Shown here: piece by piece, positions 1 through 64,000 of the stretch
How positions within the stretch are numbered: position 1 is the stretch's first letter
Layout of the letters: every line of letters begins with the position of its first letter
Source of the DNA: Aptenodytes patagonicus
Taxonomy: Eukaryota > Chordata > Aves > Sphenisciformes > Spheniscidae
DNA: 64,000 nucleotides
Assembly (NCBI RefSeq): GCF_965638725.1
Contig: NC_134970.1
Location: 4,469,001-4,533,000, forward strand
Direction of reading: 5' to 3'
Notes under the pieces: model-generated
What the model saw: only the letters and a program-made list of their open reading frames with translations
What the model was told of the DNA's origin: nothing
Database searches by the model: none
Program-made: the position numbers and the translations under genes

Positions 1-192
1 TGGAGAAATCTGCTCTCTCCACTCGTTTCGGTTGATGACCGCGAGCAGGAGGTACGTAAGGAGTTCTCTGCAGTCCTTCCGCGGCAGCCCGCGGGGTGCG
101 CAGGTGGAAAACCCCACCAAAGCCAGCAGTGGGGCGGGAGAAGTGCAGACTTCACGCCGGGAGGTGAGCAGGGACCGGCAGAAGGAACCCAC

Positions 193-264
193 CTTGTACG
201 CGGCATCACCAGCCTGCAAAGCGGCGAGCAGGGCTTCGGCAGCCGTCCTAAGCCAAGCCAGAGC
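193..264 (-). other. possible coding exon of an unidentified gene
   Basis: A 72-nt minus-strand segment is flanked by a pyrimidine-rich acceptor (ending ctctccag) and a donor (ACAAG then gtgggt). It is open for 24 codons in one frame and reads as an alanine/leucine-rich helix (ALAWLRTAAEALLAALQAGD...). I do not recognise the protein. The acceptor just downstream (near 67) would continue in a less convincing frame. IP6K3 is the neighbour of LEMD2 in human, but this segment does not resemble it. It may be chance: short GC-rich stretches often stay open. Confidence 0.22.
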
Positions 265-797
265 CTGGAGAGGAAGCTCTCCCTGCATCCAGCGTCAGAG
301 ATGAATGCAAGCGTTCACACCGTACCCGTGACGCTAAGAACAACATCCACTGGTTACGGGGGTTCAAATCAACGCTGGCTTCTCTCCGCAGGTTTTACTA
401 GCTTACGTCAGAAATCAGTTTGGTCCTTGCTGTCTTTAGTGGTGAGCTGGACAGCTGTTTTACAATACTGGGAAGAGCAGATTAGCAGTATCTCTGCCTA
501 GCCTGAACTGCCACACACTGGTGCTGTTTTCTTTGAAACAAACGCTCGTTTGCCGGACATAAAAAGAAACTTAAGTAACCAAATGATTATAGATACAAAA
601 TACGACGCCTGCAGCACGAACAGAGGATTGATCGCTGCTCCTTGTACCTACTGTGAGGCTGCAGGAACACTGACTTGGCGATCCCTGTACTGACACTCCA
701 CACATGGTACACCCCTGCTCTGACACACAGCACACACATTGCAGCTGCCCAGGATAAACATGTACATTCAGCCCTAATAGCCTTGCCAAAGCTGCTC

Positions 798-1599
798 TTT
801 AATAGCCCATGAAGCAGTCCCTTTGGCTTGTAGCCACAAGAAAGCGCTTTCTGAAGCTTCCTATATCCTTTACTTTGCACCCAAATTCCCCCCACCCCCC
901 CCAGAAATCCTAAAGCACACAGACTGCAGACTTAAAAGGTGTAACAGGGTCACAACCGCTCCTCCGTCCCACCCAACCCAGCCCAAACCACCAAGGCACA
1001 TCAGACTGCCCTCCCTCTAGGACTACCTTCACCTGACTTTTCCCCCTCTCCCCCATTTTTAAAGGGTGAAGCCGACACAAACATTTTCCTCGCTAGGAAG
1101 CAGCAAGTGCTTTCATCACTGTTTTTGTACTGATAAAAACAAATTCTAACAAAATGCATCTTAACTACTGCCACCCTTATGTTTCCATGGGAAATGTTAA
1201 TCTTCTTTAAACACATTCCCTGATGGACATTGCCACCAGTTGGCCTTTGCAGAATTGAGGTCAAATTTTAAACACCCTCAATATTAGGTATGGTTTGTTT
1301 TTTTTTTTCTTTTTAAAAAGTTGTTCTAGGTTTGCTTGCTTACGGAAGCCAGATATCTGCTGGAAGGCTAACTTTGGTGCAATTCTAGCTTCCCACCAGC
1401 TCAAGCCCATCTTCTTTCCAAGCCAACATTATTGCCCTGAATTTTTGTGTGTGAAGTTTTTCAGAAAGAAGAGCAAACAGATACGTGCAATCCCCAACCC
1501 CAGGAGATTAGGACCGTGACCTGCTCTTTCCCATCACCAGAGAAGGGACTGTCCCCTTGCAGAGGTCCATATCAACAGTTGCTCAACTTCTGCTCCTCT
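798..1599 (-). other. LEMD2: LEMD2 3' untranslated region with candidate poly(A) signal
   Basis: Sequence downstream of the LEMD2 stop codon. No AATAAA was seen on the minus strand here. The first reasonable signal is ATTAAA, which is tttaat on the plus strand at 798-803, so cleavage would fall near 770-785. The region is moderately AT-rich and has no conserved reading frame. The true 3' end could lie further left. Confidence 0.4.
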
Positions 1600-12698
<11,099 letters not shown>

Positions 12699-12755
12699 GG
12701 CCGCGGCGCTGACACCAGGCCCCACCGGAAGCGCTCCGCAAGCAGGGAAGCGCGG

Positions 12756-12975
12756 GCGCCATCTTGGGAGGGGCCCGCCGCACCTCCTCGGGCGGCCATC
12801 TTGGGAAGGGCAAATGCGGGGCTCACGCCGCCGCCTCCGTCCTCACGGTCGGCGCCATGTTGATAAGGGAGGCGGGGAACGAGCGCCATATTGAGAAGGT
12901 CGAGGGAAAGCGCTGCTTCCCGGATACCGCTCCCGCCATTTTGTGAAGGCAGGGTCGCTGATTCCGCCATGTTGG
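12756..12975 (+). promoter_or_regulatory. cluster of six YY1-like motifs
   Basis: Six copies of the core GCCATnTTG are all in the same orientation, at about 12758, 12795, 12853, 12885, 12936 and 12966 (n = C, C, G, A, T, G). Most are preceded by CG. The reverse complement, CAAnATGGC, is the YY1 consensus. Spacing alternates between about 30-37 and 50-58 bp. They sit just upstream of the LEMD2 start in the CpG island. The motif match is seen directly; YY1 occupancy is inferred. Confidence 0.65.
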
Positions 12976-14380
12976 GGAGGTCAGGAGCCCTTGCAGAAGG
13001 GGAACGGTGCCGGGCGGGAGCTGTTGCTCATCTCAGGAGAGGGGAAAGAGGGGAGAAATGGAGAAAGCAAAGGGCAAAAGCAGCCTCAGTATCTGGGGCC
13101 GGCCAGTGTCTCCGCCCCATCACTCTGGGGGACACTGCTCAGGAGCAAGCAGGGGGGTTGAGCACCTCTTGCCTCACTCTGACCAAGCTACTCCGACGTT
13201 TTGACACTTTTAGGGACATTTATGAGGAGAAAGAAATGTCTTTCCCAGCTGCCTGCTGCCCCCCCCCCCACGTTTTCCTCATCCCTCTCATCACTGCCAA
13301 GTTACAGTCGTTTAACTGGCACCCGTCAAGTGGGCTGGAGCTTTGCCACCGCTTTCGGCAGGATCAGGATCTGGGTCCTCGGGATATTTGCTGGGGAAGG
13401 AGGTTACTTGCATACTTTGCAGCCTAAAAAGGCAAAACCAAGCGTCAACTTGAAAATTTATTTTGGCAAGGCAGTGATGTACAGTAATTGCTTTTTCCTG
13501 CTGCCGCCTATAAAGAAAGTGATGAAAGTGGCTGAAATACTGTGGCGTAATATCGGCATTTAATTAAAGATAATGAAAAAGTAGTGATGCATGTGTGCAG
13601 GCTGTCTGTGCGTCGCTGTTTTTATGATCGACGCATGTTACCGGGGAGTGGTGGAAACTTGGCGGTCCCGCAGCAGTGGGACCTGCCGCGAGTGGGAGCT
13701 GGAGGGGGCTCCGGGAGAGCACAGCGTGGACCACCACCGCTTGCGACCATGAGGCTGGGGATGCTAAGCTGTGCCTCCGCGACACAAAAACTTCTTTAGG
13801 GATACCCCTCCTTTCACGCTCACTTTGCCGCCGTGCCCTTCTTGTTTAGGGCATCAGGCAAAGCTCGCCTCGCTTTTCCTGATTTATGCAAGAAAGCAGC
13901 AACAAGATGTTGAGATTTGTTAATCTGGTTAGCAACAACAAATATACACTTAGTAGAGGCTAGGGAGCCCATTAAAAGAGCATACTCAGTTCTGATGGGA
14001 AGTGTGAACGTGCTAAGCTGAGCCTCCCCTGCTCACTAACTGGAAAGCACAACTGACAGCTAATAATTTGGAGTGGTGTCTAATGTAAATACAGAATTAG
14101 AATATGCTCTTTGTACACATTTTTTGTAAGCTTACAGCTTTCAGTTTGGAGAAGCTCTGCCTAGACATGCAGATGCATGCTGGCATCTAAGCCTGAGCTG
14201 ATATGAGCTCATGAATCAAATGAACTCCTCTTGCTTTGGAGAAAAAGCACAACAGCAACAAAAAAAAAAAAAAACCAAGCCTTCAACTTTTTCATGTTTC
14301 TGGATGTCAGGGAAGTTACACCAGGACAGAGTTTGGCCCCGGAGCCTCATGGCATGACCTTCGGAGTGGAGAACATGGGA

Positions 14381-14480
14381 GTGGTGCTCGAGAACTGGAG
14401 GGCTGGGGAAAAGCTGTGATTCCTTTGCAAGTGGTGCTCGAGAACTGGAGGGCTGGGGAAAAGCTGTGATTCCTTTGCAG
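14381..14480. repeat. 50-bp tandem duplication, two copies
   Basis: The unit starting gtggtgctcgagaactggag at 14381 is repeated from 14431 with only the last base differing (a versus g). Such near-identity implies a recent duplication or active homogenisation. No coding role is apparent. Confidence 0.95.
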
Positions 14481-17390
14481 AAGGGAGGTTGGCGGCGCCG
14501 ATGCTCAGCAGGAACAGATGCCTCTTCTTTGTGGAGAGAAGTCCATGATCCCTCTCCCTTCCTCCCTAGCAAGGCAACCCTTGGGAGCATCCCTGCCTTC
14601 CCTGGAAGGTATGTGGACACCACAGAGAAGGCAGCAGGAGAAGACAGCCCTCTGTCTCTCAGACGTGACAGAGCCTATAGCCCCATGGACAAGCACCTAA
14701 CTGTTCCCATCACCCTGCCCACAGTGCCGATGATGAGGCTGACGGTAGAGTTTCTGCTTTTTGCAGCCCCTTCGTCATCCCTACAGCTCTGGGCAGCAGC
14801 AAAGGCTGCTGGGGCGAGCACAGGCCTGCTGATGCTGCAGATGGGCTGTGATGCTCAGAGATGCTCAGCTGTGAAAAGCCAGTTTCCCAGCCCACGGTGC
14901 AGCACTCGAATATCTTGGCTGTAAATATCCTGAGCTGGATGTGGGAAGATGGGACAGCGAGGAGAGGACAGCCTCCACCTTCCCTGCTAGCCCAGAAGCT
15001 GCCTTACGCCTGCTGGCAGTGACTCAGATATCGAATGGGAAGAGCAGGCATGCCATGCCGTCTGCTTCTCCTCCTGAAGTATCAAGACAGGACTGGTGTA
15101 AGCAGAGGGGTAGAAATAGATCTGCACCATCTTCATAAAGTGCCTGAAGAGGGGAGTGTGCTGCACCCCAAAAAGCATGGGCAGCAGATGAACCCTTCTA
15201 CCCCTGACTGAGGGGCTGCTGGAAAAAACCCGCCATCCCACCCTGTCTTCTTATCCTATGGCATTTGGACGACAGTCCTGCATATGTCACCAGGGGAAGT
15301 GTCAAATCTTACTTGGAAGCCAACTGTGCCAATTTAACACCCTGTCACTCACAGCCGCGGCACAGGTGTGACCCAAGAACACCGCTTCTCATCCTCCCGA
15401 TCGTATGTCATGTCCTCAGCCTGCCGAGCTTCTTACTAGGTTAGAAAGTCAGTGCTGATTTCATTCTTTTCTCTCCTTCTCCTTGCCCTGCCTCTTTCCC
15501 CCAACTGTTTGGCTGCTCATCCTGCCACGAAACTCTTGTTCGGTTTCTGGAGCAGCAAGATCTTCCTACCTGCTTGCAGACATGGACTTAAGTGCTGCTG
15601 GCTGCCAAAGCAGCCCTCCAGGGCACTGGGGATACAGATCTGTCCTGCAACTTGGAGACCATTTTATTTCTCAACAAGAAATATAGCCCTGACAGTGGGA
15701 GCCATGCCTGGAGGATGGTTGGGGGTCCATTTACCTTCTCCTTCCAGCAGATGGATATCTGCTTCTTTCCCACTACTCAAGCCCCTGAGGCTGGAAGGAA
15801 TTTACTTCCAAAAGCTGAAGCCCCCCTTGCACTTTGGTGCCTATTTGAACAGCACAGTTATTGCTGCAAGGACAAGACAACGGGTTCATACAGTTGCTGT
15901 CACAACCAGCCATACATCCCTGAGCTCATTTATAGCTGGGTCAACTGGGAAGAGCCGTTGGCACAGCTGATGGCCAGGGTAAAAGCAGACCTTTGCTGCT
16001 GCAGCTTGTCTAGGTCAAAATGTAAGAGTAGAGGGAGCCATCCCTGCAAAGTCACATTGGCGGATCTCCCTATGGAAGTCTCTGCAGCATCAGCTCCACC
16101 ATCACCGTGGTGGGAAATGGTCCAGGGAGCAAATCCAAGAGGCTCATGTTCACTTTCTTTCTTGCTGTCACTGGGCAACGTTCCTTCCTGGATGGCACAG
16201 GGGAGCTGTCGGCCCAGAAAACCACTTGAGTAAAAGAGCTGGGCAAGAGGGGATGCTATAGAGACAGCCCTGACCTGCAGTGGAGCTTCTGTAGGGTTTT
16301 TAGGAGCAGTTTGCCCTTCAAGGGGAAACTCTCCTTGTTTTCCTGCGGCAGGGCAAATTTAAACCTGGGGTAAAGGTTTGGGTCTTTCAGAAGGAATGTG
16401 TCAACAGTGTCCCTTTTTGAAGCAAACAGTCTTGTCTCTGATCTCGCTGGACACTGGTGTAAATGTGGTGCAGGTCCTCCGGTGATTTCCATGCTGGATC
16501 TCCCATCGATATCACTCCACTGCAGACTGATTTGCACTGGCTGAGCTCCTGTAGCAATACATGCAGTTGCTTTTACTTTCAGCCTAATGGAATGTATTAT
16601 TTTCGATCTTCCAACCGCTCAGACTCATTTATAGTGATTTCATAGCTCAACCTGCCTCAGCAATAATCCCTGCAAACTTTGAGTTACACTGAGCTGATCG
16701 TTCCATGGACTAGGACTATGCCTTTGAATCAAATGTTAAAGCTGGAATCCACTCCGTGCTGGATGTTGCATTATACATTGGGAGATTTCTTTTCTCCTAA
16801 GGGATGGCTTGCAGCAGAGAGCATACCGAGGAGTGTTGTTCTAGCACAAACACAGCTATTTAAATGAGCCACAGTGAGAACAGAATTTGTGTTAGGTTGG
16901 GAAGATAAAATTGGATTGAAATTGGATATATTCACATACATACCATTGCTCTCATCCGTCCTTACTTTACATATGTTGGATTTCCTGCTGCCAATATAGA
17001 GAAGCAGCTCTAAAATAAGCCAAAGGTATGTAAATGGAGAGTAATATGTTCCAGTGGAATTACGATTTCACCTCTAGGTTTGTTTGAGAGGCAGAAATAA
17101 GGCCGGAGCTCTGCCTTGTTTCACACACGCTGTGCCTGTTCACATCACAGCTATGGGAGAGGTGCTTCTCACAATGTTATTTAGATTTATATCGCCTGGG
17201 TGAGTAAGAGGGGGTTAAGAGCACAGGTAGGAACTGCAAGTCAGGGCTCCTGCTTTCTCCCAGCAGTGTGGGAGAGGGTGCCCTCCCGCGTCCAGAGCAG
17301 GGAGCCTGGTGGGGATGCCTGAGTCCCCCACCCAACACTCCTCACCCTGTGCTTGTGTCGCCAATTTGGCTGGGAGACCCTGCAAATATT

Positions 17391-17436
17391 TGCCTCAGTT
17401 TCCCTCGTTGCCAAAAGGGAGGGCTAAAACTTATTA
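17391..17436 (+). mobile_element. possible MIR-like SINE fragment
   Basis: The stretch tgcctcagtttccctcgttg followed by ccaaaaggga resembles the conserved internal part of MIR/CORE-SINE elements (cctcagtttcc-catctgtaaaatggg). It is short and diverged. Confidence 0.3.
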
Positions 17437-17614
17437 GTCCACAAAGATTAATTACTCAGGCTTTGCAACATGCTTTGCACTTCTCAGAAAGACGGTGATG
17501 TTCTCTAGAACTAGAAACCCTCCCTCTCTTCTTTCCCACACTTGCTGCTTGCCATCTGGCTGAGAGGCATGTAGAAAAGATGACACAAATCCTCCATTTA
17601 ATTATACTGCACAT

Positions 17615-17620
17615 TTTATT
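17615..17620 (-). terminator. MLN: MLN poly(A) signal AATAAA
   Basis: On the minus strand AATAAA lies about 113 bases downstream of the MLN stop codon, in an AT-rich 3' UTR. Cleavage is expected near 17595-17605. It is the only canonical signal close to the terminal exon. Confidence 0.75.
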
Positions 17621-17732
17621 ATCTCACCTCAGATTTTGTTGTTAATCTCTTTTACAGATTTTGTTTACATTAGTGGAGTCTTTTAGCTTTAGCAAGCTAC
17701 ATCGCTTTCTCCTCTGATTCTGCAGATACCAG

Positions 17733-17736
17733 TCAG
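17733..17736 (-). CDS. MLN: MLN terminal exon: last base of codon 119 and stop
   Basis: A strong acceptor (ctcttttcttcttag) is followed at once by C-TGA. Joined to the two bases left by exon 3, this gives Ser-stop. The rest of the exon is a 3' UTR ending at the AATAAA at 17615-17620. In human the last coding exon also contributes very little. The assignment rests on the phase and the good acceptor and poly(A) signal. Confidence 0.6.
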
Positions 17737-20700
17737 CTAAGAAGAAAAGAGAGGAAAGAATAAGTGTCCTTAAATTTGTCATTCAGTCTTTCCTAGGCTT
17801 TATGTATTGTTTCCTCCTCCTCAGCTCCCCAGCTATAAAGCTAGAAGGCAAAGTGAAATCAGCACAGCCAAAGCGGAATAACAGCTCCCACAGGGATAGA
17901 GGGGACCCTCGTGTTTGGGACGTTTAAGCCCAGATAAGACAAAGGTCCAGAGATAACACTAGTGAGACCTATTCCACCACCCCCCAAGTCTGCAGGCAGG
18001 AATAGCTGCATCACATACTGCCCCTGGATATTTCCTTTTGCAATTCCAATACACTAAGAGCAAAGCCCAGGGCTGGATTTGTTAGCACTCAACACCTCGA
18101 ATTGCAGGTAATTCTAGCTGTAATTATTAGTGTTAAGCCCCTGTGCAGGGAGCAAGGTGTTCAGGTCTGACTGCAGGCGCTGAGCTGCCTCGCAGGTGCA
18201 GCTTGCATTAAAAGCTCTGTTGGAAATTGCATCCTGAAGACTGAGGATTTTTTGGGAGGAGGAGTAGGGAAGTGGGAAGCAGCGCCAAGGAGAGCTGCCG
18301 GGAAGTGTTGCAATGCTGCTAACAGTCAATACCAGCTCTAGGGCACAGACAGCACCCTAAGAGAGTGAATAACCTTCCCAGAAGAAGAGCATGTACATGA
18401 GAGCGGGTGGGGTATCTGAGGACTCTGTAAAGTGAGCAAACATGACACAAAAGCCCTTCTGAGGAATATAAATACCTCCGTAATAATGAGCTGGTGAGAG
18501 GAGGGAAAGGCAGAATTCCCAAGGCAGAAATCAACCTCCTGACAGTACTGTCTGGGGTGTCCTGTAACATCTCTGCTAGCAGTTTCTCCAGGACATCTTG
18601 GTATTTTTCCAGCTGCCTTGGGGTGAGCCACATCCCGGCTTTGACAGGAACAGCTAGCTGTGGAGGAAGCCAGAAAAGTCAGAAGGAAAAGCTGAGGGCA
18701 GCACAGGGAGGCAGGTTGGGTTGCTTTGACCCCACTTTGCTCAAGTCGGCAGAGGGTCTAGGGCTGATTTGAAGGGAAGGGGATGATCCTTATATGGGGA
18801 AAAGCAACATTTTTAAGCCAATGCAACCTTGTGCTGTTCAGAGTACCAAAGTTTTCATGCATTGGATCATTTCTGGGCTGGCTCAGAAACACAGATAAAG
18901 GTACCTCCTGGCAACAGAGATCGTAAAGAAGAAAATAATTTCTGAACCCTATAATCCTCCACTATCTCACACCTTGATCCTTCAAGCCATCAGCTTTACT
19001 GATGCTGGTGAAGCACCCTGCCTCCAGACTGACTGCCTTTGAGCCAGCTGTGGCTCAGCTGTACCTGAAGTAAATAGAGTTGTTCTGGTCATGGCTGCAG
19101 GCACAGGAGAGCTTGTGGTTGCAGCGGGGGGGTGTTAGACACTGCGATGTGCCAGTTATTTAATGCTTTGAACTGTGAATCCTTGCTGTTTAAATCCTAT
19201 TATTGATTGTTGGTGCACCACGTTTGCGAGAGTAGTTGCACATTAACCTGCATCTTGGCCAACTTCCAGTCTAGCTAGTCCCGCTGCCTGTCCCACTCAG
19301 TCTATCCCGCAGTTTGGGGTGGACCTATACTCCTTTTGCTGGCAGAGAGAATGGCTGAGCTCACCGCAGGAGCGGCTGCACGGACAGGGCAAAGAATTCC
19401 CTGTATTCAAGTGGAAAAGCGCAATTTTCAAACTTGGCTAACCAGGTCAGCATGCCTTTGAGGGCTTAAACTGGCACTTAAATCCCTAAAATTGGCAATT
19501 TTCTGCTCTGTATACAGACTTTGGGGGGGTGTGGCTGCATGGGTCCAAGTTTACAAATCAGGTCTTGCCAGTACAGAGGACTGTGAGATCGGAGGTGACA
19601 CCAGGCAGCTAATCTGGAGCTGCATGAAAAAGTGACAAGTTAAACCTAGAGCTGAAGCAGAGCTGCGAATTCCTGCCTTGCAGTTGTCTTGGTGTTCACT
19701 GAATGGCAAAGAAAGACCTCATGTTGTTTCCATCTTCCTAAGGGAGAAGCCAGGTGGGTCTGGGGGGTGACCAGGCTGCTGAATGTCTGAGATAATTTAT
19801 AAGGTGGAGGTAAAACCTTTCTCTGATGCAATCTTGCTCAGTTGCCTGGCAGGGCTGGCAGGAAATGGGTGGTATTCCTTTATATTGACTGAGCTCCCTG
19901 ATAACACCCGCTGTCTTCTCACACGGGTTATCTACTCCTCTGTAGCCAGGCCCTGTGGGCTGACTCTTGGGCTACTTGTCCCTCTGTGTGTCCTCGTGGG
20001 CTCCTTAGAGTCACATGGTTCAACGTACCTGGATGGTCTTGACCTTGTTGACATCTGCACCGGATTGCTCAGAGAAGCCTTCCTCTTCCAGCTGCTGCAG
20101 CAAGGTCAGGGATTTCTTCTGCCCTCCTTTGTTCCTCTCCTTTCCCTGCGACTTCACAGTAGAGAGCAAACGGGGCAGTGGTGCTGGGACGCAGCATCGT
20201 GCGGGTACCAAACCCACTTCAACAGTGTGATGCCCAGCATCCAGGAGCCTGCGGAGCTGGGCACAAAATCAGAGGGACTGGAGGTCTAACCGCTGCCTGG
20301 AGCCAATGCGGCATTCTTCCCCAGGGCCACAGCTCACTGGGAAGGGACCCATCAGCTGTGGTCAGTATGGCCTTGGGGACTGTAATTCTGACATGCAGCA
20401 GGGGCTGCAACGTTGGGTGTAAGGTCAGGTTACAGGATTGCATGTAAAGATCTGTAGCAAACTTAACACTTGTAGATGACTCCTTTGATCTGTGCAGGAT
20501 AACACTGTCAGCAGGATGTGGTAGCCAAGTATACTGACCTTACAGAGCTATTTCAGAGGGCTGGTCCTGGTTCTGTTCTGTAGCAGTGGCAATGAAGTTT
20601 AATAAAAGCCTGCACAGCCTCATTGCAATTGGAGAGCTCTGTGCAGACGTTATGTATTACCAGCCTTTCTTGCAGGTCTGTAATGTCAGTCCTTTCCCGT

Positions 20701-21796
20701 TTATGGGGCTAAACCTGGCTGCAGGACCCTCCCTCTCTTCTGAGCCCAAAGAGAAAAGCTAAAATTGCTTTGGGATATGATAGACATGAGGGGACATGTA
20801 AAATGCAGCAAAGGCTGTGCTCAGTGTTAAACTGACTGCTTGCTGCACGCTTGCTTTGGTTTGAATGCATGCTCAGAGGAGAGGACACAGCCTTTGGAAG
20901 TCTGATTTCACCCACGTACATCTAGAAGTCCCTCAATCACCAGCAGACACATAGCTACAAGGGTTGTGATATATGAACAAATCAATCTGGGGACCGTGCG
21001 TGGGTCCCCGTCGCCTTCCTCAAGGAGACTGAAGGATGACTGTACTCCCCACAAAAAGCAATTGCTATCCAGCGAGCGGATAGCTGTTGGAAACAAGATT
21101 TCCCCCCAGTATCAATGGGTTGTGTCGTGCGGGGGAAGCTCACTTTGGCTGTGTTTAAGAAGATGCAGTCTCTGAGGCTGCCTGCCTGACACCTTTCAAC
21201 AGTATTAGATTCACATCAAAAGAAAAAACATTCTCCTCTCTGCACATCCCAGAGGTGACAACCATCTGGAGGATGGTTAATTATTTGTTACAACAAAAAG
21301 ACCCATCAGTATGGTGATGGGAGGCTGCAGCTTCTCTATAAAAATTACAGCCACTAGCATGGAGGAAAGAAAAATGAGACCCACTAGCTGCAGATGATAA
21401 CCCACACAGGTCTTTTAGTTCTTATGTAAAGGAGTCCAGGCTCTTCCTTTCTAGTCTCACATCTTAAAAGTTGTCTCTGCCCTCTCCCATAGCCCTTAAC
21501 TTTGGGACGAGTGAGGGACTGCCAGTATCATAGTATCTCCTGTTTGAACAGAAGGGGCAGATGCTGGGGATGACAGTGGCACGGTGTGAATTGGCAGAGC
21601 TTGGGGGATGAGGGAGGAAGAAACACCTTTCCTGGTTTATTCCGGGCTCCAGCCCCTGCAGGACATTTCTCGGGGTTACCTGCATTTTCTGGAAGTCGCT
21701 CTGGGTGGAAAAGGGCACGAAGCCTTCAGTCTGTTCAGCCAGCATAGACACCACGTACACCAAGAGCAAACTGGCCACCACCTTCTTTGAAACCAT
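17733..21796 (-). CDS. MLN: promotilin (whole gene)
   Basis: Motilin is a gut peptide hormone that drives interdigestive contractions through its G-protein-coupled receptor. Coding exons are 21796-21680, 20145-20029, 18657-18536 and 17736-17733, giving 360 nt, or 119 residues plus stop. The order is a 25-residue signal peptide, the mature peptide beginning FVPF, a Lys-Lys cleavage site, and an associated C-terminal peptide. The exon 2 tail ([18 protein letters not shown]) and exon 3 ([20 protein letters not shown]) fit avian and human promotilin; human has SRQLEKYPATLEGLLSEML. Mature motilin would be 23 residues instead of the usual 22, because of an extra Gly before the final Gln, and has Ser at position 5. 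The position next to LEMD2 and the orientation match the human locus. A TATA promoter and non-coding exon are proposed near 23.8 kb. Confidence 0.92.
18536..18657 (-). CDS. MLN: MLN coding exon 3: motilin-associated peptide
   Basis: Encodes [20 protein letters not shown], then [20 protein letters not shown] plus two bases. The acceptor is cctccacag. The 3' border is less sure: the donor AG|gttgat was chosen because it gives the phase needed by the terminal exon. If it is not used, the frame runs on for about 65 more codons of non-conserved sequence. Confidence 0.85.
20029..20145 (-). CDS. MLN: MLN coding exon 2: C-terminus of motilin, KK site, connecting peptide
   Basis: Encodes [20 protein letters not shown], then [29 protein letters not shown] is the conserved mammalian and avian motif. 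Here a second Gly is inserted, and the residue before KER is Gly instead of Glu. Acceptor is gaagtcgcag, donor is gtacgt; 39 codons, phase 0 on both sides. Confidence 0.93.
21680..21796 (-). CDS. MLN: MLN coding exon 1: signal peptide and N-terminus of motilin
   Basis: Encodes [20 protein letters not shown] and EQTEG as the signal peptide, then [14 protein letters not shown]. It is 39 codons and ends in phase 0 at CAG, donor gtaacc. Just upstream of the ATG lies an acceptor (gtcattcag, exon from 21805), which implies a separate non-coding first exon as in the human gene. Chicken motilin, from memory, starts FVPFFTQSDI, so positions 5 (Ser) and 10 (Phe) differ. Confidence 0.94.
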
Positions 21797-21805
21797 CAGG
21801 ACAGT
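21797..21805 (-). other. MLN: MLN 5' UTR part of coding exon 1
   Basis: Nine bases (ACTGTCCTG) lie between the predicted acceptor (cattcag) and the ATG. An intron of about 1.9 kb would separate them from the non-coding exon proposed near 23.75 kb. Confidence 0.55.
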
Positions 21806-23721
21806 CTGAATGACACAGGAAAGAAGACACCAGGGTGACAGAGGAGACGGCCATTTGACAAGAAATCCCTTTGGCTTTTGATCAGCTGCAATCTAATTTA
21901 TCCACCAGCTAACTAGAGGTATATTTACTCTTCCAGTTGCTCCTGAGCTGAGAATAGAAGTATCTTGACTGACAATTCTCCTCTCAAACCTTTTTCTGTA
22001 AACAGATTTGTTCTTGAGCAGCATCTCCAGAGACTTCAAGCCCAGCCCTTCAGTACTTTTAAAGACTCCCTCTGTTCTGCAAGCTTTAGCCCTCCAGCTG
22101 TACTGGTTTAAGACCCACATACATCCAGAGCAAAACGCTCCCATCAGTCCCACCGACAGCAAGGGAGACAGAGTGGTGCTGTAAGAGAGAAAAACCTTAA
22201 GACAGCTGTTTTGTTAAATTGTGTTTTCATATTCCTTACCCCTGAAAACCTGCCTTGATGGACTGAATCTTTTAATAAGCTTCATTGGGTCCAAGAGAGC
22301 TGGGAAGGGCATTTGCCAGCCTGGCTCCATAACAGCCTAGTGTAAAGGGCTTTAAAAACTACCTTCTGAAGTGATTTAACAGAGACTTCACGTCAGAAGA
22401 GGACTTACGTAAACATTAAATGTTCTCTTTAAATATTAAAATATTCTCTCTGGACGAATTTAATGAAGTCTGGTCCCATAGCTTAACTACTCTACCTGAT
22501 TGGAGCCTGATCCCTAATTAGTTTCAGAAACCTCTGGGTTTGGATGTTATTGAAAAGACATTGCTAGGTCAAATTTGACCCCTAAATTAGATTTCCCATG
22601 AATATCAGCTAGTATTGAACCGAAGGCCAGTGGAAGTTAATAAACATTCCCTTTTCGTAGCACTTGCCAGTCACATCCCTCCGCTGTGTGCCAGTCCAGT
22701 GGAGGGCTGACGGCGAGCGAAGGCGCCTGTAGCCCCTCTCCTCTCCCTTGGAGAGACTTCTAACTGCTTAGGGCCGTTTCCCCCCCGCCCACCCATGCTG
22801 GGTCATGAAAGCTCTCAGCTGCACTGGGACATCTCCCTTGTAATACAGCATGTTGATCTGCATATGTGCTGATAACACGGTGTTATCTCAGTAGCATCAA
22901 TCTTTTGTGCCTTTTCATTTATTCTATCACTGCAATAAAATACTGCCATATACAAAGAAATAAACCCAGTCACCTCCTTCATCTCTTGTTGACTATCCTT
23001 TGTGAATTGATTCGCTCCCTCTTCCGCTGGAGAAACACCCCCACATTAGTCCAGCCAAAAAATGTCTTTTCTGAATGTCCCTTCCTTATTTTGTAAGCAG
23101 GACATGTCTTTCAGACCTGAGATCTCTAGCTCAATGTCTCTCCAGGCAGATACGTACTTTGTTGTCAGTGAATTTGCTTCCCAGCTACAAAGAGAGCACA
23201 AAGCAGGAGGGTCCCAAGTTCAGCATCAGCCCAACAAAGTACGGCGGTTGCATGGGGCTGGGTGCAGCATTGCCCAGCTCTGCTTATGCCTGCGTAAAAT
23301 AGGGTGAAATGCCAATTTGGGGGCAGGAGGGGTGAACATCCACCTGGTACTGGTGTGAGCACAGTGACAAGACAGTACATTTAGCTACCGAGCTGTCTTC
23401 TGAAAAAATCGAATCGTTCAAAGCAGCTCCCCGAGTGCAGAGGGCCCCCAGGGCTCCCTGCGCCTCTGCAGCACGCGTCGGTGTCTGCTGGGTGCTCACG
23501 ACAAGCAGAGAGGCAGGAGCTGGTGGAATTGATGCTCCCACGATGGGGGATGAGCAGAAAACACCTTTCCCCTTGTTTAAGCGTCGATTTTGTTTCCTCC
23601 CTTCTTGTCAGAGCCCTCTCTGCTGAAGCCAACACGTGCCAGTAACACCAGCACCTATCTGAGCACCCATGAAGTGCCACCCCACCGAGCTTGCAAATGG
23701 GAGCAGAGACCAAGCACCTAC

Positions 23722-23782
23722 CTGGCGAGCGCAGCCACGGGATGCTGGAGGTCAGACCTGTTCTTGCTCCCGTTCATGCCTG
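23722..23782 (-). other. MLN: proposed non-coding first exon of MLN
   Basis: About 25-30 bases downstream of the TATA box (23807-23815) transcription would begin near 23780. A strong donor, CGCCAG|gtaggt, lies at 23722, which gives a first exon of about 60 nt. A second possible donor (CAG|gtctga) occurs a little earlier. The distance and strand fit the MLN acceptor at 21805. The transcript start is inferred. Confidence 0.45.
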
Positions 23783-23806
23783 GATGCTCCTGCTGGTTTT
23801 CCCACC

Positions 23807-23815
23807 CTTTATATA
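23807..23815 (-). promoter_or_regulatory. MLN: TATA box, proposed MLN promoter
   Basis: TATATAAAG reads on the minus strand, in an otherwise GC-mixed region upstream of MLN. It is followed at the right distance by a short exon-like segment with a good donor. It is the best TATA element between MLN and RH2 outside the solo LTR. Confidence 0.5.
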
Positions 23816-24061
23816 CGTGTAGAGGCACCGGTGCGCGATCACTTACCTGCACAGGTGCCCACATTTCCATCAGAGCTGACGAACGGCTGCCTGGCATGCA
23901 TGGAAACGGGTTTGCCAGACAGGGAACGTTGTTATCTGCATTGGATTTTTAAGTTTCTCATTTCCAGGAAGATCCCCTTTCCTCCCTCCCCAGGCTTCTG
24001 TCTTTAGGCTGGCAGCTGTTCTCGGTGGGTGCCACAGCTGGACAGGGTCTCTCTCTCTCTC

Positions 24062-24095
24062 TGCCTCAGTTTCCCCATCTATAAGATGGAAAAAT
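24062..24095 (+). mobile_element. MIR-like SINE fragment
   Basis: tgcctcagtttccccatcta followed by taagatgga closely resembles the well-conserved MIR segment cctcagtttcctcatctgta-aaatgg. The flanks are too diverged to set the ends. The CT-rich run just before it fits the ctctctgtgcctcag part. Confidence 0.5.
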
Positions 24096-24553
24096 TCCTC
24101 TCTGCTTATCTTTTTAGATCATGAGCCCTCCAGGATAAAGCATGTCTGATGTGACTGTACTAGTGGTAAAACGATGCCTGTGTCTTAATTATATTTCTAC
24201 TGTAACGTGGACAAATCACAATAATAACAATGAAGCCACAAAATAAGCATAACGCAGAATGAAGTTTAACCCACCAGCATTACAAAAACACTGATTTAAG
24301 GTACATACCCTGGCAGATTCTAGAGCTAAATATTAAAATAATAAATAAAACTATACATGCTAAATCTATCACCAAAGAGTTTTATAAACTGAGCAGACAA
24401 GTGGGGAAATATCAAAGCAATCCAGGGGATTTATCTGTCCATTTTGAGTCTTCATGCGGCCCCTTTTACCATCATAACTGAGCATCTCGCAGTCCTGGAC
24501 ACACTGAACCGCCTCGGGACACAAAACTGCGCACTGACATCTCTCTCCAGACA

Positions 24554-24592
24554 AATGAGGTGCAGAGAGAGCAAGTGACTTGCCTAAGATCT
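24554..24592 (-). mobile_element. MIR-like SINE fragment, inverted
   Basis: The minus strand reads cttaggcaagtcacttgctc followed by tctctgcacctcattt, which is very close to the MIR stretch cttgggcaagtcacttaacc-tctctgtgcctcagtt. It lies about 0.5 kb from another MIR-like piece in the opposite orientation. Confidence 0.5.
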
Positions 24593-25954
24593 CATCTTTG
24601 GTCTCCCAAGACGATCAGACAGGCGGTGATGTTGGAAGGTTTGGGATCAGGCCAGAAACGTCCTGGTGCTTCTCACAGACAGGTGGCTACGTGCGAGGAA
24701 ACCTGAGAGGAACCAGCTAAAAACAGGCGAGATGCAAGAGGAAAAAAACGAGTTGGGGAAGCAATTAAATACTCCCGCATCAAATGGCTTTACGGGGTGT
24801 TATAGCAGGGGTGTGCAGTGGCGTTCCTGCCTGGCTGGTCGAACACTAAGCACTGGCAGCGTTTGCTGGAGACAAGGGGAAAAGAGCTATTGCCCAAGCC
24901 TGTGAAATGACTTTTCTCACCTAGCTCCATTGCAGCGAGTCAACACGTGTACACGCTGCACTGCACGTTGGTCCTCACAAGGGACTTGCTGCTGTCACTA
25001 CAGTCAATAACGCTCGATTTGGGCCAAACCCCTCCTTAAAAAATGTGGCAGTCGCTAAGATGCTTCCCAGATCCCTGCGCATTTACTGCAGCTTATCACC
25101 AGGCAATGAAGTGGTCCTAGCTATAAAACTTCCAGAGAGGTCAATTGAGTTTTTCTCCCTGGGACCATGTTTATGTGTGTTGATGAAAAGGAGACTGCAC
25201 GATAGGTTATTTTTTTCCCCCTCCCATTGCTAAAGAATCTGCGCAAAGCCCATTTGACACTGGTTCTCATTTTAATTGACTTTTCCAGTATTTTTTGCAT
25301 GGTTATGATGGATGCAGCTGACGAGTCAGCAGATGGTGTTGGGAAGTGACAAATTAATTACCAAGAAAGGTCACTTTTTCAAAGCACTAAACTTTCCCAT
25401 GTCTTGTCCCCTTTTACCTCAAAAATGTGGCTGGCTGGCAGGTTTCCCAACCATCTGCGATGAAGCTTTCTGCATTGGAAAGGACAACCTTTAAAATAAA
25501 AAGGGAAGATGAAAATTAATCATACCTGTATTAGTTGGATGCTGTCTGCCAGGTTCACCTCTTAATTATGCAAGAGTACGCAAAAAGGAAAGGAAATGGA
25601 GAACTGAAAATAAGGGACCTGACTCCAAGACTTCTTCAGTGGAAGCGCCGGAGTGGGTGGGAGCAACAGGCACCTTTTTGCTCTAGGTTTGCCCAGTCCA
25701 TAAAAGCAGTTTTTGGCATGTCCCCATTGCCAATGCAAAATGAGGATAAATGAAAATAAAAATCACAGCTGGAAGTCTCACTCCCTAGCATTCTAATGCA
25801 AAAAATCTGTCCTGCTGCGGTCCCTGTAACCATTTGCAATCTGCAGCCCCCCTGAAACTCTCTGTTTTTTATGAAGCAAAATTGCAGCAAAGGTTAGAAG
25901 CTTAACAAAAATATGATGTACAAAATGGAGTTGCTTGCAGTTCTGCTCGTACCT

Positions 25955-25974
25955 AAAGTTAAACGTTTAACTTT
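25955..25974. repeat. 20-bp perfect palindrome
   Basis: The half-site AAAGTTAAAC is followed directly by its exact reverse complement, with no spacer. It lies about 2.2 kb upstream of the proposed MLN promoter. The centre resembles the GTTAA...TTAAC form bound by HNF1-type homeodomain dimers, but the spacing is 14 rather than 13. Confidence 0.9.
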
Positions 25975-27631
25975 GGGAGCCATAATTGGGAGTAATTTTA
26001 ACAGGAAACTGGCAGTAGTAGTAAAGTCCATTAAGCCGTGCATCAATTGCAATGTCAAGGAATCAAGGGAAAATGAGCTCCCTGTGCCAGCGACACTGAG
26101 CATTTGTCTCCATGTCCTGTACTTTTCCCTCCAAGTCGCTCTGTGCTGAGGGTATTTTGGCAAGTGGGTTGCATAAAAAACAGGAGACAGAAGCCAATGC
26201 GAGTCTGAAGCTGAATTTCAGCCCTAGGCTAACGCAGCGGGCAGAAAGCATGCGGGGAGAGCGTGAAGGACTGAAATGCTGCACTGCCTCTCCACCTGAC
26301 TCTTGGTCAGGCATTAGGGTGTCCCCCAGCAAAGCTTCCAATTTTGGGGTGAGCGTCAGAGCCGTAGCACTAGCCCTCACAGCCACAGTGGGCCAAATCA
26401 CCCTCTCTTTCCCCATATCCGACAACCTCCTTGGATGGGGCTGGCACATATAAGAAGGGAGGACATGGCTTCATGCACGTCCAGTCTGCTCTCACAGCCC
26501 CACCAGACCCACAGCAGCCATCAGGCTTGGAAAAAATATGGCCCCCAGACCCAGTTCCCATTCCCAGTGCCCACAGGAATATCTGTCTTGTCCCGCTCAC
26601 ATTAAACTATTCTCGCTTGGAGTCAGATGGGTCAAAAACGTGGCGCATGCTCTGCTGAATTGAACATCTGCAGTCACACAGCTGAAGTCGACGTAGGCAA
26701 GGAGTTCATTTTAGGCTCCCTGCTTTGGAAGTAGGAGCAGAAAGCTCATTCTCACAGCCCAGGCACCATCCTCCAGCTGCCGTCTCTGCATGGACGCATT
26801 ACAGATTTAGCAGGCGCTGCTGTCTGTGGCTGCCGAACGCTCCTAATGAATAAAGCACCAGTGGCAAATTTTAATGCAGTTTTCAAAATATTAATGCTAG
26901 ATAAATATTTGAAGAATCACAGGCTTAAAACACATGTTAATTTGCAGCATAAATGTTTTAAGGGCGCAGACTTCCCCCTCCCATCCTCATGCTTGCCTGG
27001 TGCCCACTTCAATTTCTCCCCACTGCTTGGTGACGTAATTCACGGCTGCACAGCGGGGCTGGGTGAGAATCAATAGCAAGGATTTAACTCCTGTTCACTC
27101 CCAAAACCAGTTCACCCTCCTGGTTCTAGCAGCAAATAATGATCTCCTAGATTAATGGGGAATTTGTCTCGCGTTGTTTCCTCTCTCCTCCCACTCTGCC
27201 TGGTTTCTACAGCTAACCCAGAGCCCGGAGGCTCTTCTTGCTGATGGCAGTGAGCTGTCGATAAGGTGCAGGTCAGACATGGGGTAGGAGGTGCACTAGA
27301 AGGTAGGAAACATCCTACCACTCGCCTTTCAGAGGCAGCGATCTCAGTTTTACCTGCAAATGCAATGCTCTGTAGCTCTTCAGCACCAACATCTCCAAGA
27401 GACCCCAGATGGAGCAGCATCTTTGCAGCAGACCCATCTCCAGGGGGATCACGCCGATTTACATCCTCCGCAGCTCGCTGAGCTCCTCTGGGTCTGCAAT
27501 GCACCTGCAAGAGCTTCCCACAGGCATTTAAAGCCTGACAAATGAGTGCTGCACCCCGTAATGCCAAAACCTCTCTGGAAACCAGGCCTGAGGTAACCTG
27601 GACACCCCAAAACTGGGGACATGTGGAAATT

Positions 27632-27666
27632 CTGCCTGCTGCCTCAGTTTCTCCATGGAAGGATGG
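27632..27666 (+). mobile_element. possible MIR-like SINE fragment
   Basis: tgcctgctgcctcagtttct followed by ccatggaaggatgg resembles the same internal MIR region, but is short and could be chance. Confidence 0.25.
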
Positions 27667-29803
27667 AAGGACAAAAGAAAGAGGAAAGCATTTGTTTCTG
27701 TCCATAGCCTGGATGGATTTAGCTTCTCTACCAGTGGTGGAGGAGACAGGCACTGGCCAAAGTGTCCTATCCCATAACAATCGTCTTCCAGCAGAATTTA
27801 AAAAAAAAATTTAAAAAGTCCCTTTTTTTTTATAAAACAGACTTCCGTGCTTATAAAAACTTTATAGTCTCTCAAATGAAAGAAAAAAAAAAAACCAAGA
27901 GGAAAGTGTTTTCTTGCTTTGTTTTTCTTCATTTTTGGTCACTCCTTTGCCATTCTCTCCCCGATCTGGAACAAGTGAAGAGAGAAAGGAGAGGAGGTGA
28001 GAAAACAAGATGGGATGCATCTCATCTGTTTCCATTTTGGTCTTCAAATCCAAACCACCGGGTTTTCACTTGAAGGCTCAGGAATATTTTTAGGAATGGT
28101 AGAAAAGTGCAGTTACATGCGCAGTGAGGGGCTGTGGCTGGCTCATCCCTCGTGGATGGCTGCTCTCCCTTCGCACCCGGCTGCCCTGGCTGGGGTGCTG
28201 CAGGCGCGGGGCTCAGCTGGCGGTGACCCAGGGACAGGCGAGGGGCCGCGGCCGGCGATGGGAGACCCTGCCTGCACCTGATAATCTGAGTCCTGGGCTG
28301 AGGCTCTGAGGCAGGAAAATCACTTAGCATTTCAGAAAAGGAGTTCCCTACCCCACTCACAGGGAATATTTATTAGATTTGATGAAAGAGCAATTTAGCC
28401 TTTACACACACCAGGCACCCACTGACCTTTTATTTTCTTATTACCTCCTTTTACCCCCCCTACTGTTCCCGTATCAAACAATATATCAGGTTAAGCATAG
28501 CAAGACGAAATGCTAAGGCACCGAGAAGTGCATTAAATCCCTGCTTTGCAGGGCCGCTTGCACTATCAAATCAGCAGGAGGATGATGTACGACATTCTCG
28601 CTCACATGCGGGATGCAAAATTCAGTCCTGTGGTCACCGTTGCAGATGAAGTTTGCAGGTAAGCCCTGTCTCGCAGCAGAAGGCAGCAGTTGTTTTGCTG
28701 CTGGAGGTAAGAGCAGTCAGGATCCAACCTCCAGCATTTGCAGTTGTTGTCCATGGAGATTTTCCCTCCATGGGAGAACTGTAGCATGAAAAGGCATTGC
28801 TGTGCTCAGTGCTGCTAGCTCCCGAGAGATTTCCTGATACAGTGGACTGGATTATGCTGGGTGCCCAGAATTTATTAGTGCTTTCAATGGAGAATCACCC
28901 TTCTCGTTCCAGAAACCCTCAGCAGTTAATAGCAGTTTATCTGCAACAGGAGAAAAGAATTTGCTGCTGCTTTATCTCCTTTCAGGCTTTCAAGGCACCA
29001 ATTCATTCTGCAAGACAACAAGGAAACAGGGTCAGATGCCTTCAGGGCGAAAAAGAGATAGCACACATGGCAAGTCAATGTGCTCACTGGTGAGTGTTTC
29101 TCGTGGGAGAAACCTGGTGATCAGTGAAACACAGCGGCACATCCATCCCGGCTGGGACATGGGGCCAGGAAAACCAAATGGAAAACTCAGCCAACAGCAG
29201 AAAAATCTGCAGAGACATTTGGGCCTGTCCAGCCAAGTCTGATTCCAGCACAGGGCTCAAATTTGATAAAATGCTTGTTCAGTCCATGGATATTTTGCTT
29301 AGATGATGAATAGCAACCTCAGTGAAAGCCTCTCAACCACAAAGGCTTTAGAGAGCTAAACAGTAAAGACTGGGAATTAAGGAGAATAAATATTAATGAA
29401 AGGAGTGGAAAAATCAATCATTTCCCCAGACAATCCTGCCATTGCTTTGCTCATCTGTGCGGGGCTGTTGCATTTACCTCTTCTTTTGTGCCGTAGGACC
29501 ACGTGCTCAGGGGGTTCATGCAGAGATGCAACCACTGCACAGGCAATGCAGAGGCTGGAGGGAGCACGCGTTGCATGTGGAAAGGAAAAAGAGGCAGCAA
29601 ATGGGAAAGGAGCCGGAACTGCAAAAGAAAAGGGTTGTTGTACCACTGTGGGATCCAAGGCGCAATAGGAATTGGTGCAAACCCCTCCACTGGTTTCAGT
29701 GGCTGCAGGTCAAGCCCTGAACACCGGGGCTCGGCACAGCCCAGAGCCAGCGTCATTACATAAAGGGATGGGGAGAAGCCCTGGGTGGGCTGGATGGAAG
29801 AAG

Positions 29804-29827
29804 CGAATCCAATTACAGGATGAAGGG
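29804..29827 (+). repeat. 24-bp element, copy 1 of 2
   Basis: This segment matches 31780-31803 at 22 of 24 positions in the same orientation; the core is aattacaggat. The flanks do not match, so it is not a visible transposon copy. Its function is unknown. Confidence 0.6.
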
Positions 29828-31779
29828 CAAAGGGAGAGAAAGGACGCATTTGGTCTGGAGCAAATCCCAGAAGGCTTTAAAGCAGGGACAGCAAGAAAAG
29901 GACAAAACCGAATTCCAATGCAGGATACCCAGCTGCCACCAAGAAGAATAGGGGCCTCAAAATGGGGCAAAAGACAGGGAATGGGGCTCTTCAGCTGGCT
30001 GAGAGTGTGGCCAGGGCAGTGACATGAGGGATTCTCCCTAGGAGATACAACATACCACCAGGACGTGGCTTTTCTGGGAGCTTGACTGTGGTCCTATAGA
30101 GACATTGGAGCAAGGAGCCAGCCCAGCCAGGCCCTGCTGGAAAGCAGAAAACAAGCAAGCAAACCCCAAATTTCCTCTGTACCATTTCCCAAAAGATTAT
30201 AAACCAGCTGGCTACGTCACAGCAGTCTCCAGGCTTCCACAGAGAAAACCAAGGGCTCTGCACTAGAAATGAAAAGAAAATTGACCCAGTTATGACAAAA
30301 TGAAACAGCATGTGTAAAGCATCACTGCAGAGGGCTACGAACATCCACAATAAGGCCCTCGGGAATAACAGGGTTCAACTTCAAATGACGTTTACAAATT
30401 AAAAGAGCTGGATTATTTCTATTTGCCTAAACCCCCTTTTCTGACTGCTCAGCCGTTTTCAAAGCTGGGCCACGGCAGGCGCTGCTGGACACTGCAGAAC
30501 AAAGGTGGTGGTGCTATGCTCTTGCATCCCTCTGGAATTGAACGAAAGCCTTTCTTTTGCCTCTCTGACTTTGCAGTTAAGCACCTGCCACTAGTTGGGC
30601 AAAGCAGAGCTTGGAGAGAACAGCTCTCCCTGTTAACCCCTCCCTAACACCTACCTGGCTTGAATAGCCCATAAAACAGAACAAAACCCAGCAAGGGTTT
30701 GACTGCATTTGGTAAGAGGAAGATCTCACAGGAGCAGACAGCATCTTCACCCTTGCATTGGCCATCACCCTCATCAGAGTATGGCTTGCCCCCTTGCACA
30801 GCTGCTAACATACAGAGACATGTGCTTGTGCTGCTTGGATTTGCTGGGCTGTGCTGGCTGCTCGTCCCGTGGTGCTGCGTGGCCGATGAGACTGTCTTGC
30901 AAACCTGCCTACTCTGCTACAGCCCTGGTTTATCACTTAGTTAAAAGCGTTGACAGCACCACGCGGAGTGGTGCAGGTTCACAGCTGAGCCAGGATTGCT
31001 CAGCTCCTTGGCAAGAAAATGACAGGTCCCAAAGACTTTCTATCTCTCCAAGGAAATCCTACAGTGCTTGCAGGGATGTTACCTGGATCAGCAGCAGGAG
31101 GAAAAGCCTGGGAGGTGACAGGGGCCTGCTTGCTTGTGAATACCATGCAAATAAGATGAGGTTGGCAGTGGTGAAGCTCTCCCCACTTCCCAGCTGCCTT
31201 CTGGCTCTGGTGCATCAACCCGCTGTGAGGCTGTGCTGGTGGGGAGAGCCTGGAGAAGGAGCTGTGATGGGGAACCTGCACGATAAACAGGAGCTGGGAT
31301 TCCTCCTGCCCAAAGCCTGTGGCTGCAGCCCATTGGGGCCTGTGAGCAAGGCAGGAGACAGGCTTCTGAGCACCCTTAATTTTTAGAAAAGAAGCAAGGA
31401 CATGGCACAAAGAACCTCCCTCTGCACCACCAGATCCTTGTCCTGGATGGATGCAGCTGTGCAAGCCCGGAGGAGCAGCAGGCAGCTGGCCCCGGCACGT
31501 CGTGGCTGCTGGCAGAGGGCACGGCTGCCTCCTTGGAGCCGCCAGCCGTGGCCAAGTTAATCCCTGCTGAGGGAGGAACGGCCCACCGAACCAAATTGTA
31601 AATACATCTGTGTCCTCCTTCTCCCTGCCACACGTTTAAATCTATTTGATCCACTCTAATGGATTGATCTACAAGTTTGTGCACACACATCCTGCTTTGG
31701 ATGGGGCGGCTGGCAGCGCCTCGCCCATCACGACCTGTCAGCTCCACTCAGCCTCACCTCCGCTGGGAGCCGCCGGGAA

Positions 31780-31803
31780 CGAATCTAATTACAGGATAAA
31801 GGG
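31780..31803 (+). repeat. 24-bp element, copy 2 of 2
   Basis: Second copy of the element at 29804-29827, about 2 kb away. This copy contains taattacaggat, with a TAATTA homeodomain core. Confidence 0.6.
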
Positions 31804-32233
31804 TTTTCTTCCCCTCCATATGGTCTCTATAACACTCTGGCTTTATCTTGCTTTAACCCCTTTCCTGGTGAGGGAGCTCACAAGCCCAGTGTAAGCGGCT
31901 CAGCGCAGCAGCCACGCGTGACTGCTATCTGATATGGGGAAACAAGGTCTTCCCAGGGCAGCTGGGGGTACCGGGAGGCACCACAGTATGTGCCTGCCCA
32001 CGAGGGAGGAACGAGCCCCTCCAGAAGGGAGATTCAGGGCAGCACATTAAAAAACCAGCCAAAACCCCAAAAGCGAGCTTGGCACCGTTTTGCATTCAGC
32101 GTTGGTGCTCATGGCCAAGCTTCAAGGTCCTGTGCATTGGTCCATCACCAGAATTTAAGCACAGATGTTTGCTTTGTGACGGATTTCTATTGCTTTTGCA
32201 TTTCTCTACACCTTGCTTTGCAAATCATTCCCT

Positions 32234-32264
32234 GTGTGCCCTTGGGCAAGTCGCTCCTGTGCCT
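32234..32264 (+). mobile_element. possible MIR-like SINE fragment
   Basis: gtgtgcccttgggcaagtcg followed by ctcctgtgcct resembles MIR gtgtgaccttgggcaagtc-acttaacc. Short, weak support. Confidence 0.35.
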
Positions 32265-34264
32265 TTGCCCAAGCAGCAGTGAAGAGCTTTGCACAGGGAT
32301 GGGGAGAGGCACCGCGAGGGGCTCCCGGCTGCCACCGCTCTGGGAAACCCACCTCCCCCGGGCACATCCGCGTGGTTTTCTCTGCCTGTCGCTCGAGCCC
32401 AGTGAACCAACCGTACCAGCTCAGTGCAAGTTAGTTATTTGATTATAATTATCATTTCTTGCTTTACACAGAACGTGAAAGCCCAGAGCAGCTCAGGGCT
32501 CTGTCACGCAATGTGCTGACAAACAACAAATAAGAGACAATCTCATCTCAAAGAGCTTAGCAAAGCAGAAAAAACCTGCAAGAAGGAAGAAAACCCTTCC
32601 TTTTCTTCAGGACAAACACAAAGAAAGCAAGACTCTCCTCTCGCATTAAATGGCCTGAATTTTGCTATTGCCTTCTTTGTCATAGAGTCAGCATAGAAAA
32701 CAATTGAGAGCTCTCTGGGAGACAGCCCATAAAGTTCCCCTGCTAAGAGACACCAAATTAAAGCTATCACTTTCCATTTCTGTGACACAGAGGGAACCGA
32801 GATTGCATTCAGGACATGTCCTGGAGGAACCAGCTATCCTTTCCGGTGTCATTTTTCTACGCTGAGTTTATTCGAGGCCTTCAGCACTGCTCAGGCTGTG
32901 GCTGACCTGCGGAGAGCTCTAAATCCACCAGCCTCGGGGTATCGACTGAAACACCGACCTCAGCTCACAGGGGGAGAAAGCTGAGTCCATGAGCACAGCT
33001 GGGAAGGGACAGACCCCTGTTAGCACGACAGATGTGACTCAGGCTTACCTGCTCCATATTCAGCTCCCAAAAAGGGGAAAGGTCCTGGTCCAGATCTAGT
33101 TGAAGGTCAGGTGAAAGTCCTCTTGGTCCGGTTGTTGGCAATCCTCTGTACGAAAGGTTTCTGCGTACCATGCATGAAGCCAAAGTTGCACCACAGCTTA
33201 CCTGAAAGAGGGAGTGGAGAGGGTTTGCACTGATCAAGGAAAAAATCTCTGCGCAAAAAATACACCCAAAACAGACTGTCATGTCACCTCTTCTCCCCAT
33301 AGCTGTGCTTCATTTGTACAACTCTTTACTCTTTAGGAGAAGACGGGACACCGCGAAGATGTGGCAGAAAGTCTCACAGAGATGGGAGGTGAAAATTACT
33401 TTCTGGGAGATGAAAATTTACTTTCCCGTGAGATAACCATGTTCATATACAAAACCTTGGAGAAGCACCAGAGCTTTCAGATGCTGCTGGCACTGACAGC
33501 AAGGTCCAAGTCTTTTGAAGGTGGACCATCACAGTGAAATCTTTTAGCTGAAAAGAGTTGCTTTCTACCATGGAATTTGGGAGGGACACATTGGAATTGA
33601 GATGCACATCTCTTTATGTGTATTAGCATTTCTGGGTTCTCCTTTAATATTCAACTAATTCTGCAAAAATGTGCCCAACTTTTGTATGTCCAGAAGCCTG
33701 ACTACGGCCAGGAGAGGCATGAAATACCTCCAGGAGGTATTTAGGAGAAGTAAGGCCATGGGACTTCTCCATAAGAAACTCTTCCCCTCAAGGAAGACCT
33801 GGGCTGGGAATTTCATGACTGGCGGTTTCACAGGACGTGCAGTGAGATACCTTCTGAGAGGCACAGCCATCCCATGGGGAGTCCTTGTCCCAGGGCACCT
33901 GAGGCTGACGTGACCCACTTACTCTCGCCACGTCCTAGTTCTGCTCCTCTCGGACCTGTGCAGATGGATCAGCGGGTCAGCGATTAGGACATCATTCATC
34001 CCACCCACACCCCTTAGCCTTCCGCTCCTGCCCTCTAGCTCTGAGACACTCCAGTCTTGCCGAAGACCTCATTCATCCAGCAAGACAGCATTGACTTTTT
34101 CCATCCACCTTGCAGCAGCAAGAAAGAGGCTAACAGCTTACCGCATTAACAGATCAGGGCCATTAACGCCACCAGATGTCAGAGATTAATGGAAGAGCTT
34201 CACTAAGGTGCCTCAGGCAGGTCTCCTGGAGAAGGAGCACCCATGACCCAGAAGGAAGAAATGG

Positions 34265-34269
34265 GGAAA
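34265..34269 (+). repeat. target-site duplication, left (GGAAA)
   Basis: Five bases immediately before the LTR start are repeated exactly after its end at 34863-34867. Five-bp duplications are typical of ERV-L and related retrovirus-like integrases. Confidence 0.85.
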
Positions 34270-34862
34270 TGTCGTGGTTTAATCTCAGTCGGCAACTAAG
34301 CACCACGCAGCCGCTCGCTCACTCCCCCCCGGTGGGATGGGGGAGAGAATCGGAAGGGTAAAAGTGAGAAAAACTTGTGGGTTGAGATAAAGACAGTTTA
34401 ATAGGTAAAGCAAAAGCCACGCATGCAAGCAAAGCAAAACAAGGAATTCATTCACTACTTCCCATTGGCAGGCAGGTGTTCAGCCATCTCCAGGAAAGCA
34501 GGGCTCCATCACGCGTAACGGTTATTTGGGAAGACAAACACCATCACTCCAAATGTCCCCCCCTTCCTTCTTCTTCCCCCAGCTTTATATACTGAGCATG
34601 ACGTCCCATGGTATGGAATATCCCTTTGGCCAGTTGGGGTCAGCTGTCCTGGCTGTGCCCCCTCCCAGCTTCTTGTGCACCTCCAGCCTTCTCAGTCGGT
34701 AGAGCATGGGAAGCTGAAAAGTCCTTGACTAGTGTAAACACTACCTAGCAACAACTAAAACATAGGTGTGTTATCAACATTGTTCTCACCCTGAATCCAA
34801 AACACAGCACTCTACCAGCTACTAGGAAGGAAATTAACGCTATCCCTGCCGAAACCAGGACA
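34270..34862 (-). mobile_element. solo LTR of an ERVL-like endogenous retrovirus
   Basis: A 593-bp element starts TGTCGTGG and ends CAGGACA on the plus strand (TG...CA type), with imperfect inverted ends. I recognise it as the common Neoaves ERVL-type LTR, related to the TguLTRL group. On the minus strand it has a TATATAAAG promoter (34591-34583) and an ATTAAA signal (34402-34397) in the right order, so the provirus pointed left. No internal gag/pol sequence is present, so it is a solo LTR left by recombination. It lies about 1.3 kb upstream of the RH2 TATA box, in the opposite orientation. Confidence 0.88.
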
Positions 34863-34867
34863 GGAAA
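34863..34867 (+). repeat. target-site duplication, right (GGAAA)
   Basis: Exact copy of the five bases at 34265-34269. It confirms the LTR borders and shows that integration occurred here. Confidence 0.85.
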
Positions 34868-36000
34868 GAGCTTGGATGAGATGGAGCATTGGTGCTCCAA
34901 GCCGGCACCGACCCTGCTGAGAAGGGTTTCACAGTCTCGTGTGTGCTGGGATGGGGATCCCATGCCCCATACTGAGTGCTGAGAGACTGGGAGAAGCTTC
35001 TTTCCATCCCGCTTGCTCTGCCAGCGTGGCTACAGGCTGGTGCTGGTCTCTCTGCACTATCTCTGGAGGGAATTCAGGACATCAGTATTGCTGAGGCTTT
35101 ACCTTCCCTCCCCCGGGGCACTCAGGCGCTGCTTCTCCAGCAAGTAGTGGCACTTTGTCAGGCTGGTTTTAGAGCTGTGGCTTAAGGACCCTGCCTAAAC
35201 CCTGCCAGTCCTTGCAAAGCTGCAACCCAGATTAGCGTCCCACTTGCTGGGATGGGGAGGAGGCTCGGGAGGGAAACGCTCACCACCAACTCCCTGGGAG
35301 ACAGGGAGTCACAGGGCTGATTGTGCCACATCCATCCCTGCTGGATGGTCTGCTCCCTCCCGTCCTGCCAGAGATCCTTGGAGGATCAGCTGAATAACAT
35401 ATATCCTTCAGCCCAGAGAGGAGGCAAGGCGGAGGAGGAAGTTCACAGTCCTTTGCACTCTAGCACAACCAGGGCGCGCGATTCAGGGTGTAATACAGGC
35501 AGGAGACCTGCCCCCAAAATGCTCTGTTTACCAAGATTGCAGCCTTTGGGATGGGAAGCGGCTTCCCCTCCTGCCTTTGCCCAGCTCCGTGCGCAGAGGT
35601 GGCCCTTGGCCATGTTAGCAGAGCCCGGTTTTGCTCTGTGATGGGGACGCATGTCCATATCGGGCAGCACCCACATTGAACCAGGCACCCCAAGCACAGA
35701 GCAGCCAAACAGCCGGAGCCGAGCCAATGGCTCAGACCCGCAGAGCTCGGCCCAGTCTTCCCACAGTGACCTCCCCAAGGTCAGTGGGGCAGAGCTGGGC
35801 ACTCCCCAGTCCCCAAACACTCCCATGGATTCCTTCAGCCACCCAGGGACACCCCAAAGGCTGTGACCCACTGCGGACCCGAGCACGGACCCATTTCCCC
35901 ATCAATCGCCCAAAGCAGCCGCTCCCCAGTTCGCCACTGCTCCTCCCACCTTTGCCTCTCTTCCAAAGGGCGCCCCACCCCATCCCTTCCTCCCCCCAAC
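34868..36000. other. RH2 upstream region
   Basis: GC-rich sequence between the solo LTR and the proximal RH2 promoter. No coding signal recognised. It probably contains distal cone-regulatory elements, none of which I can name with confidence. Confidence 0.4.
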
Positions 36001-36028
36001 TCCTTAAACAATATTAAACACTTAATGG

Positions 36029-36190
36029 CAATTAATACGCTTTAATGCAGGTTTTGGGGCCAACTGGCTGCTTAGAGGGTGCTTAAACCATCAGCCCCTC
36101 TCAATCCCGTTGCCCTTGTCATACAAAGTTAGCCGAGCCCCTAATCCGGCCTCCCCCCGTGCTCCCTTGAGGAGGCCAAAGGGTATAAAA
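36029..36190 (+). promoter_or_regulatory. RH2: RH2 proximal promoter: TATA box and photoreceptor-type sites
   Basis: TATAAAA lies at 36184-36190 and predicts a start near 36215. Upstream are CTAATCC (36141-36147) and CAATCCC (36102-36108), which resemble CRX/OTX sites, and CAATTAA (36029-36035), a PCE-1/RX-type element. This set is typical of opsin promoters. The leader to the ATG would be about 250 nt, long for an opsin, so another start site is possible. Confidence 0.6.
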
Positions 36191-36223
36191 CCTCCCCTGG
36201 CACGCGGGCACCGCCAGCCCTCG

Positions 36224-36286
36224 ATGCGGAGCAGGGGCAGCGCACCACCTCCCGTCCCCTTGGGATTTACTGTTCTTATTAATTAA
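36224..36286 (+). other. upstream ORF in the predicted RH2 leader
   Basis: If transcription starts after the TATA box at 36184, the first ATG of the leader is at 36224. It opens a 20-codon frame ending TAA at 36284-36286, before the RH2 ATG. It would reduce RH2 translation only if the leader prediction is correct. Confidence 0.3.
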
Positions 36287-36461
36287 TTTATTTTTTTGAT
36301 TGGGGGGGGATCCTTTAGTTGGGTATTGTTCCACATTAGGGGGTGGGGCTTCCCTTTTTTTTTTTTTTTAATTGGGGTTGAAGCAAAATTAATTACAAAA
36401 CCAGAGCATTTGATTTTTAAAAAACCCTTAAAAGCAAAGCAGCTGCCATAACGTTGGCAAG

Positions 36462-36822
36462 ATGAATGGGACAGAAGGTAGCAATTTTTATGTGCCTGTG
36501 TCCAACAAGACAGGGGTGGTGCGAAGCCCCTTCGAGTACCCCCAGTATTACCTAGCCGAGCCCTGGAAATACCGTGTCGTGTGTTGCTACATCTTTTTTC
36601 TCATCTCCACCAGTTTGCCCATCAACCTCCTCACCCTCCTGGTCACCTTCAAACACAAGAAGCTCCGGCAGCCGCGCAACTACATCTTGGTCAACTTGGC
36701 GGTGGCTGACCTCTTCATGGCCTGCTTTGGCTTCACGGTCACCTTCTACACTGCCTGGAACGGCTACTTCGTCTTCGGACCCGTTGGCTGTGCCGTGGAG
36801 GGCTTCTTCACCACGCTGGGAG
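36462..36822 (+). CDS. RH2: RH2 exon 1: N-terminus to helix 3 start
   Basis: Encodes residues 1-120 and one base, starting [20 protein letters not shown]. It contains both N-glycosylation sequons, helix 1, helix 2, Cys110 and Glu113. Ser51 and Arg72 (QPRNY instead of QPLNY) depart from positions nearly invariant in visual opsins. Donor is gtaagg. Confidence 0.97.
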
Positions 36823-39800
36823 GTAAGGGCTGTGGGGTGGGAGCTTGGGTCTAAGGGCCAGGCTTGGCAGCAGGTGATCTTGCTTCTTCAGGGCTTTAAG
36901 ACCCCAATTCCACCTCTTCATCATGCTATTGGGATGGCTGCGATGCATGCAGCATCCCTCCCATGCAGAAAGCCATCTCGCATGCCGCTGTGGTGTCACA
37001 GCTTGTTGCATGGGGCAGAGCTCGCCATGCAAGGCGCTGCTTCCCTGCGGCTTAAAGACAGGGATAAAAAGAGAGATTTATGCAAGTTTGATCTTGATGC
37101 CAAGAAGCGCCCGTCTCACAACTAGCAGGGCAGCTGCAAGGAAATGGATGAGGGAAGGGATCCTTGTTTACAGGATCAAGCCTGGGCTCATCTGGCCACG
37201 CTGCCCAGTGTGCATTCAGGGGGTCTCACACCAAGTTTGCAGGGCTAGCAGAGACCTGCTGGGGATGACCACATCATGCCCTTGAATCAATGTCCAGCAT
37301 CTTCGCCAAAAGCCTTTTCTTGGGAAAAGGTGAAGCATTTGGGAGGGTTCGGGGAGGGAAGAGACATCCCTTGGGAGAGGGACCACTCGGGAGAGGGACC
37401 CTGCAGAAGGGGTACGGGCATGGGGAGGAGGAGTTGAAGACAAGGAGAGGGGTCACAGCTTATCTAGGGGCAAAAGGAAGATGTGGCAGCTCTTAACCAG
37501 AAGAGAAGAGCAGCAGCGTGGAGGGGAAGGAGGATTCAGGGTTGCACAAAGCTAGGAAAACCAGGCCCAGGCTTTGCAGCAATTGCTCAGCCCTTGTCCC
37601 AGTTGCACCCGATTTGGGTGCCCTTGGGAGCTTCCTTATTTCGCTTCTCAGGGACGTGAGAGTTGCCAACGCTTCACCCTGCAGAAAGTCCCTGTGCAAA
37701 ACAGGGAAAATTCATTTTGCACCCCAGGCCCACACAACACCTCGTGATGGATCTGACAACTGCTAATCCTTGCTGCAGAGATCCATAACCACTGCAAGGA
37801 CTTCACTTTTTCTCCCCTAAATGGGGCGATTTCCTGCAACGATGCTGATCTGAAAAAAAAAGAAAAAGAAAAACGAGACAGATGGATATTCTGCCAGACA
37901 AAAGCAAAGCTAAATGTCCTGATCTAAGCCAAGGACCGAGGAAGGGCTTGGTCTCGGGGTCAGAAGATCATATGGGCCTGCGCTATTTCTGATCAAGTGA
38001 GCCTGTGGGCTTTCAGGCAGCATTACTTGCCCTTCCAATGTTCGTGTCTGGTAAAGAACAAGGAGGCTCCTGTTCACAGGGAAGAAAGTTTGATGGGAAG
38101 CAGTCACTGCGCGAGCAGCAGGTCTCCAGCGAATCCTGGCACAGGGTGTAGTTATCAGCAGATTATCACAGCTGGGGGCATTAGCAGGCTTACAGCACCA
38201 ACTAAACACTCCCAATCCCCTGAAGTTTAATTATCCCTTATAAACACATGTGCACACATGCCCACCCACACAGCCTCCCCCGTACGCCTCCCCCTGATCC
38301 AGCACTGCCGGAAGACTCATGAAATACACATTTAAAGGCATCAACAGGTTTGGACACATCTGGCATCTTTGCTGGAAATTGTGCTTCCTCGCGCCCAGGT
38401 GGAATTCACCCCCTTGATTTTTGAATTATTAAAAAACCATTATGATCCCCCTCCTCCATCACCAGCATCGGCACAGACGCTCCCCTCGGCTCCCAGACCT
38501 TTTGCACACTACGGCCGGGAGATTCTCAGTTATTGAATAGGATGCCGGTTATCCCCTGCTGATCCCCAACCCCTTGGCCCTCTCTGCTCTTTGCTGTGAC
38601 CATGAGACCATGAAGGGAAGATCAAGCCCAGAGGAGCTCTTACCACCACCGTATGCTCTCTTTTTCTCTCCCTCCTGCAGGCCAAGTCGCCCTGTGGTCC
38701 CTGGTTGTCTTGGCCATAGAACGCTACATCATCGTCTGCAAACCCATGGGAAACTTCCGCTTCTCCGCAACCCACACCATGATGGGCATCGCTTTTACCT
38801 GGGTAATGGCCTTTTCCTGTGCCGCTCCACCCCTCTTCGGCTGGTCCAGGTGAGTCGAAGGATGCTCAGCGGCAGCCCCGGCTGCTGTGCAAACACTCCA
38901 GGGGACAGGAGATGCACTCGTGGCTCAGACGTGAAACTCCCTGGGCTCCAGGCAAGAAGGGCAATGGGGCGAGTCAGAACAGAAATGGGACCTCAGCTGT
39001 CAGTCTCATGATGGCTTGATGTCCCCTAACCAACGGCAGCCACAGGCTCAGCATCTCCAGCTGCAATGGCCCTTCACGCTCCTTCTGTTCTGCAGAGAAA
39101 GAGGGGCTTCGATAGGCACGGCTCGTCTCACCCATGCTGTGAAGAGCCCATTTCCCTCTGCAGACCATAAAGAGCATCTGGATGACCAGGCCAGCAGGCA
39201 AGGCTGCTCTGGGGAGGCAAACCTGGCCTTGCTGATGTGCTGCCACCCCAGCATTGCTCCTGGGAGCCCTGCAGCACCTTTCCCAGCACCCTTGCCCCAC
39301 TCTCCCCGCGAGCCCATCTGTCCTGCTCCCAGCATCACAGCACATTTCAGCCCCCAACCAACAAATGCCCCCCAACTATAACAGAGGCAACGCTGGCTGC
39401 TCACACCACAAGCTGCTCACTGGGCTTCAGCAAGCGTGTCCTCCGGGCAGCTAAAGCCCAGGTCTGGCTCTTGCATGCACCCACATCCCTGGTCAGGAGC
39501 CGATGCAGCAGCCAAAGGCCACCAGGAGCAGAGCGTAAGGGAGGAGCTGAGGAGATGGAGGTAATTTCTCTAATGCTGCAGGTCCAGCCCCTCCTGACAC
39601 CCCGCTGCAGAACTGCCCTGTGGGGTCATAGCAAGCTCCTACCAGCCCTCTGGGCATGTGCAAGAGCTGGCTTTGGGGCAGCAAAGTCCCTTTACCATCC
39701 ACCTGCAATGAGGCACAGCTGGATGGTCCCTCTCCAGCCTTGAATTGGGATCCCTGCCCAGGCAGCTGGTCCTTGGCTCCCAAGCAGACCTGAGCTGCAT

Positions 39801-41139
39801 CCCTTTGAGCCAGGGCCCCTCCAGACACAGGCTATGCGTCCCTCCACCCCGTGCAGCAGCGGGGACAAAGCCCTCAAGAGCTTGGACCCACCAAGCTGGT
39901 GGCTCTCGTTCCCGCTCGGCATCCCTCCATCTGCAGAGGGAGAACAGGTGGCTCCCGGCAGGCAAGTGCTCAGCCACGTAGGAAGGAAATAAATAGCCCG
40001 TTCCCCGTGGGAGGGAGCGAGTGTCACAACAAACTGATGCTATGCGCCCAAGTGCAACATGTCGGCATGGCTTGCTGCCGGCCCCGAAGGAGCCGCGCGC
40101 TGCAGAGCCAGCCAGGCCGGGTGCACAGGGCGCAGAGGAGAAGCCAGGGAGGAGCTCACCCAAAACACACATGCCACTCTTCGAGCATCCCCCATCCTTG
40201 GGGAATTTGGGCCTCAGGTTGAACCCCTCCCGTGTTCCCCAGGGAGGGTCCTGGTGAAGATCCTAACCTTTCTTGCTGGCAGATACATGCCGGAGGGGAT
40301 GCAGTGTTCCTGCAGCCCTGACTACTACACCCACAACCCTGACTACCACAACGAGTCCTACGTCCTCTACATGTTCGTCATCCACTTCATCATCCCGGTC
40401 GTGGTCATTTTCTTCTCCTACGGGCGCCTCATTTGCAAAGTTCGAGAGGTAACGTCGGGAGGAGGCATGGGAGGCTAACAGGGACAGGGTGGGCGGCTTG
40501 GGCAGGAGAAGGGAGGTGGTCCCGGGGCAGAAAGCTGTGGGGTGCCCCTCACCACCCTCCCTGCCCGCAGGCAGCTGCCCAGCAGGAGGAGTCGGCCATG
40601 ACCCAGAAGGCTGAGAAGGAGGTGACGCGGATGGTGATCCTCATGGTGCTGGGGTTTATGCTGGCCTGGACGCCCTACACCTTGGTGGCATTCTGGATCT
40701 TCACCAACAAGGGAGCGGACTTCACTGCCACGCTCATGTCAGTGCCTGCCGCCTTCTCCCTCTACAACCCCATCATCTACGTCCTCATGAACAAACAGGT
40801 GAGATGCCCCATGTCATGCAGGGTGAGCCTCTGCCCTTGGCTTACCGGCACGTCTGGGGTCACCGCAGGCACCTTGCTCTTTCCCAGAAGTGGTTGAATC
40901 TCAGCCTTGGGGGGAGCAGCAAGCTCAGGGGCTGTTGGGGGCTCTTGGTCCCACAGCACGTCCTCGCTGGCCCCCAATGCCATCGTTCTCTGTTTCTCTC
41001 CCCTCTTCAGTTCCGTAATTGCATGATCACTACAATCTGCTGTGGCAAGAACCCCTCTGGGGATGAAGACATCTCTGCCGTATCCCAGAGCAAGACTGAG
41101 GTCTCCTCCATCTCTTTCAGCCAAGTGTCACCTGCATAG
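36462..41139 (+). CDS. RH2: RH2 green cone opsin lacking the retinal-binding lysine (whole gene)
   Basis: RH2 is the medium-wavelength cone visual pigment, a seven-helix receptor of photoreceptor outer segments. Exons are 36462-36822, 38681-38849, 40283-40448, 40571-40798 and 41011-41139, with lengths 361, 169, 166, 228 and 129. The first three equal the vertebrate rhodopsin pattern; exon 4 is 12 nt shorter than the usual 240. The sum is 1,053 nt, or 350 residues plus stop, against about 355 in chicken. Seen intact (bovine numbering): Asn2 and Asn15 sequons, Cys110 and Cys187, counterion Glu113, Gln122, ERY 134-136, NPIIY, palmitoyl Cys pair and the C-terminal VSPA signal. Missing: Lys296, lost with about three neighbours; helix 7 reads [10 protein letters not shown] where chicken has VPAFFSKSSSLYNP. 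Gly51 is Ser and Leu72 is Arg. All splice sites and the frame are intact. It is expressed-looking but cannot form the Schiff base, so it is probably non-functional as a pigment. Confidence 0.96.
38681..38849 (+). CDS. RH2: RH2 exon 2: helix 3 to helix 4
   Basis: Encodes (G)[20 protein letters not shown], then [20 protein letters not shown] and the end of helix 4. The ERY G-protein switch is intact. Acceptor is ctcctgcag, donor is gtgagt; length 169 is standard. Confidence 0.97.
40283..40448 (+). CDS. RH2: RH2 exon 3: second extracellular loop and helix 5
   Basis: Encodes (R)[20 protein letters not shown], then helix 5. Glu181 and Cys187 are present. Acceptor is cttgctggcag, donor is gtaacg; length 166 is standard. 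Confidence 0.97.
40571..40798 (+). CDS. RH2: RH2 exon 4: helix 6 and a shortened helix 7
   Basis: Encodes [20 protein letters not shown], helix 6 with the intact FMLAWTPY motif, and a helix 7 reading [20 protein letters not shown]. The exon is 228 nt where vertebrate visual opsins have 240. The missing 12 nt remove Lys296 and about three following residues without changing frame. Donor is gtgaga. Confidence 0.97.
41011..41139 (+). CDS. RH2: RH2 exon 5: C-terminal tail
   Basis: Encodes [20 protein letters not shown], then a Ser/Thr-rich phosphorylation tail ending QVSPA and TAG. It is one residue shorter than I recall for chicken (ISAVSQ versus VSSTVSQ). The palmitoylation Cys pair and the VxPx ciliary-targeting end are kept. 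Confidence 0.96.
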
Positions 41140-42180
41140 ACCATGGACAGTTTGGACTGGGGTGACCCGCCGAGCTCGGGGACCGAGACAGACACCCACA
41201 CACCCACAGTCTCATTTCATGCAGTCACTCCCTTGTGCACCGACACCCTCCGCTGCACGAGAAGTTAGCTGTGCACGTACTGCGGTAGCTTCCCCCCAAT
41301 CCCACGTGCAGACCCCCAGCCCCAGGCACGCTTACTGGGGCACCCCTGTGCCCACTGGTGCAAACACAGCACCCTGAGCTCTTCCACACTGTCACAGCCC
41401 TTTGCAGAGGAGCCCAGGTCCCTTCCCCAGGTCCCAGGAGCCGGCCAGCTTTTGGGGACCATCCATGTGTCAGCAAACCCCCTTGCTTTGTTCACATCGT
41501 GTTAAAACAGCAACGGCCAGTGGGAAAGCCCAAACTGCAATATTTTCCTCCCTGCCACTCTGAAACGCGCTCCCTGCTAGCATCCCCCTGCCCTGGCGCT
41601 CAAGGGAGTGTCGCAGAAGCATTCGGCCCTCATTTGCAAAAACTAAGTACGCAGATAAAACACTATTGCAAAAACCCCAGAAGCACAAACCCGTGGCTGG
41701 AGCGGTCCCGGCTGCCCCTTGCCAGCACCTGAGCCGGGGGCTCACCGGAGCTGCGCACCCCGCTGCCGGCACAGCCGATGGAAATCAATACCTGTAGTCT
41801 TTATAAATCAATATAACAAATGGAGCTGGGAGCGGGCTTCGCTTCAAGCCCGACTCCCTGTATCCCCCAGACAACACTGTAGATATATTTTTTTTTTGTC
41901 TTGGAACTTGTAAATATTTGCTCACATACTTTGAAGTCTCTATCTTTCTCAGCCCTTTCCTTTCTCCTCCTCCTCCTGACTCGAAGGCAGAGAAACCATC
42001 TTTCACCTCCGCTCCTGCCAGCCGGACACGCATGGCCAACCTTGGAGGGTGGGACCGGTACCCGAGCGCTTTCCTGTACATATTTTATAAATAAATAATG
42101 TCGTGTCAGCACAAGGACTTCTACAGTCAAGAAGTAGGGATTGAAAAATAAGAAATAAACAGAAGCAGCACAGAGAAAAA
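41140..42180 (+). other. RH2: RH2 3' UTR with poly(A) signals
   Basis: AATAAA occurs at 42090-42095 and 42154-42159, giving a 3' UTR of about 1 kb. A further AATAAA is at 42537-42542. Which one is used cannot be told from the sequence. Confidence 0.55.
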
Positions 42181-45100
42181 TACAGATGCTCACTCCTTGT
42201 CCTTTCTTTTGGGCTGTGTTGACAAGACGCCGATGTCCAGCCGAGAAAATGCGATGCTGCTGTTGGAGACGCAAGCCTGGAGCTGTCTCGAAAGCCATGG
42301 AAAGGGGACCTGTGGGTTAGACCAGCCTAGGACACAGAGGGGAGAGCAGTGACCGTCCCCAGCAAGGTGACAGCCCCGTTAGCTGGAGCACCAAAGGAGT
42401 TTAGAGGCAAAGAGAGGCACAGACCGGGCACAGGGCAGCCGGTGCCACTGCTTGTACTATGGCCCTCACTGCCCAGCCTACCGCCAGCCATTATTTTTTC
42501 AGCCTTTAATACTTAAGCATCCCCCACATAGCCTTAAATAAAGCTTCAGCAGAGAGCTTTTTGCAGAGTTCAAGTTCCCCTCCCCGCAGGGCCCTTCGAG
42601 TCAGTGCCGTTAAGGAATTGGCAGAGTCAGGGAAAAATTGTTCCCTGTGTCAGTGAATTTGTTACCGAGCTGGCTGGAGAGCAATCCTGAGCGCATTCGC
42701 TGCCGGGGCTCTCGCCCTCCACCACCCTCCCCGTTCAGCACACACGTGCCCCCTCTCAGGGATTTTTCCTCCTTTTTTGGCCCAAAGCAACCAAAAATGG
42801 TGGGAAGCCCAAGGTTCACCACTGGGATGGGGATGCAGGAATAGAAACCACCTTTTGCTCCAAACCACCAGCGCAGCCGTGCCCTGGGGAGTGGGGGAGG
42901 ATGATGCCCCCAGCCCCAGCTCTCCAGGCACCCTCCTGCCTCCGGACCCCAGCAGGACTGCGCCTGCACGCATCCAAATTCGGGGCTCCTGGCCAGGGCC
43001 CGATGATGGGGTCACCGCAGAAGCAGGTCTCCGGCACCACTCCTGCACTGACAGCTACACTGAATAATTCATGGCCCGCTCTCCCAGGGTCTCGGGAGCC
43101 TCCTTTCCTTCGCCTACAAAGCAACAAGCCCATTTCCTTTTGTTCTTTGAAGCGAGGGAGAAGCAGAGGAGCGGAGGCACTGGGGCTTTTTTTATAGCGA
43201 GTGATTGAACACGCCGCCTGCGAAGGAGGCCTCCTTGGCATTGCTTATCTCACCCCCTAGACTTTTGAGTGCAATATATTACGGGAACGCAACCCTCCGT
43301 AACCGCACGCCCTGAACAGAGCACGGTGCCTGGCTGTGTAGCCCCCCCCCCAACTTTTTTTCTTTTTTTAAATGCTGCAGTTGTGGGTGAGGGCTGCTCG
43401 CCTTTTGCTGCCGTGCAGCGATGCTGGAAGAATTCACGACGTAGCAGACCCTGGAGGGGGATAACAGCAGCCCATGACCCCTAACGGGGAGCTCCGGAGA
43501 GCCGGGGACCACCTCGGGGTGCGCTGAGGCTTTGCAGCCGAATTTCCCACCGGCGTGAGAGGGATGGAGCAGAGTGCCCCAGCCCCGCGGCTCACTGGGC
43601 AGCGGCAGATGCTGGCAGCGATGCCGGCAGCGATGCCTTCTGGCTGCCCCCACCTGCGCTCAGCAGCCAGCTGCCTCGCCAGATGTGTCACCACCCGCGA
43701 CACCGCAGCGGAGGAGCGAGCGCCGTTTGCAAAGCCGGTGGAGGTCACGAGCACCCTGCCTGCCCCTGCAGCCCCAGGGATGCTTTGTAGAGGGAATTAT
43801 GTCCAGCAGAATAGTTTTACCCTCCTTGGTGCAGCCACCCTGCTGCGAGGAGCGTTCTCGAGGTGGGTATTGCCCAGACAGGTTGTGCACGTGCGGGATC
43901 TTGAGCACAGCTGGCCAGGGATGCTCTGAGGTGCAGGCAGCTTGAAATCAGGCAGCTTGAAGTCATCCACAACAAAAAGGAGGAGCTGCTTTATTTGGGG
44001 TCGAGGCTGCAGATGGGAATAAAAAGATAAACCCATCCCAAGCGAGCAACCCCTCTGCTTCTGCCTCCAGCCCCTCTCTATCCGCGGTGGCCCCGCAGCA
44101 GCAGCTGATGACACTCGCTTCTCCTTGAACAAACCCCTGCAAAAAACTAAAGCATCCAAATTGCAGCACTGGTTTCTCCAAAACCGTGCCAGGCAGGCGT
44201 AGGGGAGGAATGCAGCAGCCAGGTAATCTGCAACCAAAAGCTAAAACCTAATCTAGCCCTCATTGATTCAACCTTTCAATAGCAGAAAGCATCTCATTGA
44301 AGGGGTTTTCCTTTTTGTCTCCCCTCCTTGTTTTAAACACTGTTTTTTGGAGATGTGAAGCCATAATTTTCTTGCAACTGCCCGCCAGGCCATGCTCCCC
44401 TTGCTTTTCAAATCCAGGGGCTTTTAAAGATGTTATCGATCCAACACTTATTTATATGCAAACAATAGGAGAAGATGGTTCGTTCAGTTATTAAATTGAG
44501 AGAGCTGACAAAAGCAATCAGAAGATATATCACTTAATAGGAGATTAAGAGGGAAGCAGCAGGAGCCTGGATTTCTGACCCAGTGTTTCAGATTGTTTTA
44601 TATGTCTATAGCTATGTATTTTTACTGCTCAGATGGCAACATAATAAAATGACACAATTGTGCGCTTTGCCCACAGGGTTTTATCACTAATTGATTTTGC
44701 AACAGCTCATCTAATCTCAATTCTAAAGGCTTTTGTGTGGGCTGCATCGAAGGGGACTATCCTGTCCAGGGTCATCTCCTGGCAGAGGGAAACTCAGGGC
44801 TGGGGGGCTGCAGCCAAACCGGGGAGTACAATGGGCACAGGGGAGAGCTCGAGCTCCGTCCCACCATCCGCAGCGAGACAGAGCCTGGGCACCAGCTGCT
44901 CACCAGCCTTGGCACGAGGAAGTCATGCCCAGCCTCTTCCTCGGCTCAGCCTGCGGTGTTCGCCAAGGGCTCAGACCTCGTGGCAAACTGAGCCGGCTGA
45001 GGAGCAGTGCAGGATCCGGCCTGTCCCCATCCCGGAGAGCCAGTGGCACATGCCACTCCTCACCCTCTCTGCTGGGACCGTGGCGTGCTGTCACTGCTGC

Positions 45101-48100
45101 TGGCGCAAGGAAATCAATAGTTCCCATGATTTGGAAAGGCAGACAAATGGGAACCTGGTTTCAAGATTCCTTAACTCATTTTCACACAATTAAACTTTAA
45201 TCCATCTTCATTATGTTTCCTTTTCACTAAAGCTCCTCGCATTACAAGGACAAGACATCCAGTGTCAATTATTTGTTCTTTAAAATTTGATGAACTTCAT
45301 ATGCAGATCAGATCTGGGCACGGCAGACCAGCTTGGCATATATATGAAATAACCATTTGGTTAAATATCCTGGGGCAGGAGCTACCCTTTGGGAGCCCTC
45401 AGACAACCCACGCCTTTCCCATATGGGAAATCCCCACGTGCACTAGCCCTAAGGAACTGGGAGATCCCCAAACCCAGCCCCAAGGTCCCACCCTTGGAAA
45501 AAAAGCATTCAGGAGTTATTTCTTTCCACTTTTCCATAAATACATTGATATTTTCAGGCACTGCTTGCTTGCAATCAGCAAGGGTCATTCCAGCATCACT
45601 CATTCATAGCAGATAATTGCACACAGGGCAGGTATCGTCACCTTCTCCAGCACCGTTGGCCTGAGGTTGGCTCAGCAGCCCCTGGCCGCTACCGCCTAAA
45701 TTCACATGCGATTGAGGAAAGCAGCCAGACAGCAGCAACCAAACAGAGACAGCTGGAAATTTGGGCCCAAAGGGCATTTCAGTGTCTAACTCTTATCCCC
45801 GCTGCAGCTGGGATTGCTCCTCCTTACCCGAGTATTGCCATCATCTGTTTTAGAAAAAACTGCAGTAATCGGCTCAATTCATTTTAAATCGGTTATCGTT
45901 TGTGCAAGCAGCAGTCGGGGGAAAAGCAGCTTGTAGTTAATAACCTCCCTAATTTGGAGGCATCCACAGGGATGAGGAGGGAGATCTCAGCAAGGGGCCG
46001 TTCTTTGGTCCTTGCCCCGTGGCGGCTGCGCAAGTCCCCTGCAGCTGCAGGGCACAGCCCGAGATCCTGCACCAAAACACAGGGACAGGCGTGGGGTGCA
46101 AGGCTGCGAGGTTTGAGACGGGGTCCTGGCCCGGTGCCATGCCGTACAGCACTCATCCTGCCCCGGGGCTGATCCCCGTCAGGCTGGGACATTGTTTTCT
46201 GGGGTTTCTCCTGGGACCTATTTATCACGTCTGAGTGCAGAAGCGGCAGCCGGGATGCCGGAGGGTCTGGCTCTGTCTATTTGTCTCTGCCAAAGGAAAA
46301 GCATCTCCTTGTCCGGCCACGCCAGCAGCTCTGGAAACAACAAGATAAGATTAAAAAACTCCCCTCTTCCCTCTGTGCCATCACACTCACAGGGCTGGGG
46401 GATCCAAATCCCATCCTAGTCCATCTCCAGGGTGCATGGACCCCGGTACCATGGGGAGAAGCTGCCCCTCAGGGGAAAAGCTGTTGGGGTTACAGCTTGG
46501 AAGAGGCCGAGATTTCCCCCTGCCAGTGCCAGGGGCACGTTGCACAGCCCCAACGGCCTCTCCTCCACGAGGCTGAACCCAGGGAGACCCAAGCGGTGTT
46601 TGCACCCCCCGGGAAGGTGCACAAGCACCCATGTTTGTGCCACTTCCCAGCATGGACATCCCCTGCCTGTGCAAAGGCTCCCCGAATCCATCAGCGCTGC
46701 CTGTGTCACGTTAGCAGCAATAAAAAGATTCAAACAGCAATTCCTTACTTTTATGAACAAATGGCCCTGGATGGATGATTCAGGCAGCATTCAATTCCCA
46801 GCAAAAGCCCAGCCTCTTTCATGTAGGTGGATAACTGCAAATAAAAGTAGGGAATTATTAGCACTTAATACTTGGTGGGTTTTTTTTACTCCCTAGTGCT
46901 CTTTGGTAGTTTATCTAAAGCGCTTGGCATCTAACAGGCAGGGGGGCCCTTGCTAAGGGGAGATGCATGGATTGCAGTGACGGCTCTGGACACCGAGACC
47001 ATCCCCATCCCGCTGCCAGGGCTCTCCTCCAGCCTGCCCCCACCAGACCCCCTTTACTCCTCCCCATGTCCCCTTCTCCCATCTCCTCCTCGCCCCTGCC
47101 CTCTCCCTGCGTTCCCATTCACAGCTTCGCTGCCACCAACGTGGGAGCCTTGGGTCCCCCCAGCCCCACCGTGGCACCAGCCCCCAGCCTGGGGCAGGGG
47201 TGGGGGTGTCCAGGGTGGCTTCCCCATGAATCTGGGGCTGCTCGTGGCTGTGAACAGCCATGGAGAGACACGCGCCAGCCTCCTCCAGACTCTCTCTTTC
47301 TCCTTCATCAAGACCGCCTATATTTTTCTTGTTCATCAGACTGACAAATGGGCAGAAAACAGACTTCTGCCCATTTCCTGCGCAAGCTGCCCACTCCTCC
47401 TCTCCCCTTGGTGATGACTGAGAGCTGAAGAAGCAGGAATAGCATATAAATTTCCTCCCTCCTTTAATAAATACCTCTATTACCTAGCGCTTTCTCCCAG
47501 CTCTCGCCGATTGGCTGCTGCAGGCTCCTTCTCGCTCACTCGGTGGCTTGCTGCCTGCCAGGCAGACGTGATAAACCGAAATTCTCATTTCTATGGGGAA
47601 TAAGCAGCAGGACCAAGCCAGGCAGGCTGCAAAGGGCTGAGGGCAGCACAGGACAGGAGAAAACCCCTCTCTGGGGTCTTGTCTGCACCTTTGCATCATC
47701 ACGCAGGGAGCCAAACGAGTTCATTTATTAGGAAAGGTGCATTGGGGCTTGTCTGACTGCATGGCAGCAGATCGCGTCCTCTCTTTGGACACTCTGCCCT
47801 GGTCCTGAGGGGGAGGAGGGTTCCCACAGTCCCCGGGGACCCTGGTGCTGTGGGTGCAGCTGGGCTTGTCCCAGGCACCGCCGTGCACCTTGGGGTGGTC
47901 CTGAGATTTAATGCAGGAAGGGAATACGGACAAATCGTGCTTAAAATCTCACTGAGACAGTGCAGGGAGAGCAGGAAGGTTTGATGGTCGAGGGAAAGCC
48001 ATCACAGAAGTGATTTGCACTGTGGTCAGCAGCCAAATCTGTCTCCCGAGGCAGCTTCTTTCTGCTCGAGAGCAGAAGCGATGCAGGTGGCTTCTGCTGG

Positions 48101-49251
48101 AAAAATGCTGATGGCAGAGAAAGTCATGATGTCTCGGGAAAGGTGAAACGCCTTTCTGCCACCCCTGCAGAAGGCTTCCAGCATGGGGAGAAGTCGGGGG
48201 ACCCAAGGGAAAGGGCATTGTTGAGGTAGGGGCTACAAACGGAGACCCCACACCCACCCAGAGGGGACATGGAGAGCCCACGCCAGCAGGGCTGGGGTGG
48301 CAGGGGATGGTGTCTTGGTAGCACTGCAGCCAAGCAGCCTCCTCCTGCAAACCCAGGGTGCCCCGAGCTCCCAGGTCCATGTATCTCCCTTCTGCTGGGG
48401 ACACGGAGCAGCAGGGGAGAGATGCCCCCAACTCACACCCGCAATGCAATCGCATTCAGGCAACGTAAAGCATACAAAGAGAGCCATAAAAATACAGAAG
48501 CCACATGAAGCGAGCCACAGACCTCGGGGCACAGGGCAATCCGTATGATTTTCAGCAAGACAGGAATGTCCTTGCAGCGGAGACCCCCATGGGTGTTGCT
48601 TGGCATCAGCACAGCTCTGCAGGCACCGCTGCATCTCTGCTGCCCAGAGTTCCCTGCCCAGGACACGGCAGCACCGCTTGACAGCTTATTTACCGAGAGG
48701 CCCTGCCCAGAGATGACTCCTAAACACAGTTCACTCCATATGATGCTGCAAAGAGACATCAGAGTGCCAGGATTTGTCCCCCGCCTTGCCGAACAGCTTT
48801 TGCATGCAGGGCTGCTGCCTTGCTCCAGCCTGGCTGGGCTGCTGCTGCAACACGTGTCCAAAAATGTCCTGTGCGAAACCAAATGCACCACCCTGATGAG
48901 GGCTGCCTGAATTCCCATCCTCAGCTCAGCTCCGGTGCGTAAGTGAAAACAAGCCACGAGGCTGGCAGCCTGATCCCTTGCTGGGTTTCTCCTCCCTGTA
49001 CCTCCTTTTACTCCTAACCCTTTCCTGCAGCTGTCGGGGACACCCAGGACAAGGCTCACTTTGTCAAACCAAGAAAGTGCTGCTACATGCCGGCCACCGA
49101 TCCCTTGGGAAGCACAGGCAGCCTTCCCAAGTGGCTCGAGCATCGCAGCAGGATGGCAGACACCTTGATCCATCCCTGTAAGACAACAGGTAAAAGCCAG
49201 CAGCTTTTTACATGCCCAGCATCGCTGACAGCCCCTTGGGGGATCAGGCTA

Positions 49252-49268
49252 CCCCCCCCCCCCCCCCC
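49252..49268 (+). repeat. mononucleotide C run (17)
   Basis: Uninterrupted C tract preceded by gcta and followed by aatcgc. Probably length-variable and prone to sequencing error. Confidence 0.9.
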
Positions 49269-52200
49269 AATCGCATCGGGCACATCCCCTGCGCTTTATG
49301 CAAGTGAAGCTGCTGCAGTCCTACCATCCCATCTCCCACCCACCAAGCAGGCAGCATTGCTGTCCCCGTTCCCTACAGCACAACACCCTGCTGCAGCCCA
49401 CGAGCTGCACTCGGCTGCCTTCGCCCTCACAGCTGGATTGATGGCGGCGCTTTGCAAAGCCTGGAAAAAACCCACCTTAAAAAGGAGTATTAGGGGGTAG
49501 CAGCCACCCAATTTCCCCCGTAGCCGGCACTTGGTGTGTCTCATCCGTTTCCTGGAGTCTGTTTAACTTCTAAATTTAACAAGCTCCTAAACAAGTAATA
49601 GCAGCAAGTGGCAGCGCCCAGCTCCCAACCTGCGAGTGGCATTTCAGGGGCCAGGCCACCATCAGCACGAGCGATGGGAAATTTCTCAAATGTCTCTTTG
49701 ATTTATGGCTCTAGTTAATTCTCCAGGAGGCCTGTGAGCTGCCCCGAGTGCACGAAACCTCAGAGGGATAAATAATTTAACAGGTGGTTAAATGTTCTTT
49801 AAGTTCTAGAGAACATCAGCAGGAGCACAGATTTCAGGGGATAACACAAAACTACAAATTGAGCACGAAAAGGGGGTGATGGCCTGAACCCAGGCACTGC
49901 CATCAGCTTCGTGCTGAAGAAGCACCAAGATGCAGCAGCAGAGCCGATGCCGCAGGAGGGAAAGGACCAGGACATCCCAGCATTGCTGCATCTCCATCCA
50001 GCAGGATCAGATGCAGCAGGGAACACGCTTGACCGGAGGTTGTAGGGGAATATCCCACCCAGATGTGCCCTGCCAGCCGTGCAACGCAGATGTGCAGCAT
50101 AGGCTGCCCTGCCTGTGCCAAAAAAATTTATTAAATGGGGAGCAGGGAGGGAAGCGGGGAGAGGCGAGTGCCCAGGGCCTGCAGGCAGGGGAGGCTGCCT
50201 TGCCCGGCAGGGCTCGAGCAAAGCCACGTCTTGCTTCGGATGATGCTGACGCTCGGGGCAGAACAGCCCCGCAACGTGCCTGGCACAGCCTGGTGCCCTT
50301 GGAGGCCACGCTGGAAGGACATGACATTTGGCAGTAGATGCTTGATGAAATGGGCTGTCAAGGGGTTGCTCTCCCTCCTTGCTCTTTCTCCCCCATGAAA
50401 TCCTCCCGAGGCACAGAGATCAGGGAGGCGCTTACACCCCTGCACTGGAGGGGAGCAAGCAACCTTTGGGCTGACGCCGGAGGAAGACCACGGTGCAAGA
50501 GCCACCACTGACCGAAGCAGAGGGATGGAGAGGAGAAACCAAAGTGCTCCCCTTGCAAGCCTCCCAGCACCATTTCAGTCTCAGGTCGAGATGTTTTGGG
50601 ACTCCCAAGAGCAGCAGGGCAGCCCCAAGCCCCGCCGGCAGCCCACAGCGCATGGCAGCAGCCCACGGCACGCGCAGCCTCCCCACGGCACCGGGGCAGG
50701 CTGCCGGGGAGCCCGGGAGAGGTAGATGGCAGCAAAGCCTATTTCTTGCAGCAGCCGGGATGCGACAGCCTGGTCCCTGCTCAGGCACCATCCAGCCATG
50801 CGAGCCACCACACCGAGCAGGTATTTACAGACCGTCCAGTCCTTCGCTTTACCCACGGTCTTAGTTTTCCACCACAGCTCCTTTTCCCCGGGTTTCTCTC
50901 CTTAAGTGTGACTCAGTTCTGGATGGATCTTAATTTCTCCCTGGTTAGGACATGTCAAGGAAATTAGCCGGCCAGGTGTATATAAATGCCTCTGCTCCCG
51001 GCACTTGGCTCCTTGCCTGCCTCTCCTCCCTTCCCCTCGTCCCTGGAGCAGGGAGCAGGGCATCCCCGGGTACCCCCGCAGCAGCGGCCAAGCCGCCACC
51101 TTGAATTCAAGTTCGTGGGGGGACAGTGCCTGTCCTTTCGGGGAATACACGGCGTTTTGCTGCGGACAACCTGCCCTGCTCTCCCCTTGCAGGGAGATGA
51201 CTGACCCCGCTCCCTCACTATGTCTCCAATCCCCCTTCCCCAGCCCTTTTGCTGAATTTTTCAGGTGCCTGCTGTGGCTCAGCGCATGATTGAACAAATT
51301 GAGCAATGCTTTAGGGAACAAGGTTTCCCCCAAAAATCCCTCCCCGGAGGAGCCCCATGGGGTCCCTGCCCCTGTGGGTCCCACACGATGGGGAAGATGA
51401 GCGGGTCTGTGCCTGCCGAGGGCTGGGAAGGGGAGCCCACGCTCAGCCCCTGTCCCAGAAGGCTTATCATAGCCGCCCCTGATAAATGGATAATGAATAA
51501 TTCACTGTTGGCTTTTGCTTTATGAAGTATTCATTGCGTTCAAGCTTCCCAAGGTAATTAACTATCCTATGAGCCCCGTGTAACACAAGCCAGCCACAAT
51601 CCATCTTCAACACTTCATTAGCAGGTCCCCACACCACTTCAATAAATTAAAATGGAACAGATACACAAACGAAACTTTCCCCTCTCTGGGACCCCCCCTG
51701 ACCCCCAGGAGTCGCATCCCCGGAGGAGGGCACTGCCGTGATGGGAACGCATGGGTGGGTGCCAGGATTGGACCGGCACAGGGCAGGCACCACGGTGCTG
51801 GGGACAAGCCACATTTCCCCAAGATGACGAGGGATTCTTTGCAGCTGGCTCAAGACAACAGATTTCCCCAAAGTACTGGGCAGCCCCAATCCTGACACAC
51901 TAAGGCCTGAGCTCTCAGCAGTCTCAGGGCACTAGCACCCCCAAAATTGAGCTGCACAGAGGGTCTCCAGCAGAGACCTCCCCTTGCAGGCCAAGGCTTT
52001 CCCCTTTTCTTGCAGAAATAATACAAAATTTTATCCCTTCTCCCCCCCCCAGCTGCAACACCCCACCGCTGAGTTACCCACTCCAGCTTCCCAGCTCGTC
52101 CATGCTCATGGCCCCGGCACACCAGGCTGTCATCACCGCTCCAGACCCATCCTACCCTGCATCCAACAAGGCACAACGTGGGCTGATGCCTGCTGCAGAG

Positions 52201-55200
52201 CTGGATCCACGCATCGAGTTTCGCCCCACTTTGGGCAGCCCCAGAGAGGCACAAGTCACTCACGCAGCCGCCACTGCCGGTCTCAGCCCGGAGGTGAGCC
52301 CATCACAAGGTGACACAGCCAGCAATAAACGCAGACAGGAGTGGGACTTGTCGCTTTGATAGATGTGTAAAAATTTCCTCCAGCCCCCGTTGCTGAGTCA
52401 GCTTTTCTGACTTCAATAATTTACAGCAATAAACAGTAAGATAAGAGCAGGCACGTGTGGGACACAGCTAACCTGGGCGAGATGAGCGATGGCTCTGCCG
52501 ACAGCCCTGCTCACGGGGATGGTACCGAGCGCGGCACGTAATTAAAGCCGACTTCTGGAGCCAAGCTCAGCTTGCACCAAAATGCTCAACTCCAGCCCCT
52601 GACTGCAGAAAGAGCCTTGGCTCAGCAGAAGGGACAAGTGCCAAACGCCATCACCGGGGTGTCCTGCACAGGTCCTACGTGGGTTCTCCCAAAGCCCAAA
52701 GCAGCATCCTGCCAGCCCCAGGGCCTCTGCACAGCTCTACCAGCTCCTCTCCCTGCAAAGCTTTCCCATGGCACAACCAGCCCTTTATCAAGGGCAAAGC
52801 CCCGGGGTGTGCCCTGCCTGCTGCTAATCCCCAAATCGCCCCAGCTGGGGCTTATCCCCCTTCTCCGTCCCCCCGGGAGCTGCCGGTCCCCTCCCTCACC
52901 CTGCTGCCCCCCCCAGCTGGGCTTTCCCTGCTCCCTGCCTTCCTCGTGCCTTCCTTGTCAGCTTCATGCCAGCTTTCCATTGTTTTTTTGGAGGCAAGCG
53001 GAGTTGCTGGGCTTGTCATCTCCGCTACTGCTTACTGCCGCTAAAGATGCATATTCCCAGGATCCAGGCCTTGCCCTTTCCCGTCATGGCAGTTCTGCCG
53101 CTCCCAGCACGTCCCTGCTGCAGCTGCAACCCGTCTCATTTTTCCTTGCCTCGTCGGGCACCTAATTGAATGGCTCCCCCGATCCCGTCAGCTTCGCCGT
53201 GCAAAGCCTGAGCTGGAATCTCCGTTCCCCACGTGCTGCTCTCCGTGGGGCTGCCTCCGCACGTGGGCATCCCGGCGATCCCAAAGCTGGCTTCCCACCT
53301 CTGGCATCCGCCCAGGACGGGGTGGACGGTGAGATGTGACACCCCAAACACGGGGACAAAGCACGTGCCGGTGTCCCCTCCACAGGGGCTGAGTTATGGC
53401 ACGATACCCATTGCTAAGAGTGATGGTGAAAGAAAACTGGTATCCCTGAGCTGGAAAACTGATGGGGTTTTATCTAAAAGTAACCAAGCAGCTCGAGGGA
53501 GGGTATCCTCCGCGTTAGGAGAAACAGCCGATGCAGCTCAGCCATTCTCCATCGCTGGAGGAGATGGACTGTCCCTGGGGAGTCACTTCCATAGCAGCTT
53601 GAGCAAATATCACTTTAATAGGGACAGCACGTGTGCTAAATCTGGAGCCGTGTATCCTGGCCCCAGGCTAGGCCATAATATACCTTCCTAGTTTGGGTAC
53701 ACATGTCCTATCTTGTTATAAGCCATGTTAAGGAAAAAATTTAATAAAACTACTATACGGCGAAGAAAAAGCAGTGATGCTTGATGGAGATGTCTGCCCA
53801 GGCAGCGCAGCCTCGGGTGGAAGGTCTGGGCTGCACATCCCAGTGGGGATGCGGGATGGAATGAGGCGTGGGGCTATCCCGGTGCCGAAGCCAGGACGGA
53901 AGCAATGGGGCTGCCGCGGCCCCCTCGGACAACCGAGCTGGGGCTGGGGGCGGCGGGAGCCACAGGTCGGGGTTTCCAGGTGCCCTGTCCCATGGCCACG
54001 TGTCCTCCCGGGTGCCACGATCGGCCGCAGTGTCTGATGTAGGAGCCGTGCAGGGTGCAGTCTGCAGATGTTGGTATTTGCTTTAACACGCTGCGTTGGC
54101 CAGGCAGAGCCAAGGCACGCAATTTTCATTATATGATATCAACATTTAGCTCTAGCATTGGCAATGTCAACCCTAATTATTTTCAAGAAGTCTTGAGGGC
54201 TGTGGGGATAAATCAATATAAATAACATGTTCATAAACTCTGAATCGTGTTCCTAACAGCATTATGACTTTAATTTGAATCTCATAAAGGAGGAGTTTGG
54301 GTCAGGTGTCCCCCTCCCTTTTTCTTTCACTTATTAATCTTCGCTGTCTGTTTGTCCTCAGCCCCCACATCCCACAGAGGAGGACGCTGCGGGGGGAAAA
54401 GGGGGAGAGGAGCTCGAAGCTGGGATGCCTCCGTGCTTTTCAGCAGCAAAAAGGAGATGGCGACCTGCCAGTGCCATCCCAGGCGGGCACACGCATAGGA
54501 CCGATGGACAGCCACCGGCACGTGGCTGGATTCGGGGCCGTGATGCTCTTTTCCCCAGCTCTTGAGCAACCTCCTCCTCCCTGGGCTGCGGCGATGGGGC
54601 TGTCTCGCCTCCCCCGCCTGCGGTGCAGATGGCCCAGCATATGGGCAGCCTCCCCTCGCGCTCGCACCTTGTAAGCAGATTCTGTCAGGTTTAAAGAGGA
54701 AAAGCTTAATTAAGCAGTTGTGTGTGTACAATTACATCCTTAATTATCTCCGCATTTCACTTCTTTGTTGTTTCGTGTTTGCAAGAAGTTTGGTAACAAT
54801 CAGAGGCGAACGTTCTCTGAGAGAGGAGCTTTTTTTTCTCGTTTTCTCTTTCTCTCTCCCTCCTGCCTCATTTTAGGGATGTTTCTCTGGACTGAACTGA
54901 GCGGCAGAAAGAGCCTCCGGCCGGGCAAGACCCCGCGAGCCCCGAGCCCTCCTTGCTGGAGAGCCAGAGCTGGGTTTCATCGTCCTCAGCTCCCGTGTCA
55001 GTACCCAAACCAGGAGCAGGTTTCCAGAAGTGCTGCGTATGCAAAGTGCAAATCGAGCTGGTAAAAAGCTGGTTTAGCCCAGTTTTTATTACTTCACGCG
55101 TTTGTGCTACAGCAACACCAACGCTCCAGCCCAGCCCCAGCACAGGGCCGGCTGGAAAGCGCCAGTCCTCGCTCCAAACACCCTCGAGAATAAATAGACC

Positions 55201-58037
55201 CTGCGAGAGCAGCATCGGGGGTGATGCTTAATTGCACCCGCACCCAGAGACTTGCATCCAAGGGACAGCCCCGCCTAATTAATTCCTGCAATTACTCCAT
55301 CCCACCCCATCTCCCAGCCTGGGCCACCTCTCCATCCCGCGGCATGCAGCGAGCCAGGCACCCTCCCCAGGGACATCCCGGTGTCCCCTCGCTGCCTCCT
55401 CGCTCCCGGGCAGGGTTTAGAGCTGCCTGCAGAGATCAGGGACAAGAGGTAGCAAAAGCAACTGGCTTAATTTGTGGTGGTGCTTTTATTTTATGCGAGG
55501 AGCACTAAACAGTCATAAACATCCAAGTTAGATATTGGAGCTGGGGGTATTTTTATTGTTTGTAAGTCCTTGAAATTTTGCACCATGTTTATGAAGCTTT
55601 TATTAAAAATAACCCCAAACTCTCGCTTCTCTACTTGAGTGTATTTCAAAAAAACACACGCCTGCTTTTAATATTTATATCACCGTCAGTTAATTTTTAT
55701 TTACCTTGTAGTGAAACTCATCTTCATCCTTAATTCCCAAGCCCACATGTGCTTTGAAATCAGAATTGGACCTAACAATCAGCCGTATATTTAACGTGCC
55801 ATTAAATTCTCAGTTCTGCTTTCACAGCTTTCAAACCAGTTGGCTTGAAATACAGCAGCGATCCCCCTTTTCCCAGCGTACCGGCAGGCCAGGCAGCGAA
55901 AATGAATCTTCACGCGGCTGAAAGATGTCAAGCGCTGGGAACGAGCCCAGAGAGAGCAACAGAAGTGATTGGGGGGGGGCTGCAAAGCGAGACCTGCGGG
56001 CAGGGATGGAGAGCGCCGAGGTTGAGCGGTTCAAAGAAGGTAGAGGGGAGACACCATCACAATTTTCAAAGGTGCAAGAGCGCTGCGGGAGAAGGAAGGT
56101 ATAATCTGTCCCCTGGGTGCACAGAAAGGAATAACGGGTGTCAGAGACGGAGCGATTTAGGCTGGGCCGAAGGAGAAGCTCTGCGGGGAGTTAAGCAGCG
56201 AAGAGGGAGGCAGATGGGGAAGTCTGGGGTCTTTGGGAAGAGGCAGGACAAGTGAATGGGAGTGTTCAGCAAAGCTCAACCTCATCACATCCCTCCGACC
56301 CCCGTGCTCTGTCCCAGCCCCGAGGAGGGGCTGCGTCCGAGTCTGGAGCTGCAAACGGGGTTGTGGAGTTGGCCATCCCTGCCACCGGGCTGGGGGGAAG
56401 CAGAAGAAACTGGGGATGACCCGATTTTCCCTATTGCCAAGTTTCCACAAAAATCTGCCCGCTCGGAGGGGCAGCAGGGAGCCCTCCCACACACTTCTTC
56501 GGAGCATGGTGGGACGTCAGCCTGTCCCCCCTGTCCGTCTGCCTGCTGCTGTGCTGAACTTGACGTCCCCAAACGGTGCTCGGGGCAGCTCCGCTCCGCG
56601 CTGCCCCGCTCCGCTCCCCGTCCCTGCCACTGCAGGGAGGAACCACAGCGATGGTTCCGCTGACGAGCGGGGCCCGGGTGAGCGGCGCCTTGATGTTGGC
56701 AAAGAGAAGATTAGGAGACAAGTGGATCACAGCCTGTAATTAAACACCCAGGGAGGAGGTCTGTGATGCCGGAGAAGCCTTTCATCCAGCAGTCAAAGCG
56801 CAACTTCCCAAGGGATGCGGGGAAGGCACCAGCCCTTGGAGGCTTTCACTGATGTTTCACCCCAACCTGGCTACGGTTATGGGGTGCAGGGGGGGGAGAG
56901 GCTCTGTGCAAGGATCCGGCAGCATCTGCATCGGGATCAACACAGCGAAGTACCCACTGCTTCTACCCAGCCCTCAGCATCACCATGCAAGGGCGGCTCG
57001 GGATGCAGGAGATGCTCACGGCTGGAGCACAGGGTGGAGAAATGCATCTGCACCCCAAAACCACATTCCCAAGGATGCCGAGGAGTTGAATTCAGGGAAA
57101 CCAGGGCTTGCGTGACCCTGCCATCTCGCCTTTGCTCCAACGCTTGCCACCGACCTGCCCAGGCATTGTTGTGCTCTTTGGCCAAGCACGCTGCAGAAAT
57201 TAAACCAGGCAGCACCGACAGCAAAAAGCAAATGCAACATTTTAAAGTCCTTCCCAGCGTTACGATCTCGGGTGCTATTAACAACACTTGTAAGAATTTG
57301 TTCTTGAATAGATATGATTTTTATCTTGATGGTGTCTCTTTAAATCATTTTTATCCCCACGAAGTTTGCAAGAAGCATATTTTCTGTGCACCATTTATCT
57401 TGCCAAATATCCACCACCCTGTTTATTACTCACTCCCTCTTTAACCGTTACCGATGGGACTGGTCCCCACCCTCCACTTCGGCACTGTTTCCCAGCTCGT
57501 GATGCTTCTCCTCTCTCCCTCCCTCCGTGCCACAATTCCCCTTCGACCTGTGTTTTATTGGTGGCAGCAAAATGAAATCAAGTGCTCAAATGTCTGTGGC
57601 TGAGAAGCCATCAGGAGGTAGGAAGAGGTGTGCGCTCAGCTGCCAAACATCCTTAGTGTCTTTGCTCCTCTCATGTCTTCAGTTACAATTCAAGTTAATA
57701 AAAACGCAGAAAATGCTCCATTTTCCTCTGCAGAAAAGTGGCCACAGCCCCTTTGCTGCCGCAAGGAGCTCTTGCCAAAATGAGCCGGTGCATCGCAACA
57801 TCCTCTCCCTGCCACCTCCCTCGGCCGCTCCGCATCTTCGGCATCAATTTTAGAGGCTCCAGCCCCCGGGAAGGGACCCCCGGAGTTATGACAAGCTGCG
57901 GGGATGGGTGGGTTTGGGCAACTTCTTAATAACTTCCGTGCAAAGGCAGCCTCGTGGCTCTTAAATCAGCCCCCGAGGGCTGCACCCCACGGGGATACGG
58001 CCCTGAGAGCGGAGAAGGGGGTTGCAGGGGTACTCAC

Positions 58038-58300
58038 TGGGGCTCCTCTGGCAGCGGCTGTTTGGAAACATCTTGCTCGTTGCAGCTGGAGCCAGCGGGG
58101 CCGGGAGCGCAGCGCAGCCGTCGATGAATCGATCGGCACATCAGCACGCGCGGAAGCGAAGCAGCGAAGTGGAAACGCGTCGGAGATGGGAAGCAGCAGT
58201 GCCGCCTCCGCGCGGGCGGCTGCAGGGGATGGGAGGGCGGCGCGGGGGCATCATCCAGCCCTTTTGTGCAGCTGGAGGGGAGCAGAGCCCAGCCATGACT
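58038..58300 (-). promoter_or_regulatory. CpG-rich segment with a possible minus-strand first exon
   Basis: CpG dinucleotides are dense from about 58080 to 58290. On the minus strand an ATG at 58071 opens MFPNSRCQRSP and meets a donor, CCCA|gtgagt, at 58038. This could be the first exon of an unannotated gene or lncRNA. No partner exon was identified, so the coding claim is weak. Confidence 0.25.
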
Positions 58301-61300
58301 CCTCGGGGATGGGCTCCCAGCTAGTGGGAGATGGTGAACAAGGCTAATACCATTTGGGACAGTCCAGACGGGCCAACGCAGCCTCAAATGCAGGGCTCAA
58401 AGGACGTTTTGGCTCCACCACCTCCTTGCAGGGGCATGAACTGCCCCAAATCCATCCTCCCTGCCTGACCAACCCCCTCCCCTCTTCACTTGCAGCTCCT
58501 AAATCTTTCCCCCACAGCACAGGTACTTCGGTAATTGCCGAGACGAGCACCTCAAGCTGGCGCACCACATCAGCCCCTCGTGCTTGGTGGGCTGCAGTCC
58601 TCAGGGAAGGACCATGAAGATGGTGAACGTTTGATCAAAAGCTGAGTTCGCAGCCACAGCAGCGTCACTGGCTGTCCCCAACAGCGTCCTCGATGTGAAC
58701 AGATGGGCAAAGGCACGCGAAAACCTTGGGGCAGGGAAGGCAGAGCCAGGCAGCAGGAGGGGCGGCGGCAGGGGGCATTCCTGCTGTCATATCCATCACT
58801 TGCTTGGCAATAAAGACTTCTTAAGAGGAGAACTGCAGAGAAAGGAGCAGATTCTCTGATACAACTTAGAAAACACCAATTCTGCTTTCAGATGGCCCAC
58901 GCTACTCCCTTGGCGGGGCTGAACTCACCCCGGTGCTCAGACGGGCGCAGGGAGCCCAAAGGTGGGTGAAGGCACCCATTGGAGCAGGGCTCAGGATGCA
59001 GGAGATGCAGGCACAGCACCGGGACCCTCATGGTTTTAAATGCCTAGGAGAAGAGCATCCCCATGGGGGACCATGGCCTGGAGGGTGCAACACAGCCCCT
59101 TTTTCTGCCCACCAGCCCTGGGCATGTCACGCTGGCCGGCATCGCATGCCGAGATGGAGGAGACGGCAGAGCAGAAGGTGGAGCAGCCCCAGGTGAAAGC
59201 AATGGGTTGCAGCACATAATTTAATTGGAGTGAGAAGAGAGGAGGGAAGAAGGAGCGCCGCACCGAACAAAAAGTAGATGAGAGCTGGGAGTAATAAAAT
59301 ATTCCAAAACTAGATTAAGAAATTACAAGTGGGGAAGGCAGAGCGCTGGCTGGGCACGCAGTCCCGCTGCAGCTGGGACCGGAGCACACATCTCCCTGCG
59401 GTATTGTGTGGTTTTATCGGATGAGGCAGCTTGCCATCCCGCTGTGAAAATGAATCTGCTTTTGGTGTATGATTAAAGCCAAGCACTCCCGCTCCCCTTG
59501 TTTCTGAAGGCTTCGGAGGCCTTTTTAAAGGAACACCTGTTACCAGGACCTGGGTAATGACTCATTTGGGAAATACTTGAGGCTCTTCTATGCTTAACAG
59601 GTTTTGCATGAGCAGAGGAGGGGATCCAGGAGAGACTGGGTCACCTGGAAGCAGCGGGGTTTGTCGGTCCCCACAAGGATTTGCTGCTCAAAGCGATTGC
59701 CTTTGCTCCCGGCCCCGCTCTGCCCTGCAGGGACGGGGACCACGTCACGCAGCGGGGCTTTAGCTGGAGCACCGGGGAGGTGTTCCCGGCCTGCCGGCAG
59801 CGGAGGAGCTGGCTGCATTGCAGCTGGGCCTGGGAAGGGCTGGAAATTTCCAGGTGCCGACGAAGCCCGGCCTTGCAGCCAGCCCAAGCAGGTGGATCGG
59901 CCGGCTGGCAGCTGACAGCTCCCGGCCTTTGCAGCGCTCAGCTGGAGCGATAAAAATGAGATCCGTTATCTCCTTCCTAATACAGATTTTTGGTGACAGA
60001 TAGGAGTCCCCTGAGCGTTTGCATTGCCAGGCACAAGCGACCTGCCGTTCCCTATGCTGGGGCAGCGAGAGAGTTTGGGGTGATGCAGTTGCGAGGTGCA
60101 GGCTCCATCTCGTCCCGCTTGTCCCGCTGAAAACCCATCCGTGGAGATGCCCACCCGTTAGCAGGAGGCACTGCTGCATGGCTGGCCTACACATGCAATG
60201 CAGCGGCGTTGTGCCGGGGCAGACAGCACCGGGGGGAGACGTCCAGTGTCCATCACTGTGCAGAGGGCATCGGTACTGGTGGACTCGACATGGCTTTGTA
60301 GGATGGTGCCTTGAAACCCCACCATAAAGAGCCACCCGCAGCCGGGAAACCTGCAGAGCCCACTGCCCAGCCATGCAAGGAGCTCGCACAAGCTGCTGTG
60401 CTGCAGCCACATCCTTTAGGAAGGACAAGAAAGTGCTCAAGAGATGGAAGAGAGCAAACAGAGGGAAACCACCTCCCTGGAAAATGCATCCTGGAGGTGC
60501 GGAGGGCCAAGCAGGGGCTCTGCCCACCGGCTCCAGAGCAGCTGGCGGAGGAGCGGATGCTTCTGCACATGAAATGGGAATGGCTCCTTTTGTAGGAAGT
60601 TTTTCCTTCCCAAGGTGTGGGCAGAAGGCACCTCCCTGCTGTCAGCGGCGCTGCCAGTTCCTGGCAGTGGGTAATTAAAGCCTTTTATTCAGTGCCTGGA
60701 GGCACAGAGGCATCAAGGGCTCTTATCAAAGAAGAAACCCAGCGGGCTGGCTTTGTGCAGAGGGGAGGGAAGAGATGCCAAGGCTGCCTGTGCCGGTTTA
60801 AAGAAAGTTTTGGCTTCATTCTCCTCTCCTAACTCTTTAAATCCACCTTGTGAACAACTAATCCACATTTATACATCGCTCTGCAGCGTTCAGCTGGGTA
60901 GAGGCCAACTCCTCCTGCTGCAGTCGGGGCCAGCACGAGGGGTCAGCCCCAGCACATGGCTGAGCGGCTCCATCCCCCTGACAGTGGTCCTCGCCGTCCT
61001 CTCGCTCTGGATCAGGGTCTGGGTTCAAAGGCCGCATGGCTCTGCGTGATAAAGGGAATTTCTCCCACTCACCCCAAACATGCACCCTGCATGGGATGGC
61101 GATCTCCAGGGGTTCCTCTGATCAGCTCTGCTGTGGCGTCTGGAGACACTCGGACTCCATCTGCGCCACGCAAAGGACAACCGCAGCCACTCAAGATGGG
61201 CAGGAGGATCTGCATCTGGGGATGGGAGGGACGAACAGCCCCCCAGAAGCGTTGGCAGAAGTCCTGGCTGCAGCCCCGTAACACACACGCGCGCAATGCT

Positions 61301-64000
61301 GAAGCCACCCACAACTCAGTGCGTTGTGTGGGCAGATGCCTGCTCTGCTGCGGCACCCCGGGCACAGCACCCCGAGAGCGGTGTCCCCAGCCCAGGTCTG
61401 GGGGACCCGCACCTTCCCCGCAGGGTGACCGTGCCAGGTCAGGGCTCAGCAGCCCTTGTCGTTTGGGGAGCAGGAGGAGCACGGAGGGGACGTGGACAGA
61501 GCTCCAAGGTGGAGTGAATTTTCCAGCTCTCAGATATAAGGAAGAATCATAATGTCATTTATCATCTTTAAAGATACGCAGAGTTGGCGAGAGAATGAAT
61601 TCTTCTTCATAACCCAGTTCCTAGGGTATTTTTACTGTGCATCATAAATTATAATACCTTTTTATTTTTGCTTTATGGCCTGTCCCTTGCCAATTCTGGT
61701 GATCTACATCCTCATTCCACACCCCCCCCCCAGTGCTTTAGGAACAATCCCTGCCTGTCTCTCTCCTCCTCCTCCCATCAGCTCCCCAGTCTCTCCCCTT
61801 CCACCATCTCTTTTTCCCCCCTTGTCCACCGACGCTCTGCACCGAGACAGGGCTGGAGAGCTGTGAGCATCGCCAGCCCGGTGAGGAGTGAATGGTTGGC
61901 ACCTCCGGGCTGCTTGCAGAGCCTCAGGCAAGGGTAGCCCGTGGCCACAGCTCCAACCCACCAATCTCACAGCAGCACAAGCCCCCGTGCAGCAGGAGGG
62001 AGACCACTGCTAGCTCCTGGTAGTGCCATGCCAGCCTGGCAGCTCTCTTGGGACCTCCCCAGCTTGCTGAAACAGCCTCAGACGTACCCTGCCCCAACAC
62101 ACCGTGTTTTACAGCACAACTCCAGATGTTTTCAAGACCGGGACGGCTCTGAGCTTGCTTAGCTTGGCCCTGCTTCGATGCAGCTTTTTCTCTGTTGTGC
62201 ATGGTTTTCGAGTCCTGTTTGGCTTTCTGCACCAGTAACAGCTCAGAAGAGGCAGCGGTGTGGGCCAGGGTGGGGATTTCAGCTCCGTTTGCATCTGAAA
62301 TTCAAAAGGGAGCACCAGCAATGCAGGTGAATTAATGTAAAACTGAGCAGGTCCCGCCTGAGCCAGCTCAAGTGATCCCAAACCCTGTTATGAACCTCAG
62401 AGGAGAGCAGCCCGCCCAGGACAGCCTTTCCCACCACCACCGATGGCTGCTTACTGCTACTGCAATGCCCGGGAGCCCGTGGAGATCCCACTCCTCGGCT
62501 CAGCATCGTCACGTCCACGGTGCAGAGATCTCGGCAGCCGTCACTCGCTGCCAGCCTCACCAGCGTCCTCCCGTCCCCACCGCCAGAGGGGACCAGCCCA
62601 GCTGAAAGGTGCTCAGGGGTATTTCCCCCAGCTTCTTTCTTGGCAAACCCCTCTCCCGTTAAAGGAAGAGCTGTTTGCAAACCACGCTGGGTGTGCAACC
62701 TGCCCCCTGCAAGAGAGGTGGTACGGCGAAGCAAAGGGACTTTTTTGGTGGCTTCAGCATCCCTCCAGCAATTACAGCCCGACACCGCACCCGCAGTGGA
62801 AAATCAGTCATAAAGCAGAAGACAGAGGGAGGAGAGGTGAGTGTTTATCCCTGTGAAATATGGATATTTGCCACAATGAGGCTGGCTAAGAACATTACAT
62901 TCGGCACGCTAAGCCGGAGAGTTTCAGCAGGTTTATTCAGGGCTCAGGAGTTAGGCTCCCTATCAGGAGAGAAGCTTTAAGCGTGTCAGGGATTTACAGG
63001 CAACAAGAGAAGAAAACAGCCGGCTCCTTGAGAATAGCCCGGCAAGGCTGACATCTCAGACAGGACTGTATTTTCCTTGCGCTGTAAGATGTTTAGGGGC
63101 AGCGACTGCCTTTCCGAGGCCGATAAGGGATTTCTAGGACTAATGCAAAAAACTCAGTCACAGTCATTCACATTTCCCATCTTTTTTCACAGAGATCTGT
63201 AGCCTGACCTAAGCGCCCGACAACGGGAAGTCTCCCTTGCGCAGACCTGCCTAGATGCACCCTCCACGCCCTTAAAATCAGCACGTGGGATGGGCAGGGA
63301 GGAACAAGAACTGCTAAATGCGTGGCTGTGGGCGGCTGGCAGCAAGTCAGCGGCAGGATCGGAGCCGCGCTTGGCTCCCGTCCTTCCCCACCACATCTGG
63401 GGCTTCGCAGAGAAAAATTAGAGTACGGGAGCAGGTTAACAGCCAGGAAAATTATTGCTAACAACACGACCAGGGGCTTGTTCCTTCCCTTTTTATTGGA
63501 GACTGAGTGATTACTTGTAGGTAGTTAAAAGGCAGGAGCTGTGTGTTATTGCAGGGGATGCTCAGGAGTAACGGGAGGCTAATTAACGAGCAGCTCTTGC
63601 TCGCTGCCGGGGGAACGTTCCCAGGGGCCGTGCTGCAAGCCGGAGAGCAACGCCGGCAGAGCGGGTTTGAGCGAGTGTGTCGAGGTAGCGCAGCACAGGG
63701 AGATGGAGGAGGCTGGGAATGAACCTGTTACTCTGCGAGCGATGTTCCCGGCCCAGGTTTCGCAGGGGGCTGAGACGCTTGGGGCAGGGAAGGGACAGGG
63801 ATGGGCTGCAAAATGACGCAGGCCAAATTCCCACTCCAACCCTGGGAAAGGGAGGACATAAGAGGCTCGTTGGCATCTGCCGGTGGGTTTTGGTGAAGCA
63901 AATGGGTCATCTCAGCCTCGCTCAGCCCTGGTGCATCGGCATCAGCAAGCGCCGGGCTTGGGGGCTGCCTCTGAACGCGGCCGGTTCTGGGGGGGTCCCG

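Follow-up and report, generated by a model that had tools for sequence, protein, structure and literature searches.

A penguin RH2 opsin gene without its retinal-binding lysine is very probably a unitary pseudogene with its reading frame still open

Background

The RH2 cone opsin of penguins has been described repeatedly, and its status is disputed in print. The papers of 2014 and 2022 treat it as a pseudogene: PMC4322438 reports Rh2 pseudogenization in Adelie and emperor penguins, and Cole et al. 2022 (PMC9296559) report a 12-bp deletion covering K296 in all penguins, with inactivation on the penguin stem and trichromacy; a review (PMC9944954) again states that penguin RH2 is non-functional. 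The 2015 paper (PMC4595237) instead reads the gene as a working adaptation: there, a deletion of S295-S298 in Adelie and emperor RH2 is argued to be most likely a unique working mechanism, given no further decay over about 23 My.

Two other dim-light birds offer points of comparison. In kiwi, RH2 (OPN1MW) is likewise open but drifting, although there inactivation is attributed to E134K and residue 296 is kept (PMC4511969). Barn owl RH2, described as an early pseudogene, is another case of RH2 decay, one marked by a stop codon and indels (PMC4595237). The locus considered here carries the in-frame K296 lesion placed on the penguin stem by PMC9296559, with no difference in the lesion itself; the 12-bp deletion is already published for penguins. 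To this we add a test that goes against the adaptive reading, L72R as a further change common to the penguins at a conserved position, and a rough estimate that the loss was late; none of these was found in the portion of PMC9296559 available to us.

A five-exon RH2 gene lacking Lys296

The window, meaning the whole analysed stretch of 64,000 nucleotides from Aptenodytes patagonicus (NC_134970.1, positions 4,469,001 to 4,533,000), contains, as read from its letters, an RH2 gene, which encodes the green cone opsin and occupies five exons at 36462-41139 of the plus strand. Exon 1 (36462..36822, 361 nt) starts with ATG and is the exon on which the Pfam domains Rhodopsin_N and 7tm_1 were scored; its codon 72 (36675..36677) is CGC, for Arg. 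Exon 2 (38681..38849, 169 nt) has an intact ERY motif, exon 3 (40283..40448, 166 nt) has AGC at codon 188 (40314-40316; G188S), exon 4 (40571..40798) measures 228 nt, 12 short when set beside the 240-nt exon 4 of RH1 in the same genome, and exon 5 (41011..41139, 129 nt) ends at the stop codon TAG. All four introns start with GT and end with AG, and the joined coding sequence of 1053 nt is open, with 350 codons followed by the stop. Among the best 120 of 747 matches in a protein search, the top match is Uria aalge OPSG, at 91% over the full length; together with the five exons and the two Pfam domains, this similarity identifies the gene, at the level of sequence, as an avian RH2 cone opsin orthologue. 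An Rfam scan of the window gave no match at gathering scores.

The preliminary description had taken this gene to be an RH2 that lost Lys296 through a 12-nt in-frame deletion, with exon 4 of 228 and not 240 nt. The letters at 40741-40770 read as it claimed, and alignments with the RH2 proteins of Uria, Nothoprocta, Pelecanoides and Eremias agree with it: the helix 7 stretch PAAFSLYNP (40745..40771) is missing residues 295-298, Lys296 among them. The deletion junction lies at about 40756/40757, with its placement uncertain by about a codon, and residue 293, adjoining the lesion, is Ala in place of Phe (40751-40753). Among the residues expected of a functional visual pigment, Glu113, Cys187 and ERY are all kept and Lys296 is not; no lysine is left in helix 7 of the window protein ahead of MNKQ at the cytoplasmic end. 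The same description gave the reading frame as open, which it is, and the other exons as normal in length, which does not hold throughout because, in the assembled sequence, exon 5 is one codon short too, at about 41076 (41070-41079, close to residue 335/336). Both other penguins compared keep this codon, and its loss is absent also from the other compared bird RH2 proteins whose models reach that far.

The identical four residues are missing from RH2 of Pygoscelis antarcticus (P0005) and Spheniscus magellanicus (P0007), and are retained in RH2 of the diving petrel Pelecanoides (P0009), whose order is the sister group of penguins according to PMC9296559; P0005, P0007 and P0009, like P0001, carry a partial mark in their annotation, and errors may be present in them. 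Across 119 aligned sequences, Lys296 is kept in 115 of 116 non-penguin proteins. Of the four sequences without it, three are the penguins, with a gap at this position; the fourth is P0116, a model of a fish rhodopsin that carries a low-quality label and has Gln at 296 within a frameshifted-looking stretch. An assembly or sequencing error, by which the 12 nt would be missing from the assembled sequence and not from the bird, was rejected on the ground that two other genera lack the same four residues, as do all penguins in the account of PMC9296559, and we regard its probability as negligible. A second intact RH2 copy was likewise rejected: a search of the assembled sequence, in which 116 of 343 first-look candidates were scored, found none, and the next best locus was RH1, which matches the first exon of RH2 at only 66%. 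That RH1 gene (G000:C8, L039) has an exon 4 of 240 nt and retains Lys296, Glu113 and ERY. Within the same search, then, there is no intact copy elsewhere in the assembled sequence, as a unitary pseudogene implies.

Consequences of the deletion and the open frame

We conclude that the sole RH2 locus found in this penguin genome is very probably a unitary pseudogene that has kept an open reading frame. Lys296 is the site at which retinal forms its Schiff base, and by established opsin chemistry an opsin without it forms no Schiff base with 11-cis-retinal. On this chemistry, removal of residues 295-298 from helix 7 by the 12-nt in-frame deletion would leave no Schiff base and therefore no green cone pigment, and a bird with at most three cone pigments. 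RH2 would afterwards have drifted neutrally, spared stops and frameshifts by chance. In rhodopsin, altering Lys296 also disrupts its salt bridge with Glu113 and can make the protein constitutively active; penguin RH2 protein, if made and folded, might do harm, and silencing or misfolding would be in keeping with that.

Several features count against a pseudogene, namely that the window gene retains its frame, its splice sites, Glu113, Cys187 and ERY and that both of its indels are multiples of three. When neutral mutation was simulated up to 17 replacements, 24-26 substitutions had accumulated, with about 0.76 stops on average, and the frame stayed open in only 6-21% of cases over the settings tried, in which mutation bias and indel ratios are assumptions. 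Given this simulation, the open frame needs no selection to explain it. Lipid scrambling and basal signalling are opsin activities, and the apoprotein might have been kept for a retinal-free role of this kind; the open frame, the intact splice sites and the in-frame indels would all suit such a role, as would the somewhat less random character of the changes seen only in the window relative to those of the two other penguins. Against it stand the chance survival of the frame just given and a pooled site pattern, set out below, that is not distinguishable from random, and we judge a retinal-free role very unlikely.

Where the replacements fall

Each of 355 positions received an entropy value from a set of 107 non-bird RH1 and RH2 proteins. 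A change was then scored, lineage by lineage, wherever a residue occurred in none of the bird RH2 proteins presumed to be functional (n = 5: Uria, Nothoprocta, Pelecanoides, Cygnus and Coturnix). Pooled by site, the penguin changes fall on near-invariant positions at 14 of 47 sites, versus 15.4 expected, with a mean entropy of 0.76, equal to that of random placement (0.76), whereas those of the five presumed functional birds do so at 0 of 34, versus 11.1 expected, with a mean entropy of 1.53 (penguins versus five birds at near-invariant sites, Fisher p = 2e-4). By lineage, the window RH2 has 17 changes, which average 0.94 in entropy and include 4 near-invariant sites where random placement predicts 5.6; Pygoscelis has 24 (0.79; 6, 7.8 expected) and Spheniscus 20 (0.63; 8, 6.5 expected). 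None of the changes in the functional birds is near-invariant (changes and mean entropy: Uria 5, 1.67; Nothoprocta 10, 1.50; Pelecanoides 20, 1.62; Cygnus 1, 2.18; Coturnix 2, 0.78). The lizards Eremias (17 changes, 1.58; 2 near-invariant, 5.6 expected) and Rhineura (31, 1.24; 3, 10.1 expected), which themselves belong to the 107 reference proteins, group with the functional birds, though not at zero. RH1 of the window genome, counted against two bird RH1 proteins, has 0 of 17 near-invariant changes, versus 5.6 expected. Kiwi RH2 (P0014) is penguin-like, with 42 changes, a mean entropy of 0.73 and 10 near-invariant (13.7 expected), and shows the same random pattern of change; penguin changes thus behave like those of kiwi's lost gene, which speaks against the adaptive reading.

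Taken alone, the window gene also differs from the five birds (4/17 versus 0/34, p = 0.0095); with Pelecanoides dropped as a control, the strict cut-off gives p = 0.10 and a looser cut-off p = 0.007. The 12 changes found only in the window have a mean entropy of 1.08, between the random (0.76) and functional (1.53) values. The pattern points to a loss of selective constraint in the pooled penguins and, less strongly, in the window gene by itself.

That the replacements are random with respect to opsin conservation argues against the proposal of PMC4595237 that penguin RH2 remains a working, modified pigment, with a new handling of retinal suited to underwater light. The open frame of the window gene and its retained Glu113 and ERY speak for such a pigment, as does the report in PMC4595237 of no pseudogenizing change in Adelie and emperor RH2. 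The absence of any helix 7 lysine ahead of MNKQ, the replacement R135C within ERY of Spheniscus RH2, and the three cone pigments listed for Humboldt penguins in PMC9944954 weigh on the other side with the pooled pattern, and we consider a working pigment extremely unlikely.

Other changes in penguin RH2

Besides the deletion, a second change at a conserved site is shared by the penguins: all three penguin RH2 proteins have Arg at residue 72, where every one of the 107 non-bird RH1 and RH2 proteins has Leu. We did not find L72R in a penguin opsin in the open-licence literature, as far as its available text extends. Other changes do not follow a single grouping. F293A and V138I are common to the window and Pygoscelis, Spheniscus being without F293A, in conflict with T92M, which is common to Pygoscelis and Spheniscus only, and therefore RH2 alone does not place the window sequence among penguins. 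Pairwise differences are nearly equal (window-Pygoscelis 32/350, window-Spheniscus 33/347, Pygoscelis-Spheniscus 35/348), so that the window sequence probably comes from neither Pygoscelis nor Spheniscus. The annotated RH2 of Spheniscus magellanicus (P0007) is without the last three residues encoded by exon 3 of the window gene, and the splice donor after exon 3 may be broken in that species.

Timing of the loss of constraint

Three replacements, L72R, A117T and V333I, are common to all three penguins and absent from the five birds, and seven further sites are ambiguous between the stem and the lineages, so that the shared replacements number 3 and at most 10. Changes belonging to single lineages number 9, 14 and 14, or 17.3 on average if the ambiguous ones are counted for every lineage that carries them. 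With the crown at 15-20 My and a stem of about 50 My, the dates given in PMC9296559, a gene that was neutral over 40-50 My of stem would be expected to show about 35-58 shared replacements. Three to five shared replacements imply that RH2 was neutral for 2.6-5.8 My of the stem (upper bounds 7.6-13.5 My), and the figure becomes 12-16 My if the seven ambiguous sites are all assigned to the stem (10 shared versus 12.3 per lineage); a crown age of about 23 My, as in PMC4595237, would lengthen these estimates proportionally. The estimates assume one neutral rate and a star-like crown, draw on three protein sequences, and date the loss of constraint and not the deletion.

The few shared replacements, set against 12-17 per lineage, suggest that RH2 lost its constraint only towards the end of the penguin stem. 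We put at about even odds that RH2 stayed constrained through most of the roughly 50-My aquatic stem and was released a few My before the crown, so that trichromacy would have followed the move to sea by tens of My. If this late timing is true, the loss of colour vision in penguins can be dated and treated separately from the origin of their diving habit. Such dating of the penguin RH2 loss was not found in the open-licence literature, within the text available.

Other opsins and neighbouring sequence

The preliminary description had suggested that penguin RH2 deletions were on record and that the lesion would identify the lineage. That literature exists (PMC9296559, PMC4595237 and PMC4322438), and the assembly combines the RH2 deletion with RH1 Pro194 and a broken pinopsin gene, which mark the source as a penguin; this RH1 L-to-P change is reported for penguins in PMC4595237. 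The pinopsin pseudogene (L040, G000:C17:9571500-9577500) is frameshifted in exons 1 and 4, and its ERY motif is changed to GQY. PMC4322438 describes pinopsin with two frameshifts in emperor, which the two found here match, and with one frameshift and a stop in Adelie; PMC4595237 did not observe these lesions in emperor pinopsin.

A search of the assembly with a chicken query did not find SWS1 opsin, the best match being an exon of RH1. The missing gene probably reflects an assembly gap, and its absence is no evidence of loss, because SWS1 was found in 41 of 48 bird genomes in PMC4595237 and because LWS, SWS1 and SWS2 were missed in both penguins of PMC4322438.

Elsewhere in the window, the minus strand has a 668-codon open frame at 10839-12842. 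A LEM domain was assigned to it by Pfam, and inspection by eye suggests a membrane-like stretch close to its end; it is perhaps LEMD2. An imperfect 90-bp tandem repeat at 11682-12115 overlaps this frame.
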